Assembly (NCBI GenBank): GCA_025210515.1
Contig: JAOARM010000040.1
Span: forward strand, 62,001 to 126,000
DNA from: Vallitalea sp.
Lineage (GTDB): Bacteria > Bacillota > Clostridia > Lachnospirales > Vallitaleaceae
Direction: 5' to 3'
DNA: 64,000 nt
The notes beneath the pieces were generated by a model, which was not told the DNA's origin, did not search any database, and saw nothing but the letters and a program-made list of their open reading frames with translations. Shown in pieces: positions 1-64,000 of this stretch; positions within the stretch are counted from its first letter, which is position 1, and each line of letters begins with the position of its first letter. Both the position numbers and the translations under genes were made by a program.

Positions 1-2
1 AA

Positions 3-1607
3 ACAGATTTCTATGAAAAACTACTAGAAAAATATTTAATAAATAATAATCATGCAACATTGCTTACTGTAGAGCCAAAAAAAGGACTCATTAATGAAAA
101 AGAACAAGAGCTTGCTAATAAACTAAGTGAATATAAAAACTCTCTTACTAATGATCAACTAAATGATTTAGTAAAAGAAACGATTGGGCTAGAAGATTAT
201 CAAAATGAACCTGAATCAAAAGAAAATCTAAAAAAAATTCCGCTACTTAATTTAGATGATATAGAGAAGGAACCAGAAAAACTTCCACTAGAAGAAATTG
301 AGTTAGATAATATTAAAGTATTATTACATCCTACGTTCACTAATAATATTGCTTATATTAAGTTATTATTTGATACAAAGAAGATTCCTGAACAATTAAT
401 TCCATATATCGGATTAACTACTAGAGTGTTAGGGAAAATGGATACTAAGAAATATGACTATGGAGAATTATCTAATGTTATTAATATTAATACTGGAGGA
501 ATTCATTTTAGTATTAATATATATGGACAGAATAATGAACCAGATGTGTTTTTACCTAAGTTAGAAGTATATGGTAAATGCTTCTATGATAAAATACCTA
601 ATTTATTTGAGCTATTTAACGAAATAATATTTGGCACTGATATTTCTAATAAAAAAAGATTGTTACAAATAATTTCCGAAACAAAATCAAGAATGCAAAT
701 GATGTTAAATAGTAGTGGTCATACAGCTGCAGCCACTAGAGCTGAAAGTTATTTTGCTAATACTTCAATGTATAAGGAATTAACTAGTGGTATATCTTTT
801 TATCACTTCCTTGATAAATTAGAATCTAATTTTGATGTAATGTATGAAGAGATTATTAATAATATTAACAAAGTTATTAGGTATATATTTAAGCCAGAAA
901 ATGTACTAATAAGTCTTACATCAGAAAAAGAAGCTTATTCTTTATTTAATACAGAAGTGAAAGAGTTTATTGATAAATTAGATACTTCTATAGTTGAGTT
1001 AAAAGATGTCAAATTGGATTTAGAAAGAAAAAATGAAGGATTACTTACGTCAGATAAAATACAATATGTAGCTAAAGCAGGTAATTTTGTAAGTAGTGGT
1101 CATCGTTATACAGGAACATTAAAAGTATTACAAACTATTGCTAGTCTTGATTATTTATGGAATAATGTAAGAGTTAAAGGTGGAGCATATGGATGTATGA
1201 CTGGATTTTCTCGTAATGGTAATGTTTATTTCACATCATATAGAGATCCAAACTTGAAAAAAACTCTTAATACTTATGACAATATATATGGATATCTTAG
1301 TACTTTTGATACTGATGAAAGAGAAATGACTAAGTATATTATTGGTACAATTAGTAATCTTGATAGACCATTAACACCTGCTCTAAAAGGTGATAAAGCA
1401 ATAGGAGCATATATCAGTAATATATCTTATGAAGATTACTTGAAAGAAAGAAAAGAAGTGCTTAGTACAAAACAAGAAGATATTAGAAAAACTGCAGATT
1501 TAGTAAAATCAGCATTAAAGCAAGATAATATCTGTGTGCTTGGAAATGAGAATGAATTAGAAAAAAACAAAGAGATATTTAATGAGTTAATTCACTTATT
1601 TAATTAA
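3..1607 (+). CDS. M16C (PreP-like) zinc metalloprotease, C-terminal part
   Basis: The reading frame is open from the window edge, so the gene is cut off at its 5' end; a TTG at 60 is internal, since in-frame codons upstream read like the family (…YLINNNHATLLTVEPKKG). What remains is the linker and the second half of a presequence-protease-like M16 peptidase, including the family's RVKGGAYG signature near the C-terminus. The catalytic HxxEH of the first half lies outside the window. Family members degrade peptides in a closed chamber. The gene ends just before a hairpin and is followed by era. The family call is firm; substrate is unknown. Confidence 0.85.
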   Translation, partial: TDFYEKLLEKYLINNNHATLLTVEPKKGLINEKEQELANKLSEYKNSLTNDQLNDLVKETIGLEDYQNEPESKENLKKIPLLNLDDIEKEPEKLPLEEIELDNIKVLLHPTFTNNIAYIKLLFDTKKIPEQLIPYIGLTTRVLGKMDTKKYDYGELSNVININTGGIHFSINIYGQNNEPDVFLPKLEVYGKCFYDKIPNLFELFNEIIFGTDISNKKRLLQIISETKSRMQMMLNSSGHTAAATRAESYFANTSMYKELTSGISFYHFLDKLESNFDVMYEEIINNINKVIRYIFKPENVLISLTSEKEAYSLFNTEVKEFIDKLDTSIVELKDVKLDLERKNEGLLTSDKIQYVAKAGNFVSSGHRYTGTLKVLQTIASLDYLWNNVRVKGGAYGCMTGFSRNGNVYFTSYRDPNLKKTLNTYDNIYGYLSTFDTDEREMTKYIIGTISNLDRPLTPALKGDKAIGAYISNISYEDYLKERKEVLSTKQEDIRKTADLVKSALKQDNICVLGNENELEKNKEIFNELIHLFN

Positions 1608-1617
1608 ATAAAAAACA

Positions 1618-1660
1618 GCCTCTCAAGTATAAGTAAGGATTATCACTAATCTTGAGGGGC
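1618..1660. terminator. Hairpin between the protease gene and era
   Basis: Arms gcctctcaag (1618-1627) and cttgaggggc (1651-1660) pair with one G-U wobble around a 23-nt loop. A U-tract follows only when read on the minus strand, so termination of the plus-strand protease transcript may be weak. Confidence 0.55.
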
Positions 1661-1738
1661 TATTAAAATTCAATATAAAAATGTACATACTATTATTGAT
1701 TACTTCATAGTATTATAGACAACAGAGGAGGAAGATTA

Positions 1739-2644
1739 TTGAATAATTTTAAATCAGGTTTTGTTACTATTATAGGTAGACCTAACGTAGGAAAATCAAC
1801 ATTAATGAATCAATTAATTGGTCAAAAGATTGCAATAATGTCTGATAAACCTCAGACTACAAGAAATACTATTCAAACTATTATTACTACAGAGGAAGGA
1901 CAAATTGTATTTATTGATACACCAGGTATTCATAAGCCAAAACATAAGCTTGGTGAATTCATGAATAAGTCTGCTCAGAATACTTTTAGACAAGTAGATG
2001 TTATTCTTTGGCTTGTAGAGCCAGATATGAAAATTGGTAAAGGTGATGAATATATTATTGAACAATTGGAGAAGATTAAAACGCCAGTTATTTTAATAAT
2101 TAATAAAATTGATACTATATCAAAAGATAAAATATTAGAAGTTATTGCCACATATAAAGACGCTTATAATTTTGCAGAAATTATACCTGTATCTGCACTT
2201 ACTGGTGATAATACTAAGGAAATTCCAAAGTTATTATTGGAATACTTAGAAGAAGGTCCTCAATTTTTCTCCAAAGATATGATTACAGATCAGCCAGAAC
2301 GTCAATTAGTAGCTGAACTTATTAGAGAAAAAGCCCTTCATCTATTACAACAAGAAATTCCTCATGGAATAGCAGTTGTAATTGATAGAATGAAAAATAG
2401 AGATAATAAAGATATAGTAGATATTGATGCTACTATAATATGTGAAAAAGATTCACATAAAGGAATTATAATAGGGAAGCAAGGTTCTATGTTAAAAAAA
2501 ATAGGAAGTAATGCTAGAAAAGATATAGAAAATCTTCTAGGTTCAAAAGTCAACTTGCAAATATGGGTAAAAATAAAAAATAATTGGAGAGATAGTGACT
2601 TTCTTCTCAAAAATTATGGATTCAATAAAGATGAAATGAATTAA
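1739..2644 (+). CDS. era: GTPase Era
   Basis: 301 residues, the usual Era length. Visible are the P-loop GRPNVGKS (residues 13-20), the DTPGIHKP G3 region, NKID (G4) and a C-terminal KH RNA-binding domain with GKQGSMLKKIG and the closing WVKIKNNWR segment. Era binds the 3' end of 16S rRNA and helps mature the 30S subunit. Translation starts at TTG 1739, placed 6-7 nt after a strong aggagg at 1726-1731; no ATG fits better. It is followed by yqzL, as in Bacillus. Confidence 0.97.
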   Translation: MNNFKSGFVTIIGRPNVGKSTLMNQLIGQKIAIMSDKPQTTRNTIQTIITTEEGQIVFIDTPGIHKPKHKLGEFMNKSAQNTFRQVDVILWLVEPDMKIGKGDEYIIEQLEKIKTPVILIINKIDTISKDKILEVIATYKDAYNFAEIIPVSALTGDNTKEIPKLLLEYLEEGPQFFSKDMITDQPERQLVAELIREKALHLLQQEIPHGIAVVIDRMKNRDNKDIVDIDATIICEKDSHKGIIIGKQGSMLKKIGSNARKDIENLLGSKVNLQIWVKIKNNWRDSDFLLKNYGFNKDEMN

Positions 2645-2815
2645 ATCTTTTGGATTATAAAAATAATAATATCATAGGACGAAAGACCTATATAATAATG
2701 TAAGACGAATACACATTTTATGCTATTTATAATGCCAAATAATCGTTGTCAAGGGTTAAATATCGTATTAATCATGGGAATATTTGAGTAGTATAAATAT
2801 ATTCTTACAGGACAA

Positions 2816-2845
2816 CCTAGAAATATAATAAAATATATTTTTAGG
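2816..2845 (+). promoter_or_regulatory. Hairpin overlapping the yqzL ribosome binding site
   Basis: Arms 2816-2826 (cctagaaatat) and 2835-2845 (atatttttagg) form 11 pairs with one G-U wobble and an 8-nt loop. The 3' arm contains the first bases of the AGGGGG Shine-Dalgarno of the next gene (2843-2848), so folding would mask translation initiation. It may be chance in AT-rich DNA. Confidence 0.35.
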
Positions 2846-2856
2846 GGGTAATAAAA

Positions 2857-3009
2857 ATGAAGAATATATTATGGAACTTATTTTTGGAAACTGGTAAAAT
2901 TGATATTTATCTAGTCTATAAGGAATATCAATCCTCAATACCAAGTACTTATTCACAAGATGATTTAACCGTCACATATGAAACAAAGAAATGTATAAAT
3001 GGACACTAG
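2857..3009 (+). CDS. yqzL: YqzL-like small protein
   Basis: 50 codons starting at ATG 2857 behind AGGGGG (2843-2848). The start MKNILWNLFLETGKIDIYLV matches the short YqzL pattern (aromatic/Trp-Phe, xTGxIxxYLxxKE), and the position straight after era is where Bacillus carries yqzL, ahead of recO. The C-terminal half (after residue 27) is longer and more polar than the family core. Function is unknown. A terminator follows at 3037-3080. The assignment rests on pattern and position, not on a database search. Confidence 0.7.
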   Translation: MKNILWNLFLETGKIDIYLVYKEYQSSIPSTYSQDDLTVTYETKKCINGH

Positions 3010-3036
3010 ATTAACATGTTTAGAATTATTTCGCAT

Positions 3037-3080
3037 AAATAGAGTATTAAGTTCTTAATCTTAATTACTCTATTTATTTT
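3037..3080 (+). terminator. Rho-independent terminator after yqzL
   Basis: Arms aaatagagtattaag (3037-3051) and cttaattactctattt (3060-3075) pair over 15 bp with one bulged T, followed by attttattat. Confidence 0.7.
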
Positions 3081-3147
3081 ATTATAAGAAACTTACTGAA
3101 AATAGGATAACAAAAATAAATATCAGAAATATAATGGAGGACATAAC

Positions 3148-3723
3148 ATGAATAACATATTAAAAAGAATTGAATACAATTCACCAGTTATATTAACTTT
3201 TTCTATACTTGCAACAATCATTTTTTTTGTAGATGATATACTTAAGATAAATATTATTAATACATTTTTTGTATATAGAGGAGGCCATTCTTTAATAGAT
3301 TTCATGCGATTGTTTTTATGGCCTTTAGGACATGGTTCAATGGATCATTTGCTTGGTAATATTACTTTAATTCTTCTTATTGGACCTATGATAGAAGAAA
3401 AATATTCTTCAAAAATTATACTAATATTGTTTTTAGCTACAACAGTAATAATAGGTTTTTCTCAAACGATTGTTTTTGGTAAAGGAATTCTAGGAGCAAG
3501 TGGTATTGTATTTATGTTAATAATACTAACTTCATTTACTAATATGAAAGATGGAAAAGTTCCACTTACCTTTATATTTATTGCAATATTATTTTTATCA
3601 AAAGAAATATATAATGGATTATTTGTCCCAAATAATGTTTCAGAGTTAGCGCATATATTAGGAGCGTTTATAGGAATGGGATATGTATACATAGAACAAA
3701 AATCAAAAAAGAAATATGCATAA
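3148..3723 (+). CDS. Rhomboid family intramembrane serine protease
   Basis: 191 residues, about six hydrophobic segments. Rhomboid hallmarks are present: HLLGN (H67, N71) in the early helix, the catalytic serine motif GASG (S118), and the catalytic histidine in AHILGAF (H169). Rhomboids cut transmembrane proteins inside the membrane. Starts at ATG 3148 behind aatggagg. The gene sits between yqzL and the minus-strand pspA, sharing a bidirectional terminator with it. Its substrate cannot be read from sequence; location beside an envelope-stress cluster is suggestive only. Confidence 0.88.
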   Translation: MNNILKRIEYNSPVILTFSILATIIFFVDDILKINIINTFFVYRGGHSLIDFMRLFLWPLGHGSMDHLLGNITLILLIGPMIEEKYSSKIILILFLATTVIIGFSQTIVFGKGILGASGIVFMLIILTSFTNMKDGKVPLTFIFIAILFLSKEIYNGLFVPNNVSELAHILGAFIGMGYVYIEQKSKKKYA

Positions 3724-3726
3724 TAA

Positions 3727-3764
3727 GATGGGGGCTGCCTTTTTAAGACAGCCCCCATCCTTAT
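3727..3764. terminator. Bidirectional terminator between rhomboid and pspA
   Basis: Perfect 11-bp stem gatgggggctg (3727-3737)/cagcccccatc (3749-3759) separating convergent genes, with T/A-rich flanks on both sides. Confidence 0.9.
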
Positions 3765-3777
3765 TAAAAGTTAATTA

Positions 3778-4452
3778 TTACTTACCAAGTTTTGCTTTTA
3801 ATGCTGCAAGTTCATCCATTGCTGCATTATCTGAATTCTCTAATTTTGCGAATTCGCTTTCTAAATCGTTATCGCCCATACATCCATTTAATTCTGCTTC
3901 TGCGGCAGCTTGGCTTTCTAATGTATCTACTTTCTCAGTAATTCTTGAGAATGAGTCAAATACACTTGTGTCATTTAAGCTAGACATAGTTTTTTGGATG
4001 GATTTTTGAGCTTCTGCTCTTTTAGTTCTTGCAATTAATAAACCTTTTTTGCGTTTTGCTTCTTCAATCTTATTACTTAACTCTCTTAGACTTGCTTTAA
4101 GGCTGTCAGAAGAAGCTTTCTGAGCTTGCCATTGCTGATTATATTGTTCCGCTAATTGATCATATTCTCTTTTGCGATTAAGAGCTTTAAGAGCTAAAGC
4201 ATCGTCACCACTGTTAACAGCTAATTCAGCTTTTTTGCCCCATTCAGCAGCTTTAGCTAATTCTTCATCTAAAGCTTTTTTTAATTTCTTTTCATCAGCT
4301 ATTGCAGATGCAACAGAACTTTTTGCTTTATTATACTGCTCACTCATATCAATGATTAATTGATTCAACATTTTTTCTGGATCTTCTGCTTTTGATATTA
4401 AATCATTTACATTAGATTTAAAAACTGTACTAATACGGTTAAAAATACCCAT
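3778..4452 (-). CDS. pspA: PspA/IM30 family membrane-remodelling protein
   Basis: 224 residues, typical length. The N-terminus MGIFNRISTVFKSNVNDLIS is the amphipathic helix that inserts in stressed membranes, followed by EDPEKMLNQLIIDM and a long charged coiled coil (about residues 25-185). PspA/Vipp1/IM30 proteins are ESCRT-III-like and form membrane-bound rods or rings that stabilise damaged membrane. Good AAGGAGG before the start; 29 nt downstream of the YbjN-like gene, so probably one operon. No pspF/pspB/pspC partners are visible; the neighbours are those of the YjfJ/YdjF type of PspA cluster. Confidence 0.93.
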   Translation of the reverse strand: MGIFNRISTVFKSNVNDLISKAEDPEKMLNQLIIDMSEQYNKAKSSVASAIADEKKLKKALDEELAKAAEWGKKAELAVNSGDDALALKALNRKREYDQLAEQYNQQWQAQKASSDSLKASLRELSNKIEEAKRKKGLLIARTKRAEAQKSIQKTMSSLNDTSVFDSFSRITEKVDTLESQAAAEAELNGCMGDNDLESEFAKLENSDNAAMDELAALKAKLGK

Positions 4453-4481
4453 GGTATTACCTCCTTATATTATATAAAACT

Positions 4482-4862
4482 TTATACGAATTTAGCTAAT
4501 GTATCATAATGCTGTATAAGAGCTAAACCAATACTATCAACTGTTGATTGGAACTCGTTCATATCAAGATTTTCAGCTTGTAAAGTATCAACAATTACAA
4601 GATTATTATCTTCTATTCCGTATGCACCGTGTACCAAATCGTTAGCATTTAACTCTAATACTGTTTTGTAAAACTCTTCTTTGTTTTCTTTTGGAACTTC
4701 CATAATCTTTACTCTAAATATTACAATAGGATCTATTAATTTTACAACGATATTATCAATATGAGATAAATCATCTTCTATTTTCCAAGTAGTTTCATCC
4801 AATTGTTCATAAAGTAGGTTCATATCTAACATAAAATTTTCTATTTTTTGTGTAGTATCCAT
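4482..4862 (-). CDS. YbjN-like (type III chaperone fold) protein
   Basis: 126 residues, no signal peptide, an alternating alpha/beta pattern like YbjN/CesT-type small chaperone folds, e.g. WKIEDDLSHIDNIVVKLID, PIVIFRVKIMEVP and a closing helix after NLDMNEFQSTVDSIGLAL. Start ATG behind AGAAGGAGGG. First gene of the operon with pspA. YbjN-family and related DUF2170 proteins are recurrent partners of PspA clusters, which supports the call; the biochemical role is unknown. Confidence 0.65.
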   Translation of the reverse strand: MDTTQKIENFMLDMNLLYEQLDETTWKIEDDLSHIDNIVVKLIDPIVIFRVKIMEVPKENKEEFYKTVLELNANDLVHGAYGIEDNNLVIVDTLQAENLDMNEFQSTVDSIGLALIQHYDTLAKFV

Positions 4863-5138
4863 AGTACCCTCCTTCTAATTAATGAGAATAAAAACTTCTC
4901 AACTATTATATATATTATATTTTATAGTCTTCACACAATGAGTTAATATGTGTTGTGTTAGTATTATTATACACATGATATTGTATAAACTTCAATAGCA
5001 AGTTTAATAAAAATTATAATACATTAATAAATAGATGATAAAAAAATATTAAAAAAATAGCATTATTTTACTTTTCTAGGAAATAAGAATATGTTAATAT
5101 TAATAAGATGACTTGGTTAGCTAAGGAGGTGACATATA
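4863..5138. other. Divergent control region of the PspA cluster
   Basis: 276 bp between the divergently transcribed YbjN-pspA and DUF4178 operons. It must hold both promoters. On the plus strand ttcaat (4992-4997) 18 nt before tataat (5016-5021) is a possible weak promoter; on the minus strand ttgtgt lies upstream of several TATAAT-like runs. No clear operator was identified. The plus-strand SD aaggaggtga is at about 5123-5132. Confidence 0.4.
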
Positions 5139-5663
5139 ATGGGGTTCATAAATAGAATTAAGAAAATATCTAGAGCTAATAAAACTGCTAAGATGGATAT
5201 TCAGGATAACTCTATAACAATATTAAATATGCGTGTAGGTGATGCTGTATCTATAGAAGATGTAGACTATGAAGTTAAAGGTCTTATAAGACTTAATGAC
5301 GAAGGCTTTAGATGGACAGAATATAAGATAAAAGATTCAAGAAAAACTTATTGGTTAAGTGTTGAACAAGATGACGATATTGAAATTAGTTTATACCAAA
5401 AAGTTGTAGCAATTACTACAGAAGCACCAAGAGTATATGAATATAAAGGTGTTACTTACTATATGCAAGAAGGAAGCGATGCCATCGTTGAACAAGTTCA
5501 AGGTAATATTAATCTAACTCAAGGTGAAGAAGTTGATTATTATTCATATAGCGATGAAGATGGAGAGAAGTTATTATCTATTGAAATATGGAATGGCGAA
5601 GTAGAGATGAGTATTGGTAGATATATACAAGATTATAATGTAGAAGTATATCCTGCCCATTAA
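5139..5663 (+). CDS. DUF4178 domain protein
   Basis: 174 residues, soluble, no signal peptide. Residues about 28-170 fit the DUF4178 pattern: a GDAVSIEDVDYEVKGLIR segment, a W-T-E-YKIKD stretch, YWLSVEQDDD, then a repeat-like second half with YEYKGVTYYMQEGSDA and YYSYSDEDGEKLLSIEIW. The family occurs in PspA/DUF350 neighbourhoods; its activity is unknown. It has a very strong SD and opens the plus-strand operon that continues with the DUF4247 protein. Confidence 0.75.
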   Translation: MGFINRIKKISRANKTAKMDIQDNSITILNMRVGDAVSIEDVDYEVKGLIRLNDEGFRWTEYKIKDSRKTYWLSVEQDDDIEISLYQKVVAITTEAPRVYEYKGVTYYMQEGSDAIVEQVQGNINLTQGEEVDYYSYSDEDGEKLLSIEIWNGEVEMSIGRYIQDYNVEVYPAH

Positions 5664-5718
5664 GATTGTATATATATATTATATTAATAATCATTTGTAT
5701 AGAGAGGAGGTAAGAGAT

Positions 5719-6537
5719 ATGAAGAAAATATTGAAAGTATTTCTATATATTATTGTAGGTATATGGGCGCTTGGTTTTATTATTATGCTAATTGATCCAC
5801 CTAAATCAGTAGCAAAGCAATTAAGTGATGATTCTAAATTCAATTATTCTACGAGTATAACAAGTAATTATGATAAATCAGATAAAGCAAAAGTCTATTC
5901 TACTAACATGAGCGTAGAGGATACGGCAAGATATCTGATTAATGAAGATAGACCTATAGAGTATACTGATCTGTATAACGATGAGGCTATTCAATTAATA
6001 TATGATGATTACTATGTTTTGATTTATGATAGTGAAGATGAAGATGAAACATATGTACAAATATCATCTAGAAAATATATACATCATAATGGATATAATG
6101 GATTATATAGACCACATAGAAATAATATTATATTATTTTATAACAATTCTTATACATCAAGTAGATATTTTGGAAAAGATTCAAGCCGTTATGGTAATGG
6201 ATATACAAAACCAGTAAAAACTGTATCCACTCCAGTTAAATCAGATGTTACAACATCTGACAAACCAAAATCCACTAAGATTCAAACAGATAAAAATTCA
6301 TCAAGTAAAATAAGAACACAAAGTTCTAAACCCAAAACTTCTACAAGTAGTAGTAGCAGTAGTTCTACAAGTACTTCAAAAAGCTCAAGTTCAAGTACTT
6401 CCAGACCTAAAAGTAGTAGCAGTAGCTTAGGTTCAAGTTCTAATAGTTATTCATCTTCTAGTAGTTCAAGATCTATTAGATCAGGAAGTTCAAGTTCAAG
6501 ATCAAGTTTAGGTGGAGGAACAAGCTTTGGTAAATAA
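5719..6537 (+). CDS. DUF4247-like membrane-anchored protein with Ser-rich tail
   Basis: 272 residues from ATG 5719, chosen because agaggagg (5701-5708) sits just upstream; an in-frame TTG at 5695 precedes the SD. One N-terminal transmembrane or signal segment (about residues 5-25) then an extracellular domain with the DUF4247-type core (MSVEDTARYLINED…LIYDDYYVLIYDSEDED…YVQISSRKY). From about residue 165 the protein becomes a low-complexity Ser/Thr/Lys tail with long serine runs, ending GGGTSFGK. The tail is probably disordered and may lie in the cell wall. Function unknown. Confidence 0.7.
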   Translation: MKKILKVFLYIIVGIWALGFIIMLIDPPKSVAKQLSDDSKFNYSTSITSNYDKSDKAKVYSTNMSVEDTARYLINEDRPIEYTDLYNDEAIQLIYDDYYVLIYDSEDEDETYVQISSRKYIHHNGYNGLYRPHRNNIILFYNNSYTSSRYFGKDSSRYGNGYTKPVKTVSTPVKSDVTTSDKPKSTKIQTDKNSSSKIRTQSSKPKTSTSSSSSSSTSTSKSSSSSTSRPKSSSSSLGSSSNSYSSSSSSRSIRSGSSSSRSSLGGGTSFGK

Positions 6538-6628
6538 TTTAAACTAAGTATTTAAACAGATACATAGTTTAATACTGATGATATATATAAGAAAAACAAT
6601 ACTAATATCTATAGAAAGGAGAATTTGT

Positions 6629-6835
6629 ATGGATTTTTTAAATAATGAGTTTATTGCAACTATTGTTTATGCTGTGCTTGCATTATTATTAATGTTTGTA
6701 GGTTATAAATTTTTTGATATGATTACACCTTATAATTTTGCTGAAGAAGTGAAAGAAAAAAATCCTGCTGTAGGTGCAGTAATTGCTGGAATTTTTATTG
6801 CAGTAGCTATAATTATAAAAGCTGCTATAGTTTAG
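6629..6835 (+). CDS. DUF350 membrane protein, half-size copy 1
   Basis: 68 residues from ATG 6629 (SD gaaaggag at 6614-6621; the longer in-frame start has none). Two transmembrane helices flank FFDMITPYNFAEEV, the DUF350 signature region with a conserved small-residue second helix (NPAVGAVIAGIFIAVAI). DUF350 proteins such as E. coli YjfL usually carry two such units in one chain. It is followed 40 bp later by a second similar gene, so the pair probably forms the equivalent heteromer. Confidence 0.82.
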   Translation: MDFLNNEFIATIVYAVLALLLMFVGYKFFDMITPYNFAEEVKEKNPAVGAVIAGIFIAVAIIIKAAIV

Positions 6836-6875
6836 TTAATAAGTTTACATATTAGATAACGAGGAGGTTATTATT

Positions 6876-7070
6876 ATGAATCCGATTTTATCAACTATTA
6901 TATATTTTGCAATTGGTATGATTTTCTGTGCAATTGGATATAAAGTATTTGATATGATTACACCATTTGATTTGAACAAAGAAATAGATAATCATAATAT
7001 GGCAGCTGGATTAGCAGTTGCAGGAATATTTATTGGTGTAGCTATTGTAGTTAGTGCGGCAATATTATAA
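6876..7070 (+). CDS. DUF350 membrane protein, half-size copy 2
   Basis: 64 residues, two transmembrane helices around VFDMITPFDLNKEIDNHN, clearly paralogous to the preceding gene (shared GYKxFDMITP and AGIFIxVAI). SD aggaggt upstream. Together the two genes give the four helices found in full-length DUF350 proteins. In the same operon as the spermidine-synthase-like enzyme; role unknown, possibly a small channel or membrane partner. Confidence 0.83.
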   Translation: MNPILSTIIYFAIGMIFCAIGYKVFDMITPFDLNKEIDNHNMAAGLAVAGIFIGVAIVVSAAIL

Positions 7071-7112
7071 AATAATATAATTTGACTGACCTTTAATAAG
7101 ATGGAGGTTGAC

Positions 7113-8657
7113 ATGATAAAGGAAAGTAGCATTAAAGAAAACACAGAGAAAATTAATGCTACCCCTCTGCTTTTTGCTGTTTTTATAATAGCTATATGTG
7201 GAATTATATATGAACTGATAATAGGTGCTATCAGTTCATATTTATTAGGGGATAGTGTTAAACAATATTCAATAACTATAGGTTTATTTATGAGTGCAAT
7301 GGGAATTGGATCATATACTACTAAGAGATTCAAAAATAATTTATTCGATGTATTTGTTACAATTGAATTATTTATTGGACTTGTTGGTGGTATTTCGGCA
7401 GTATTATTATTTGCATCATATGGATATACAAAAATGTATTATGTAGTAATGTATGTTACGATTATAATCATTGGTATATTGGTTGGGCTAGAGATACCTA
7501 TACTTACTCGTATAATTGAAGAAAAAGAGAATAATCTTAGAATTACTATTGCTAATGTACTAAGCTTTGATTATATTGGTGCGTTAATAGGCTCTGTTGC
7601 ATTTCCAATAATATTATTACCACATCTTGGGCATATTAAAACATCCTTTTTAGTAGGTCTAATCAATGTGTTAGTTGCCAATATGATTATCTTCAAATAT
7701 AAAAATCATATAAAAAGAATACAGTTTCTAAAAATAATGGCAGTATTTTTCACTTTTTTAATTGTACTTGGTTTTTTAACTGCTGATAAAACCGCAGAAA
7801 AAATTGAAGATAGCTTTTATAGAGATCAGATAATATATCGTAATCAGACTAAATATCAAAGAATGATAGTAACAAAACATAGAGATGATTTACGTTTGTT
7901 TTTAGATGGTAATATACAATTTAGTTCAAAGGATGAATATAGATATCATGAGGCTCTAATTCATCCTGCAATGTTATTATCAGATAAACGAGATAATATA
8001 CTCATTTTAGGTGGGGGAGATGGATTAGCAGCAAGAGAAATATTAAAATATGATGATGTTAAGAAAATAACATTAGTTGATTTAGATGAAGAAGTAGTCA
8101 ACTTTTGCAGTAATAATCCTCTTGTAAGTTCACTAAACAATAAATCACTTGATAATGAAAAAGTGCATGTTTTTAATCAAGATGCATATAAATACCTTGA
8201 AGATACTCAAGAAAAATATGATGTCATTATTGTGGATCTTCCAGACCCTAATAATGAATCTTTGAATAAACTTTATACTAATTTATTTTACAGATTAATA
8301 TATACTAGACTTTCTGATGGAGGTATGGTATCTATTCAATCAACAAGCCCATATTATGCAGGTGAAGCATATTGGTGTATTAGAAAAACTGTTGAATCTG
8401 AAGGGTTTGTAACATCAGGATATCATTTATCTATACCTTCCTTTGGAGATTGGGGATTTACATTAGCTTCTAAGAAAGATTTTAGTAAAGAAGATATTAA
8501 TATTACTATGCCTATGAAATATCTTAATAATGATATTGTAAGAGCATGTTTTGACTTTGGTAATGATGAGAAGAGATATAAAGATACTGTAGAGGTTAAT
8601 AGTCTTACTAATCCAATTCTGATTAGTTATTATCAAAAGGCTTGGAATAGTTATTAA
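7113..8657 (+). CDS. Membrane-anchored spermidine synthase-like aminopropyltransferase
   Basis: 514 residues from ATG 7113 (SD ggaggt at 7103-7108; the ATG at 7101 overlaps the SD). Residues 1-225 hold about seven transmembrane helices; residues 240-514 form a spermidine-synthase-like Rossmann methyltransferase fold, with the nucleotide motif GGGDGLAAREI (about 300-310), acidic LVDLDEEV, and the catalytic-type VDLPDP. Classical enzymes move an aminopropyl group from decarboxylated AdoMet to putrescine. Membrane-fused versions in PspA/DUF350/channel clusters may act on a membrane or peptide substrate; that is inference. Confidence 0.85.
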   Translation: MIKESSIKENTEKINATPLLFAVFIIAICGIIYELIIGAISSYLLGDSVKQYSITIGLFMSAMGIGSYTTKRFKNNLFDVFVTIELFIGLVGGISAVLLFASYGYTKMYYVVMYVTIIIIGILVGLEIPILTRIIEEKENNLRITIANVLSFDYIGALIGSVAFPIILLPHLGHIKTSFLVGLINVLVANMIIFKYKNHIKRIQFLKIMAVFFTFLIVLGFLTADKTAEKIEDSFYRDQIIYRNQTKYQRMIVTKHRDDLRLFLDGNIQFSSKDEYRYHEALIHPAMLLSDKRDNILILGGGDGLAAREILKYDDVKKITLVDLDEEVVNFCSNNPLVSSLNNKSLDNEKVHVFNQDAYKYLEDTQEKYDVIIVDLPDPNNESLNKLYTNLFYRLIYTRLSDGGMVSIQSTSPYYAGEAYWCIRKTVESEGFVTSGYHLSIPSFGDWGFTLASKKDFSKEDINITMPMKYLNNDIVRACFDFGNDEKRYKDTVEVNSLTNPILISYYQKAWNSY

Positions 8658-8676
8658 TTATTAAGGAGTGGACAAT

Positions 8677-9702
8677 ATGATATCTGTAATAATAAATGCT
8701 TTTAAAGTTCTGCATATATCTATGGAAAGAGGAAAAATCTACAAGCTAATAGGTATTTTTTTTGGTGCATTAGTAATATGCTCTACTGCATTTTTTTTGT
8801 TGGAGAAACAAGTTAATGTAGAGCTAACATTTGCTGATTCTTTATGGTGGGGGTTTGTTACTTCTACGACTGTAGGTTATGGAGATTATTTTCCAACCAC
8901 AGTTGGTGGAAGGATATTTGGAATTATTCTTATGATAATTGGAATTAGCACATTTGGTTTTTTAACTGCTGGTATTGCATCAGTATTTGTGGAAAGTAAA
9001 TTGAAAGAAGGAATGGGTCTTATGAATATTAAGTTTGAAAACCATATTGTTATAATTGGGTGGAATAATAAAAGCAAAACTATGTTAGATGAATTAGTAA
9101 AAGATAATCCAGAAAGAAAAATAGTAATTATATCTGAAATTGAGAAATTAACATTTGATACGAAAAATACATATTTTGTACATGGAGATCCAACGGTAGA
9201 TGAAACGTTGATAAGAGCTAATATAGCTTATGCGGGTATTGTTATTGTTGTTGCAGATGAAAGATTGAATAAAGATGGAATGGCAGATGCTAGGTCTGTA
9301 CTTATTTGTTTAGCTGTTGATAAATTTAATACTGACATTCATTTAATAGCAGAAGTGCTTAACGAAGAAAATATTCCTCATTTTGAAAGAGCTAACGTTA
9401 ATGATATAATAGTAAGTAATCAGATGAGTAGTAGAGTAATGGTTAGAAGTGCAGTATATCAAAATGTAAGTACTGTTATTAAGGAATTACTAACGAATTC
9501 TTATGGTAACGAACTATATGAATGTGATATTAAAAATGATGATGTTGGATTAACATTTGGAGAACTTTCAACTAAATATATTAATACATATAACGCTATA
9601 ATTTTAGGAATAGCTAATGAAGGTGTTACTCTTAATCCTAAAAAAGATAGAATTACTAAAAAAGGTGATATTATCATATACATATCAGATGGAAAGCTAT
9701 AA
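8677..9702 (+). CDS. Two-helix potassium channel with RCK/TrkA-N domain
   Basis: 341 residues from ATG 8677, 6-9 nt behind aaggagtgg. First helix about residues 24-43, pore loop with the K+ selectivity filter TVGYGD, second helix through GIILMIIGISTFGFLTAGIA, then a cytosolic RCK domain beginning HIVIIGWNNKSKTMLDEL and a TrkA-C-like end. The architecture is that of MthK/GsuK-type ligand-gated channels. It is the last gene of the operon with the DUF350 and aminopropyltransferase genes, a combination seen in PspA neighbourhoods. Confidence 0.9.
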   Translation: MISVIINAFKVLHISMERGKIYKLIGIFFGALVICSTAFFLLEKQVNVELTFADSLWWGFVTSTTVGYGDYFPTTVGGRIFGIILMIIGISTFGFLTAGIASVFVESKLKEGMGLMNIKFENHIVIIGWNNKSKTMLDELVKDNPERKIVIISEIEKLTFDTKNTYFVHGDPTVDETLIRANIAYAGIVIVVADERLNKDGMADARSVLICLAVDKFNTDIHLIAEVLNEENIPHFERANVNDIIVSNQMSSRVMVRSAVYQNVSTVIKELLTNSYGNELYECDIKNDDVGLTFGELSTKYINTYNAIILGIANEGVTLNPKKDRITKKGDIIIYISDGKL

Positions 9703-9905
9703 ATTAAAAGGTTAAGAAAAATAAATCTATCTATTTACTAAGTTATTAGGAGCGTCGGGAATGGATATAAAATAACCTGCTTATGATTGTATTAATAAAT
9801 TTTAAAAATATAGTTTATTTCTTACAGCAATGATATTAGTATATTAGTACAAAGTACTTAAAATATATCTCAGATTTTGTATATGATAATTTATATAGTA
9901 GAAAG

Positions 9906-10508
9906 TTATTTTTTGTTTTTATTGAATTTTTTCTTGTTTTTTCTCTTCTTTTTAGCAACAGAAAAGCCAAAATGTCCTAGGTTTTCACCAAGGCTAAAAT
10001 AATTGCCATGAGAATAACATATGGGTTTTGCTTTATCTAAGTGAAATTTATTATTTTCATCTAGATAATTATCATCTACATTAATAGCCACTACTTCGGC
10101 TATAAACATATCATGAGAACCAAGATGAACAATGTCTTTTACTTTGCACTCAATATTCACTGGACTTTCAGAGATTAGTGGAGCACTTATTTTCGTAGCT
10201 TTTTCTACAGTTAAGTTCATTTCTTCAAATTTATTTACATCTCTACCAGATTTGACGCCACAATAGTCTGCGGCTTTAGTTAAATTCTCACAAGTTAGGT
10301 TAATAACAAATTCTTTCGTTTCTTTTATAATATTATAAGAATATCTATTTGGTCTAATAGAAACATATGTCATAGGAGGATTAGTGCAGATTGTACCTGT
10401 CCAAGCTATAGTTATAATATTATAATTATCCTCCTTATTACCACAAGAAACTAATACAGCGGGTAAAGGATATATCATATTGCCGGGTTTCCAATTAATT
10501 TTTGCCAT
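9906..10508 (-). CDS. Flavin reductase family protein (flavoredoxin-like)
   Basis: 200 residues. The FMN-binding split-barrel pattern is clear: PLPAVLVSCG near residue 16, NIITIAWTGTICTNPPMTYV, SIRPNRYSYNII, and GSHDMFIAEVVAINVD in the second half. Such proteins reduce flavins or carry electrons using FMN. The last 15 or so residues are an unusual run of Lys/Arg/Asn that may bind nucleic acid or simply be disordered. Single gene, good SD on the minus strand, flanked by divergent or convergent unrelated genes. Confidence 0.88.
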   Translation of the reverse strand: MAKINWKPGNMIYPLPAVLVSCGNKEDNYNIITIAWTGTICTNPPMTYVSIRPNRYSYNIIKETKEFVINLTCENLTKAADYCGVKSGRDVNKFEEMNLTVEKATKISAPLISESPVNIECKVKDIVHLGSHDMFIAEVVAINVDDNYLDENNKFHLDKAKPICYSHGNYFSLGENLGHFGFSVAKKKRKNKKKFNKNKK

Positions 10509-10691
10509 TTTAAATCCCTTTCTAAATTAATTTGTTTTTAATGTATGTTTTTCATAGGTAATTTGTATTATAACATGGCTATAACTTTTGTAAAAGATAT
10601 AATAATTAGTATTAATTAAATGAGTAGAAAAAGTAGAGTTAAAGCACTAATGTTTGGCTAAATTACGAATAATGAAGGATTAACATTCATG

Positions 10692-10720
10692 TTGACATTA
10701 AATGTATTAGGATGTAGAAT
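10692..10720 (+). promoter_or_regulatory. Sigma-A promoter of the chemoreceptor gene
   Basis: TTGACA (10692-10697), 17-nt spacer, TAGAAT (10715-10720), about 45 bp ahead of the ATG at 10765. Confidence 0.65.
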
Positions 10721-10764
10721 TGATTAAGAATTAAACAACAAATAATAATGAGAGGGATGCTTTT

Positions 10765-12768
10765 ATGAAAAAAATTAAAACAAAGTTAGTGTTATTATTG
10801 TGTTTAATAGTATTAATTTCAAGTGGGAGTTTAGCGTTGCTTTCGTACTTGAATGGCTCCAAAATACTGTTAAATCAAGTTGAAGAAGATTTAGAGGTTA
10901 TTTCTATTAAATCTTCACAAGTTATAACAGAAAGGATAAATACAGATATGAAAGTATTAGAACAAATCGCTTCTAATGAAATATTATCTAATCCTAATAT
11001 AACAAGACAAATGAAATTGAAATTACTAGAAGAAGAAACTGCAAGACATAATTATCAAATAATGAATTTGACTGACATAAATGGACAATCGTTAGCTTCT
11101 GACGGAAAAACATATGATATAAGTAATAGAGAGTACTTTCAAAAAGCCATTAAAGGAGAGACAGTTATTTCTGACATAAGAGCAAGTCTTAAAGATAATA
11201 CTTTAATAATTGCGTACGCAACTCCTGTAATATATAATGGAAGAATTGTAGGAGTAATTTCAAGTGTTAAAGATGCCAGAGATTTTAGTGCTATTATCTC
11301 TGATATAAGTGTGGGTGAAAAAGGTTTTTCTTTTATTATAGATAATAAAGGGAATCTTGTAGCTTATAAAGACATTGAAAAAGTCCTTGAAAGAGTTAAT
11401 TTATTAGAAAGTGGAGAAAAAAACAAGGATAAAAGATATAACACAATTATTAATAAGATGTTAGATAATGAGAATGGAAAAGGGCAATTTTCTCTAAATG
11501 GAGTAGATAATTTAATTGGGTATGCACCTATTAATAATACAACATGGTCAATTGGTGTTGTTTCACCTACATCAGAAGCGTTAGACAAACTTAGAGTTAT
11601 GAAATATAATGGTATAGTGTTAACTCTTATGACAATACTAATAACGTATGTATTTGTATATTTGATAGGTCAAAGAGTAGCAAATCCATTAAATGAAATA
11701 GCTAAAGTTATTAATAGATTTTCGAGATATGATTTACATATTGACAAGAATAAAAAAATAGAAAAATATCTTGATAGAAAAGATGAAGTGGGTATTATTT
11801 TTGTTTCCCTTATGACAATGCAAGAAAGTTTAAGTAATCTAATTAAACAAATAAGAAATGTGGCAGTTCAGTTAAGTAATTCTTCAATTTCTATGACTGA
11901 TACTACTCAAGAAGCAGCTAATACTTCACAAGAAATAGTATTAACTATTGAGGAAATAGCTAATGGAGCATCTAATCAAGCTAAAAGTACTGAATTAGGT
12001 TCAGAAACTGCTACCCAACTTGAAAAGTTAATTGATGAAGAATATAATTATATGGAAAAAGTAAATGAGAACTCTAGAACAGTTAATGAGTTAGTTAATA
12101 TTGGTTTGGTTGAAATTAATGAATTATTAATTAAGACAGAAGAAAGCGGTAAATCTGCAAAAGAAATATATAATGTTATACATGAAACAAATGAAAGCTC
12201 AAAAAAAATTGGTGGAGTAAGTAGTGTAATAGCATCTATAGCTGCACAAACTAATTTGCTAGCACTAAATGCAGCAATAGAAGCCGCAAGAGCAGGAGAA
12301 GCTGGCAAGGGATTTGCAGTTGTAGCAGAAGAAATTAGAAGCCTAGCAGAGCAATCAACTCAGTCAACTAAAGAGATAGATAATATTGTAAATGAGTTAA
12401 TAAACAATATAAATAATGCTGTAGAAAAAATGCAAATAGTTTCTGATTTAAGTGAAGAACAGAGTATAAGCGTAAGAGAAACAGAGAAAAAATATAATGA
12501 AATAGCTAGTAAAATTAATAATTCACAAGAAAGTATTCATATGCTTAATAGTTGTGGAAATAAAATCAAAGATAAGAAGATAGAAATAGTAGATATAATA
12601 CATAATCTATCATCTGTAGCACAAGAAAATGCCGCAGGAACTGAAGAAGCCACAGCGTCTACAGAAGAACAGACAGCATCTATAGAAAATATAGCTTCTA
12701 CAAGTCAAGGCTTAGCAGAATTAGCACAGACACTGGAAGAGCTTGCAAGTAGATTTCAAGTAGAATAA
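10765..12768 (+). CDS. Methyl-accepting chemotaxis protein
   Basis: 667 residues. Transmembrane helix 1 is about residues 7-27; an extracellular dCache-type sensor follows ([20 protein letters not shown] and [20 protein letters not shown] are typical); helix 2 is about 280-300; then HAMP and a long signalling coiled coil. The conserved CheA/CheW-binding tip is [20 protein letters not shown]. It senses an external ligand and feeds the chemotaxis kinase, so the cell is probably motile. No other chemotaxis or flagellar gene is in the window. Confidence 0.95.
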
Positions 12769-12784
12769 TCAAAGGAGTGATTAT

Positions 12785-13288
12785 ATGGATTTCTTAGAAT
12801 ACACACCTTGTATTTCTAATAATGTATATATATCCAAAGGAGCGCATGTTATTGGACAAACAATAATTGAAGAAGAATCTAGTATTTGGTTTGGTGCTGT
12901 ACTTAGAGGCGATATTAATCAAATTAATGTTGGTAAGTATACAAATATTCAAGATAATACAACAATTCATGTTTCAAAAGATAACTTGGCTAGTATAGGA
13001 AGTTATGTCACTATAGGTCATAATTGTGTTATACATGGATGTAAAATTAGCGATTATTGTCTTATTGGAATGGGAAGTATAATACTTGATGGAGCTGAGG
13101 TTGGAGAGTATTCTATAGTTGGTGCAGGAAGTCTTATAACAAGTAATAAAAAATTTCCATCAGGAGTACTTATTTTAGGTTCGCCAGCTAAAGTTATAAG
13201 AGAACTGACAGAAGAAGAAAAAAATAATATAATAAAATCAGCAAAAAATTATGTAGAAACAGCAAAGAAGTATATGAAAAATAACTAG
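12785..13288 (+). CDS. Gamma-class carbonic anhydrase-like hexapeptide protein
   Basis: 167 residues of left-handed beta-helix hexapeptide repeats (GxVxIG-like units) and a C-terminal helix. Metal-ligand histidines typical of the YrdA/PaaY gamma carbonic anhydrase family are in place: TTIHV, then GHNCVIHGC. The N-terminal segment SSIWFGAVLRGDI also matches. Lies 16 bp after the chemoreceptor gene and 24 bp before recO, so it may be co-transcribed. Actual carbonic anhydrase activity in this subfamily is variable. Confidence 0.88.
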   Translation: MDFLEYTPCISNNVYISKGAHVIGQTIIEEESSIWFGAVLRGDINQINVGKYTNIQDNTTIHVSKDNLASIGSYVTIGHNCVIHGCKISDYCLIGMGSIILDGAEVGEYSIVGAGSLITSNKKFPSGVLILGSPAKVIRELTEEEKNNIIKSAKNYVETAKKYMKNN

Positions 13289-13312
13289 GGTGGAAGTATA
13301 TAGGAGTAATTT

Positions 13313-14050
13313 ATGGCTGAATTAAAAACTAAAGGTATTATTGTAAGAGAGATGCCAGTTTCAGAATATGATAAAAGAGTTGTTATTATTACGAAAGACA
13401 AAGGTAAAATTACAGCTTTTGCAAGAGGAGCAAGAAAGCCCAATAGTGCTTTTCTTGCTGGAACTCAAATATTTTCTTATGGTGAATATGTTTTGTATAA
13501 AGGAAAGTCATCGTCTTATAATATTAAACAAGTTCAGTTAATTGAGCCTTTTCATAATATAAGAAATGATATAGATGTATTAGCTTATGGGTTATATGTA
13601 CTTGAATTTTCTGAGTATGTTATTCAAGAAAATATTCCAAATAACAGGCTGATGAAATTAATGCTAAAAACTTTACAGGTATTAGTTGCAGATATTATTA
13701 ATCATGAATTAATTGTTGAGATATTTGAAATAAAGGCTATGAGCTATATTGGATATACGCCTTATATGAAAGATTGTATTAATTGTGGTAATAGTAATAA
13801 TCTGCATTATTTTGATGCACGTATGGGTGGAGTAGTATGTGATAATTGCTTTAATAATAAATGTGTAGTAAATATAAGTTCGTCAACTATATATACATTA
13901 AAATATATATTAGCAAGTCCAATTGAGAAGTTATATTCATTTCAAGTAGAGGATAATATAAAACAAGAACTAAAAAATATTACAGCTAAGTTTATTGACT
14001 ATCATCTTAACTACAAATTTAGATCTTTAGATTTTTTGATACACTTATAA
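13313..14050 (+). CDS. recO: DNA repair protein RecO
   Basis: 245 residues, normal length. N-terminal OB fold (KTKGIIVREMPVSEYDKRV, then ITAFARGARKPNS), a helical middle, and a zinc knuckle CINCG…VVCDNC near residues 155-180. RecO anneals SSB-coated single strands and helps RecR load RecA. In Bacillus it lies near era; here the PspA cluster and several other genes separate it from era-yqzL. Confidence 0.95.
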   Translation: MAELKTKGIIVREMPVSEYDKRVVIITKDKGKITAFARGARKPNSAFLAGTQIFSYGEYVLYKGKSSSYNIKQVQLIEPFHNIRNDIDVLAYGLYVLEFSEYVIQENIPNNRLMKLMLKTLQVLVADIINHELIVEIFEIKAMSYIGYTPYMKDCINCGNSNNLHYFDARMGGVVCDNCFNNKCVVNISSSTIYTLKYILASPIEKLYSFQVEDNIKQELKNITAKFIDYHLNYKFRSLDFLIHL

Positions 14051-14164
14051 TAAATAATTTATGATAATATTTCCAAATAGGTTGATTTTATTGTTATTTA
14101 TTTGTAAAATTAGAAAGTGTAAGTTAAAATTTTATGTAAATAAAAGTAAGGAGTAGTTAGATTG

Positions 14165-14959
14165 ATGAAAATAAAAGTATCAATACTATTGCTTTATATT
14201 AGTGTTCTTTTAGTTCTTGTAGGATGTTCCACAGAGAGTAAGTTAGATATTACTGAGGGACAATCATTACTTGAAATAGATAATGAAGAAATAGAAGTTA
14301 CAATTATTGATAGCGGTAACTCAAATGCTTCAGATAGAAATTTTGAAAAATGGATACAGCAACTAAAAGATCATAGTAATGTAGATATGGAAATAGAAAA
14401 TATTAACAATAATAGTAATAACAGTGTTGTTATGAGATATGAACATATTGAAGATTATGGTTATGTAATTGAGAAAGAAATGTTTAATAATACTCTTAAT
14501 GATTATTTAGACAAAAATAACCTTAGTTATGATGAATTTGAAGATAGAGATTTATTATATCATGTACATATGGGAGATAAAATAACTGAAAGTGAAATAA
14601 AAAAATATAAGAAATATAGGTTAGTAAAAGTATATTGCGGTAACGCAAAAGTGAAAGTGGATGGAGAAATATTATTTGCAAGTAAGCATGGAAAAATTGT
14701 AAGTAAAAACACATTAAACTTTAAAGATTATAATGATTATTATATCTTATATAAAAAATCATCAGGTATTAAAAAATGGGTTTTGTGGGCACTTTTATTG
14801 TTAGTAATTAGTTATGCTATCTACCTTAGTATTAGATGGCAGTATAATAGAAAAGAAGAAAAAATATGTTTGTGCTGTGGTCAGAAAAATGATGATGATG
14901 CTATTTATTGTAAAATATGTGGAATAAAAATAATTACTGAGAAAGAAAAAAATAATTAA
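14165..14959 (+). CDS. Lipoprotein-like protein with C-terminal TM and zinc ribbon
   Basis: 264 residues from ATG 14165 (a TTG three bases earlier is also possible; SD aaggag at 14149-14154). The N-terminus has a lipoprotein signal with lipobox LVGC. Residues about 25-205 form an acidic, Asn-rich domain of unknown type. A strong transmembrane segment (about residues 207-226) and a basic stretch follow, then a double CxxC zinc ribbon (CLCCG…CKICG) at the C-terminus. Predicted topology is an outside domain and a cytosolic ribbon. No family recognised. Confidence 0.75.
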   Translation: MKIKVSILLLYISVLLVLVGCSTESKLDITEGQSLLEIDNEEIEVTIIDSGNSNASDRNFEKWIQQLKDHSNVDMEIENINNNSNNSVVMRYEHIEDYGYVIEKEMFNNTLNDYLDKNNLSYDEFEDRDLLYHVHMGDKITESEIKKYKKYRLVKVYCGNAKVKVDGEILFASKHGKIVSKNTLNFKDYNDYYILYKKSSGIKKWVLWALLLLVISYAIYLSIRWQYNRKEEKICLCCGQKNDDDAIYCKICGIKIITEKEKNN

Positions 14960-14964
14960 TATGC

Positions 14965-14993
14965 TTGACACCCAAAAATGGTTTTGATATACT
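14965..14993 (+). promoter_or_regulatory. Promoter of the glyS T-box transcript
   Basis: TTGACA (14965-14970), 17-nt spacer, TATACT (14988-14993); transcription would begin near 15000, just ahead of the T-box leader. Confidence 0.75.
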
Positions 14994-14999
14994 CACTTT

Positions 15000-15280
15000 T
15001 AGAAATAAATTATATTATAAATTATAGAAAGCCTATGGATTAATCAAATATTATAGTTCTGTAATGATAAAGAATAGTAGTTAATTTATTATCTTATAAA
15101 AACAATTTATTAGTTTTTATTAGCGAGTTCAGGAAGGTGTGAGCTGAACAGATAATATTAATGAATGGCACTTTTGAACAGATATAATAAAGAGGGTGTG
15201 CTAATGCGCATCAATAAGGGTGGAACCGCGGAAGATATTCTTTCGTCCCTTTCTAGGGATAGAAGAATGTCTTTTTTTGT
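15000..15280 (+). ncRNA. T-box riboswitch, glycine type, upstream of glyS
   Basis: Stem I begins with the typical aaagaatagtag stretch (about 15068), its apical part is agcgagttcaggaaggtgtg, and the specifier codon GGC (15167-15169) is followed by acttttgaac as in glyQS leaders. The conserved T-box aagggtggaaccgcg is at 15216-15230. A competing terminator stem (15233-15250 with 15255-15272) ends in a T-run to 15278. Uncharged tRNA-Gly would stabilise the antiterminator and switch glyS on. Confidence 0.95.
15233..15278 (+). terminator. T-box intrinsic terminator (glyS leader)
   Basis: Arms agatattctttcgtccct and agggatagaagaatgtct pair with mismatches and are followed by seven T. This is the off-state hairpin of the glycine T-box. 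Confidence 0.85.
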
Positions 15281-15452
15281 GTTATAAATTAGAGGTTTTC
15301 GCTCTTGTATAGGGCAATATGGATATTACCTTATATACTCTACGCTATTTTGTCATCTGTAGATTATTCTTAGAAGAAATTATTATTCTATAAGTATAGA
15401 AAAATGATTAATATAGGTTTATGAAAGTTAGAAATAGAAAGGATGATTAAAC

Positions 15453-16841
15453 ATGGAAAAGACAATGGAAAAAGTAGTGGCATTGGCTAAAGCTAGAGGA
15501 TTTGTATATCCTGGATCAGAGATATATGGTGGATTAGCTAACACTTGGGATTACGGCCCACTTGGTGTAGAACTTAAAAATAATGTAAAAAAAGCTTGGT
15601 GGCAAAAATTCATTAAAGAAAGTCCATACAATGTTGGTGTAGACTGTGCTATATTAATGAATCCTCAAGCATGGGTTGCGTCTGGTCACGTTGGCGGATT
15701 TAACGACCCACTTATGGATTGTAAAAGCTGTAAAGAAAGATTTAGAGCAGATCAGTTAATCGAAAATTATATGAAAGATAATGGATTAGAAGTAGAAGAT
15801 GCGGTAGATTCTTGGTCTAATGAAGAAATGAAAAAATATATTGAAGATAAAGGAATAGTTTGTCCTTCATGTGGTAAAGAAGATTTTACGGATATTAGAC
15901 AATTTAATTTAATGTTTAAAACTTTCCAAGGAGTTACAGAAGATGCGAAAAACACTGTATATCTCCGTCCAGAGACAGCACAAGGTATTTTTGTAAACTT
16001 CAAAAACGTTCAACGTACTTCAAGAAAGAAAATACCATTTGGAATTGGACAGATTGGTAAATCATTTAGAAATGAAATTACACCAGGAAATTTTACATTT
16101 AGAACTAGAGAATTTGAACAAATGGAACTTGAATTTTTCTGTGAACCTGGGAAAGATTTAGAATGGTTTAATTACTGGAGAGAATTCTGTAAAAATTGGA
16201 TTTTATCTCTTGGAATCAAAGAAGAAAATATGAGAATAAGAGACCATAGTGAAGAAGAATTATCTCATTATAGTAATGCAACATCAGATATAGAGTTTTT
16301 ATTTCCATTTGGATGGGGTGAGCTATGGGGAATCGCTGATAGAACAGACTTTGACCTAAACAGACATCAAGAACATTCAGGACAAGATATGACTTATTTT
16401 GATGATGCTAAGAAAGAAAAATATATACCATATTGTATAGAACCTTCTCTAGGTGCTGATAGAGTAACACTTGCATTTTTATGTGAAGCATATGATGAAG
16501 AAGAATTAGAAAACGGTGATGTAAGAAAAGTACTTCGCTTCCATCCAGTACTTGCTCCAGTACAAGTAGCAGTACTTCCATTATCTAAGAAGCTATCAGA
16601 AGAAGCAGAGAAAGTATATACAATGCTTGGAAAATACTATAATGTAGAATATGATGATAGAGGCAGTATTGGAAAAAGATATCGTAGACAAGATGAGATT
16701 GGTACACCATATTGTTTAACATTTGATTTTGATTCATTAGAAGATAATGCTGTAACTATAAGAAATAGAGATACAATGGAACAAGAGAGAGTAAGTATTG
16801 ATGAGTTACTTACTTACTTTGGAGAAAAAATAACTTTTTAG
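15453..16841 (+). CDS. glyS: Glycyl-tRNA synthetase, single-chain class II type
   Basis: 462 residues, the length of the homodimeric alpha-2 enzyme rather than the GlyQ/GlyS pair. It attaches glycine to tRNA-Gly. Visible are [20 protein letters not shown] at the N-terminus, motif 2-like SFRNEITP…[14 protein letters not shown], and motif 3 PSLGADR; the C-terminal anticodon-binding domain starts near [11 protein letters not shown]. Inserted cysteines (CKSC…CPSCG) mark the zinc-containing insertion. Transcription is governed by the T-box upstream; about 170 nt separate the T-box terminator from the ATG. Confidence 0.97.
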
Positions 16842-17252
16842 GTTAATTCTTGAAAATTAAATGTAAACAACACATATGTAATTGTTGAAAATGCACAAAA
16901 AACTAATAAAATATAATAGATTGTTAGTGAATTGGTTAAAATCTATATAATGGAAGAAAAAAACAAAAAAAATCCTACTTATTTTATATTTTTGTGATAT
17001 AATATATGTCGGAATTACTAACTGTAAATATTTAACTAGATTTTATTGTTATATATTTATATTTCATAAAACAAAGAGGTTTATCCTCATGTTTTTAAAT
17101 TAGACAATTTCATAATTACAATAGTTAATTCATGGCACTATATGTATATAGATAAATAAAAAACATATTTTGTGTGAGGAATTGATTTTAATAATTATGA
17201 ATTTATATTAAATGAATAAAATAAATAGAAAGATTAACAGGAGGTATATTTA
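16842..17252 (+). promoter_or_regulatory. 411-bp region: ppdK promoter and long leader
   Basis: No gene seen. An extended -10 element TGATATAAT ends at 17003 (TATAAT 16998-17003), implying a leader of about 240 nt before ppdK. The leader holds a small hairpin, gagg/cctc flanked by aaaac/gtttt (about 17069-17096) followed by T residues, which could attenuate transcription, and the SD acaggagg at 17239-17246. The remainder is featureless AT-rich sequence. No match to a riboswitch class I know. Confidence 0.45.
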
Positions 17253-19874
17253 ATGAGCAAGAAATTCGTTTATATGTTTAGTGAAGCTGATGCATCAATG
17301 AAAAACCTTCTTGGTGGAAAAGGTGCTAACTTAGCAGAAATGACTAAGCTTGGACTTCCAATTCCTCAAGGATTTACAGTTTCAACAGAGGCTTGTATTG
17401 ATTACTATGACAATGGTGAAGCAATTTCAGAAGAAATCAAAGCACAAATCGAAGAGGCTTTAGTACAAGTAGAAAAAATTAACGATAAAAAATTTGGAGA
17501 CAATAGTCAACCATTATTAGTATCTGTACGTTCTGGAGCTAGAGTATCTATGCCTGGTATGATGGATACAGTTCTTAACTTAGGTTTAAATGATGTTTCT
17601 GTTGAAGGATTTGCAAAAGCTACTGACAATGCTAGATTTGCTTATGATTCATATAGAAGATTTATTCAAATGTTCTCAGATGTTGTTAAAGGACTTCCAA
17701 AATCAAGATTTGAGAGAGTTTTAGATGATATAAAAGAAGATAAAGGATACGAAAGTGACCTTGACTTAACAGCTGATGACTTAAAAGATGTTATAGCTGC
17801 ATTCAAAGATTTATACAAAGAGCAATTAGGAGAAGATTTCCCACAAGATCCTAAAGTTCAATTAATGGCTGCTGTAGAAGCTGTATTTGGTTCATGGAAT
17901 AATGAACGTGCTATTATCTACAGAAGAATGAACGATATTCCAGGTAACTGGGGAACAGCTGTAAACGTTCAAACTATGGTATTTGGTAACATGGGAGACG
18001 GTTCAGGAACAGGCGTTGCTTTCACAAGAAACCCTGCAACTGGTGAACCAGGAATCTATGGAGAATACTTATTAAATGCACAAGGTGAAGACGTTGTTGC
18101 TGGTATTAGAACTCCAGAACCTATAACAAGACTTGAGCAAGATATGCCAGAAGCATATGCTGAGTTCATGAAAATTGCTAATAACTTAGAAAACCACTAC
18201 AAAGATATGCAAGATATGGAATTTACTATTGAAAATGGTAAATTATACTTCTTACAAACTCGTAATGGTAAAAGAACAGCAGCAGCTGCTTTAAAAATTG
18301 CTGTTGATTTAGTAGAAGAAGGCTTACTTACAGAAAAAGAAGCTTTAATGAAAGTTGAGCCAAAACAACTTGACCAATTATTACATCCAAACTTCGACAC
18401 TGCTGCTTTAAAAGCTGCAAATGTTGTAGCAAAAGGTTTACCAGCTTCTCCAGGAGCTGCTGCTGGTAAAGTATACTTCACTGCTGAAGATGCTGCTGAA
18501 GCTGCAAAAAGAGGAGAAAGAGTAATCTTAGTTAGACTTGAAACTTCACCAGAAGATATTGAAGGTATGTATGCTGCAAAAGGTATCTTAACTGTACGTG
18601 GTGGTATGACTTCTCACGCGGCTGTTGTTGCTCGTGGAATGGGTACTTGCTGTGTATCTGGTTGTGGAGAAATCAAAATTGATGAAGAAAATAATACATT
18701 CAGTGTTGCTGGACAAACTGTTAAAGAAGGAGATTACATCTCATTAGACGGTTCAACTGGTAACATCTATATTGAAGATATTAAAACTGTAGATCCAGAG
18801 ATCTCAGGTGATTTCGCTAAGTTCATGTCTTGGGCTGACGAAGTTAAAACATTAAAAGTAAGAACTAATGCTGATACTCCAAGAGATGCTAAAAATGCTG
18901 TTGAGTTTGGAGCTGAAGGTATCGGACTTTGCCGTACTGAGCATATGTTCTTTGAAGAAGATAGAATCGCAAAAATGAGAAAAATGATTGTTGCTAAAGA
19001 AGTAGAAGAAAGAAAAGCTGCTTTAGCTGAATTATTACCAATCCAAAAAGGTGACTTCAAAGGAATGTACGAAGCTCTTAAAGGAATGCCTATGACTGTA
19101 CGTCTTCTTGATCCACCACTTCATGAGTTCTTACCTCACGAAGAAGCTGATATTAAAGATTTAGCAAAAGATATGGGAATTACTTTTGAAGAATTAAAAG
19201 AAACAGTTGATTCTTTACATGAGTTCAACCCAATGCTTGGTCATAGAGGTTGTCGTTTAGCAGTAACTTACCCAGAAATTGCTGAAATGCAAGCAAAAGC
19301 AATTGTAGAAGCTGCTATCGAAGTTAAACAAGAAAAAGGATATGATATCGTTCCAGAAATCATGATTCCATTAGTTGGAGAAGTTAAAGAATTAGCTTAC
19401 GTTAAGAGCGTAGTAGTAAAAGCTGCTGATGCTGCAATCGCTGAAGCTGGTATCGAAATGAAATACTCAGTAGGTACTATGATTGAGATTCCTCGTGCTG
19501 CTTTAACTGCTGATATTATTGCTGAAGAAGCTGAATTCTTCTCATTTGGTACTAATGACTTAACTCAAATGACATTCGGATTTTCACGTGATGATGCAGG
19601 TGCTTTCTTAGAAGATTACTACACTAAAGGTGTATTTGAATCAGATCCATTTGCTAGATTAGACCAAACAGGTGTTGGACAATTAGTTCAAATGGCTGCT
19701 GAAAAAGGTAAATCTACAAGACCTAATATTAAATTAGGAATCTGTGGAGAGCATGGTGGAGATCCTTCATCAATTGAATTCTGCCATAAAGTAGGATTAA
19801 ATTATGTTTCATGCTCACCATTTAGAGTACCAATCGCTAGATTAGCTGCTGCTCAAGCTGCTTTAAATAACTAA
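17253..19874 (+). CDS. ppdK: Pyruvate, phosphate dikinase
   Basis: 873 residues, normal length. It interconverts ATP + Pi + pyruvate with AMP + PPi + phosphoenolpyruvate. The N-terminal ATP-grasp domain, the central phosphohistidine domain with GGMTSHAAVVARGMGTCCVS, and the C-terminal PEP/pyruvate barrel with CGEHGGD and FGTNDLTQMTFGFSRDD are all intact. Codon choice (many GCT, GGT, AAC, CGT) is unlike its neighbours and fits a highly expressed gene. Own promoter and terminator. Pairs functionally with the PPi-type phosphofructokinase at 46795-48033. Confidence 0.98.
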   Translation: MSKKFVYMFSEADASMKNLLGGKGANLAEMTKLGLPIPQGFTVSTEACIDYYDNGEAISEEIKAQIEEALVQVEKINDKKFGDNSQPLLVSVRSGARVSMPGMMDTVLNLGLNDVSVEGFAKATDNARFAYDSYRRFIQMFSDVVKGLPKSRFERVLDDIKEDKGYESDLDLTADDLKDVIAAFKDLYKEQLGEDFPQDPKVQLMAAVEAVFGSWNNERAIIYRRMNDIPGNWGTAVNVQTMVFGNMGDGSGTGVAFTRNPATGEPGIYGEYLLNAQGEDVVAGIRTPEPITRLEQDMPEAYAEFMKIANNLENHYKDMQDMEFTIENGKLYFLQTRNGKRTAAAALKIAVDLVEEGLLTEKEALMKVEPKQLDQLLHPNFDTAALKAANVVAKGLPASPGAAAGKVYFTAEDAAEAAKRGERVILVRLETSPEDIEGMYAAKGILTVRGGMTSHAAVVARGMGTCCVSGCGEIKIDEENNTFSVAGQTVKEGDYISLDGSTGNIYIEDIKTVDPEISGDFAKFMSWADEVKTLKVRTNADTPRDAKNAVEFGAEGIGLCRTEHMFFEEDRIAKMRKMIVAKEVEERKAALAELLPIQKGDFKGMYEALKGMPMTVRLLDPPLHEFLPHEEADIKDLAKDMGITFEELKETVDSLHEFNPMLGHRGCRLAVTYPEIAEMQAKAIVEAAIEVKQEKGYDIVPEIMIPLVGEVKELAYVKSVVVKAADAAIAEAGIEMKYSVGTMIEIPRAALTADIIAEEAEFFSFGTNDLTQMTFGFSRDDAGAFLEDYYTKGVFESDPFARLDQTGVGQLVQMAAEKGKSTRPNIKLGICGEHGGDPSSIEFCHKVGLNYVSCSPFRVPIARLAAAQAALNN

Positions 19875-19909
19875 GAATCTAACGATTTACAATTATTATA
19901 AAAATTATA

Positions 19910-19940
19910 AAAGTCGTCAGTTAATACTGACGGCTTTTGT
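19910..19940 (+). terminator. Terminator after ppdK
   Basis: Arms aaagtcgtcag (19910-19920) and ctgacggcttt (19927-19937), 6-nt loop, one G-U pair, then T-rich. Confidence 0.88.
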
Positions 19941-19993
19941 TGATTTAATTTACTATCATAGAAACAATATATAGTTGAGGTGAATTTAATTCT

Positions 19994-21418
19994 ATGGATA
20001 TGAAAGTAATACTAACACCTATAATAGGGGCTGCTATTGGCTATTCAACTAACTGGGTTGCTATTAAAATGTTGTTTAGACCATATAGTGAAAAAAGAAT
20101 TATGGGAGTAAAAGTTCCTTTTACACCTGGATTAATACCAAAAGAAAGACAGAGAATATCTAATAATATAGGTGAGGTTATTGAAGAGTATTTGCTTACA
20201 GATAAAGTAATAATTAATGAATTATTGGCTGATAATAATAAAAATAATATATTAGAATTTGTTAATAAATACCTATATAATGCAGAAGGTAACATTAATA
20301 TCAATAATTTTATTGCGTATGGAGATAGCAATATTCTCGATAAGGTAAATAAATTTCTTGCTGATAAAGTCATGGATTTTTTACAGGAAGATGAAAATAA
20401 GCAAGAGATAATAGATGTTATTGTGTTAGCTATAGAAAAAGAAATGAGAAAAACCTCACTTCATCAATTGGTTAATGAAGATATAATATTTGATAAATAT
20501 AGAGAGTTTATAACTAGTGAAAAATTAAATGGTGTACTTATAGATTGTATAGATGACTTTATTAGCTCTGATAAATGTATTTCTGAATTAATAGATGAAG
20601 AAGTGCTTAATAATATAAAAGGAACATTATTATATAATAGTGGAAAATTAATAGAATCAGTTGAGGATATATTCAACAATTCAAATGTTAAGGAAAAAAT
20701 AGTTACATTGATTGATGAAACAATTAAATTAAAAGTTGGTGCACTTGGAGCTATGTTTGTAAATGCTGAAAGCATCTACGAAACTATAGAAGAAAAATCA
20801 AAAGAAAAATTACAAGAAAAAGAAGTGCAAGAAGGTATTAATAATTTTATTAGTAGTAAAATTGATAGTATAACTTCTAGACCATTATATGAAATTATGC
20901 CTGAATATACAAGAAATGAGTTGATTACATCACTAGCTAAGTATATACCTGATTCTATATTGAAAATAGATATTAGTAAAATAATTGATTTTAATAATCA
21001 AGATATTCATAGTATAATTACTTCGTATCTGGACATATCACTAAAAAAACAAATGACCGACGTATTTTCTAGTAAATACAATGAGATATTAAATGATAAT
21101 AAGACTAGACAAAAAGTTTGTTATTATACGAAAAAAGTAATGAATAATATAATTGATAAAGATATAATTATGACTCAAGATAAAAGACAAAGTATGAGTG
21201 AATTTATAATTGATAAATACAGTGCTTTTGTTAATACACATATGACAGAGTTAATAGAAAAAATAAATCTATCTAAAATTATTGAAGAGCAGTTAAATTC
21301 CTTTGATATAGAAATGATTGAAGATATAATATTATCAATAACGAAAAACGAATTAAATGCCATTACTTCACTTGGTGGATTAATAGGATTTATTATTTCT
21401 TTACTTGCATTGATATAG
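19994..21418 (+). CDS. DUF445 family membrane-associated protein
   Basis: 474 residues. The first 45 residues carry the DUF445 (YheB-like) signature: a short hydrophobic helix, GYSTNWVAIKMLFRPY, then PFTPGLIPKERQRISNNIG. A long, mostly helical, charged region follows, and a hydrophobic helix (LGGLIGFIISLLALI) closes the chain, so both ends are in the membrane. Function is not known. SD gaggtg is 11-12 nt before ATG 19994; ATG 20000 is an alternative start. Monocistronic as far as seen. Confidence 0.85.
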   Translation: MDMKVILTPIIGAAIGYSTNWVAIKMLFRPYSEKRIMGVKVPFTPGLIPKERQRISNNIGEVIEEYLLTDKVIINELLADNNKNNILEFVNKYLYNAEGNININNFIAYGDSNILDKVNKFLADKVMDFLQEDENKQEIIDVIVLAIEKEMRKTSLHQLVNEDIIFDKYREFITSEKLNGVLIDCIDDFISSDKCISELIDEEVLNNIKGTLLYNSGKLIESVEDIFNNSNVKEKIVTLIDETIKLKVGALGAMFVNAESIYETIEEKSKEKLQEKEVQEGINNFISSKIDSITSRPLYEIMPEYTRNELITSLAKYIPDSILKIDISKIIDFNNQDIHSIITSYLDISLKKQMTDVFSSKYNEILNDNKTRQKVCYYTKKVMNNIIDKDIIMTQDKRQSMSEFIIDKYSAFVNTHMTELIEKINLSKIIEEQLNSFDIEMIEDIILSITKNELNAITSLGGLIGFIISLLALI

Positions 21419-21504
21419 GTATATGACCTAACATTAAGAATAAGTTATGTTTCATAAAATACTTAGTAAGGTTAATTACTTATAAAAATGCAAAATAATA
21501 TATA

Positions 21505-21533
21505 TTGACAATTGATTGCTAATGATATATAAT
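21505..21533 (+). promoter_or_regulatory. Promoter of feoAB
   Basis: Perfect TTGACA (21505-21510), 17-nt spacer, TATAAT (21528-21533). The start site would fall near 21540, immediately before or in the Fur box. Confidence 0.88.
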
Positions 21534-21542
21534 TGAGAATAG

Positions 21543-21557
21543 TGATAATCATTATCA
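21543..21557 (+). promoter_or_regulatory. Fur box (iron-dependent operator)
   Basis: tgataatcattatca is a perfect 7-1-7 palindrome identical to the core of the bacterial Fur box. It lies at about +3 to +17 of the predicted feoAB transcript, so Fe2+-Fur would block transcription when iron is plentiful. Confidence 0.92.
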
Positions 21558-21570
21558 TTGGAGTGTTGAT

Positions 21571-21834
21571 ATGACATTAGACAGAGCGAAAAATAGAGAT
21601 ATATTTATAATAAAAAAAATTAAACAAGAACCTAAAATGAAAAAAAGACTACAAGATTTGGGGCTAACAAAAGGTGCCAAAGTAAAAGTGCTATCAAATG
21701 ATACAAGTGGTTCTTTTATATTAAATGTTAGAGGTTCAAGAGTTGTACTTGGAAAAGTAATTACTGAAAGTATTTTTGTTGAAACTATTGATAATACGGA
21801 TAATAATTACAAAGATATTTCAAGTGCTTGTTAA
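21571..21834 (+). CDS. feoA: Ferrous iron transport protein A
   Basis: 87 residues with the SH3-like FeoA pattern: MKKRLQDLGLTKGAKVKVLS and a closing strand VVLGKVITESIFVE. FeoA is a small cytosolic partner that binds and tunes FeoB. It starts at ATG 21571 with a weak SD (tggag) right behind the Fur box. About 60 bp and a small hairpin separate it from feoB. Confidence 0.9.
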   Translation: MTLDRAKNRDIFIIKKIKQEPKMKKRLQDLGLTKGAKVKVLSNDTSGSFILNVRGSRVVLGKVITESIFVETIDNTDNNYKDISSAC

Positions 21835-21841
21835 TGACTGA

Positions 21842-21870
21842 AAAAAGATGCTATTATAGTATCTTTTTAT
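21842..21870 (+). terminator. Intercistronic hairpin between feoA and feoB
   Basis: Arms aaaaagatgct (21842-21852) and agtatcttttt (21858-21868), 11 pairs including one G-U, 5-nt loop. It resembles a weak terminator and may lower feoB expression relative to feoA. Confidence 0.6.
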
Positions 21871-21894
21871 TTATTGGCAGAAAGGAACAACATT

Positions 21895-23871
21895 ATGGCA
21901 GATATAACAGTTGCTTTTGTAGGAAACCCTAATTGTGGAAAAACAACATTATTTAATGCTTATACAGGAGCTAAATATAAAGTAGGTAACTGGGCAGGGG
22001 TAACAGTAGAGAAAAAAGAAGGAGTAGTTAACTATAATAACCAGAAAATAACATTAGTAGATTTACCAGGAATATATAGTATTTCCCCATATACTATGGA
22101 AGAAATATTAACTAGAGAATATATATTAGAAAATGATCCTGATGTAGTAATTAATATTGTAGATGCTTCTAATCTAGAAAGAAACTTATATCTAACTCTT
22201 CAATTAATAGAACTTGGCAAACCTGTTATTATTGCTCTTAACATGATGGATGTAGCTGAGGCTAGAGGACATATTATTGATGTTAATAAACTACAGAAAG
22301 AACTAGGAGTTAAAGTAGTAGAGATAATAGCAACTAAGAAGACTGGATTAGAAGAACTTTCAAAGGAAATTATAAATTCTTCTAAAAACAAACAACTATA
22401 TAAAGAGATAGAAGTAGATTATGGAAAAGAAATAGAAATACAGATTAGTAATATAGAAAAACAACTTAGTAAAACTATTAATGACGAAATACTAAGATGG
22501 TATTCTATTAAAATATTAGAAAATGATAGTGAAATATGTGAAAAAGTACATATAAATAATAATATAAATTATGAAGAAGAAATAGCAAGAAAAAAATATG
22601 ATTATATCACTGATTTTATTAATAAAGTATTAACATATAAATATGAAGACGATGAGACTTATTCTGATAAAATAGATAAGATAATTACTAATAAATGGGC
22701 GGGTATACCTATATTTATGGCAATGATGTTACTTGTGTTTGCCTTTACATTTAAAGTAGGTAATTTGTTAGCCCATGTTTTTAGTGCTGGATTTAAAATG
22801 TTAAGTGACATCTTATTAGACATATTAACATATTCGGGAGCTTCTGAATGGTTAATTTCTTTAATTGTTGACGGTATAGTTGGAGGAGTTGGAGGAATTC
22901 TGATTTTTCTTCCTAATATTGCATGTCTTTTTATAGCCATATCAATATTAGAAGATAGTGGATATATGTCTAGAGTTGCCCTTATAATGGATAAATTCAT
23001 GAGAAGACTTGGATTAAGCGGAAAAGCATTTATACCTATGATATTAGGGTTTGGATGTTCAGTGCCTGCCATTATGACGGCTCGTACATTAGAAGACGAA
23101 CGAGATAGATTAATTACAGTTTTGATAACTCCATTTATGTCATGTAGTGCAAGATTACCTATATATGTATTGTTTTCTAATATATTTTTCCCGGGAAATG
23201 AAATTCTAATAGCTTTTTCTCTATATTTATTAGGAATATTAGTTGCTGTGTTAGTTGCTATTATATTTAAAAATACTTTAGCCAAGGGAAAAGCCGCTCC
23301 ATTAATATTAGAATTGCCAGCGTATAAAAAACCATCTCCCCTAACAATAGCTATTTTTGTCTGGGAAAAGATAAAAGGATATTTAGTTAAAGCCGGTACT
23401 ATTATCTTCGTGGCTTCTATAGTTATTTGGTTTTTACTTAACTTTAATATGAATGGTAAGACTGATATTACAACAAGTATAGGAGCAGAGATTGGTTCGT
23501 TCATATCGCCTATGTTTATTCCATTAGGTTTTGGAAATTGGCAAGCAACATTATCTCTTATTGCAGGAATAATGGGAAAAGAAATAGTGGTTAGCACTAT
23601 GTCAGTTATATATGGTATTGGAGATTTAGCAATAGAAGGAAATACAGTAAAACTCTTTATCCAGCTAATGGCTTCTGGATTTACAAAATTAAGTGCATAT
23701 GCATTTATGGTTTTTTCTTTGTTATATACACCTTGTATAGCTACACTAGCTGTTATTAAGAAGGAAACTGATAGCTGGAAATGGACTATATTCTCATTTA
23801 TCTACCAATTTGGCGTCGCATGGCTTGTTACAATGATTATTTATCAAATAGGAAAACTAGTAATAAATTAA
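21895..23871 (+). CDS. feoB: Ferrous iron transporter FeoB
   Basis: 658 residues from ATG 21895, chosen for SD gaaagga at 21880-21886; an in-frame TTG at 21874 is upstream of the SD. The N-terminal G domain has GNPNCGKTT, a DLPGIYS G3 and NMMD G4, followed by a helical spacer; the C-terminal half has the two Gate regions, including the conserved GFGCSVPAIMTARTLE and a second PFMSCSARLPIY. FeoB imports Fe2+ across the membrane. Co-regulated with feoA by Fur; a terminator follows. Confidence 0.97.
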   Translation: MADITVAFVGNPNCGKTTLFNAYTGAKYKVGNWAGVTVEKKEGVVNYNNQKITLVDLPGIYSISPYTMEEILTREYILENDPDVVINIVDASNLERNLYLTLQLIELGKPVIIALNMMDVAEARGHIIDVNKLQKELGVKVVEIIATKKTGLEELSKEIINSSKNKQLYKEIEVDYGKEIEIQISNIEKQLSKTINDEILRWYSIKILENDSEICEKVHINNNINYEEEIARKKYDYITDFINKVLTYKYEDDETYSDKIDKIITNKWAGIPIFMAMMLLVFAFTFKVGNLLAHVFSAGFKMLSDILLDILTYSGASEWLISLIVDGIVGGVGGILIFLPNIACLFIAISILEDSGYMSRVALIMDKFMRRLGLSGKAFIPMILGFGCSVPAIMTARTLEDERDRLITVLITPFMSCSARLPIYVLFSNIFFPGNEILIAFSLYLLGILVAVLVAIIFKNTLAKGKAAPLILELPAYKKPSPLTIAIFVWEKIKGYLVKAGTIIFVASIVIWFLLNFNMNGKTDITTSIGAEIGSFISPMFIPLGFGNWQATLSLIAGIMGKEIVVSTMSVIYGIGDLAIEGNTVKLFIQLMASGFTKLSAYAFMVFSLLYTPCIATLAVIKKETDSWKWTIFSFIYQFGVAWLVTMIIYQIGKLVIN

Positions 23872-23896
23872 CAAAAGTATTCATATAGTGTTTGAG

Positions 23897-23937
23897 AAAA
23901 TCTATTCATATTATTAAAATATGGATAGGTTTTTTAG
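23897..23937 (+). terminator. Terminator after feoB
   Basis: 15-bp stem 23897-23911/23919-23933 with two G-U pairs and a 7-nt loop, running into a T-tract. Confidence 0.88.
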
Positions 23938-24074
23938 ATTTCTATAAGAAGTAAATAAAAAATATCAAAATAAGAGGAATTTTCTCATAGATGTAGTATA
24001 TAATAATTATAGAATAATTTACGATAGGTATTAATTATAGATTTTACTACATTTAATGTGAAAGGGGAGATTAA

Positions 24075-25085
24075 ATGGCATATTGCTTGAGAGAAAAGCA
24101 AGAGAGACTGGAAGATCACATTTTAAGTAAGTATGCAATGAGAAGCAATAACACTCAAGGCAGAGAATGTAAAGAGGAACCTTGTGATATTAGAACAGAA
24201 TATCAAAGAGATAGAGATAGAATAATTCATTCAAAAGCTTTTAGAAGATTGAAACATAAAACTCAAGTTTTTATATCACCAGAAGGTGATCACTATAGAA
24301 CAAGACTTACTCATACATTAGAGGTAGCTCAGATATCTAGAACCATTGCAAGAGCACTTAGAGTTAATGAAGACTTAACTGAAGCCATTGCATTAGGGCA
24401 TGATCTTGGTCATACACCATTTGGACATGCTGGTGAATATGTACTTAACAAAGTATGCCCATTAGGATTTAAACATAATGAACAAAGTATTAGGGTAGTT
24501 GAGAAATTAGAGAAAAAAGGAAAAGGTCTTAACTTAACTTGGGAAGTAAGAGATGGGATAATCAATCATAAAACCAAAGGTAATCCTAGTACATTAGAAG
24601 GTAAAATAGTTAGATTAGCTGATAAAATAGCTTATATTAATCATGATATAGATGATTCAATTAGAGCTAAGATACTAACTCATGAAGATATACCAAAGGA
24701 GTTTATCGATACACTTGGTGCAACCTCTAGAGAAAGAATAAATAATATGATTCATGATATCGTTAGAAATAGTATTGATAAAAATGACATTATAATGAGT
24801 GAAGATATATCAAATTCCATGAGCTCACTTAGAAAATTTATGTTCAAAAATGTATATGTAGGCTCAAGAGCAAAAGAACATGAGTTAAAAGCTCATAATA
24901 TGCTAAGTCAATTATATGAATATTATATTAATAACACTAAACTACTACCTTATGAATATCAAGAAATGATACCAGAAGAACCATTAGAACGTATTGTATG
25001 TGATTATATTGCTGGAATGACAGATAGATATTCAATAAATGAATTTACAAGATTATATATACCAGCTTCATGGAAAGAAATGTAA
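24075..25085 (+). CDS. dgt: dGTPase-like HD hydrolase
   Basis: 336 residues. Contains DRDRIIHSKAFRRLKHKTQV, then the HD motif set: RLTHTLEVAQ, GHDLGHTPFGHAGE and a later LADKIAYINHDIDD. Family enzymes hydrolyse dGTP (or other dNTPs) to the nucleoside and triphosphate. The order dgt-dnaG-rpoD is common in Clostridia and supports the call. SD aaggggag is just upstream. Confidence 0.93.
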   Translation: MAYCLREKQERLEDHILSKYAMRSNNTQGRECKEEPCDIRTEYQRDRDRIIHSKAFRRLKHKTQVFISPEGDHYRTRLTHTLEVAQISRTIARALRVNEDLTEAIALGHDLGHTPFGHAGEYVLNKVCPLGFKHNEQSIRVVEKLEKKGKGLNLTWEVRDGIINHKTKGNPSTLEGKIVRLADKIAYINHDIDDSIRAKILTHEDIPKEFIDTLGATSRERINNMIHDIVRNSIDKNDIIMSEDISNSMSSLRKFMFKNVYVGSRAKEHELKAHNMLSQLYEYYINNTKLLPYEYQEMIPEEPLERIVCDYIAGMTDRYSINEFTRLYIPASWKEM

Positions 25086-25260
25086 TATTGAATAGACAAT
25101 ATCACTAAGTAAAAGTCGTAAGTATAATACGTTGTTGTGAATACTAACGAAAATATATAAATATAAAGGATTATTTAAAAGTATGTCGAAAAATAATAGG
25201 GTATGCTAAAAAATATTTTTTAATATATAGATACAACCTAAAGGAGTTTTGAAATTTAGA

Positions 25261-27027
25261 ATGTATTATCCAGAAGAATTAATAGAGGAGATTAGAGTAC
25301 AAAATGATATTGTAGATGTAATATCATCTCATGTGCAACTGAATAAAAAAGGGAATGCTTATTTTGGATTATGTCCTTTTCATAATGAAAAAACTCCATC
25401 TTTTGCAGTAAATAGTGATAAACAAATGTATTATTGTTTTGGATGCGGTGCAGGAGGAAATGTATATACATTTGTAATGGAGTATGAGAACTTTTCATTT
25501 GTTGAGGCAATAAAATATTTAGCAGATAGAGTACATATTACTCTTCCAACAGTGGAAGTACCTGATGAAGTAAAACGAAAAATGGATTTTAAACACCTTT
25601 TATTAGATATTAATAAGTCCGCAGCTAGATACTTTTACTATCAATTAAAATCAGATAAAGGTAAAAATGCATTAAATTATCTTAATAAGAGAGGTATTTC
25701 AGAAGAAACCCAGAAAAAATTTGGATTAGGTTATTCTAATATATTTAGAAATGATTTATATAGATATTTAAGTGAAAAATATGATGATAAAGCATTAGCA
25801 GAATCAGGGCTAGTTATTCCAGAAAAAAAAGTTCAAGGAGAATTTTTTGACCGTTTCTTTAATAGAGTTATGTTTCCCATATTTGATGTGCATAATAGAG
25901 TTATAGGTTTTGGAGGTCGTATATTAAGCGATTCTAATCCAAAATATCTTAACTCTCCAGAAACAAAATTATTTGATAAAAGTCGTAACTTATATGGGCT
26001 TAATTTTGCAAGAAGTTCAAGAAAAGATAGTATTATTATTGTTGAAGGTTATATGGATGTAATTTCATTATTTCAAGCAGGTATTACTAATGTGGTTGCT
26101 TCTCTAGGAACAGCTTTTACTATGGAACAAGCAGCTTTACTAAAAAGATATACTAATAATGTAATAATGTCTTATGATAGCGATGGTGCAGGTATAAAAG
26201 CCACCCTAAGAGCTATTCCTATATTAAAATCAAAAGGTTTATCAGTAAGAGTTCTAAGAGTAGAACAATACAAAGATCCTGATGAATATATCAAAAATAA
26301 AGGTAGTGAAGCGTTCAACAAACTTCTTGACAAAGCTATACCTAGTTTTATGTTTGAAATTGAAGAATTAGGAAATAAATATAATTTAGATGATCCAGCA
26401 AGTAGAACTAAGTTCCAAGATGAAGTTGCAACTAAATTATTAGGACTTGAAAATGAACTTGAAAGAGACAATTATATGGAAGCAATTTCCAAGAAATATA
26501 ATACCAAAAAACAGTTGCTTGAAAAAGTAGTGAATGAAAAAGGTAAAAATACAGGAATTGTGACAACTCAAAAAGAAGTTAAATATGTTAAGAAAAATAA
26601 TAATATAGATGATGGAATAACATTAGCTCAAAGAAGTATATTAATATTAATAGCTAATAGTTATGATATATATAAAGTAGTTAAAAAGTATTTGGATATA
26701 TCAGAATTTAGTAATGAAGTATATCAAAAAGTTGCAAAAGAAGTATATGAAACTTATGATAATAAGGGTAAAATAGAACCTGCCGTTATTATAAATAAGT
26801 TTATAGAGTTAGAACACCAAAATATGGTAGCAAGATTATTTAACAATAAAGTATCTTTCGAGAATAAAATGCAACTGGAAAAAATTATTAATGATAGTGT
26901 TAGATTAATAAAGTCTTACAATATAGACATAAATTCACGAGTTATTAATGATACTAGTGAATTACAAAAACTTATTCTAGCTAAAAGAGAATTACAAGTA
27001 TTGCATATTTCTCTTAATGATGGTTAG
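25261..27027 (+). CDS. dnaG: DNA primase
   Basis: About 588 residues. Zinc-binding domain with CPFHNEKTPSF and CFGCGAGGN (CHC2 type), TOPRIM core with VEGYMDVISLFQAG and a later SYDSDGAG, and a C-terminal helicase-interaction region. It makes replication primers. The start is uncertain: ATG 25261 gives the usual MYYPEELIEEIR beginning but lies 14 nt from aggag (25242-25246), whereas TTG 25249 is only 2 nt from it. I chose the ATG. Followed 35 bp later by rpoD. Confidence 0.95.
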   Translation: MYYPEELIEEIRVQNDIVDVISSHVQLNKKGNAYFGLCPFHNEKTPSFAVNSDKQMYYCFGCGAGGNVYTFVMEYENFSFVEAIKYLADRVHITLPTVEVPDEVKRKMDFKHLLLDINKSAARYFYYQLKSDKGKNALNYLNKRGISEETQKKFGLGYSNIFRNDLYRYLSEKYDDKALAESGLVIPEKKVQGEFFDRFFNRVMFPIFDVHNRVIGFGGRILSDSNPKYLNSPETKLFDKSRNLYGLNFARSSRKDSIIIVEGYMDVISLFQAGITNVVASLGTAFTMEQAALLKRYTNNVIMSYDSDGAGIKATLRAIPILKSKGLSVRVLRVEQYKDPDEYIKNKGSEAFNKLLDKAIPSFMFEIEELGNKYNLDDPASRTKFQDEVATKLLGLENELERDNYMEAISKKYNTKKQLLEKVVNEKGKNTGIVTTQKEVKYVKKNNNIDDGITLAQRSILILIANSYDIYKVVKKYLDISEFSNEVYQKVAKEVYETYDNKGKIEPAVIINKFIELEHQNMVARLFNNKVSFENKMQLEKIINDSVRLIKSYNIDINSRVINDTSELQKLILAKRELQVLHISLNDG

Positions 27028-27062
27028 ACTAGTAAACACAAGGAAAGGATGGATCCTGCATT

Positions 27063-28139
27063 ATGGCAAATGAAGAAAATTTGAGTAAGTTTGAAGAAAA
27101 AATGAAAGCCTTAATCGAATTAGCAAGAAAACAAAAAAATATTCTTGAGTATAAAGAGATTGAAGCTCATTTCGGAGAACTTGTAAATGAAGCAGATAAA
27201 ATCGAAATAGTATATGATATATTAGAAAAGTCTGGTATTGATGTACTTGGATTAATTGAAGAAGAGGAAGAACCTGAAAAAGAATTAGATTTATCTCTAC
27301 CAGAAGGGCTTAATATTGATGACCCTGTAAGAATGTATTTAAAAGAAATTGGTAAAGTTCCACTTCTATCGGCTGAGGAAGAAGTAGATTTAGCTAGAAG
27401 AATGGAAGCAGGAGATCAAGAGGCTAAGAAAAAATTAGCAGAAGCAAACTTGAGATTGGTAGTAAGTATTGCGAAACGTTATGTAGGACGTGGTATGTTA
27501 TTTCTTGACCTTATTCAAGAGGGAAATCTAGGACTTATTAAAGCTGTTGAAAAATTTGACTATAGTAAAGGATATAAATTCAGTACTTATGCAACTTGGT
27601 GGATTAGACAAGCTATAACAAGAGCCATAGCCGATCAAGCTAGAACAATTCGTATTCCTGTTCATATGGTTGAAACTATTAATAAATTAATAAGAGTATC
27701 AAGACAGTTATTACAAGAATTAGGAAGAGAGCCTTCTCCAGAAGAAGTAGCAGAAGAATTAGATATGCCTGTTGATAAAGTAAGAGAAATATTGAAAATA
27801 TCTCAAGAACCAGTATCTCTTGAAACACCAATTGGTGAAGAAGAAGATAGTCATCTTGGGGACTTTATTCAAGATGAGAATGTACCTGTTCCTGCTGATG
27901 CTGCTGCATTTACATTATTAAAAGAACAATTAGTAGATGTTCTTGATACGCTAACAGATAGAGAACAGAGAGTTCTAAGATTAAGATTTGGTCTTGATGA
28001 TGGTAGAGCAAGAACACTAGAAGAAGTTGGAAAAGTATTTAATGTAACAAGGGAAAGAATTAGACAGATTGAAGCAAAAGCTTTGAGAAAGCTTAGACAT
28101 CCAAGCAGAAGTAGAAAACTAAAAGATTATTTAGAATAA
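27063..28139 (+). CDS. rpoD: Primary RNA polymerase sigma factor (RpoD/SigA)
   Basis: 358 residues. Short region 1.1, then region 1.2 ([17 protein letters not shown]), 2.1-2.4 ([20 protein letters not shown]… [15 protein letters not shown]), region 3 and region 4 ([34 protein letters not shown]). It directs housekeeping transcription, matching the many TTGACA/TATAAT promoters in this window. Downstream of dnaG, as in the classical macromolecular synthesis operon without rpsU. Confidence 0.98.
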
Positions 28140-28160
28140 AAATAAATAATAAATTATAAG

Positions 28161-28205
28161 GCTGTAGGATAATACATTAAGTATTATTTTGCAGCTATAT
28201 TTTTA
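28161..28205 (+). terminator. Hairpin between rpoD and trmK
   Basis: 15 consecutive pairs, 28161-28175 with 28181-28195 (three G-U), 5-nt loop, then tatattttt. Probably a terminator of the dnaG-rpoD transcript. Confidence 0.75.
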
Positions 28206-28217
28206 TAAGGAGGAATT

Positions 28218-28907
28218 ATGGAAATATCAAATAGATTAAGAGCAATAAGTGATCTGGTAGATAAAGGTGCCACAATAGCAGATATAGGAACTGATCATGG
28301 ATATATTCCAATATATTTGGCAAAAAACAATATAATTAAACATGCAATTGCATGTGATGTTAATAAAAAGCCACTTGATAAGGCAAATAAAAACATTAGA
28401 CAATATAATCTAAATAATTATATTGAGACAAGATTATCAGACGGATTAGATAAACTTAATGAAGATGAAGTAGACACAGTCATTATCGCTGGTATGGGTG
28501 GTTTATTGATTGATAAAATTCTTATGAAGAATGCAGATGTAGCAAAATCAATTAATAAGCTAATTTTATCACCTCATTCAGACATAGAAGTAGTTAGAAG
28601 AACAATTCATAAACTGAATTATAAAATAATAGAAGAAAAGTTAATAAAAGAAGATAATAAATATTACAATATAATATGTGCAGTTAAAGGAACTGAAAAA
28701 AAGTATGACAATAAATGCTATAAATATGGTAAAATATTGATAGAAAATAAATCAATGTTATTAAAAGAACAATTAGAAAAGAAAGAAGATAAACTATCAA
28801 AAGTAATAGAGGTTTTAATAAAACAAAATACAGATAATGCAAATATGAGGAAGAAAGAAATTCAACAAGAATTAGATCAGATAAGTGAGGTGTTAAAATG
28901 TCTATAA
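28218..28907 (+). CDS. trmK: tRNA (adenine22-N1)-methyltransferase TrmK
   Basis: 229 residues. The AdoMet-binding fold begins at ISNRLRAISDLVDKGATIAD with the motif ADIGTDHGYIPIYLAK, then ACDVNKKPLDKA and the family-specific IIAGMGGLLIDKIL. TrmK methylates A22 of tRNAs in Gram-positives. Downstream of rpoD as in Bacillus and overlapping the nif3-like gene by 10 bases, so the two are translationally coupled. Confidence 0.94.
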   Translation: MEISNRLRAISDLVDKGATIADIGTDHGYIPIYLAKNNIIKHAIACDVNKKPLDKANKNIRQYNLNNYIETRLSDGLDKLNEDEVDTVIIAGMGGLLIDKILMKNADVAKSINKLILSPHSDIEVVRRTIHKLNYKIIEEKLIKEDNKYYNIICAVKGTEKKYDNKCYKYGKILIENKSMLLKEQLEKKEDKLSKVIEVLIKQNTDNANMRKKEIQQELDQISEVLKCL

Positions 28908-29695
28908 AATTAAGCAGTATAATTGATAAACTAAACCAAATAGCTCCTAAAGAGTTAGCTGAAGCTTGGGATAATGTAGGATTATTAGTTGGCGATAAAG
29001 AAGCCAATATTAATAAAGTTTTAGTAGCACTTGATGCAACAGATCTTGTCATAGAAGAAGCAATAAGTAAAGATGTGGATTTAATAATTACACATCATCC
29101 AGTTATATTTAAAGGTATAAAACAAATAAACACACAATCAGTAGTAGGAAATAAAGTTATTAAATTAATTACTAATAATATATCTCTTTTTTCTGCTCAT
29201 ACTAATTTAGATTCTGCAAAGGAAGGTATATCTACAATTCTAGCAGATAGATTGCAATTAAAAGATTATAATGTGTTAGCACCATCTAATTGTACTAGTG
29301 AATGCAATTGTGGAATAGGTAGAATAGGTTATATTGATAAAATATTACTCAATGACTTGTGTAAATTTGTTAAATCTTCTTTTGGATTAAACAACATAAG
29401 AGTTGTAGGTGATTTGAATAAAATAATAACTAAAGTAGCAGTTAGCCCAGGAAGTTCTATGGAATACGCTGATATAGCATATAAACAAGGAGCAGATGTA
29501 TTTATTACAGGAGATATTAAATATCATGATGCACAAGATTATAAAGAGAAGGGCATGGCTCTAATTGATGCTGGACATTTTGGTACTGAACATATTATAG
29601 TTCAAGAACTTATAGAAAAACTACAAAAGTGGTTTGGAAACAATATAGAAATAATCAATGCAAAATCTGATGTTGATCCATTTATCATTGTATAA
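28898..29695 (+). CDS. Nif3-like dinuclear metal-centre protein
   Basis: 265 residues, the short (single-domain-pair) form. LAEAWDNVGLLVGD, the metal-binding ITHHPVIFKG, FSAHTNLDSAKEG, and the C-terminal FITGDIKYHDAQ plus DAGHFGTE give all expected ligands. Members form toroidal hexamers with two metal ions; suggested roles include GTP cyclohydrolase-like activity, but function is unsettled. Overlaps trmK, a conserved pairing (Bacillus yqfN-yqfO). Confidence 0.93.
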   Translation: MSIKLSSIIDKLNQIAPKELAEAWDNVGLLVGDKEANINKVLVALDATDLVIEEAISKDVDLIITHHPVIFKGIKQINTQSVVGNKVIKLITNNISLFSAHTNLDSAKEGISTILADRLQLKDYNVLAPSNCTSECNCGIGRIGYIDKILLNDLCKFVKSSFGLNNIRVVGDLNKIITKVAVSPGSSMEYADIAYKQGADVFITGDIKYHDAQDYKEKGMALIDAGHFGTEHIIVQELIEKLQKWFGNNIEIINAKSDVDPFIIV

Positions 29696-29796
29696 TATTT
29701 CGTATTTAACAGTGGCAATTTAACTATGTTGATATTTATATATATGCCAATGTTAATTGTACATATAAAAAAATCTTAGTGAAATGGGGTATTGAA

Positions 29797-31461
29797 ATGA
29801 GTAAATTAATAGAAGTAATATTTCCAGATGGAAGAAAAGAAAATATACCACAGGGTATATCATTATTAGAACTTAGCAAAAGATACGAAAATGAATTCAT
29901 AGCACCCATTGTTCTTGCAGTTGTTAATGGTAAGTTAAAAGAATTAAGAAGCCATGTAACGGAGAATTGTAAATTAGAGTTTTTAGATATTACGAATAGA
30001 GATGGTTATAGAACATATCTAAGAAGTATTTCATTTTTAATGTTAAAAGCTACTCATGATATATTAGGAAAAAACGATAAAATTAAAGTAGTTATTCATC
30101 ATTCTCTTAGTAAAGGATTCTATTGTGAATTAAAAGGATATAAAGTTACAGAAGAGTTACTTAGTAAAATAAAAAAACAAATGGATGAATTAGTAAATAG
30201 AGATATACTAATAGAAAAAAGAACAGTAAGCTTAGATAAGGCAGTAAAAATCTTTAAAGATAATTTTATGGAAGATAAAGTAAGGTTGTTTAACTACAGA
30301 AGAGTTTCTAATGTTAACTTATATAAAATAGAAGATTTTGAAGACTACTTCTATGGTTATATGGTTCCAAGTACAGGATGCCTTAGTAATTATGATTTAG
30401 TAAAATATGAAAATGGATTTATATTGCAATTCCAAAGTAGAAATAGTCCTTCAGAAATAGCACCATTTATTAAACAACCAAAGTTATTCCAGACATTAAA
30501 AGAGTCCTCTGATTGGGGAGAGATAATGGATGTAAAAACTGTAGGTGCTCTTAATAATAAAATAGCAGAAGGTAATATAAGCGACCTTATATTAGTTGCA
30601 GAAGCATTACAAGAAAAGAAAATCGCAGCTATTGCAGATACTATTATGAAAGATGTAAATAATAAAAGAATTATATTTATAGCAGGACCTTCATCATCTG
30701 GAAAAACTACTTTTGCACATAGATTGTCCATACAACTAAAAGTTCATGGTTTAAAACCACATCCAATATCAGTAGATAATTATTTTGTTAATAGAGAATT
30801 AACACCGAAAGATGAAGATGGAAATTACAACTTTGAATGCTTAGAAGCTCTTGATGTGAAGCAATTTAACGAAGATATGACTAAGCTACTAGACGGTGAA
30901 GAAGTTAATATGCCAGAGTTTAATTTCAAAATAGGAAGAAGAGAATATAATGGAAAAACATTGAAACTAGAAGAAAATGATATTCTAGTAGTTGAAGGTA
31001 TACATTGTCTTAATGATAAATTATCTATAGGTATACCTAAACAAAACATGTTTAAAATATATATAAGTGCTCTTACACAACTTAATATTGATGACCATAA
31101 CAGAATACCTACAACAGATGCAAGACTTCTTAGAAGAATAGTTAGAGATAATACTTACAGAGGTGCTAATGCAGAAAAAACTATTAGTATGTGGCCATCT
31201 GTCAGAAAAGGAGAGGAACTATACATATTCCCTTATCAAGAAAAAGCAGATGTAATGTTTAATTCAGCTCTTGTATATGAGTTAGCAGTACTTAAGCAAT
31301 ATGCAGAACCATTGTTATTTAGCATTCCTAGAGATAAACCAGAATATATTGAGGCTAAGAGACTCATTAAATTTTTGGATTATTTCTTAGGAGTTAGTAG
31401 TGAAAAAATACCTAATAATTCATTAATAAGAGAATTTGTTGGAGGAAGTTATTTTAGATAG
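29797..31461 (+). CDS. TGS-domain nucleoside kinase (uridine kinase-like)
   Basis: 554 residues from ATG 29797 (weak SD tgggg at 29785-29789; a GTG 18 bases upstream is the longer option). An N-terminal TGS-like domain (EVIFPDGRKENIPQGISLLE) and a ThrRS-like second domain precede a P-loop kinase domain with GPSSSGKTTFAHRL (Walker A) and VVEGIHCLND. Clostridial and Thermotoga proteins of this architecture are annotated as uridine/nucleoside kinases. It phosphorylates nucleosides in salvage by inference. A strong terminator follows. Confidence 0.88.
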   Translation: MSKLIEVIFPDGRKENIPQGISLLELSKRYENEFIAPIVLAVVNGKLKELRSHVTENCKLEFLDITNRDGYRTYLRSISFLMLKATHDILGKNDKIKVVIHHSLSKGFYCELKGYKVTEELLSKIKKQMDELVNRDILIEKRTVSLDKAVKIFKDNFMEDKVRLFNYRRVSNVNLYKIEDFEDYFYGYMVPSTGCLSNYDLVKYENGFILQFQSRNSPSEIAPFIKQPKLFQTLKESSDWGEIMDVKTVGALNNKIAEGNISDLILVAEALQEKKIAAIADTIMKDVNNKRIIFIAGPSSSGKTTFAHRLSIQLKVHGLKPHPISVDNYFVNRELTPKDEDGNYNFECLEALDVKQFNEDMTKLLDGEEVNMPEFNFKIGRREYNGKTLKLEENDILVVEGIHCLNDKLSIGIPKQNMFKIYISALTQLNIDDHNRIPTTDARLLRRIVRDNTYRGANAEKTISMWPSVRKGEELYIFPYQEKADVMFNSALVYELAVLKQYAEPLLFSIPRDKPEYIEAKRLIKFLDYFLGVSSEKIPNNSLIREFVGGSYFR

Positions 31462-31475
31462 CTTAGATTAAAATA

Positions 31476-31508
31476 GGGGGTGTCTTATTATAAGACACCC
31501 CCATAATT
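31476..31508. terminator. Bidirectional terminator
   Basis: Perfect 12-bp stem gggggtgtctta (31476-31487)/taagacaccccc (31491-31502) between the convergent nucleoside kinase and histidine kinase genes. Confidence 0.9.
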
Positions 31509-31520
31509 TTTAGTAAATAT

Positions 31521-32969
31521 TTATGAAGATGGAAGTGTTACAATTATTTCACTACCTTGTTCTAATTTACTACGCACTTTAATAGTTCCATTATGACCTA
31601 ATATGATTATTTTGGCAATAGATAATCCAAGTCCATGACCACCTGTTTGCCTAGTTCTTGATTTATCAGAACGATAAAAACGATTAAAAATATTGCCTAA
31701 ATCATCTTTACTAATACCTATACCAGTATCTTTTATAGACATATATATATATTTATTAGATTTATAGGCTTTTAATGTAATTTTGCCAGATGGGGGAGTG
31801 TATTTAATGGCGTTATCAACAAAAATTCTAATTGCCTGTTTTAGTCTATTACGATCTCCATATATAAATATATCAGGTTCAATTTCATGAGCAATAATAT
31901 GTTTTTTGTCAATTATACCAGTTTCTTTAATAACTTCATTTAGCAGCTGATCAAGATAAAAGTTTTCTTTGTTATATTTTAGAGTTTGGTTATCATGCCT
32001 TGCTAGAAATAGTAAGTTTTCAACTAAATCTTTCATGTTCTCAGCTTCATTTTTAATTGCTTCTATAGATTCATCAAGAACTTCTTCATCTTTTTTGCCC
32101 CATCTTTGTAACATGCTTGCATAACCATGAATAATTGAAATAGGTGTGCGAAGTTCATGAGAAACGTCGGAAACAAATCTTTTTTGTTTTGTATAATCAA
32201 TATTAATATTATCAAGCATTCTGTTTAAAGTAAAAGCTAAATCTTTTAACTCGTATTTTGCTTCATTTACATTTAGTCTAGCATCAAGATTAAGAATAGT
32301 AATCTCTTCGGCTGTTTTTGTCATAGTATAAATAGGTTTTAATACTTTTTTGCTTTTTAAAGAACCAATAATCCAGATGATAATAAGTCCAAATATCTGA
32401 CTTATCACTACTAAACCAGCTATAATTGATGATTGTAATATGAAATTATCTAAGTTAAAATAGTAACATAACTTATAATAATGGTTATTAAATAACAAAA
32501 TGCTCTTATAAGGGATTTTGTTATGTTTCTTAACAAAACCTACGAATTCAAAGGCTGAATAAGGATATGGTTCATATATATTATGTTTGCTATCGGTATA
32601 TATAAGTGTATCATCTAGATTTACAATAAAAATTTCAGCATCTCTATAAAAAGCTATCTTATTAAGTGTACTATACAATTCCTCGTTTGTATTACATTCT
32701 TTTAATATCTCTTTATCTCTATAGGTTTTATTTGGAATAACTAGTTCATATTGAAGATAGAAATACCCACTTACAACAATAAGTAATGTAAATATACAGC
32801 TAATAATATATAGTATAATATAGTTAAATGTAATTTTCCTCTTAATAGAAAATCTAAGTTTTTTTATATGAAAAGAAAATAATTTAATAAAAAATTTCAA
32901 TGTAGTATAAGGAAGCTTTATTATATTGAATATAAATTTAGTTAATTGCTTAAAAGCATTTTTAATCAT
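31521..32969 (-). CDS. Membrane sensor histidine kinase
   Basis: 482 residues. A basic N-terminal region, transmembrane helix 1 about 49-70, an extracellular sensor of about 100 residues, helix 2 about 175-200, HAMP, HisKA with the phospho-acceptor VSHELRTPISII, and a HATPase domain with N-box VDNAIKYTPP and GTGIS/GLGLSIAKII boxes. It partners with the response regulator, whose gene it overlaps by 8 bases. The signal is unknown; no regulated transporter gene is adjacent. Confidence 0.95.
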   Translation of the reverse strand: MIKNAFKQLTKFIFNIIKLPYTTLKFFIKLFSFHIKKLRFSIKRKITFNYIILYIISCIFTLLIVVSGYFYLQYELVIPNKTYRDKEILKECNTNEELYSTLNKIAFYRDAEIFIVNLDDTLIYTDSKHNIYEPYPYSAFEFVGFVKKHNKIPYKSILLFNNHYYKLCYYFNLDNFILQSSIIAGLVVISQIFGLIIIWIIGSLKSKKVLKPIYTMTKTAEEITILNLDARLNVNEAKYELKDLAFTLNRMLDNINIDYTKQKRFVSDVSHELRTPISIIHGYASMLQRWGKKDEEVLDESIEAIKNEAENMKDLVENLLFLARHDNQTLKYNKENFYLDQLLNEVIKETGIIDKKHIIAHEIEPDIFIYGDRNRLKQAIRIFVDNAIKYTPPSGKITLKAYKSNKYIYMSIKDTGIGISKDDLGNIFNRFYRSDKSRTRQTGGHGLGLSIAKIIILGHNGTIKVRSKLEQGSEIIVTLPSS

Positions 32970-33645
32970 CTTTTATCACATAGCCTACCCCTCTTACAGT
33001 ATGAATCATATTCAAACTATATTTTTGGTCTATTTTTCCACGTAGATATCTTATATATACATCAATTATATTAGTGTCACCATAATATTCAAAGCCCCAA
33101 ACTTTTTCTAATATAGTTTCTCTGCTTAGAACAATATTTCTATTTTCTAGTAAATAAACTAGAAGTTCAAATTCTTTCTTAGTTAGTATTATTTCATCAT
33201 CATTAATTAATACTTGACGCTTGTTCTTGTCAAGAATTAAGTTATTAAAAATAAGCTCAGAGTTAGATGCTTCTTTTTTAGTTACTTCTCGCTTTAGTGC
33301 TACTCTTATTCTGGCAAGTAATTCTTCTATTGCAAATGGTTTAGTTAAATAATCATCTGCTCCCATATCAAGCCCCATCACTTTATCAGAAACATCATCT
33401 TTGGCTGTTAACATTATTATAGGAACATTTGATGAATTACGGATTCTTCTACATACTTCTATGCCACTTAGGATAGGAAGCATTAAATCAAGGATAATCA
33501 AATCAATTTCTGGATTTAGACCTTTTTCTAGCCCTTCTCTGCCGTTGGATGCTATCTCAACTTCATAACCTTCGTATTTTAATTCCAGTTCAAGAAATCT
33601 TGCGATTTTTGATTCGTCTTCTACTATTAGTATTTTGTGTGCCAT
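32962..33645 (-). CDS. OmpR-family response regulator
   Basis: 227 residues. Receiver domain with acidic pocket ED (9-10), phospho-acceptor D53 (LIILDLMLP), and MLTAKDD; C-terminal winged-helix domain with LTKKEFELLVYLLENRN and VRGVGYVI. A DNA-binding regulator controlled by the downstream kinase. Its start follows the UBA-like membrane gene by 13 bp, so the three genes form one operon. Confidence 0.96.
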   Translation of the reverse strand: MAHKILIVEDESKIARFLELELKYEGYEVEIASNGREGLEKGLNPEIDLIILDLMLPILSGIEVCRRIRNSSNVPIIMLTAKDDVSDKVMGLDMGADDYLTKPFAIEELLARIRVALKREVTKKEASNSELIFNNLILDKNKRQVLINDDEIILTKKEFELLVYLLENRNIVLSRETILEKVWGFEYYGDTNIIDVYIRYLRGKIDQKYSLNMIHTVRGVGYVIKDD

Positions 33646-33658
33646 TTCAAATCACCTC

Positions 33659-34150
33659 TTAATTTTCTACAACTATTTCATTATATTCATCTTCTTCAAT
33701 TACATCTAATGTACTAATTATATCATCCATATTATCAGTTTTATTATTAGAGAAAACAGTGTTTTTCTCACTTGACTCGTGTGAAGAGTTATTTTTTTCA
33801 ATAGTAGCTTTGCAGTCAGTTAATATAATTAGAAGCATTACTAATAAAAACTCTGGATAACCAAAACCTGCATTACTAAAGATTAATAAAAATATTATTA
33901 TTAAAACAATTGGAAGGTTGATTAGTATTTCTTTATTTCTAGTAATAATTAGTTTGTATCTAAATATATCTCCAAATGCTGTTTTCAATTTATTATATAT
34001 TTTTCTGAATTTTGAGTGTTTCTTTTTCTGTAAGTACGCTATAGCTTTATTAACGTCACCATTACTTTTAATAAGTGCTTTTTCTGCTTCAGCATAACTG
34101 GTGTTTATTGATTGTAAAATAAGTTCAATATCATTTTCTTTAATAACCAT
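33659..34150 (-). CDS. UBA-like/DUF4342-type membrane protein
   Basis: 163 residues. Residues 5-42 look like a UBA/TS-N helical domain (IELILQSINTSYAEAEKALI, SNGDVNKAIAYLQ). A basic linker, then one long or two short hydrophobic segments (NLPIVLIIIFLLIFSNAGFG and EFLLVMLLIILT) and an acidic, Ser/Asn-rich tail. This matches DUF4342-type proteins as I know them. Excellent SD (taaggaggt). First gene of the two-component operon, so a role in signal input or membrane sensing is possible but unproven. Confidence 0.68.
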   Translation of the reverse strand: MVIKENDIELILQSINTSYAEAEKALIKSNGDVNKAIAYLQKKKHSKFRKIYNKLKTAFGDIFRYKLIITRNKEILINLPIVLIIIFLLIFSNAGFGYPEFLLVMLLIILTDCKATIEKNNSSHESSEKNTVFSNNKTDNMDDIISTLDVIEEDEYNEIVVEN

Positions 34151-34329
34151 ATTATACCTCCTTAATTAGTTAATAAATACAGTATAGAAAATAATTATTA
34201 TTTTTTATTAAGTATAATATTAAAATTTAATTAATTCAACTTAGTTTTATATTAATCTAATTAGTAATTTGACATTTTAATAAGAATTATAATATAAGAT
34301 AATAAGGGTTAAAAGCCAAAATTACTTAT

Positions 34330-34358
34330 TTGACAAATATTTATTTTAATGATATTAT
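34330..34358 (+). promoter_or_regulatory. Promoter of RNase P RNA
   Basis: TTGACA (34330-34335), 17-nt spacer, TATTAT (34353-34358); start site predicted near 34365, right at the 5' end of rnpB. Confidence 0.85.
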
Positions 34359-34369
34359 ATCAATCTAAA

Positions 34370-34717
34370 TGAGTAAGCTAAATGGTCGCGCATATAAATG
34401 CTGAAAGGCTGTATGTGAGGAAAGTCCGAGCTCCATAGGGTAGGATGCCAGATAACGTCTGGTGGAGGCGACTCCAAGGAAAGTGCAACAGAAATAAACC
34501 GCCAAGTTTCTTGGTAAGGATGGAAAGGCGAGGTAAGAGCTCACCGCCCTGTTGGCGACAATAGGGGCACATGTAAACCCCATCTGGAGCAAAACCGCAT
34601 AGAAGAGCACATAGTGGTGACCCGCCACGCTCTTGGGTAGGTTGCTAGAGCTTACTGGTGACAGTAAGTCGAGATAGATGACCATTCATGACAGAACTCG
34701 GCTCATCGGCTTGCTCA
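34370..34717 (+). ncRNA. rnpB: RNase P RNA
   Basis: About 348 nt, the catalytic RNA that trims tRNA 5' leaders. P1 is formed by tgagtaagc (34370-34378) and gcttgctca (34709-34717). Universally conserved stretches are present: gaggaaagtccgagctc, gtgcaacagaaa, the aaccccat segment and acagaactcggct near the 3' end. The overall organisation fits bacterial type A. Own promoter and terminator. Confidence 0.97.
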
Positions 34718-35040
34718 TTATAATTGAACAATTAGATACGTTAAATAAAATCATTAAGAAATAGACACTCTAGGTTAATTATTAACTGAGAGTGTTTTTT
34801 TGCTTTATAAAAAAGCTGTATAAGAGATATACACAAGTAACCCAAACCGTTAAAAGTATAAAAATACAGAAATAAATAGAGATTTAGTTTAGTAAAATTA
34901 AATTTTAAAATTTTTTGTAATAAATTCCAAATATATCTAACTAACTAGTAATATAATCTTAGTGAATATTAATAATGAAATTACTAAAAATAATTAAGAT
35001 AGGTTAATTTTATTGAAGATGAAAGGAGTTTATTAACATA
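34718..35040 (+). other. Gap between rnpB and the Gfo/Idh gene
   Basis: 323 bp without a gene. It holds the rnpB terminator (34765-34802) and the SD gaaaggag just before the next gene. The remainder is AT-rich and must contain that gene's promoter, but no single best match stood out. Confidence 0.5.
34765..34802 (+). terminator. Terminator of rnpB
   Basis: Stem acactct…agagtgt (34765-34771/34789-34795) extended by ggttaat/attaact, followed by seven T. Confidence 0.88.
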
Positions 35041-36123
35041 ATGAGGACAGTTAGAATGGCAGTTATAGGTACAGGAATGGCTTGGGATAGATTACATCTA
35101 CCAGCAATACAAGAATTAGGTAATAAATATCAGGTTGTTGCTATGGCAAATCCAACACAAGAAAAATTAGTACAAGCAGCAGATAAAATAGGACTTAGTC
35201 ATGATAATATCTATAATGATTATCATGAAATGCTAAATAGAAATGATATTGACGTAGTTAATGTAGTAGTACCAATTAGCCTTAACTATGAAATATCAAA
35301 AGATGTAATAAAAGCAGGAAAAAATCTTATATGTGAAAAACCACTTGCTCCAAATATGGAACAAGCTACTTTGTTTGTCAAACTTCAAAAAGAAAAAAAT
35401 GTGAAAGTAATGATTGCTGAGAATTTCAGATATAATGAAGAAAATAACATTATTAAGAACTTAGTAAGTGAAAATAGAATAGGAGATATTCTATATTTTA
35501 TTAAAAATAATGTAACAGATTTTGATAAAGATAAGATAGGGGATACGTTTGCGGCAAAAGAATGGAGACAACATCCAGATTTCAAAGGTGGAATGATACT
35601 TGATGCAGGAGTTCATGATATAGCAGGAATTAGATATATATTCGGAGATGTAGATAAAGTATCTGCATTTGGAAGTCCTGTAAGTCACGAATATTCTCCA
35701 TATAATAATATTAATTGCAACTTATTGTTTAAGTCAGGTGTGATAGGTCACTACGTTTATTGTTGTAAAGGTAAAGAGCCACAAAAACCAGCAATAGGCT
35801 TTAGAATAATAGGTACAAAAGGTATGATTTATTTAGAAGAGAAAACATGTGGTATAATTAATGTTTTTTATAATGATGGTAATCACGAAACAATTAATTA
35901 TATACCTAAAAGAGGCTTTTTCAATGAATTTGCTAACTTCTATGAAACATTAGTTAATAACCAAAAAATACATGTAACACCTCTTGTTGAATTTGGTGAC
36001 ACGAAACTTATATTTGCTTTATTAGAATCAGCTGAGAAGAAACAAGTTGTAACTATAGATGAAGGATATAAATTCGTTACACAAGTTCAATCAAATATTA
36101 ATAAATTAATCAATAAAATATAA
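35041..36123 (+). CDS. Gfo/Idh/MocA family oxidoreductase
   Basis: 360 residues. N-terminal NAD(P) Rossmann fold (MAVIGTGMAWDRLHLPAI), the family motif LICEKPLAPN with the EKP lysine, and the substrate domain with GGMILDAGVHDIAGIRYIFG containing the catalytic-type Asp and His. Substrates are usually sugars or cyclitols; this one is unknown. SD gaaaggag upstream. Neighbour to another dehydrogenase gene on the same strand, with a structured gap between. Confidence 0.9.
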   Translation: MRTVRMAVIGTGMAWDRLHLPAIQELGNKYQVVAMANPTQEKLVQAADKIGLSHDNIYNDYHEMLNRNDIDVVNVVVPISLNYEISKDVIKAGKNLICEKPLAPNMEQATLFVKLQKEKNVKVMIAENFRYNEENNIIKNLVSENRIGDILYFIKNNVTDFDKDKIGDTFAAKEWRQHPDFKGGMILDAGVHDIAGIRYIFGDVDKVSAFGSPVSHEYSPYNNINCNLLFKSGVIGHYVYCCKGKEPQKPAIGFRIIGTKGMIYLEEKTCGIINVFYNDGNHETINYIPKRGFFNEFANFYETLVNNQKIHVTPLVEFGDTKLIFALLESAEKKQVVTIDEGYKFVTQVQSNINKLINKI

Positions 36124-36137
36124 GGATATATACAACA

Positions 36138-36222
36138 AACTATCTCATATTATTTTTTCTGTATTACTAAAGAGTTCATTAAGTTTATTCTCATGATACA
36201 GTAAACATATCATGAGATAGTT
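36138..36222 (+). repeat. Overlapping inverted repeats
   Basis: aactatctcat (36138-36148) can pair with atgagatagtt (36212-36222), while ctcatgata (36190-36198) pairs with tatcatgag (36208-36216). The two helices share bases 36212-36216 and so exclude each other. No T-run follows, so this is not an ordinary terminator. Confidence 0.5.
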
Positions 36223-36341
36223 CATTATTATGGAAGATTTTGAAATTAATGTTTTATAATACCTTATAATAATGCTATAATAACTTTATACATATGAGAA
36301 TGCTAGTTAAGTTGAATAATGATTAAGAGGGGGATTATAGT

Positions 36342-37301
36342 ATGAAGATAGTTATATTAGATTCTAACACGCTAGGTAATGACCTTGATTTAGGAGTTTT
36401 TAATGAATTAGGTGAAGTAGAAGTGTATGGTTTTACTGCTAAGGAACAAGTTATTGACAGAATAAAAGACGTTGATGTAATAATAACTAATAAAGTAGTT
36501 CTTAACGAGAGTAATTTACAATACGCAGCAAATTTAAAATTAATCTGTTTAACTGCTACTGGAACTAATAATGTTGATAAAAATTATACTAATTCAAGTA
36601 ATATAGTTGTTTCTAATGTAGTAGGTTATTCTACTGATAGTGTAGCACAACATACTTTTGCAATATTGTTTTATCTATATGAAAAATTATCATATTATGA
36701 TAAATATGTTAAATCAGGAGAATACGTTAACGATGAGATTTTTACACATTTTGATAGAAAGTTCAATGAATTAGTTGGTAAGACTTGGGGGATTGTAGGA
36801 CTTGGAAATATAGGTAAAAAAGTTGCATCAATTGCAAAAGCTTTTGGATGTAATATTATATACTATTCTACATCAGGGAAAAATAATAATGCTGAATACG
36901 AAAGAGTAGATATAGATACATTACTAAGTTCCTCAGATATAATATCTATACATGCACCACTTAATAAAGATACAGATAATCTATTTACTTATGATATAAT
37001 TAAGAAAATGAAAAAATCAGCTGTTCTTCTTAATCTAGGAAGAGGAAAAATCATTAATGAAGAAGACCTTACTAAAGCTCTTGAAGAAGATATAATAGCC
37101 GGAGCAGGGCTTGACGTTCTTGAATATGAACCAATAAATGAGGATAATCCATTATTAAAAATACAAGACAGTACAAAACTCCTTGTAACACCTCATATAG
37201 CATGGGCAAGTATTGAAGCTAGAAATAGAGTAGTAAGGGAAGTGAAAGAGAATATTATTTCTTTTCAAGAAGGTTCTCCTAGAAATGTGGTAGTTAAATA
37301 A
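36342..37301 (+). CDS. D-2-hydroxyacid dehydrogenase family protein
   Basis: 319 residues. Catalytic substrate domain split around an NAD domain with GIVGLGNIGKKVASIAKAFG; then LLNLGRGKIINEEDL (Arg-containing active-site region), the acid GLDVLEYEP and the histidine in TPHIAWAS. Family members reduce 2-keto acids such as hydroxypyruvate or glyoxylate. The exact substrate cannot be told. SD agaggggg. Ends at a strong bidirectional terminator. Confidence 0.92.
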   Translation: MKIVILDSNTLGNDLDLGVFNELGEVEVYGFTAKEQVIDRIKDVDVIITNKVVLNESNLQYAANLKLICLTATGTNNVDKNYTNSSNIVVSNVVGYSTDSVAQHTFAILFYLYEKLSYYDKYVKSGEYVNDEIFTHFDRKFNELVGKTWGIVGLGNIGKKVASIAKAFGCNIIYYSTSGKNNNAEYERVDIDTLLSSSDIISIHAPLNKDTDNLFTYDIIKKMKKSAVLLNLGRGKIINEEDLTKALEEDIIAGAGLDVLEYEPINEDNPLLKIQDSTKLLVTPHIAWASIEARNRVVREVKENIISFQEGSPRNVVVK

Positions 37302-37320
37302 AAAACTGTATTGATAGTGA

Positions 37321-37354
37321 TTCATACCCTTAACAGTATGTTTAAGGGTATGAA
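37321..37354. terminator. Bidirectional terminator
   Basis: Perfect 13-bp stem ttcatacccttaa/ttaagggtatgaa with an 8-nt loop between convergent genes. Confidence 0.85.
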
Positions 37355-37361
37355 TTATATG

Positions 37362-38639
37362 TTAATAATCAATCTTACTAAGTACGTTATCTAGACAGTC
37401 AATGACGTTATCAATGTCTCCTTGTGTAATAACTAAAGGTGGTTGAAAAGCTAATACATTTCTATTAATACCATTTTTGCCTAAAATAATACCATTGTCT
37501 TTTAACAGTTCAAGAATTATATCTGTTTCTTCTGATGCAGGTGAATTATCTTTTGTAAGTAGTTCAGCACCCATCATTAAGCCGATTCCTCTTATATCAT
37601 GAATTATTGGATACTTTTCTTTTAAGTTATTAAGCCCAGCTTTTAATGATTTACCAAGTTCATTGGCTCTAAGTGATAAATTATTTTTTTCTATATAGTT
37701 AATTACTGCAAGAGCTGTTTCGCATGCTACTGGATTGCCTCCGAGAGTAGATGCAGAAGGCTTATTAAATGAAGCAGCTATTGTATCATTAGTGCAAAAT
37801 GCTGCAATAGGAATTCCGTTTCCTAGAGCTTTTGCCACTGTCATTATATCTGGAACTACGTTATAGTGCTCAATAGCAAACATTTTTCCAGTTCTTGCAA
37901 ATCCTGTCTGAACTTCATCTACAATCATAAGTACATTATGTTTGGTAAGTAATTTCTTTACTTCTTCAAAATACCAATCAGGAGGTGTAATTATTCCTCC
38001 ATTACCTTGAATAGGCTCTACAATAAATGCTGCAATATCTTTTGCTTTTTGTTTAAGTAACTTCTTTAGTGCCTTAATTGAAAGTTTAGCTGCCTTTTCT
38101 AGTGTATGTTCATGTGAGTGAACGTTAGGTATGAAATGGAAGCTATCACTAATATAAGGATCGACACGCCACATATCAATGCCAGTCCCACTCATTGTCA
38201 AATGAGTTCTTCCGTGTAAACCTCCTTCAAGAGCAATAAACTCTTTCTTCCCAGTATACAATCTAGCAAGTAGTAGAGCTCCTTCATTAGCTTCTGAGCC
38301 AGAACAACAGAAAAATGAATGATTAAGATTGCCTGGTAATATGGTAGACATTTTTTCTGCTAATTCAACCATTGGTTGAGTCAAGTAAATAGTCGTAGTA
38401 TGTTGTAGTTGTTTAAGTTGATTAATAGTTGCATCTACTATAACAGGATTACAATGTCCGCAATTAACTACTGATACTCCAGCAAAGAAATCAATATATT
38501 TCTTGCCAGTATTATCATATAAGTACTGCATTTCACCACGAACTAATTGTGGCGGGTTTTTATAAAAATGATGAGAACATGGAAAGAGGTACTGTTTCTT
38601 TTTATTAATAATTTCATCAGAACCTATAAAGTCTTTCAT
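37362..38639 (-). CDS. Class-III PLP aminotransferase
   Basis: 425 residues, full length. Class-III features: FFAGVSVVNCGHCNP, CSGSEANEGALLLAR (phosphate binding), VDEVQTGFARTGKMFA (Asp that holds the PLP ring), VAKALGNGIP with the Schiff-base Lys, and ASTLGGNPVACE. The closest group by feel is the AGXT2/omega-amino-acid type rather than ornithine enzymes, but the donor is not determinable. SD aaaggagg; 16 bp downstream of the U32 gene, so co-transcribed. Confidence 0.88.
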   Translation of the reverse strand: MKDFIGSDEIINKKKQYLFPCSHHFYKNPPQLVRGEMQYLYDNTGKKYIDFFAGVSVVNCGHCNPVIVDATINQLKQLQHTTTIYLTQPMVELAEKMSTILPGNLNHSFFCCSGSEANEGALLLARLYTGKKEFIALEGGLHGRTHLTMSGTGIDMWRVDPYISDSFHFIPNVHSHEHTLEKAAKLSIKALKKLLKQKAKDIAAFIVEPIQGNGGIITPPDWYFEEVKKLLTKHNVLMIVDEVQTGFARTGKMFAIEHYNVVPDIMTVAKALGNGIPIAAFCTNDTIAASFNKPSASTLGGNPVACETALAVINYIEKNNLSLRANELGKSLKAGLNNLKEKYPIIHDIRGIGLMMGAELLTKDNSPASEETDIILELLKDNGIILGKNGINRNVLAFQPPLVITQGDIDNVIDCLDNVLSKIDY

Positions 38640-38655
38640 TATAACTACGCCTCCT

Positions 38656-40587
38656 TTAAACCTGTGAAATATAATTTAGAGCTCCTAAAGTGTGACCTTT
38701 AGAAAAACGCTTAATATTAGTATTTATTTCATTGGTATTTATTACTTCTTTGTAAGTATCAATAAGATAACTCAATTGATCATTAGTATAATTTTGAGCT
38801 TCTATTCTATAGCTATTTATAGGAAGCTTATTTAAAGTAGGAATAAGATTATATAAACATAGTTCTTTGCTTGAAAGTACGTGACATTTTCCATGAATAT
38901 CTTTATGAACAGGATACTCACTATTAGGGGTTACTAATGTCATAATAGAGTTATCTATAAATTGATTATCTGATAAAGCTACTTCATCATTAGCTTCTAT
39001 ATTGTCATATAAGTCATGTTCTAGATACATAACACATATAGAGCCTTGTACTAATAGTTCTGATTTAATAGATGACTTACTAATTGTGTGTATCAGATCA
39101 CTAATAGGTGTTTCAATTGATGTTGTAAACTTATCAAGACCTATACGTTTATAGAAATTAGTAGACATATAATTATATATATTTAATGTATAATCTCCTA
39201 TTAAATCTATATCATACTTTTCAAAAGCAGATATTGCACCAATATTAGTAACTAAAAGACCATCTAATAAATGAGCATTTTTATCAAGAAAATGTGTATA
39301 ATTAATAAAGTCAAGTTGAGACATCATCTTAGGTAATCCAACAATGATTTTGCTATTCTTTTTGTTGGATGCAATATTCTTAATGTCTTCTGTAGTAAAA
39401 GGTTTATTAGGTGTATAAACATCTCCAGATAAGTAAATATTATTAACGCCTTTTGAAATAGCAATATTTGCTTGTTCTATATTATTAACTTTTACACTCA
39501 GCTCTTTTTTATTAGTAGTTATTGTACTTGGAGTAATATTATTATTAATATAATCTATAATTTCATTCAACTTATTTTGATTGATTTCTTTTTCTTCAGT
39601 TGGCGTACTAAACATTTTACCAGTACTATAGAATTTACCAGTTCCTTCGTATCTAGTATTAATATTAGATAGTCCCGGTTTTCCAAATGCATATCCAGTT
39701 GATAAGTCTCTTTTTCTAGTGTCATATATTTTCTTATAATCCTTATTTCTATTATAGCCAATTGGGTCTTTAATATAACGGTCTAAAGCATCACCATAAT
39801 AATTAATTAGATTTACTATAAATTCTTTATCTCGCATTCTACCTTCTATTTTAAATGAATCTATACCAGCTTCTATCATTTCTGGTAAATAATTATACAT
39901 ACATAAATCTTTTACAGCCATTGGAAATTGCGTATTATATAATTTGCCGTCTTTTTTTATTTTATAGTCCCAACGACATGGTTTAAGACATCGACCTCTA
40001 TTGCTACTCATGCCAAAAAGAAAACCACTATAATGACATTGTGAACCGTGGGCAACACACATATCTCCATGAGTAAAATATTCTATCTCCATATTTGTCT
40101 GTGTTTTTATATATTTTATTTGGTCTAATGACATTTCTCTTGAAAGTACTACTCTAGAAATACCAAGCTTCTCAAGATGATTTATCATAGGAATATTATG
40201 AACATTCATCATAACAGAAGAATGTAAATTAATATCAAGAGATAGATTATTAACTAATTCTAGTATGGCAGTATCTTGAATAATCATTGCATCTGGTTTA
40301 ACTTCATTTAGAAATAATAAATATTCTTTCGCCATATTTATATCATCGTTATTAAAAAGATTATTAACAGTTATATATACTTTTTTATTCAAAGAATGTG
40401 CTATATTAATTGCTTCTTTTATTTCATCATTAGAAAAGTTATAACCTTTTCTAATCATTCGCATATTAAGTATCTGACCACCAAAATATACTGCATCACA
40501 ATTAGCATGAATAATACTGTTAAAAATATCAAAAGTCCCAGCAGGGGCTAATAATTCAATTTCTTTATTATTAAAATATTTACTCAT
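38656..40587 (-). CDS. U32 family peptidase-like protein
   Basis: 643 residues. Begins NKEIELLAPAGTFDIFNSII and DAVYFGGQ, the U32 TIM-barrel start; the signature region has EYFTHGDMCVAHGSQCHYSG then SSNRGRCLKPCRW, four cysteines likely to hold an iron-sulfur cluster, and DSFKIEGRMRDKEFI. The C-terminal half is the extra barrel/capping region found in longer members. Several U32 proteins (RlhA, TrhP, UbiU/V) are RNA or ubiquinone hydroxylation factors, so tRNA/rRNA modification is likelier than proteolysis. Confidence 0.9.
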   Translation of the reverse strand: MSKYFNNKEIELLAPAGTFDIFNSIIHANCDAVYFGGQILNMRMIRKGYNFSNDEIKEAINIAHSLNKKVYITVNNLFNNDDINMAKEYLLFLNEVKPDAMIIQDTAILELVNNLSLDINLHSSVMMNVHNIPMINHLEKLGISRVVLSREMSLDQIKYIKTQTNMEIEYFTHGDMCVAHGSQCHYSGFLFGMSSNRGRCLKPCRWDYKIKKDGKLYNTQFPMAVKDLCMYNYLPEMIEAGIDSFKIEGRMRDKEFIVNLINYYGDALDRYIKDPIGYNRNKDYKKIYDTRKRDLSTGYAFGKPGLSNINTRYEGTGKFYSTGKMFSTPTEEKEINQNKLNEIIDYINNNITPSTITTNKKELSVKVNNIEQANIAISKGVNNIYLSGDVYTPNKPFTTEDIKNIASNKKNSKIIVGLPKMMSQLDFINYTHFLDKNAHLLDGLLVTNIGAISAFEKYDIDLIGDYTLNIYNYMSTNFYKRIGLDKFTTSIETPISDLIHTISKSSIKSELLVQGSICVMYLEHDLYDNIEANDEVALSDNQFIDNSIMTLVTPNSEYPVHKDIHGKCHVLSSKELCLYNLIPTLNKLPINSYRIEAQNYTNDQLSYLIDTYKEVINTNEINTNIKRFSKGHTLGALNYISQV

Positions 40588-40717
40588 AATTCACCTCGGA
40601 TTTTAATTGAAATATAATTAATATTAACAGTATGTGCATTGTATTTCAATTCAATTTGTATATTTGTTCATTATGATTAGTGTAATTTAATAAGTAACAT
40701 GTATAAGTTAGCTTTGC

Positions 40718-41515
40718 TTAGGTTGTTAGAGAGATAATGTTAGAAGATAATTTAATATTTTCATATATTTGTTTATATTGAGCGCCAGTAGTTAGCTCAG
40801 AAATAAAATTTTTCGTATAATTTTTAGTTGATATATTATTTTCTATTACAAAGTCTACAGCTTTATTATAAGCAATTGCAGCTTCTATTTCTGTTGCATA
40901 TGTGCCTATCTTGTTGTAGCCATTAATATGTATCTTAGATATAAATGTTTCTATATTATTATTATAAGATTTTTCAACACCATAGTATTTATTTAGAATA
41001 ACAATATTATGATATCGTAGATTATAATTATCTCCGTCTTTATAATAATAATCCTTTCCGTTAACTGCGTGATTTTTAATTCCGTATCTAGTTAGAATAT
41101 TAATTTGCATTCCATAGTCGTTAACGAACATATAACCATTTTTTTTGAATATTTTGTGGTTAGAGTAGTAGAACAAGTCATCTACATCAAATTTTAATTC
41201 TATATCAAAACTAAGAAAGTATGAAAAATAATATTTGTGAAGATAAATTGGATTTTTAATATAATGACCACTATCTCTATAATTAATTAATACAACCCAT
41301 TTTTCAAAAGAGATATTACTTTGGTTTGTATAATTACCAATAGTGAAAGTTCTATCATATAAAATTTTGTTAGCTTCAATATACGCATGATGAGCTTGGG
41401 TCTCAGTATTATAGCTACCTAGACTAATGTGTTTAGAAAGATAAGTTATTGATGCTCTATAATAAATAGTACCGTTTTTTTTAGTTGTTTTGTATGTTCC
41501 TTGTAAGTTAGTCAC
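40718..41515 (-). CDS. AP2-like/HNH-derived DNA-binding protein
   Basis: 265 residues from GTG. Residues 5-50 have AP2/ERF-like strands and helix (TIYYRASITYLSKHISLGSY then TETQAHHAYIEANKIL). A second AP2-like unit lies at about 190-225 (KIGTYATEIEAAIAYNKAVD). Between them a stretch (NHAVNGKDYYYKDGDNYNLR) resembles the core of HNH homing nucleases of the NLR-type, but the HNH histidines are not convincingly kept. Weak SD (aaagga, 12 nt away). Likely DNA-binding; nuclease activity doubtful. Confidence 0.6.
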   Translation of the reverse strand: MTNLQGTYKTTKKNGTIYYRASITYLSKHISLGSYNTETQAHHAYIEANKILYDRTFTIGNYTNQSNISFEKWVVLINYRDSGHYIKNPIYLHKYYFSYFLSFDIELKFDVDDLFYYSNHKIFKKNGYMFVNDYGMQINILTRYGIKNHAVNGKDYYYKDGDNYNLRYHNIVILNKYYGVEKSYNNNIETFISKIHINGYNKIGTYATEIEAAIAYNKAVDFVIENNISTKNYTKNFISELTTGAQYKQIYENIKLSSNIISLTT

Positions 41516-42042
41516 TATTAATGCAATCCTTTCAAATATACAGAGGAAATTAATTTGATTATAGTGTATAATCAGAATAAAAAATGTTAATAATAAAGAT
41601 TATAAGATATTATCAGCCAAAATAAGAATATCACTTATAATTTATCAATAAAACATATATCGGATTATATTAATTTTTATATTAGTTTTAGTTAAGGGGT
41701 ATATCTGGAAAAATATACATATAATTACTAACAAATTCTATTATGGTGTTTTCAACAAAAAAAACATTATGACAGTCAAATGTACTAAAAATTAATAAGA
41801 AAAATCAATGGATAATTAAAAAATGCACTAAAATTAAAACTGATAATTCTGAAAAATTAAAATAACAACCAAAAGACTTTTATATTAGTTGACAGAATAT
41901 GTAAGTTTTACTATAATCGCTATGACAAGAAAAATGTTAAAGAATTATTGCCTTGTCAAAAAAATGCAATTTCATATATATTTACAATTAGTGATTTTAC
42001 ATTATTATGAAATTGTTTACAGTTAAAAGAGGAGAAAAAAAT
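41516..42042 (+). other. 527-bp gap before the SleB-like gene
   Basis: No gene recognised. The first half is featureless A/T. The second half contains the hydrolase promoter (41889-41917) and a leader of about 120 nt with two inverted repeats: gacaag/cttgtc (about 41923 and 41952) and caatttcat/atgaaattg (about 41969 and 42007). Confidence 0.5.
41889..41917 (+). promoter_or_regulatory. Consensus promoter of the SleB-like gene
   Basis: TTGACA (41889-41894), exactly 17 nt, TATAAT (41912-41917). Predicted start near 41924. Confidence 0.85.
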
Positions 42043-42840
42043 ATGTTTAAATTAAAGAATCTTCTACAAGACATATTTTCTTCAATTAAGCATGTACCAA
42101 AGAAAGCGTATACTAATGGATTAATAGTTATTACAGGATGTATTGTATTAGCTGTTCTTTACATTGGCGTAAACGGATTTTTTGGATCTAGACCAAGTGC
42201 AGTATGTGCTTTAGAAGATAATCAAGAAGAAGAAGCAATTGCTTCTGAGAATAGGTCTTTAGAAGATGAAGAAATTATGACACAATTAGACTTAGAAATA
42301 GCACAATATAAACAATATAGTGCACAATATGAGAAAGATGATATAGTAGTGGCAAGAATGGCTGCTCCTATGAAAGAACCAGAGAATAGTAGTAATGAAA
42401 GAGAACTTCATACGGCAAGTTTTAAGGCAAAAGAGCCAGATAGTAAATTAGTAAGTATTTCAGCTAAAGATTACGAAGCTATTACTAGAATAGTAGAAGC
42501 TGAAGCTACAAATGAAGATTTAATTGGAAAAATTTTAATAGCTAATGTTGTATTGAATAGAGTAAAAAGTTCAAACTTTCCAAATAATATTTATGATGTA
42601 GTACATCAAAAGATTAATGGTAAAGCACAATTTTCACCTATTGATGATGGAAGATATTATAAATTAAAAGTTACTAATTCAACAAAAAAAGCTGTTGAAA
42701 GTGCTTTTCAAGGTGAAGATTACTCCCAAGGTTCACTGTTTTTTGTAGCAAGATCTCTTGCATCATCAAAAGCGGTTAGCTGGTTTGACAATAACTTGAC
42801 AAAAGTATTAAAACACGGAGTACACGAATTTTTTAAATAG
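42043..42840 (+). CDS. SleB-type cell wall hydrolase
   Basis: 265 residues from ATG 42043 (SD agaggag at 42029-42035; the upstream ATG at 42007 has none). One N-terminal transmembrane helix (about 25-45) anchors it; residues 55-145 are an acidic linker; the Hydrolase_2 lytic domain starts at KDYEAITRIVEAEATNEDLI with the catalytic Glu. SleB-family enzymes cut spore-cortex or wall peptidoglycan. The vegetative consensus promoter suggests use in growing cells rather than only in germination. Confidence 0.88.
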   Translation: MFKLKNLLQDIFSSIKHVPKKAYTNGLIVITGCIVLAVLYIGVNGFFGSRPSAVCALEDNQEEEAIASENRSLEDEEIMTQLDLEIAQYKQYSAQYEKDDIVVARMAAPMKEPENSSNERELHTASFKAKEPDSKLVSISAKDYEAITRIVEAEATNEDLIGKILIANVVLNRVKSSNFPNNIYDVVHQKINGKAQFSPIDDGRYYKLKVTNSTKKAVESAFQGEDYSQGSLFFVARSLASSKAVSWFDNNLTKVLKHGVHEFFK

Positions 42841-42861
42841 AAAATACATTTATATATATAT

Positions 42862-42889
42862 GCAATCACAGTATGTGGTTGCTTTTCTT
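42862..42889 (+). terminator. Terminator after the SleB-like gene
   Basis: gcaatcaca (42862-42870) with tgtggttgc (42874-42882), followed by ttttctta. Confidence 0.78.
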
Positions 42890-42913
42890 ATTAGTAATTT
42901 ATTTTATTCGCTA

Positions 42914-42942
42914 TTGTGATAAAGTGTATAGTGTGATATAAT
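42914..42942 (+). promoter_or_regulatory. Promoter of thrC
   Basis: TTGTGA (42914-42919), 17-nt spacer ending in an extended TG, TATAAT (42937-42942). Confidence 0.75.
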
Positions 42943-42974
42943 CTTGTAAAAAAAGATGTAAAGGAATGAGTTGG

Positions 42975-44465
42975 ATGAGTGTTTTATATAAAAGTACACG
43001 TGGTGGTGAAAGTAAAATTCCAGCATCTATGGCAATTATAAAAGGTTTAGCTTGTGATGGAGGATTATTTGTACCAAATGAAATTCCTAAGATAGATAAA
43101 AGTCTTAAGGATTTAGCTAAATTAGATTATAAACATTTAGCATATGAAATAATGAAATTATATTTCACTGATTTTACAGAAGAAGAGTTAACTTATTGTA
43201 TTAATAGTGCATATGATGAGAAGTTTGATACTAAAGAGATTGCACCTGTAGTTAAAAAAGATGGTGCGTACTATTTAGAGTTATTTCATGGTTCAACAAT
43301 AGCATTCAAAGATATGGCATTATCAATACTACCATATTTAATGACTACTTCTGCTAAGAAACAAAATATTGATAATGAAATAGTTATTCTAACAGCTACA
43401 TCTGGTGATACAGGAAAAGCTGCTTTAGCTGGATTTTCTGATGTAGATGGCATAAAAATTATTGTGTTTTATCCAAAAGATGGTGTAAGCCCTATTCAGA
43501 AGCATCAAATGGTTACACAAAAAGGTGATAATACATATGTTGTTGGAATAGAGGGTAATTTTGACGATGCACAAAATGGTGTAAAAGATATATTTAATAA
43601 TACAGAATTTGGTAAGAAGATGGCTAATAATGGATATCAGTTTTCATCTGCTAATTCAATTAATATAGGAAGATTAATACCACAGGTTGTATATTATTTC
43701 TATGCATATTGTAACATGTATAATAGTGGAGATATTGATTTAGGTGAGAAGATTAATGTAGTTGTTCCAACTGGTAATTTCGGTAATATATTAGCAGCAT
43801 ATTACGCTAAAAATATGGGGCTTCCTATAAATAAACTAATATGTGCTTCCAACGATAATAAAGTTTTATACGATTTTATTAATACTGGTATATACAATAA
43901 GAAAAGAGAGTTTGTATTAACTATTTCTCCTTCTATGGATATATTAATATCAAGCAACTTAGAAAGATTGTTATATAATATAGCCAATAACGATGAAAAT
44001 GTTATTAGTGAGCTAATGGGTTCTCTTGTAACAGAAGGAGAATATGAAATAACAGATAATATGAAAAAAGGACTTGAAGATTTTTATGGTAATTACGCTT
44101 CTATGGATGAAACTTGTGTAGCTATCAAAGAGGTGTATGATAATTCAGATTATCTTATTGATTCTCATACAGCTGTAGGTAGTGCTGTATATAAGAAATA
44201 CAAGAATGATACTAATGATGAAGCCAAAACTATTATTGCTTCAACGGCAAGTCCATATAAATTCACGAGAAGTGTTATGAAAGCTATTGATAAAAGCTAT
44301 GATAATTATTCTGATTTTGATTTAATAAATAAAATGTATGAATTAACTAAAGTAGAGATTCCAAATGCAATAAAAGAGATTCTAGAAGCTAAAGTAAGAC
44401 ATACTAGAACTTGTCATAAAGATAAGATGAAAGAAACAGTGGAGAATATATTACAAATAAGCTAG
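42975..44465 (+). CDS. thrC: Threonine synthase
   Basis: 496 residues from ATG 42975, chosen because SD aaagga (42960-42965) gives better spacing than to ATG 42966 and because family members begin LYKSTRGG. The PLP lysine motif ELFHGSTIAFKDMALS and LTATSGDTGKAAL (phosphate loop) are intact. It converts O-phosphohomoserine to threonine. Fungal/bacterial long form (about 500 residues). Own promoter and terminator; no other thr genes adjacent. Confidence 0.95.
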   Translation: MSVLYKSTRGGESKIPASMAIIKGLACDGGLFVPNEIPKIDKSLKDLAKLDYKHLAYEIMKLYFTDFTEEELTYCINSAYDEKFDTKEIAPVVKKDGAYYLELFHGSTIAFKDMALSILPYLMTTSAKKQNIDNEIVILTATSGDTGKAALAGFSDVDGIKIIVFYPKDGVSPIQKHQMVTQKGDNTYVVGIEGNFDDAQNGVKDIFNNTEFGKKMANNGYQFSSANSINIGRLIPQVVYYFYAYCNMYNSGDIDLGEKINVVVPTGNFGNILAAYYAKNMGLPINKLICASNDNKVLYDFINTGIYNKKREFVLTISPSMDILISSNLERLLYNIANNDENVISELMGSLVTEGEYEITDNMKKGLEDFYGNYASMDETCVAIKEVYDNSDYLIDSHTAVGSAVYKKYKNDTNDEAKTIIASTASPYKFTRSVMKAIDKSYDNYSDFDLINKMYELTKVEIPNAIKEILEAKVRHTRTCHKDKMKETVENILQIS

Positions 44466-44490
44466 CATTTATGCTAGCTTATTGTTTTGT
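44456..44490 (+). terminator. Terminator overlapping the thrC stop
   Basis: aataagctagcat (44456-44468)/atgctagcttatt (44471-44483), followed by gttttgtt. The 5' arm includes the stop codon. Confidence 0.85.
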
Positions 44491-44532
44491 TAGTATAGAA
44501 TACAAAATGTATCAAAACTTCCAAATAGATTA

Positions 44533-45486
44533 TTATTTATGGTACTGCGCTGGATTAACATGAACAATAACATCTTCTATATGATCAAATTCCATTAAGA
44601 TTTTTTTTATTCTCGCTGAAACTGAGTGACCTTCATAAACTGTCATATTAGCATCAACGGATACCTTCACAATAAGAACAAAGCTAAGCCCAATTGGTTT
44701 TGAATTAATACTATCAAGATGATCTACACCTCGTATACTTAGAATATCTTTTTCCATTTCTTTTTTTAATTTTATATCTATATTAGTATCCATAAGAACT
44801 GAATAAGATTGATTGAAAATTGAAATCCCAGTGTAAGCTATCCAAAAAGCTATTAATATTCCTACGATACCATCAATAAAGTATATATTATAATATCCTA
44901 GAATAACACTCAGTAGTGTTAAAGATGATAGAAGTATATCGTTTTTATGATCTTGAGCATTAGCTATAGCAAGTAAACTGTTATATTTTCTGCCTACTTT
45001 AATTGAATATATATATAAGCCTAGTTTAATTATTATAGACAAGATTGATATATATATTAACCAAGGAGAGTACTCAAAATGAAGTTTATTAATTAAGGAA
45101 TCTAAAGACATCCTACAAATTGAAAATGCAACAATAAACAAAGAAAAGCTAATAATCATAGAAAAAATATATTCTGCCTTACCATGACCGTAGGGATGGT
45201 CGTCATCTTGAGGAGTAGAAGAAATCTTATTACCAATAAATGTTATGGTTGAGGCAAATACGTCACCTGCACTATTAAGCCCATCTGCAATCATTGCTTG
45301 ACTTCTTGTTAAAAATCCTATTATTAGTTTTGAGACAAGTAATAATATATTACCTATAATACCAGATATAGCAACATATGCAACTTTTTTATGTTTTTCC
45401 AAATAATCACCCACAATTTTATTTAATGATATAGTAGTTACGCTTGCTTGTATATTATTCTTATTATATATTATTTTATTAAACAT
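44533..45486 (-). CDS. Cation diffusion facilitator transporter
   Basis: 317 residues. Six transmembrane helices with the CDF metal site: AMIADGLNSAGDVFAS in helix 2 and HPYGHGKAEYIFS after helix 3, then a helix-5 pair NAQDHKNDILLSS. The C-terminal cytosolic domain has the ferredoxin-like fold (HSVSARIKKILM… IEDVIVHVNP). It exports Zn2+ or a similar divalent ion. The start is unsure: no SD is visible; ATG 45486 was taken, with TTG 45492 as the longer option. Confidence 0.92.
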   Translation of the reverse strand: MFNKIIYNKNNIQASVTTISLNKIVGDYLEKHKKVAYVAISGIIGNILLLVSKLIIGFLTRSQAMIADGLNSAGDVFASTITFIGNKISSTPQDDDHPYGHGKAEYIFSMIISFSLFIVAFSICRMSLDSLINKLHFEYSPWLIYISILSIIIKLGLYIYSIKVGRKYNSLLAIANAQDHKNDILLSSLTLLSVILGYYNIYFIDGIVGILIAFWIAYTGISIFNQSYSVLMDTNIDIKLKKEMEKDILSIRGVDHLDSINSKPIGLSFVLIVKVSVDANMTVYEGHSVSARIKKILMEFDHIEDVIVHVNPAQYHK

Positions 45487-45632
45487 ATTCAAGTGAATTA
45501 ATATATGTTTTGATATATGGTTCTTTATAACTAATTAAATAATTTATGGAAAATATTTGCATATAAGACAATTTGTGATAATATATACTATATTGCTATT
45601 AATTATTATACTCAAGTAGGGGTGCAAAATTC

Positions 45633-46730
45633 ATGAGATTTGTTCAAATAAATGGTTTGAAAGAAGGCATGCGTCTTGGTAAGAGTTTATATGATAAGAA
45701 TGATAACTTATTACTAAGTAAGGGAAGCATAATTCAAGAATCATATATTGGTAAAATATATAACTTAGGTTATCAAGGAATATATATAGATGATAAAATA
45801 TCAGAAGAAATTGAAGTAGAAGATATTATTAAAGAAGATTTAAGAAGAAAAACAATTAATACTGTTAAGAATGTATTTATACAAGCTAATTCAGATATTA
45901 ATAATAAATGTTTAGGTAAAGTTGATCAAACTAAATTGTTAGTAAGTGATATTGTTGAGCAGATAATAGATAATAAAGATACAATTGTTAACTTAATAGA
46001 TTTAAAAATGTATGACGATTATACCTTTTCTCACTGTGTAAATGTAGCTGTTTTATCAATAGTTCTAGGAGTTTCTATTGGAATGAGCAAAGATGAATTG
46101 TTTATTCTTGGGCTAGGTGCTATATTACATGATATAGGTAAGATTTTTATTGATAATAGCATATTAAATAAAAAGGGTAAATTAACAGAGGAAGAGTATA
46201 ATATAATACAAAAACATGCAGAGTACGGATATGACTATTTAAGAGATACTTTTGAAATACCATCAGCAGCGTATGTTGCAGTTTTACAACATCATGAAAA
46301 ATTTGATGGAACAGGATATCCTACTATGAGAGATAAGGATAATATATCTTTATATGGTAGAATTATTGGTATAGCCGATGTTTATGATGCATTAACATCT
46401 AATAGACCTTATAGAAAAGCATTATTACCGTCAGAAGCTATGGAATATATTATGGCTAATGGAGGAATAATGTTTGATATTAATCTTACTAAGAAATTTG
46501 TTCAGAAAGTTGCACCGTTCCCTGTTGGAACCAGTGTAAAACTAAGTAATGATTACAAAGGGATAGTAATTGAAAACTATGAAGAAGCATGTCTAAGACC
46601 TAAGATAAAAGTTGTGTTAGATAATAATGATATGGAAATAAAACCACAATACTATAACTTAAAAGATGATAAATATTTGAGAAATATTACTATTACATCA
46701 ATCACTGAAATAAATCAAAAAATTAGCTAA
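45633..46730 (+). CDS. HD-GYP domain phosphodiesterase
   Basis: 365 residues. An N-terminal about 100-residue domain (GLKEGMRLGKSLYDKNDNLL), then an HD-GYP domain: HDIGKIFID, KHAEYGYDYL, LQHHEKFDGTGYP, IGIADVYDALTSNRPYR. The HD and GYP residues needed for c-di-GMP (or cGAMP/other dinucleotide) hydrolysis are all present. A C-terminal beta-rich tail of about 60 residues (PFPVGTSVKLSNDYKGIVI) is the usual clostridial extension. SD aggggtg upstream. Together with the chemoreceptor it hints at motility/second-messenger control. Confidence 0.93.
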   Translation: MRFVQINGLKEGMRLGKSLYDKNDNLLLSKGSIIQESYIGKIYNLGYQGIYIDDKISEEIEVEDIIKEDLRRKTINTVKNVFIQANSDINNKCLGKVDQTKLLVSDIVEQIIDNKDTIVNLIDLKMYDDYTFSHCVNVAVLSIVLGVSIGMSKDELFILGLGAILHDIGKIFIDNSILNKKGKLTEEEYNIIQKHAEYGYDYLRDTFEIPSAAYVAVLQHHEKFDGTGYPTMRDKDNISLYGRIIGIADVYDALTSNRPYRKALLPSEAMEYIMANGGIMFDINLTKKFVQKVAPFPVGTSVKLSNDYKGIVIENYEEACLRPKIKVVLDNNDMEIKPQYYNLKDDKYLRNITITSITEINQKIS

Positions 46731-46736
46731 TATAAA

Positions 46737-46759
46737 AGAGGCTGTCTCATACAGCCTCT
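46737..46759. terminator. Bidirectional terminator
   Basis: Perfect 9-bp stem agaggctgt/acagcctct, 5-nt loop, between the convergent HD-GYP and phosphofructokinase genes. Confidence 0.8.
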
Positions 46760-46794
46760 AATATATTCTAGTGTGTAGTATATATAATATAATC

Positions 46795-48033
46795 TTAGTT
46801 ATGATTAGTTAAATGACTTATATCTAAATAAACTGGAAGCCCATTTTTATATTCTATATTTGGCTCTCCATATGTTAATGGGGCAACGTATTCAACAAGA
46901 TTATTTGTAATATCATTACATTCTTTATTAATCCATTCTCTTGGAATTAATTTCTCTTTATTAGCAACTTTACTAATCTCAACACAGTCAATTGTATATT
47001 CATAAGGAACATTATTAGTTCTTATTATTGATACCATTTTACCAGTATGACCATCTACGGCATATTCAACAGCTTTATTACCTACTAAATTCGCTTCTGT
47101 AATATCATTTAATGAAGATATATGCACGGCACTTCTTTGCAGTACGTTAAGCTCAATAGAACGTACTTTGCATTTTAATGATTTACTAACAATATGTTCA
47201 AGAGTTTTTCCTGTTCCACTTAATTTAGCATGTCCAAATTTATCTGAAATTGAGTTTTCTGAGGCTGCTATATAATTTCCATTTTCATCTTTGATTCCTT
47301 CCGAAACGGCTATAATTACATTTTTTTTGTTTTTTTGAATTGCTTTTATGTCATTAAGAAAATCATAAATTGAGAATGGTACTTCAGGAAGATATATTAA
47401 ATCTGGAGAAGTGTTATATTCATTTCGTGCAAGTGCAGAAGCTGCTGTAAGCCAACCTGCGTTTCTGCCCATAATTTCTACAATAGTTACACTTGGAATA
47501 TCGTATATATATGTATCATAGGCTATTTCAAGCATAGTAGTTGCAACAAACTTAGCAGCTGAACCAAAACCGGGAGTATGATCAGTACCAAATAAATCAT
47601 TATCAATAGTTTTTGGAATTCCCATTATTTTTACATCAAGATTATTCTTTTGTGCATACGTAGATAATTTTAGAACGGTATCCATTGAATCATTACCACC
47701 AATATAGAAAAAATATTTTATGTTTTTTCGTTTGAAAACGTCAAATATTAATTTGTATTCCGTTTCATCATTATCAATATTAGAAAGTTTATATCTGCAT
47801 GAACCTAGAAACATTGCAGGGGTAGTTTTTAATGTTTCTAATTTGTTTTTTTCATTAGAAAAAATAGATGTTAAGTTAATTAAATTATGATTGAGTACTC
47901 CTTGTATTCCGTTAATAGCTCCATATACAGTATGTATTTTAGGGTTATCTAAAGCAGCTGATATAATACCGCTTAGAGATGCATTGATTACAGAGGTTGG
48001 GCCACCGGATTGGGCAATAAGACAATTCGACAT
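46795..48033 (-). CDS. pfp: PPi-type 6-phosphofructokinase
   Basis: 412 residues. Active-site PKTIDND (140-146) is complete. Two positions mark the pyrophosphate-dependent type: GGNDS (112-116), with Asp where ATP enzymes have Gly, and Lys141 in place of a Gly. EIMGRNAGWLT and the C-terminal fructose-6-P region are also present. It makes fructose-1,6-bisphosphate with PPi instead of ATP. SD aaaggag on the minus strand. Links to ppdK in PPi-based glycolysis. Cofactor preference is inferred from these residues. Confidence 0.88.
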   Translation of the reverse strand: MSNCLIAQSGGPTSVINASLSGIISAALDNPKIHTVYGAINGIQGVLNHNLINLTSIFSNEKNKLETLKTTPAMFLGSCRYKLSNIDNDETEYKLIFDVFKRKNIKYFFYIGGNDSMDTVLKLSTYAQKNNLDVKIMGIPKTIDNDLFGTDHTPGFGSAAKFVATTMLEIAYDTYIYDIPSVTIVEIMGRNAGWLTAASALARNEYNTSPDLIYLPEVPFSIYDFLNDIKAIQKNKKNVIIAVSEGIKDENGNYIAASENSISDKFGHAKLSGTGKTLEHIVSKSLKCKVRSIELNVLQRSAVHISSLNDITEANLVGNKAVEYAVDGHTGKMVSIIRTNNVPYEYTIDCVEISKVANKEKLIPREWINKECNDITNNLVEYVAPLTYGEPNIEYKNGLPVYLDISHLTNHN

Positions 48034-48307
48034 ATTTAGAACTCCTTTTCTGTTTTTGAAAATTAAAGGTTATTTTTCTTCACAGGTCAATATAATACAA
48101 TAAATATCTAAAAAAATCAATTAAAAAAGTAAAATATTTCTATGGTAGAGTATTACATTATAGTAACAAATTCCTTGAATCAACTATAAGTAATATACAT
48201 ATAATATATTCGTAGCAAGATAACTAGTAAAATATGTTGTAACCTTGTAGAAATATATATGATATAATCATAGCTATTATATGGTATAAATTTTATAGTT
48301 TTTTTTC

Positions 48308-48336
48308 TTGCAAATTAACAAAGTATATAGTATAAT
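48308..48336 (+). promoter_or_regulatory. Promoter of 6S RNA
   Basis: TTGCAA (48308-48313), 17-nt spacer, TATAAT (48331-48336). Start predicted near 48343. Confidence 0.75.
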
Positions 48337-48342
48337 TAGGTC

Positions 48343-48580
48343 ACAACAAAGTTTGATATTTCCTGGAATGTACGATAATTCCTGCTATTTTGAACCTACA
48401 TTAGTAATTCGGGAGTTCTATATCTCAAAATCTATGTCAAGCCCTCATTTTGCAGGGGAAGACAGAAGTTTTGTTGCGGACACCCACCTAACGTGAGTTA
48501 GGGATCAAAATTCAGGAGACGGCATTTCCGGGGGTATACATATAAAAAGTAAGCTACTAATTTTATTAGTAGCTTTTTTA
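48343..48580 (+). ncRNA. ssrS: 6S RNA
   Basis: A long rod: the ends pair (cctggaatgt near 48362 with gcatttccggg near 48522), the next helix is tcctgctattttgaacc (about 48379-48395) with ggatcaaaattcagga (about 48501-48516), and in between lies a large open bubble with small hairpins such as cctaac-gtga-gttagg. This is the 6S shape that mimics an open promoter and binds RNA polymerase-SigA. It has its own promoter and a terminator at 48552-48580. The short open frame across it is not a gene. Identity rests on my recollection of clostridial 6S sequences and structure. Confidence 0.8.
48552..48580 (+). terminator. Terminator of 6S RNA
   Basis: agctactaat (48552-48561)/attagtagct (48565-48574) followed by a T-run. 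Confidence 0.88.
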
Positions 48581-48598
48581 TATTACTTTAAATTATAA

Positions 48599-49258
48599 TT
48601 AATTTATTTTTAATTCAATTTCTTTTAATACACCTTCATAGTTTATCAGCTTTGTAAATTCGGCAAAAATAGTATCGAATAACAAATCATATCCCTTTTC
48701 ATTAAGATGAATACCATCATCTAATATAAGATTTGTATAATTATCTATTTCTATTAATTTGCTATAGAAATCAATAATTGGACAGTTATAATCTTTAGCT
48801 AATGTCTTTATAATATGTACATATTGATTCAGTCGAGAATTGTTATGCATTGGTTTTGCAATATTTTCGTTAACTGGAGGCGGAGTAATTAAAATAGGAA
48901 TAGGCATACAATTATTTAAACCTGTACGGTTATTAAGTTTTATAATCTGGTTTAATATGTTTTTTAGATTATTTTCAAATTCTTCTAGAGAACGGTATTT
49001 ATTATTAGTAGCTGAGTCGTTTGTACCAAACTGAATAAAAACTACATTAGGTCTATGTTCTAATACACTTGACTCAATATAATCAAGAGCTTCTCTAGTA
49101 GTTATGCCATTTTTACTTGAATTAATAATATTCCATGAAATAGATGGGTAATAACTTGGAATAAACTTTTCAAGACGATTAATATAGTTAACAGATTTAC
49201 TTACACCATAACCATTTGAAATGCTATCTCCAAACCCAATAATAGTTGTTTTAATCAT
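48599..49258 (-). CDS. SGNH/GDSL hydrolase
   Basis: 219 residues, no signal peptide. Block I IIGFGDSISNGYG (Ser12 nucleophile), block III VVFIQFGTNDSAT, block V DDGIHLNEKGYD (Asp-His pair). Typical cytosolic SGNH esterase or lipase-like enzyme; substrate unknown. Good SD (tggaggt). Between 6S RNA and the aromatic operon, probably its own unit. Confidence 0.92.
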   Translation of the reverse strand: MIKTTIIGFGDSISNGYGVSKSVNYINRLEKFIPSYYPSISWNIINSSKNGITTREALDYIESSVLEHRPNVVFIQFGTNDSATNNKYRSLEEFENNLKNILNQIIKLNNRTGLNNCMPIPILITPPPVNENIAKPMHNNSRLNQYVHIIKTLAKDYNCPIIDFYSKLIEIDNYTNLILDDGIHLNEKGYDLLFDTIFAEFTKLINYEGVLKEIELKIN

Positions 49259-49478
49259 ATAATTACCTCCAATTTATGTTATGATTATTGCTTCAATACT
49301 AATTATTCTACAAAATAGTAACGATTACAAAGTTCTATAATAATTATAAAAGAGTATTATAGCTTTATATACAAATTACTGAGTAATCTTAATTAATATT
49401 AATAATTGCTTTACATTATATGATAATACAAATAGACATTAATTCCAATAGTTTTTTTACTTTTTTAATGATTATAGT

Positions 49479-50765
49479 TTATTTGCTAATTTCATCCAAT
49501 AATTTGTAAAAATTTGGGAACGAAATATTTACGCAGTCACTATTATTAATATATATTTGTTCCTTTGAAGCTAAACCACATATAGCAAGGGACATGGCGA
49601 CTCTATGGTCATTATAACTTTCTACAGTTGCACCAGTTAAGTTTGGTGAACTATGAATAATCATACCATCATCTGTACCTATAATATTAGCGTTAAGTTT
49701 GCTTAATTCTGTAACCATAGTTTCAATTCGATTAGATTCTTTGACTTTTAGTTCTGCTGCATCTTTAATAATAGTCATTCCTTCTGCAAAACATGCTGCT
49801 ACAGCTATAACTGGTATTTCATCTATTAATGTTGGAATTAATTTTTTATCAATAACAGTTCCTTTTAATGAGCTAGATTTTACATATATATCTGCAACTA
49901 ACTCACCATTAATTTCTCTTTTGTTGCGTAATTCGATAAAACCTCCCATTGCTTTTAGAACACGAATTATTCCATCACGAGTAACATTAATACCTACATC
50001 TTTAATGAGTATTTCAGAATTTGGTATAATTAAACAAGCAACCATAAAGTAGGCGGCAGAGGAAATATCTCCTGGTATTATTATATCGTTAGCATTTAGT
50101 TCTTTAACAGGATTAGATATAGCTGTTGTATTATCTGTTACTATATTACCACCAAAATAATTTAACATGATTTCAGTATGGTTTCTTGACAATACAGGTT
50201 CTATAACTTGTGTTTCATTATTAGTATATAAACTTGCAAGTAGTATACATGATTTTATTTGAGCACTAGCTACTGACGAAGTATATTTAATACCGTTTAG
50301 CTTTGAACCTATAATTTTAATAGGTGCTTTATCATTATTATGTAGAGATTCTATATTAGCACCCATTTTTCTAAGAGGATCAATAATTCTTTTCATAGGT
50401 CTATTTTTAATTGAATCATCTCCAGTTATTATACAGTCAAAGTTTTGTGCCGCTAATATTCCAGACATAAGCCTAAAAGTAGTGCCACTATTTCCTACAT
50501 ATAACTCTTTATTTGGCTTTGTAAGCCCGTGTAATCCTTTTCCTTTTACAATAACACAGTTGTCATTAATATCAATATCAATTCCCATATCTCTAAAGCA
50601 TCTAATAGTGCTTAAACAATCTTCTCCCATTAAGAAGCCTTTAATTGTTGTTGTTCCTTTTGCAATTGATCCAAGCATTATAGCTCTATGAGATATAGAT
50701 TTGTCACCTGGGACATTTATTTCACCATTTATTTTATTAACAGGATTTATTACCATTATCATCAA
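49479..50765 (-). CDS. aroA: 5-enolpyruvylshikimate-3-phosphate synthase
   Basis: 428 residues. GDKSISHRAIMLGSIAKG at the N-terminus, GNSGTTFRLMSGILA, and the C-terminal ESNRIETM and DHRVAMSLAI motifs. Catalyses the sixth shikimate-pathway step from shikimate-3-phosphate and PEP. Last gene of the hisC-aroF-tyrA-aroA operon, 10 bp after tyrA. Confidence 0.97.
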   Translation of the reverse strand: MMIMVINPVNKINGEINVPGDKSISHRAIMLGSIAKGTTTIKGFLMGEDCLSTIRCFRDMGIDIDINDNCVIVKGKGLHGLTKPNKELYVGNSGTTFRLMSGILAAQNFDCIITGDDSIKNRPMKRIIDPLRKMGANIESLHNNDKAPIKIIGSKLNGIKYTSSVASAQIKSCILLASLYTNNETQVIEPVLSRNHTEIMLNYFGGNIVTDNTTAISNPVKELNANDIIIPGDISSAAYFMVACLIIPNSEILIKDVGINVTRDGIIRVLKAMGGFIELRNKREINGELVADIYVKSSSLKGTVIDKKLIPTLIDEIPVIAVAACFAEGMTIIKDAAELKVKESNRIETMVTELSKLNANIIGTDDGMIIHSSPNLTGATVESYNDHRVAMSLAICGLASKEQIYINNSDCVNISFPNFYKLLDEISK

Positions 50766-50775
50766 CCTCCTAAAG

Positions 50776-51870
50776 TTATGTATAAACCTTATAATTCATT
50801 TTAGATAAAATGTCAATACTTTTATTTTGACTATCTATATCATAAAAAACAATTTCTAGAACACCTTGTTCATGCTCTCTATTGTTATTAATTCCTATAT
50901 TTTTAATATTAATATTTTTATTACTTAATATTGTAGCTATCTCAGCTATAATACCTGGTTTATCAATAACATCAACAGTAATCTTATATGATTTCACAAT
51001 AAATCCTATATTCTTTTCAGAAAAAGTATTTCTATAATCTCTTGATGAAGTGAAAAATGACAATATTTCATCTGCATTTTTGATATTTATATTGTCTTTT
51101 ATAATATTAAGTTGTTGTTGAAAATAATCAATTACTTCAGATATGAAAGTATTATTTGATAAACATATTTGTTGCCACATATTAGGAGAAGAAGATGCAA
51201 TTCTAGTGATATCTTTAAATCCTCCAGCGGCTAAAGTATGCATATGTTTATTATCCGTATCTAAGCTTTTAACTGTATTTACTAATGCAGAAGCAATAAT
51301 ATGAGGTACATGACTTATAGTAGCTGTTATAAAGTCGTGCTGTTTGGGGTCAATAACTACTGGTAATGCTCCAATTTTAGTTATTAGAGAATATAGTGCT
51401 TCTACTTTATAATCAGGAGTAGAAGGGAGTGGAGTAAGAATGTAATAAGCATTTTCAAATAAATGCTTATTAGCTGCTTTTATTCCACTTTTTTCTGAAC
51501 CTGTCATTGGGTGACCGCCAATGAAATAATTGCCACAATCTAAAGTCATAGCAGTATCTATTATTGATTTTTTTGTGCTCCCAACGTCTGTAATAATACA
51601 ATTAGTAGAAATAATAGGCAATAATTGAGTCATTGCTTCAATGTTATTGTTAACTGGTGCACATAAAAAGATAATATCACAGTCACTAAAACTATCGTCA
51701 ATTTTAGTGGTAAACATATCAATTATACCTTCTTGCATAGCAATATGTAATGAATTAACATTAGTGTCATAAGCAACAATTTTATATGATGAATATTTGG
51801 TTTTTATTGCTTTTGCTAAAGAGCCACCTATTAAGCCTAACCCAATAAAACCTATGTTACCAGATGACAT
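50776..51870 (-). CDS. tyrA: Prephenate dehydrogenase with ACT domain
   Basis: 364 residues. NAD motif GFIGLGLIGGSLAKAI, the catalytic GGHPMTGSEKSG, and ISHVPHIIASAL; a C-terminal ACT domain (about 293-364: DVIDKPGIIAEIATILSNKN) for tyrosine feedback. Converts prephenate to 4-hydroxyphenylpyruvate. Its start overlaps the aroF stop by one base (TAATG), so they are translationally coupled. Confidence 0.95.
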   Translation of the reverse strand: MSSGNIGFIGLGLIGGSLAKAIKTKYSSYKIVAYDTNVNSLHIAMQEGIIDMFTTKIDDSFSDCDIIFLCAPVNNNIEAMTQLLPIISTNCIITDVGSTKKSIIDTAMTLDCGNYFIGGHPMTGSEKSGIKAANKHLFENAYYILTPLPSTPDYKVEALYSLITKIGALPVVIDPKQHDFITATISHVPHIIASALVNTVKSLDTDNKHMHTLAAGGFKDITRIASSSPNMWQQICLSNNTFISEVIDYFQQQLNIIKDNINIKNADEILSFFTSSRDYRNTFSEKNIGFIVKSYKITVDVIDKPGIIAEIATILSNKNINIKNIGINNNREHEQGVLEIVFYDIDSQNKSIDILSKMNYKVYT

Positions 51871-52883
51871 TATAGAGTTTTACCTACTAGTTTTGCGAAT
51901 GGTCTTAGTTCATCACATAAATCATCAAAATCCTTAGGTGGTAAGGATTGAGGACCGTCAGACAAAGCTTCAGCAGGATTAGGATGTACTTCAATCATAA
52001 GTCCATCAGCACCAGCAGCAAGAGAGGCTTTTGAAAGAGAATTAATATAAGGTCTTTTGCCAGTAGCATGACTTGGGTCAACAAATATTGGTAAGTGACT
52101 TTTTTGCTTAATAACTGGTATAGCACTAATATCAAGTGTATTTCTAGTTGCAGTTTCAAATGTTCTAATTCCACGTTCACATAGAACTACGTTTTTATTT
52201 CCTTCGCTCATAATATATTCAGCTGCATTAAGCCATTCGTCTATTGTTGCTGATAAACCTCTTTTTAATAAAACAGGAATATTAGTCTTTCCAATTTCTT
52301 TTAGAAGATAAAAATTTTGCATATTTCTTGCACCTATTTGAAACATATCTACATACTTAGCTGCTGTTTCTACAGATTTTAAGCTTGTTACTTCGCATAC
52401 AATAGGAAGACCAGTTTCTTCTCTTGCTTTCGCCATATACTTTAACCCTTCTTCTTCTAAACCTTGAAATGAATAAGGAGATGTTCTTGGCTTGTATGCT
52501 CCACCTCTTAGTATCTTTGCTCCAGATTTTTTAATAGTATGTGCAGTCTCTATTATTTGTTTTTTATTTTCTATTGCACATGGACCAGCCATAATAATAA
52601 AATCACTACCACCAATTTCCACATTTCCTACTTTAACTATAGAAGAGTTAGTGTGAAACTTCTTATTAGCTAGTTTATAGCTTTCAGTTACAGGTACGAT
52701 TTTATCAACACCATTTAATAATTCTATATTGCAATCTGATAGTCTAGATTTGTCTCCAATAACACCTATTATAGTTATTTGAGAACCTGTTGATAGATGG
52801 GTTTGTAGCCCACGGCTTTCTACAAGAGAAATAACATCTTTTATATCAGATTCATTAGTATTAGATTTCATTACGATTATCAT
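51870..52883 (-). CDS. aroF: DAHP synthase (3-deoxy-7-phosphoheptulonate synthase)
   Basis: 337 residues of the KDO8P-synthase-like I-beta type: an N-terminal ferredoxin-like domain (1-70, regulatory in relatives) and a barrel with FIMAGPCAIE, LRGGAYKPRTSPYSFQG, and FVDPSHATGKR. First committed step of aromatic synthesis from PEP and erythrose-4-P. SD aggaggc gives the ATG 52883 start. Coupled to tyrA. Confidence 0.96.
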   Translation of the reverse strand: MIIVMKSNTNESDIKDVISLVESRGLQTHLSTGSQITIIGVIGDKSRLSDCNIELLNGVDKIVPVTESYKLANKKFHTNSSIVKVGNVEIGGSDFIIMAGPCAIENKKQIIETAHTIKKSGAKILRGGAYKPRTSPYSFQGLEEEGLKYMAKAREETGLPIVCEVTSLKSVETAAKYVDMFQIGARNMQNFYLLKEIGKTNIPVLLKRGLSATIDEWLNAAEYIMSEGNKNVVLCERGIRTFETATRNTLDISAIPVIKQKSHLPIFVDPSHATGKRPYINSLSKASLAAGADGLMIEVHPNPAEALSDGPQSLPPKDFDDLCDELRPFAKLVGKTL

Positions 52884-52971
52884 ATATTTGCCTCCTAGTT
52901 TTATAATAGTTTTCTTTGATATAATAAAGTATCTTTAATTATATGTTATTAATAAAATAATAATATTTTTA

Positions 52972-54060
52972 TTAATATGCTAATAGTTCTTCAATTACTT
53001 GGAAAAACTCTTTCATTTGATTAATAGTACCTAGAGTAACACGTTGGTATGTATCCATCCCAAAGTAGAAACCAGGTCTTAATATAAATCCTTTCTTTTG
53101 AAGTTCAATAAATAAATCCATACTTGGTTTACGAAAATCAATCATTATAAAGTTACAGTGTGTTTTAATGTATGAAAGTCCTAATTCTTCACATTTGGTA
53201 TAAGTATATTCTTTTACTTTGTTGTTGTTTTCAAAAGCCATTTTCACAAATTCTTCATCATTAATACTTGCAATAGCCGCCATTTGTGCTTGAGTAGTTA
53301 CATTGAATGGACCTCTAACTCTATTAATTAGCTCAATTATATTTGAGTTAGCAATACCATAACCTATACGCATAGAAGCTAACCCATACATTTTAGAAAA
53401 TGTTCTAAGAATCATTAGATTATCATATTTCTTTAATAATGGAAGAGACTGTAGATAATCTTTATCAGAAACATACTCATAATAAGCTTCATCAATAACT
53501 ATTAAAATGTTATTTGGAACTTGTTTAATAAATTCTAATAGTTCTTTTTCTGGTATTATTGTTCCAGTGGGATTGTTAGGGTTGGAAATAAATATTATTT
53601 TAGTTTTAGATGTTATTTTACTAAGTATTCCTTTTAAATCATAAGCATGATTAACAAGTGGAAGTTCAATCATATTACCACCCATAGCAGTAACAGTAGC
53701 TTTATATTGAGGAAAGCTTGGTGTACAAGTTATAGCTTCATCATGTTTATCAATATAAGTTTGAGAGATAAGAGAAATAATCTCATCTGAACCAGCACCA
53801 AATATTAGTTGGTCAGGTGAAATGGACATTTTATTAGAAATACAATTTCTAAGTTCTGTACAATTTCCATCAGGGTATAGAGACGGATTTTCTAAGCTTT
53901 TAATCACAGCTTTTTTTGCCTTTTCAGAACAACCGTATGGATTCTCATTAGAAGCAAGTTTAATTACTTTTTTTAAATTATATTCTTTTTTTACATCATC
54001 AATAGGTTTTCCAGGAACATAAGCTCTTAATAATTCAACTTCTTGTCTATATCTTATCAT
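52972..54060 (-). CDS. hisC: Histidinol-phosphate/aromatic aminotransferase
   Basis: 362 residues, class I/II PLP enzyme of the HisC family: KLASNENPYGCSEKAKKA, FISNPNNPTGTI, DEAYYEYV and TFSKMYGLASMRIGYG with the PLP Lys. First gene of the aromatic operon, with no his genes nearby, so the main job may be transamination of phenylpyruvate or hydroxyphenylpyruvate rather than histidinol phosphate. That is inferred from context. SD aaggaga on the minus strand. Confidence 0.92.
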   Translation of the reverse strand: MIRYRQEVELLRAYVPGKPIDDVKKEYNLKKVIKLASNENPYGCSEKAKKAVIKSLENPSLYPDGNCTELRNCISNKMSISPDQLIFGAGSDEIISLISQTYIDKHDEAITCTPSFPQYKATVTAMGGNMIELPLVNHAYDLKGILSKITSKTKIIFISNPNNPTGTIIPEKELLEFIKQVPNNILIVIDEAYYEYVSDKDYLQSLPLLKKYDNLMILRTFSKMYGLASMRIGYGIANSNIIELINRVRGPFNVTTQAQMAAIASINDEEFVKMAFENNNKVKEYTYTKCEELGLSYIKTHCNFIMIDFRKPSMDLFIELQKKGFILRPGFYFGMDTYQRVTLGTINQMKEFFQVIEELLAY

Positions 54061-54558
54061 AGTTAATCTCCTTTTTTACTTTGTATGAAGTTATTATATT
54101 CAAAGGTAATATTTCCTTATTATTATATATATTTTATCATATGTAATATGCAGAAACTACCATTTATTTTCCTAAGAAAATTGAGTTTAGCATAAGCTAT
54201 ATATAAAAAGTAATTTTATATATTGTACGCTAATTGACTATGTGTGTCAACACTTTAAAGTGCAAAAGAACAAGTCTAATAGTCATGAAAATAATAAAAG
54301 AAAATTAATAAAGATTAAGTTTATAACATTACAATCAAATTGAAGAAAAAATCTTGTGCAAATTTAATAAAAATATAAAATATTTTTTGAAATTATTGAA
54401 GGAAATCGATGATTGTAGTAGAATATTAAATATATCACTAATTTGTGTTATGTTTTAACAATTTACTGGCAACGCCGTTTTTTAAATAGAAAATTATTGA
54501 AAATGACTGTTGCACCTACTAATTTGTAGAAAAAATTACAATGATTGGGGGAACATCC
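54061..54558. other. 498-bp divergent gap, hisC to EF-G-like gene
   Basis: No gene seen. It must contain both promoters. The only distinct element is the perfect 12-bp palindrome cactttaaagtg (54251-54262), possibly an operator. The last 15 bases hold the tggggg SD of the EF-G-like gene. Confidence 0.45.
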
Positions 54559-56631
54559 ATGAAAATCTATTCATCAGAACAAATTCGTAACGTTGCACTC
54601 TTAGGTCATGGTGGAAGTGGTAAAACAACTCTAGTTGAAGCTATGGCAAACGTTGCAGGAATAACTAAGAGACAAGGAAAGGTTGAAGAAGGGAATACAA
54701 TAAGTGATTTTGATAAGCAAGAGATTAAAAGAGGTTTTTCAATTAATACGTCTTGTATTCCTATTGAATGGCAAGACTGTAAAATTAATTTATTAGATAC
54801 GCCAGGATATTTTGATTTTATGGGAGAGGCAAAAGAAGCTACAAGAGTTGCAGATAGTGCCATTATAGTTGTGTCTGGAAAATCTGGTGTTGAGGTGGGT
54901 ACAGAGAAGGCTTGGGAATATGCAGAAGAGATGAATATACCTAAGATGATATTTGTTACAGATATGGATGATGACGGAGCAAGTCTTAAGAAAGTATTAG
55001 AACAGTTAAAAGATATATTCGGTAAATGCATAGCTCCATTCCAAGTTCCAATTAGAGAAGGAGAACATTTTGTAGGTTTTGTGAATGTTGTTAAGATGCA
55101 AGGAAGAAGATTTGTTAAAGATCATGTAGAACAATGTGATATACCGAATGGATTAGATGATGAATTAGAACCAGTTAGAGAAATGATATTAGAGGCTGTT
55201 GCAGAAACTGATGAGGAATTAATGGAGAAATATTTTGAAGGAGAAGAATTTACTCTTGAAGAAATCCAAGCATCACTACATAAAGGTGTAATAGATGGAA
55301 CTATTGTTCCAGTGTTATGTGGCTCAGGTATTTTAAATACTGGGGTACAAGTGTTACTTAATTCACTAGTTAAATATATGCCTGCTCCAAAAGAAGAACA
55401 TACAAGCGTATTGGGTGTTGATCCTGATAGTAATGAAGAGATAGAGGTAATTTGTGATAAAGATGAACCAATGAGTGCGTTAATATTCAAAACTATTGTA
55501 GATCCTTATATTGGAAGACTTTCATTATTTAGAGTTTATTCTGGTATATTAAAAGCTGATTCAAGTTATTTGAATGTTAATAAAGATGATTCAGAGAGAA
55601 TTTCTCATATATATGCGCTAAGAGGTAAAGAACAAATTGAAGTAAAAGAAGTAAGAGCAGGTGATATAGGTGCTGTAGCTAAGTTGAATAATACTAGTAC
55701 TGGAGATACTTTGTGTGATAAAAGTAGACCAGTTAAACTAAAAGGTATTAATTTCCCCGAATCTCTAGCGTGTAGAGCCATATTCCCTATAACTAAAGGC
55801 GATGAAGAAAAAATTTCATCAGGACTTCATAAATTAATGGAAGAAGATCCAACTATTAAGATGGTACTTGATTCAGAAAACCATCAAGAACTATTATATG
55901 GTGTAGGAGGACAACATTTAGATATAGTAACAAGTAAATTAGAAGCTAAATTTAAAGTGGGAGTGGAACTAAGAAAACCAAAAGTTCCATATAGAGAGAC
56001 AATTAAAAAGAAAGTTAAAGTACAAGGTAAACATAAGAAACAATCAGGTGGTCATGGACAATATGGTGATGTTCATATTGAATTTGAGCCATCTGGTGAT
56101 AGAGATAAACCTTATGTATTTGAGGAAAAAATATTTGGAGGATCAGTTCCAAAAAATTACTTCCCAGCTGTAGATAAAGGATTGCAAGAATCTGTATTAC
56201 ACGGTGTACTTGCAGGTTACCCAGTTGTAGGTATAAAAGCTACATTAGTTGACGGTTCATATCATCCAGTTGATTCTTCTGAGATGGCATTTAAAATAGC
56301 AACAACTGTAGCATTCAAAAAAGGTATGTTAGAAGCTAATCCAATTTTACTTGAGCCAATAGTAAGTGTTAAAGTTACTATTCCAGATTCTTATATGGGT
56401 GATATTATAGGTGATCTTAATAAACGTAGAGGTAGAGTGCTTGGTATGAATCCAATGAAAGGTAAGCAAGAAATAATTGCTGAAGTTCCACTTTCTGAAA
56501 TGTATGGATATTCAACAGATCTTCGCTCAATGACTCAGAGTAGAGGATTATTTACCCAAAAGTTTGTAAGATATGATGAGGCACCAACTGAAGTACAACA
56601 AAAAGTTATTGAAGAAAAATCCAGAGAATAA
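54559..56631 (+). CDS. Elongation factor G-like GTPase (EF-G paralogue)
   Basis: 690 residues from ATG 54559, placed by SD tggggg (54545-54550); the ATG at 54541 lies upstream of the SD. All EF-G domains are present, but the P-loop is GHGGSGKTTLVEAM rather than AHIDAGKTT, and switch 1 has EIKRGFSINTS instead of ERGITI. This marks the EF-G-like (EF-G2) paralogue, whose role is uncertain (GTPase assisting ribosome function or recycling). Monocistronic. The canonical fusA is presumably elsewhere. Confidence 0.88.
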   Translation: MKIYSSEQIRNVALLGHGGSGKTTLVEAMANVAGITKRQGKVEEGNTISDFDKQEIKRGFSINTSCIPIEWQDCKINLLDTPGYFDFMGEAKEATRVADSAIIVVSGKSGVEVGTEKAWEYAEEMNIPKMIFVTDMDDDGASLKKVLEQLKDIFGKCIAPFQVPIREGEHFVGFVNVVKMQGRRFVKDHVEQCDIPNGLDDELEPVREMILEAVAETDEELMEKYFEGEEFTLEEIQASLHKGVIDGTIVPVLCGSGILNTGVQVLLNSLVKYMPAPKEEHTSVLGVDPDSNEEIEVICDKDEPMSALIFKTIVDPYIGRLSLFRVYSGILKADSSYLNVNKDDSERISHIYALRGKEQIEVKEVRAGDIGAVAKLNNTSTGDTLCDKSRPVKLKGINFPESLACRAIFPITKGDEEKISSGLHKLMEEDPTIKMVLDSENHQELLYGVGGQHLDIVTSKLEAKFKVGVELRKPKVPYRETIKKKVKVQGKHKKQSGGHGQYGDVHIEFEPSGDRDKPYVFEEKIFGGSVPKNYFPAVDKGLQESVLHGVLAGYPVVGIKATLVDGSYHPVDSSEMAFKIATTVAFKKGMLEANPILLEPIVSVKVTIPDSYMGDIIGDLNKRRGRVLGMNPMKGKQEIIAEVPLSEMYGYSTDLRSMTQSRGLFTQKFVRYDEAPTEVQQKVIEEKSRE

Positions 56632-56693
56632 AGATAATAAAGTAACCTTAATAAAAGGCAATATTATTTACCAAAGTTTTATATAAAAATTCC

Positions 56694-56722
56694 TTGATTT
56701 TATGTTGTGCATATGATATTAT
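56694..56722 (+). promoter_or_regulatory. Promoter of the leuS T-box transcript
   Basis: TTGATT (56694-56699), 17-nt spacer, TATTAT (56717-56722); start near 56729. Confidence 0.65.
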
Positions 56723-56728
56723 ACGATT

Positions 56729-56980
56729 AATTATATAGTTAATATATACTATGAAAAGGAATAGTAGATAATATAGTGATTTAAGAGAGCTGTTGGATGG
56801 TGAAAAACAGTATCAGTAATTATTGAACTCGCCTTGGAGTATTCTATCTGAATAATTATAGTAAGATAGGACGGTGGCTTACCGTTATTAAGCTCTTAAG
56901 AGTATTTCTAATAAGAAATAAAATAGAGTGGTACCGCGAATATATTCGTCTCTATGCATTATGCATAGAGACTTTTTTAT
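56729..56980 (+). ncRNA. T-box riboswitch, leucine type, upstream of leuS
   Basis: Stem I starts with aaaaggaatagtag (about 56752), the apical part has agagagctgttggatggtg, and gaactcgccttggag carries specifier CTC (Leu) at 56828-56830. T-box core agagtggtaccgcg is at 56925-56938, followed by the terminator 56949-56978. Uncharged tRNA-Leu would permit read-through into leuS. Confidence 0.95.
56949..56978 (+). terminator. T-box intrinsic terminator (leuS leader)
   Basis: Perfect 12-bp stem gtctctatgcat/atgcatagagac followed by six T. Confidence 0.93.
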
Positions 56981-57072
56981 TTATAATAAAACTTCTTTGT
57001 AACGCTTAATTCAGTATACAATATTAAATGATATACAAAGTATCATGAAAATACACTAGCCTAGCGTAGAAT

Positions 57073-57166
57073 AATATAGGGTTAATATGGAGCACGAGCC
57101 ATGGACGGCGAGGTCATCAGTTTAAACATGGACGTTTAATCTGATGACGGAATATTACCCTATATT
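57073..57166 (+). ncRNA. Unassigned structured element before leuS
   Basis: Outer helix 57073-57088 with 57152-57166: 15 pairs plus one bulged T. Inside are two hairpins: gcc-atggac-ggc (57098-57109) and a 14-pair hairpin 57113-57127/57134-57148 whose loop is also atggac (57128-57133). This gives a three-way junction with two identical hexaloops. It does not match any riboswitch I know. It is transcribed after the T-box terminator and ends about 90 nt before the leuS GTG. Confidence 0.6.
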
Positions 57167-57253
57167 GTTCGGAGCGGAAGTTTAAATAAAATTCAGCGGG
57201 AAAGTCTGTAGTTATTTAGAAATTACTTAATCTAAATTAGGAGGAATTATAAA

Positions 57254-59665
57254 GTGGCAGTTTCATATAATCATAAGAAAATAGAAACAAAATGGAGAGA
57301 TATTTGGAAAGATAATCCAATTAATAAAGATGAAGAAGGAAAGAAGAAATATTATTGTCTTGATATGTTTCCATATCCATCTGGTAGTGGGCTTCACGTA
57401 GGACATTGGAGAGGCTATGTTCTAAGTGATGTATGGAGTAGATACAAAGTTCTACAAGGCTATTACGTGCTTCATCCAATGGGATGGGATGCTTTTGGAT
57501 TACCTGCTGAAAACTACGCAATCAAAATGGGAATACATCCTTCAAAAGCTACAGCAACTAATGTAGAAAACTTCAAAAGACAATTAAATGAAATTAGTGC
57601 TATATATGATTGGACAAAAGAAGTTAATACTACTGATCCTAATTATTATAAATGGACACAATGGATTTTTGTAAAAATGTTCAAAGAAGGATTAGCTTAT
57701 GAAAAACAAATGCCAATAAACTGGTGTCCAGATTGTAAAACTGGTCTAGCTAATGAAGAAGTTATTAATGGTTCATGTGAAAGATGTGGATCATCTGTAA
57801 CAAAGAAAAATTTACGTCAATGGATGTTAAAAATTACAGAATATGCAGAAAGATTATTAAATGATTTAGAAGGACTTGAATGGCCTGCAAAAGTTAAGAA
57901 AATGCAAGCTGATTGGATTGGTAAATCTTATGGAGCAGAGATTGATTTTAAAGTTGAGAAAGTAGAAGAGAAAATCAAAGTATTTACAACTAGACCAGAC
58001 ACATTATATGGTTCTACATTTATGGTACTTGCTCCAGAGCATGAAACTATTAGCAAAATAACTACTGATGAGCAAAAAGAAGAAGTAGAAAAATATATAT
58101 TTGATGCGTCTATGAAATCTTCAGTAGATCGTTTACAAGATAAAGAGAAAACAGGCGTATTCACAGGAAGTTATGCAATTAATCCATTAAATGGTTCTAA
58201 AATACCAATTTGGATATCTGATTATGTATTAGCTGATTATGGTACAGGAGCTATTATGTGTGTACCTGCTCATGACGAAAGAGACTTTGCATTTGCTAAG
58301 AAATTTGAACTTCCTATTATTCAAGTTATAGCAGAAGATGGAAAAGAAATAGTTGATCAGCAAGAAGCATATATTGGTGAAGGAGTTATGATTAACTCAG
58401 ATGTATTTAATGGAATGAAATCATCAGAATCAAAAGAAGCTATAGCTAATTATCTTGAAGAACATGAAATAGGTAAGAAAACAGTTAACTATAAATTAAG
58501 AGACTGGGTATTCTCAAGACAAAGATATTGGGGAGAGCCAATTCCAATTGTTCACTGTGACAAATGTGGTGCTGTACCAGTTCCAGAAGATCAATTGCCA
58601 GTAGAATTGCCTAATGTTGAGTCATATGAGCCTACTGGAACAGGAGAATCACCTCTTGCAGCTATAGATGAATGGGTTAATACTACTTGTCCAGAATGTG
58701 GTGGACATGCTAAGAGAGAAACAAATACAATGCCTCAATGGGCTGGTTCATCATGGTACTATCTAAGATATGTAGATGTTGATAATAATGATGAATTAGT
58801 TTCAAAAGAAAAAGCAAAACAATGGCTACCTGTTGATATGTATGTTGGAGGTATCGAACACGCTGTACTTCACTTACTATATGCAAGATTCTATACTAAG
58901 TTTTTATATGATATTGGAGTAGTTGAATTTGAAGAGCCATTTAAGCGTCTATTTAATCAAGGTATGATTTGTAAAAATGGTGCAAAGATGAGTAAATCAA
59001 AAGGTAATGTAGTATCTCCAGATGACTTAGTAGAAAAATATGGATGTGATTCTCTAAGATTATATGAGTTATTTGTAGGACCACCAGAACTTGATTCTGA
59101 ATGGGATGATAGAGGTATTGATGGTGTATATAGATTTATTAACAAAGTATGGAATTTAGTTGTTGAAAACAAAGATAAAGATGCGAAGCAAACAAAAGAG
59201 CTTGAAAAAATCAGCCATCAATTAACTTATGAAGTAACTAATAGACTTAATAGTTTCCATCTTAATACAGTTGTTAGTGCTTTTATGGAATATACTAATA
59301 AGCTTAACGATATTTCAAGAAAGAAAGATGGAGTAGACAAAGAAACTCTTGAAACTGTTATTAGATTACTAGCTCCTTTTGTTCCTCATATTTCTGAAGA
59401 ATTATGGCAGTTATTAGGTCATGAAGATAGTGTATTTGCACATGGTTGGCCAACTTATGATGAGGAAAAAATGAAAGATGATGAAGTAGAGATGCCAGTA
59501 CAAGTTAACGGAAAAGTAAAAGCAACTATTACTATTTCAGTTGACGAATCAAAAGATGATGTTCTTTCAAAAGCTAGACAAGCAATAGAAGATAAAATTG
59601 ACGGTAAAAATATTGTAAAAGAAATATATGTACCAAATAAAATTATTAATATTGTAGTAAAATAA
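57254..59665 (+). CDS. leuS: Leucyl-tRNA synthetase
   Basis: 803 residues. Class I motifs: FPYPSGSGLHVGHWRGY (HIGH equivalent HVGH) and KMSKSKGNVV (KMSKS). The CP1 editing domain contains TTRPDTLYGSTF and the DERD-like AHDERDFAF. Zinc-binding cysteines CPDCKTG and CERCG are present. It charges tRNA-Leu. Starts at GTG 57254 with SD aggagg. Controlled by the leucine T-box. Confidence 0.98.
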   Translation: MAVSYNHKKIETKWRDIWKDNPINKDEEGKKKYYCLDMFPYPSGSGLHVGHWRGYVLSDVWSRYKVLQGYYVLHPMGWDAFGLPAENYAIKMGIHPSKATATNVENFKRQLNEISAIYDWTKEVNTTDPNYYKWTQWIFVKMFKEGLAYEKQMPINWCPDCKTGLANEEVINGSCERCGSSVTKKNLRQWMLKITEYAERLLNDLEGLEWPAKVKKMQADWIGKSYGAEIDFKVEKVEEKIKVFTTRPDTLYGSTFMVLAPEHETISKITTDEQKEEVEKYIFDASMKSSVDRLQDKEKTGVFTGSYAINPLNGSKIPIWISDYVLADYGTGAIMCVPAHDERDFAFAKKFELPIIQVIAEDGKEIVDQQEAYIGEGVMINSDVFNGMKSSESKEAIANYLEEHEIGKKTVNYKLRDWVFSRQRYWGEPIPIVHCDKCGAVPVPEDQLPVELPNVESYEPTGTGESPLAAIDEWVNTTCPECGGHAKRETNTMPQWAGSSWYYLRYVDVDNNDELVSKEKAKQWLPVDMYVGGIEHAVLHLLYARFYTKFLYDIGVVEFEEPFKRLFNQGMICKNGAKMSKSKGNVVSPDDLVEKYGCDSLRLYELFVGPPELDSEWDDRGIDGVYRFINKVWNLVVENKDKDAKQTKELEKISHQLTYEVTNRLNSFHLNTVVSAFMEYTNKLNDISRKKDGVDKETLETVIRLLAPFVPHISEELWQLLGHEDSVFAHGWPTYDEEKMKDDEVEMPVQVNGKVKATITISVDESKDDVLSKARQAIEDKIDGKNIVKEIYVPNKIINIVVK

Positions 59666-59671
59666 TTAAAT

Positions 59672-59698
59672 GGGGGCTTCGTTTATACGATAGCCCCC
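59672..59698. terminator. Bidirectional terminator after leuS
   Basis: gggggct (59672-59678)/agccccc (59692-59698) between convergent genes. Confidence 0.8.
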
Positions 59699-59704
59699 TG
59701 CTTG

Positions 59705-59983
59705 CTACATCATTTCCATCATTTTCACAACCATATCTAGCTTGTTTTTATCTGAAGTAGATAGATTATTTTTCATAGTATCTACAATTAGAGATGATTC
59801 TTGTTTAGTGAACTGTAGACCGCTTTGTTTCATTTTTACACCATATGAAAAAAGTACTTGAACTTTTTGTTCCATTGGTTTGCCAGACATATCATTTAAC
59901 ATATCAACCATTATCTTTAGTTTCTTTGGACTAATATCTTTGAATGCATCGTTATTTAAGATATTATGTGAATTATCGTTCAT
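59705..59983 (-). CDS. Small helical protein, unknown
   Basis: 92 residues, no signal, predicted all-helical and Met/Lys-rich (MVDMLNDMSGKP near 25-40, closing KLDMVVKMMEMM). No family recognised. The end (SSLIVDTMKNNLSTSDKNKL) has the same rhythm as the C-terminal part of its operon partner at 60000-60530: LI-xx-M…K-xx-D/ID…M. Good SD (gaaagggtg); 16 bp after that partner, so the two are co-transcribed. Role unknown. Confidence 0.65.
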   Translation of the reverse strand: MNDNSHNILNNDAFKDISPKKLKIMVDMLNDMSGKPMEQKVQVLFSYGVKMKQSGLQFTKQESSLIVDTMKNNLSTSDKNKLDMVVKMMEMM

Positions 59984-59999
59984 TACCTACACCCTTTCA

Positions 60000-60530
60000 T
60001 TAATTATTATTAATTAGATTTTTGAGTTTTTCTATTAACTCATCTTGATTTAGATTATCTTCATTTGTTGAATCTTGTTGGGAAGTATTAGGATTATGAG
60101 CAACTTGATAGTATTCAGGTTGATTAATGGATTTCATTAAAGTTTTTAATGTATACATATTAAGTATAATATCAATTGTTTTTCTGTTTTTTTCTGAGCA
60201 GTGAGAGCGAATTGCTTGCAATAGCTGTTGAGGATTATTATTAGATTTATTTAACTCAGAAATTTCTGTTACAGAATTATTATTATATAAGTTCATTGTT
60301 TTAGTTAACTCCATAAACTTAACAAATACTGCTAGTTTTTTTTGGACTTCTAAATTCATATATGGAATTGATGCTTTTATAATATTCATTTCTTGGCTAT
60401 TAATCACATTATCTATCTCAAAAGTATTATTCTCATCTACAGGAACGTTATTAGAATCAGAAATTGATTTGAAAAGTTCTATCATATTAGTCATTTTACT
60501 AAAGTTAGAATTTGGATTAGTAGAGTCCAT
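60000..60530 (-). CDS. Helical protein, unknown (paralogous core)
   Basis: 176 residues from ATG 60530, 9 nt after AGGAGG; longer in-frame starts lack an SD. Mainly helical with Asn-rich linkers. The stretch QQLLQAIRSHCSEKNRKTID followed by YTLKTLMKSI resembles QLLKAIQPMANEQLSKDID…INVLKMFIDNL of the divergently transcribed gene at 60717. No membrane segment, no signal. Family unknown; I recall no characterised homologue. Confidence 0.62.
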   Translation of the reverse strand: MDSTNPNSNFSKMTNMIELFKSISDSNNVPVDENNTFEIDNVINSQEMNIIKASIPYMNLEVQKKLAVFVKFMELTKTMNLYNNNSVTEISELNKSNNNPQQLLQAIRSHCSEKNRKTIDIILNMYTLKTLMKSINQPEYYQVAHNPNTSQQDSTNEDNLNQDELIEKLKNLINNN

Positions 60531-60716
60531 ACTATATTGCCTCCTATAATGGTTATCTATAATATTGTATGTGAACAATACTCATTAATTTACAATTACT
60601 TATAAAAACTTTATTTTCATGGCATGTATTATATAGAGATACCAATTATTTTAGATGTGTTACATAATATATATGTTATACATATATTAAATTAAGGAGT
60701 ATTATTGGAGATATAA

Positions 60717-61208
60717 ATGACTCATAATAATTTAATAAATGATACAATAGCTCTTGTAACTGACAGTATTGATGTTCAAGGTTATTTTGATAATATAAGA
60801 AAATCAATTGTTGAAATAACAAAAGAACAGATATTGAACAATGTATTAGCATCTAGTAATGAATATAAACACAATGAAAGTGATAATGTACAATTGTTAA
60901 AAGCAATACAACCTATGGCAAATGAACAACTAAGTAAGGATATAGATAAATTATCCGAAGTATTTGAAGATATAAATGTTCTGAAAATGTTTATAGATAA
61001 TCTATTAAAAGATAATAAAGATAAAAATGAAGATATATCAGATGATGATGAAAACAAAATTATTGAAAAAAGAGGAAATCTAATAATAGAAGATAATACA
61101 GTATATGAGGTAGACGAGAAGTGTAAAGCAAATATTAATTCAAATAGTAGTGAAAAGAAAGCAAATACTGATATTTTAGCTTTATTATTTTATATGATAT
61201 TGAATTAA
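60717..61208 (+). CDS. Helical protein, unknown (paralogue of 60000-60530)
   Basis: 163 residues from ATG 60717 (SD ttggag at 60705-60710). Helical N-terminal half with QLLKAIQPMANEQLSKDID, an acidic Asp/Glu/Asn-rich middle, and a hydrophobic C-terminus (TDILALLFYMILN) that could touch the membrane. Divergent from the two-gene helical operon, convergent with the 61-residue hydrophobic gene. Function unknown. Confidence 0.6.
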   Translation: MTHNNLINDTIALVTDSIDVQGYFDNIRKSIVEITKEQILNNVLASSNEYKHNESDNVQLLKAIQPMANEQLSKDIDKLSEVFEDINVLKMFIDNLLKDNKDKNEDISDDDENKIIEKRGNLIIEDNTVYEVDEKCKANINSNSSEKKANTDILALLFYMILN

Positions 61209-61235
61209 CGTATCTTTTAATCTTAAATAGAATAA

Positions 61236-61264
61236 ATAGGGGGTTTGCCTAATACCCCCATTAT
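61236..61264. terminator. Bidirectional terminator
   Basis: gggggt (61240-61245)/accccc (61255-61260), with AT pairs flanking, between convergent small genes. Confidence 0.65.
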
Positions 61265-61275
61265 TCTATAGCAAT

Positions 61276-61461
61276 TTAATACCCACCATCATTACCCATC
61301 ATCATAAGTAAAAGCATGAGCATAAGCATATTGTTATCCATAAAGCCACCCATGCCAGAACCACTGCCCATATTTCCGCCGCTAAGTAATAATAATAACA
61401 TAAGTAACATCATATTATTACTGCCGCCACCTAAAAAATTATTAGCTGTCACATCGCTCAT
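61276..61461 (-). CDS. Small Met/Leu/Gly-rich hydrophobic protein
   Basis: 61 residues from ATG 61461 (SD ggagg, 6 nt away; the longer ATG lacks one). Two very hydrophobic blocks, NMMLLMLLLLL and MLMLMLLLMMM, separated by a Gly/Ser/Met linker and ending NDGGY. Looks like a small hairpin membrane peptide or self-assembling coat-like protein. It resembles the 56-residue protein at 63024-63194 in plan (block, Gly-rich linker, block, short Gly/Asn tail ending in Tyr). Confidence 0.65.
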   Translation of the reverse strand: MSDVTANNFLGGGSNNMMLLMLLLLLSGGNMGSGSGMGGFMDNNMLMLMLLLMMMGNDGGY

Positions 61462-61670
61462 AGTTTGCCTCCATAAATCCTTTCTTAACATTTTATGTTA
61501 TAAGGCTTGTTTCCTATGTATATTTAATTCAAAAAGTTATTTTATTCTTCATTAAATCATATACCTTTTAGTAATAGAATAAAATATAATAATTAAGATA
61601 TTGAAGTTATATTTAATTAGATTACAACTAGTTAATTATGCAAATATCTAAATTAGAAATAAGGTGATTT

Positions 61671-62906
61671 ATGAAAAATAAACAGAAGCTATTAATGTCT
61701 TTTTTGGTAAGAAATATGATGAATAAAAGTAACAATAAAGTATGTAGCGAAGAAATGCTAAATACTAATGCTGATAAGCATGTACAAGTAATTGTTAATT
61801 GTAGCAAAAACAATGAGTTTGAAAAAGAGTTTGAAAAAATTGGTATAGTGAAATACAAGCTTCCTATGATTAATTCCTATGTTCTTGAGTTGCCAGAAAA
61901 ATATGTTGTTGAATTAAAAGGAATTCAAGGCGTTGAAACTGTTGAAAATGATGCACTTATTACTGCTCAGATGGATGTTGCAAGGCAAACAATTAATAGC
62001 TTATGGGCTGATAGTGTTGGATTGACTGGTAGAGGAATTGGAATAGCAGTTGTAGATACAGGCATTTATCCTCATAAAGATTTAGTACTTAGTAGAAATA
62101 GAATAATAGGATTCAAAGATTTTGTCAATGAAGTAGAATATCCATATGATGATAATGGACACGGAACTCATGTGGCAGGAATAATAGCTGGAAATGGAAC
62201 AGAAAGTAATGGGAAATATAGAGGAGTAGCTACTGATAGTAATATTATAGGTGTAAAAGTATTGGATAAAGATGGTGCAGGTAATATATCTGATGTGCTT
62301 GCAGGAATTCAATGGATTTTAGATAATAGAAAAAGATATAATATTAGAATAATTAATTTATCTGTAGGAATGAAAGATGTAGAAGGTGAAAAATCAGCAC
62401 TGGTAAGAGGTGTTAATGCAGCATGGGATAATGGATTAATAGTAGTTGCAGCAGCAGGAAATAATGGACCAGATGCCAGTACGATAACTACTCCAGGGAT
62501 AAGTAGAAAGATTATAACAGTAGGTTCATCAGATGATGGAGAAACAGTTAAAATAATGGAAGACCTTATTTCTGATTATTCTGGTAGAGGGCCAACAAAA
62601 GAATGTATTAAAAAACCAGATGTTGTAGCACCAGGTTCTAATATTATTGCATGTAGCACTAATAAATCATATAAACCAAAAGAAAAGTATTATCCAAATA
62701 AAGATGTTGGATATATAAAAAAGAGCGGAACATCTATGGCAACCCCAATGATTAGTGGATGTATTGCCTTATTATTATCAAAATATCCTAATATGACACC
62801 GAAAGATATAAAAATAAAGTTAAAAGATTCTACCAATGATCTTGGATTTTCTCAAGAACAGCAAGGGTGGGGGTTAATAGACATAAAGAAATTACTTGAT
62901 AGATAG
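61671..62906 (+). CDS. S8 subtilisin-like serine protease, no signal peptide
   Basis: 411 residues. Residues 36-95 look like an I9 propeptide (HVQVIVNCSKNNEFEKEFEK…VVELKGIQGVETVENDALI). Catalytic triad Asp129 (VVDTGI), His164 (GHGTHVAG), Ser355 (SGTSMATP); oxyanion Asn264 (AAGNNGP). No secretory signal at the N-terminus, so it may act inside the cell or in the mother cell/spore, like Bacillus AprX. SD aaggtg. Surrounded by small hydrophobic and helical genes it may process. Confidence 0.92.
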   Translation: MKNKQKLLMSFLVRNMMNKSNNKVCSEEMLNTNADKHVQVIVNCSKNNEFEKEFEKIGIVKYKLPMINSYVLELPEKYVVELKGIQGVETVENDALITAQMDVARQTINSLWADSVGLTGRGIGIAVVDTGIYPHKDLVLSRNRIIGFKDFVNEVEYPYDDNGHGTHVAGIIAGNGTESNGKYRGVATDSNIIGVKVLDKDGAGNISDVLAGIQWILDNRKRYNIRIINLSVGMKDVEGEKSALVRGVNAAWDNGLIVVAAAGNNGPDASTITTPGISRKIITVGSSDDGETVKIMEDLISDYSGRGPTKECIKKPDVVAPGSNIIACSTNKSYKPKEKYYPNKDVGYIKKSGTSMATPMISGCIALLLSKYPNMTPKDIKIKLKDSTNDLGFSQEQQGWGLIDIKKLLDR

Positions 62907-62964
62907 AAATTTTCCTTACAATATTAAAGGTAGTACTTGTGCTATATACACTATCAATTACACT

Positions 62965-63006
62965 AGACTATAAAAAAGGGGCTTATTAAGCCCCTATTTT
63001 ATAGTC
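62965..63006. terminator. Long bidirectional terminator
   Basis: About 20-bp near-perfect palindrome: agactataaaaaaggggctt… pairs with …aagcccctattttatagtct with one mismatch. Sits between the protease gene and the convergent 56-residue gene. Confidence 0.85.
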
Positions 63007-63023
63007 TTTAATTTAATGATGGC

Positions 63024-63194
63024 TTAGTAATTGCCACCCATATTACCCATACCACCAAACATAATCATAAATAACATTAAGAAGAAAAATAGACTGTTTT
63101 CTGCAAAAGCACCTTTTCCACCACAGCTACCGCCTTCGTTAAACATAAGTAAGAAGAAAAATAAGAAAAACATATTACTAGAATTTGATTGCAT
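63024..63194 (-). CDS. Small Phe/Met/Gly-rich hydrophobic protein
   Basis: 56 residues, from ATG 63194 behind aagaggagg. Two aromatic-rich hydrophobic blocks (NMFFLFFFLLMF and SLFFFLMLFMIMF) are separated by EGGSCGGKGAFAEN, and the chain ends GGMGNMGGNY. Same layout as the 61-residue protein at 61276-61461, with Phe in place of Leu. Too short for standard gene prediction but has a perfect SD and its own terminator. Confidence 0.72.
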   Translation of the reverse strand: MQSNSSNMFFLFFFLLMFNEGGSCGGKGAFAENSLFFFLMLFMIMFGGMGNMGGNY

Positions 63195-63419
63195 AGTAAA
63201 CCTCCTCTTAGAATAAGTTAAATAAATCCTCAGTTATCATTACTTAATTGCATATTACTTTTATATGAAATTCATAATAAATTAAATATAATCTAAATAC
63301 TATATATAGCAAACTTGGTATCTATATATTGTATAAATGATTTATAATATGTAATTATGAAATTCTCATAAAGTATAATACATATTATGAGGAAAGGAGA
63401 TAATATGTGTTTGTTCGTT

Positions 63420-63644
63420 TTATAAGAAAATTAAACGACTTAGTTTATCTAAATCATTAATAAATTCATCGTTAAATATGAAGCTGTTATCATCATCAAT
63501 TAGAAGAATAAATAATAACAATAAAATAAATATATCATCATCATCATGATTAGCAGTAGTTTTTTTTGTACTAGCGCTCTTTGCATTTAAAAATTTTTTA
63601 GGGATATCTTCTAAACTATAAAAGGTTCTTATATTTTCAATCAA
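63420..63644 (-). CDS. Small acidic protein with hydrophobic segment
   Basis: 74 residues from TTG 63644 (aaagg 9 nt upstream; TTG 63653 lies directly against it). N-terminal part NIRTFYSLEDIPKKFLN, then a Lys/Ser/Thr linker, then a strongly hydrophobic segment (DDIFILLLLFILLI) bounded by Asp runs. Third hydrophobic mini-protein of the cluster. Coding status is less certain than the others. Confidence 0.45.
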   Translation of the reverse strand: MIENIRTFYSLEDIPKKFLNAKSASTKKTTANHDDDDIFILLLLFILLIDDDNSFIFNDEFINDLDKLSRLIFL

Positions 63645-63653
63645 GTCAATCAA

Positions 63654-64000
63654 CCTTTCTTGGTCTAATGATATAATTTAATGAGTTTATATATAACGTA
63701 TTAAATCATAGTATATATAAAATAGTTCTTATTAATAAATTTATGTGAATATAATATATGTTATTACTTTAATATAGTATTAATCAAATAACGTGGTTTC
63801 AATGCTACTACATAAGTTATAGCAAACATAAGAAAATAGTTTATGTAATTAAACATACTTAATTAGGAGGTATTGACAATCTAAGTATAATCGTATACAA
63901 TTATACCATAATTGAATATATATAATGATATATGCATATAAATAATTTATCAATACATATTTAGATTTACTATAAAAATTTTATAAGCGCAGATATATAT
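63654..64000. other. Terminal gap, no gene seen
   Basis: About 347 bp of AT-rich sequence. A ribosome-binding-like aattaggagg at 63861-63870 is followed at once by stop codons on the plus strand. It may be the upstream region of a gene beyond the window. Confidence 0.4.

Follow-up and report, generated by a model that had tools for sequence, protein, structure and literature searches.

Seven genes located next to leuS in Vallitalea sp. (hereafter P1 to P7, P5 being an S8 protease) very probably constitute a mother-cell sporulation locus, under the control of sigma-E and/or sigma-K. This reading is drawn from sequence: the linkage of the genes, promoters of the mother-cell type, co-occurrence with spoIVA, a repeat common to P1, P2 and P3, and the homology of P4 and P6. 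Expression of the cluster in the mother cell is well supported by these data. What is new here is an uncharacterised sporulation locus, rather than a new kind of biology.

The cluster spans positions 59705-63644 of the window, i.e. the whole stretch of 64,000 nucleotides analysed, which belongs to a genome of 3.5 Mb. The gene order, strands and associated signals are given in Table 1.

Table 1. Genes, promoter elements and hairpins of the cluster (positions in the window).
Feature	Position	Strand	Description
Hairpin leuS/P1	about 59672-59698		between genes
P1	59705..59983	-	helical, 92 aa; follows P2 in their common operon after 16 nt
P2	60000..60530	-	176 aa; two LLxAIxPYL-type alpha-hairpin repeats
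P2 -10 box	60564..60571	-	CATACAAT; mother-cell type, conserved in the alignment of relatives
P3 promoter	60662..60689	+	sigma-K-like, AC-N17-CATATATTA; upstream of P3
P3	60717..61208	+	163 aa; one alpha-hairpin repeat, VYEVDxxC motif, short hydrophobic C-terminal tail
Hairpin P3/P4	61239-61259		between genes
P4	61276..61461	-	61 aa double-block hydrophobic mini-protein
P4 -10 box	61490..61497	-	CATAAAAT; mother-cell type, conserved in the alignment
P5 (S8)	61671..62906	+	AprX-type S8 protease, 411 aa; D129/H164/S355 conserved
Hairpin S8/P6	62976-62996		terminator-like; common to the convergent S8 and P6
P6	63024..63194	-	56 aa double-block hydrophobic mini-protein
P7	63420..63644	-	74 aa, acidic, one hydrophobic block, TTG start; kept in five genomes

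All the features that a first-pass annotation had described in the cluster are present, and corrections were limited to start codons. P2 begins at the ATG 60530 behind AGGAGG (176 aa) instead of at the TTG 60578; P7 begins at the TTG 63644 (74 aa) instead of at 63653, because this start agrees with the homologues, which begin M-I-E-x-I-N. The SDs, all reported as strong, are so for P2, P4 and P6, but weaker for P1, P3, S8 and P7. Separate terminators had also been proposed: the hairpins do exist, but they lie between leuS and P1, P3 and P4, and S8 and P6, so that each serves one convergent pair, and a terminator-like T-run follows only the last of the three. The seven ORFs were considered real genes and not chance ORFs, and we agree, since they are kept with unchanged orientation in other genera, P7 and P3 being exceptions in some genomes.

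This conservation was assessed on loci from related genomes, searched by tblastn with the seven proteins. Beside leuS the genes keep their order and orientation in seven genomes, six of the Vallitalea genus and one (G004) of another genus; in G018, of the Vallitalea genus, the cluster is interrupted by contig ends. In a third genus (G002 and G003) the cluster is in two parts, one still near leuS with P1, P2, the tail of P3 and P4, the other with S8 and P6, relocated jointly to another place. According to the alignment P1 is kept in the nine cluster genomes out of nine. No P7 was detected by tblastn in G016, G002 and G003. In the latter two P3 lacks its helical part and is reduced to a mini-gene for the VYEIDxxC tail (L042, L044), which suggests an independent function for this tail. 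Small repeat proteins built of VNGTTVPSSWHGTPPLSNHDD units are present in G003 (L044:10637-11029 and L045:7054-7407), adjoining the P4 mini-protein gene and the relocated S8-P6 pair; they were not found in the other loci examined.

P1, P2 and P3 have one alpha-hairpin repeat in common, of the form LLxAIxPYLxxxxQxxIDxxxKxxEL, with two copies in P2 and one each in P1 and P3; profile comparison gives z 9-18 relative to permuted columns. When the small profiles of the Vallitalea family are aligned directly by hhalign, the result is suggestive only, too weak if taken alone. With broadened profiles the E-values are 5e-9 for P1 type a against type b, 4e-6 for P3 against P1b, 2e-5 for P3 against P2 and about 4e-5 for P1 against P2, and none of the 60 column-permuted controls reached any of the observed scores; the common core suspected at first reading of these helical proteins is thereby borne out. 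In the models the repeat consists of a short helix followed, after a turn, by a long one. In the AlphaFold model of P2 the helices are predicted at 46-57/60-83 and 100-108/113-135, and the pLDDT is 76-90 over most of the core; the model of P3 is poor overall (pLDDT 55.5) and usable for the hairpin 56-101 only. The P2 model has no match in the PDB at E <= 0.001 (Foldseek), and the P2 profile retrieves nothing above cut-off among PDB sequences.

The helical proteins also occur in other arrangements. P2 and P1 are fused into a single ORF in L091, and P1 relatives of 72-78 aa adjoin AprX in other families. The VYEVDxxC motif of P3 is VYEIDxxC in its relatives, and this VYEID part forms a stand-alone protein of 47-66 aa in G003, L081, L143 and L144. 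In L083:6621-8010 (G283), relatives of P2 and P1 directly adjoin a gene that we take to be spoVT-like. Three loci of other clostridia (L220:4206-5762, L221:4922-6345 and L130:1166-2046) contain a set in which no S8 gene appears within the stretch read; it is made of a one-repeat "LLYALKPYL" helical protein and a second helical protein, with in L220 and L130 an acidic/hydrophobic protein of the DDLLLVGLIVLL type and in L220 a double-block mini-protein as well. This set is probably a module related to the cluster.

P4 and P6, thought from the outset to follow the same block-linker-block plan, are indeed homologous (E 5.5e-12; z 14 against permuted columns). They belong to a wider family of mini-proteins about 46-82 aa long, in which two entirely hydrophobic blocks, each of about 10-13 residues (for instance DSLLFFFLLLVILF), flank a Gly/Cys/Asp linker with recurring DNS/DNN motifs. 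Copies lie near one another in several genomes, five in G051 and four in G161, and several close together in L228 and L232. L081 and L092 keep the leuS-linked half alone, and their P4 forms are Cys/Gly-rich. A third, acidic/hydrophobic mini-protein had been added to the group: P7 is present, but its homology to P4 and P6 is not supported, the P4/P6-type profile failing to recover it in the genome of the window. No Pfam or NCBIfam model, including those of the YjcZ-like tiny sporulation proteins, matched P4 or P6. The latter proteins are also very small, hydrophobic and linked to sporulation, but have one block instead of two. More generally P1-P4, P6, P7 and their relatives gave nothing above the Pfam and NCBIfam cut-offs, the protease being the only exception in the cluster.

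P5 is an S8 peptidase (PF00082, E 3.4e-59) whose triad D129, H164, S355 is invariant across 10 S8 homologues. By eye its N-terminus has a hydrophobic stretch of 7-10 residues and no canonical signal peptide. Bacilli sequences, 39-46% identical to P5, are among its 80 best relatives and nested in the S8 tree, which was built without a distant S8 outgroup. From their N-termini we take these Bacilli proteins to be AprX-like. AprX of Bacillus, about 400-440 aa long, has the S8 catalytic domain in common with P5, and probably also the lack of a canonical signal sequence, but its N-terminal region differs; the Bacilli aprX loci recovered are devoid of helical or mini neighbours, unlike the Vallitalea locus. 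The AprX family, without signal sequences, is taken as intracellular, and aprX of B. subtilis is reportedly dispensable for growth and sporulation (PMC3135529); the core sporulation set of this species includes it among the sigma-K genes (PMC3416734). Other S8 assignments were tried. The best NCBIfam match of P5 is the mycosin of type VII secretion (TIGR03921), with 156.2 bits for a cut-off of 278.75, and it was rejected. The germination protease Csp was rejected likewise (CspBA/CspC models, 81.6 bits versus 1250). CspB and CspBA of clostridia are, like P5, S8 proteases; they are made in the mother cell, the csp operon being under sigma-E (PMC3789822). Isp (CD2000) of C. difficile, a possible counterpart, is an intracellular serine protease under sigma-E control (PMC3789822).

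In C. difficile the sigma-E and sigma-K promoters have very similar -10 elements and differ at -35 (ATA or AC) (PMC3789822). A -10 box is found upstream of P2, P3 and P4 both in the window and in relatives, the conserved forms in the upstream alignments being CATACAATA (P2), CATATATTA (P3) and CATAAAATA (P4). The CATATA of the P3 promoter is invariant in nine genomes, including that of L081 which belongs to another family. For P6 the relatives have CATAAAATA or CATACAATA. In the alignments an AC lies 17 bases upstream of the -10 for P3, at -35, and for P6. The S8 and P6 genes of the window itself have no exact -10 match, but their relatives have one. Members of a mother-cell (sigma-E/sigma-K) regulon would carry a -10 CATA box with ATA or AC at -35, and the boxes of P2, P3 and P4, with the AC of P3, make these genes putative members. 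The motif set (CATAnnnTA or CATAnA[AT]T), picked after looking at the upstream alignments, occurs upstream of 57 of the 97 cluster genes and 13 of the 36 S8 genes versus 18 of the 231 control genes, and in a thinned set upstream of 31/51 cluster genes versus 7.3 expected. Because of this choice the cleaner test is that of 38 mini-protein genes, mostly from new genomes, 12 of which have the motif for 3.8 expected. Few motifs are found in the f8, f34 and f45 lineages.

The presence of the cluster follows that of spoIVA. Among 22 genomes of the Vallitalea family spoIVA is found in exactly the nine with the cluster and in none of the 13 others (Fisher 2e-6), and an AprX orthologue more than 60% identical shows the same split of 9 versus 13; at the genus level this amounts to three genera with and five without, so that there are fewer independent observations than the 22 genomes. 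The class-wide co-occurrence goes in the same direction but is weaker: spoIVA is present in 26 of 28 genomes with strong P2 matches (p 0.007) and in 43 of 48 with mini matches (p 0.002), versus 209 of 291 overall. In each test the genomes are related by descent, so that the p-values overstate independence. These presence/absence calls rest on incomplete genomes; G191 and G076, 92-94% complete, are positive for mini or helical proteins and have no spoIVA match.

The survey of the class covered 291 genomes. Strong P2 relatives (E below 1e-10) were found in 28 of them and mini-proteins in 48; hydrophobic profiles may catch membrane segments, and nearly all listed matches are short ORFs. About 70 genomes have weak matches to the P2 profile (E 1e-7 to 1e-3); most of these matches are shorter proteins of about 100-145 aa with a single repeat, which are probably related and were treated apart. 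Double-block mini-proteins lie beside helical proteins in many clostridial families, and in several of these beside the protease. According to the hit lists of two independent searches, a mini-protein and a helical protein are encoded within about 2.5 kb in 16 of the 34 genomes having both. The linkage of mini-proteins to S8 proteases, anticipated by the first-pass annotation, is encountered with AprX-type enzymes in other genera and families: S8 adjoins P1/P2/P3 relatives or mini-proteins in at least five families, and S8, P1, mini-proteins and P2 are together in L228 and in Alkalibaculum sporogenes (L149). The two outcomes named beforehand as counting against that annotation, lack of a common helical core and lack of a link between mini-proteins and S8, were both tested for and neither occurred. 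The pair of a mini-protein and a helical protein occurs in several genomes where the sequence read contains no S8 gene; the protease is therefore not an obligate partner.

Such pairs without S8 are also what one would expect if the locus merely gathered two or three independent mother-cell genes, AprX being a general mother-cell protease to which the mini-proteins and helical proteins are functionally unrelated. The many AprX genes of Lachnospiraceae and Bacillaceae without such neighbours, and the ability of the cluster to split in G002/G003, point the same way. But the recurrence of S8 with these partners in at least five families, and the fact that S8 and P6 are still paired at their new place in G002/G003, argue against independence, which we regard as a serious possibility though a somewhat improbable one.

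The alternatives placing the locus outside sporulation fare less well. Small hydrophobic proteins beside a protease whose best NCBIfam match is a mycosin could evoke a vegetative membrane-stress or peptide-secretion system, the protease freeing secreted peptides. This had been the second proposal for the cluster, next to a spore or mother-cell assembly; it is very improbable given the mycosin score far under its cut-off, the absence of a transporter and of apparent signal peptides in the cluster, the exact co-occurrence with spoIVA in the family and the mother-cell promoter motifs. Nothing was found in its favour by our analysis, and the -10 motifs and spoIVA support the spore or mother-cell proposal well. 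We give next to no credit to a RiPP or bacteriocin cluster in which P5 would be the S8 leader peptidase: the locus does encode a subtilase and small peptides rich in Gly/Cys, but neither modification enzyme nor exporter, and the peptides follow sporulation genes and are conserved across families instead of being hypervariable. Short hydrophobic ORFs, sometimes several close together as in L228 and L232, are also reminiscent of toxins of toxin-antitoxin systems; the two-block plan with its DNS/DNN linkers, the conserved location and the mother-cell promoters make this origin barely credible.

We thus retain a mother-cell sporulation locus, and it is fairly probable that it has some envelope-related role. 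The locus would be switched on in the mother cell by sigma-E and/or sigma-K. The repeat proteins of the P1-P3 type would act as cytosolic scaffolds, and P3, through its short hydrophobic C-tail, and AprX, through its short hydrophobic N-terminus, could lie at a membrane or at a hydrophobic surface. The mini-proteins would self-assemble into or onto an outer layer of the developing spore: blocks of about 10-13 residues fall short of the usual length of a membrane-spanning helix, so that assembly at a surface or in a layer would be their simplest use. Finally AprX might mature or remove some components late in sporulation, a step put forward as a hypothesis because the protease is linked in several lineages and absent from the mini/helical pair in others. 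That the products are themselves an envelope component is quite possible, if slightly doubtful; that AprX acts on its neighbours is rather unlikely. The same caution applies to the boldest version, which we think improbable as a whole, in which the mini-proteins would form a new class of spore-envelope proteins, self-assembling and distributed across the clostridia, with P1-P3-type scaffolds organising them and AprX maturing them in some lineages.

Chaplins and hydrophobins are small hydrophobic proteins, often Cys/Gly-rich, that are secreted and coat spores. The parallel with the mini-proteins is an analogy only, with no sequence relation shown, and the latter have no apparent signal peptide. 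If the boldest version were true, a chaplin- or hydrophobin-like principle would operate inside endospore formation, and AprX would gain its missing substrate. In the literature on small hydrophobic mother-cell proteins nothing was found concerning this locus. The spore envelopes of clostridia are not the same as those of Bacillus. Two protein families without Pfam or NCBIfam entry show the behaviour of mother-cell sporulation genes in many clostridial families, and some of their members are so short that usual gene calling would miss them. As partners or substrates of AprX, a protease listed under sigma-K, they are candidates.
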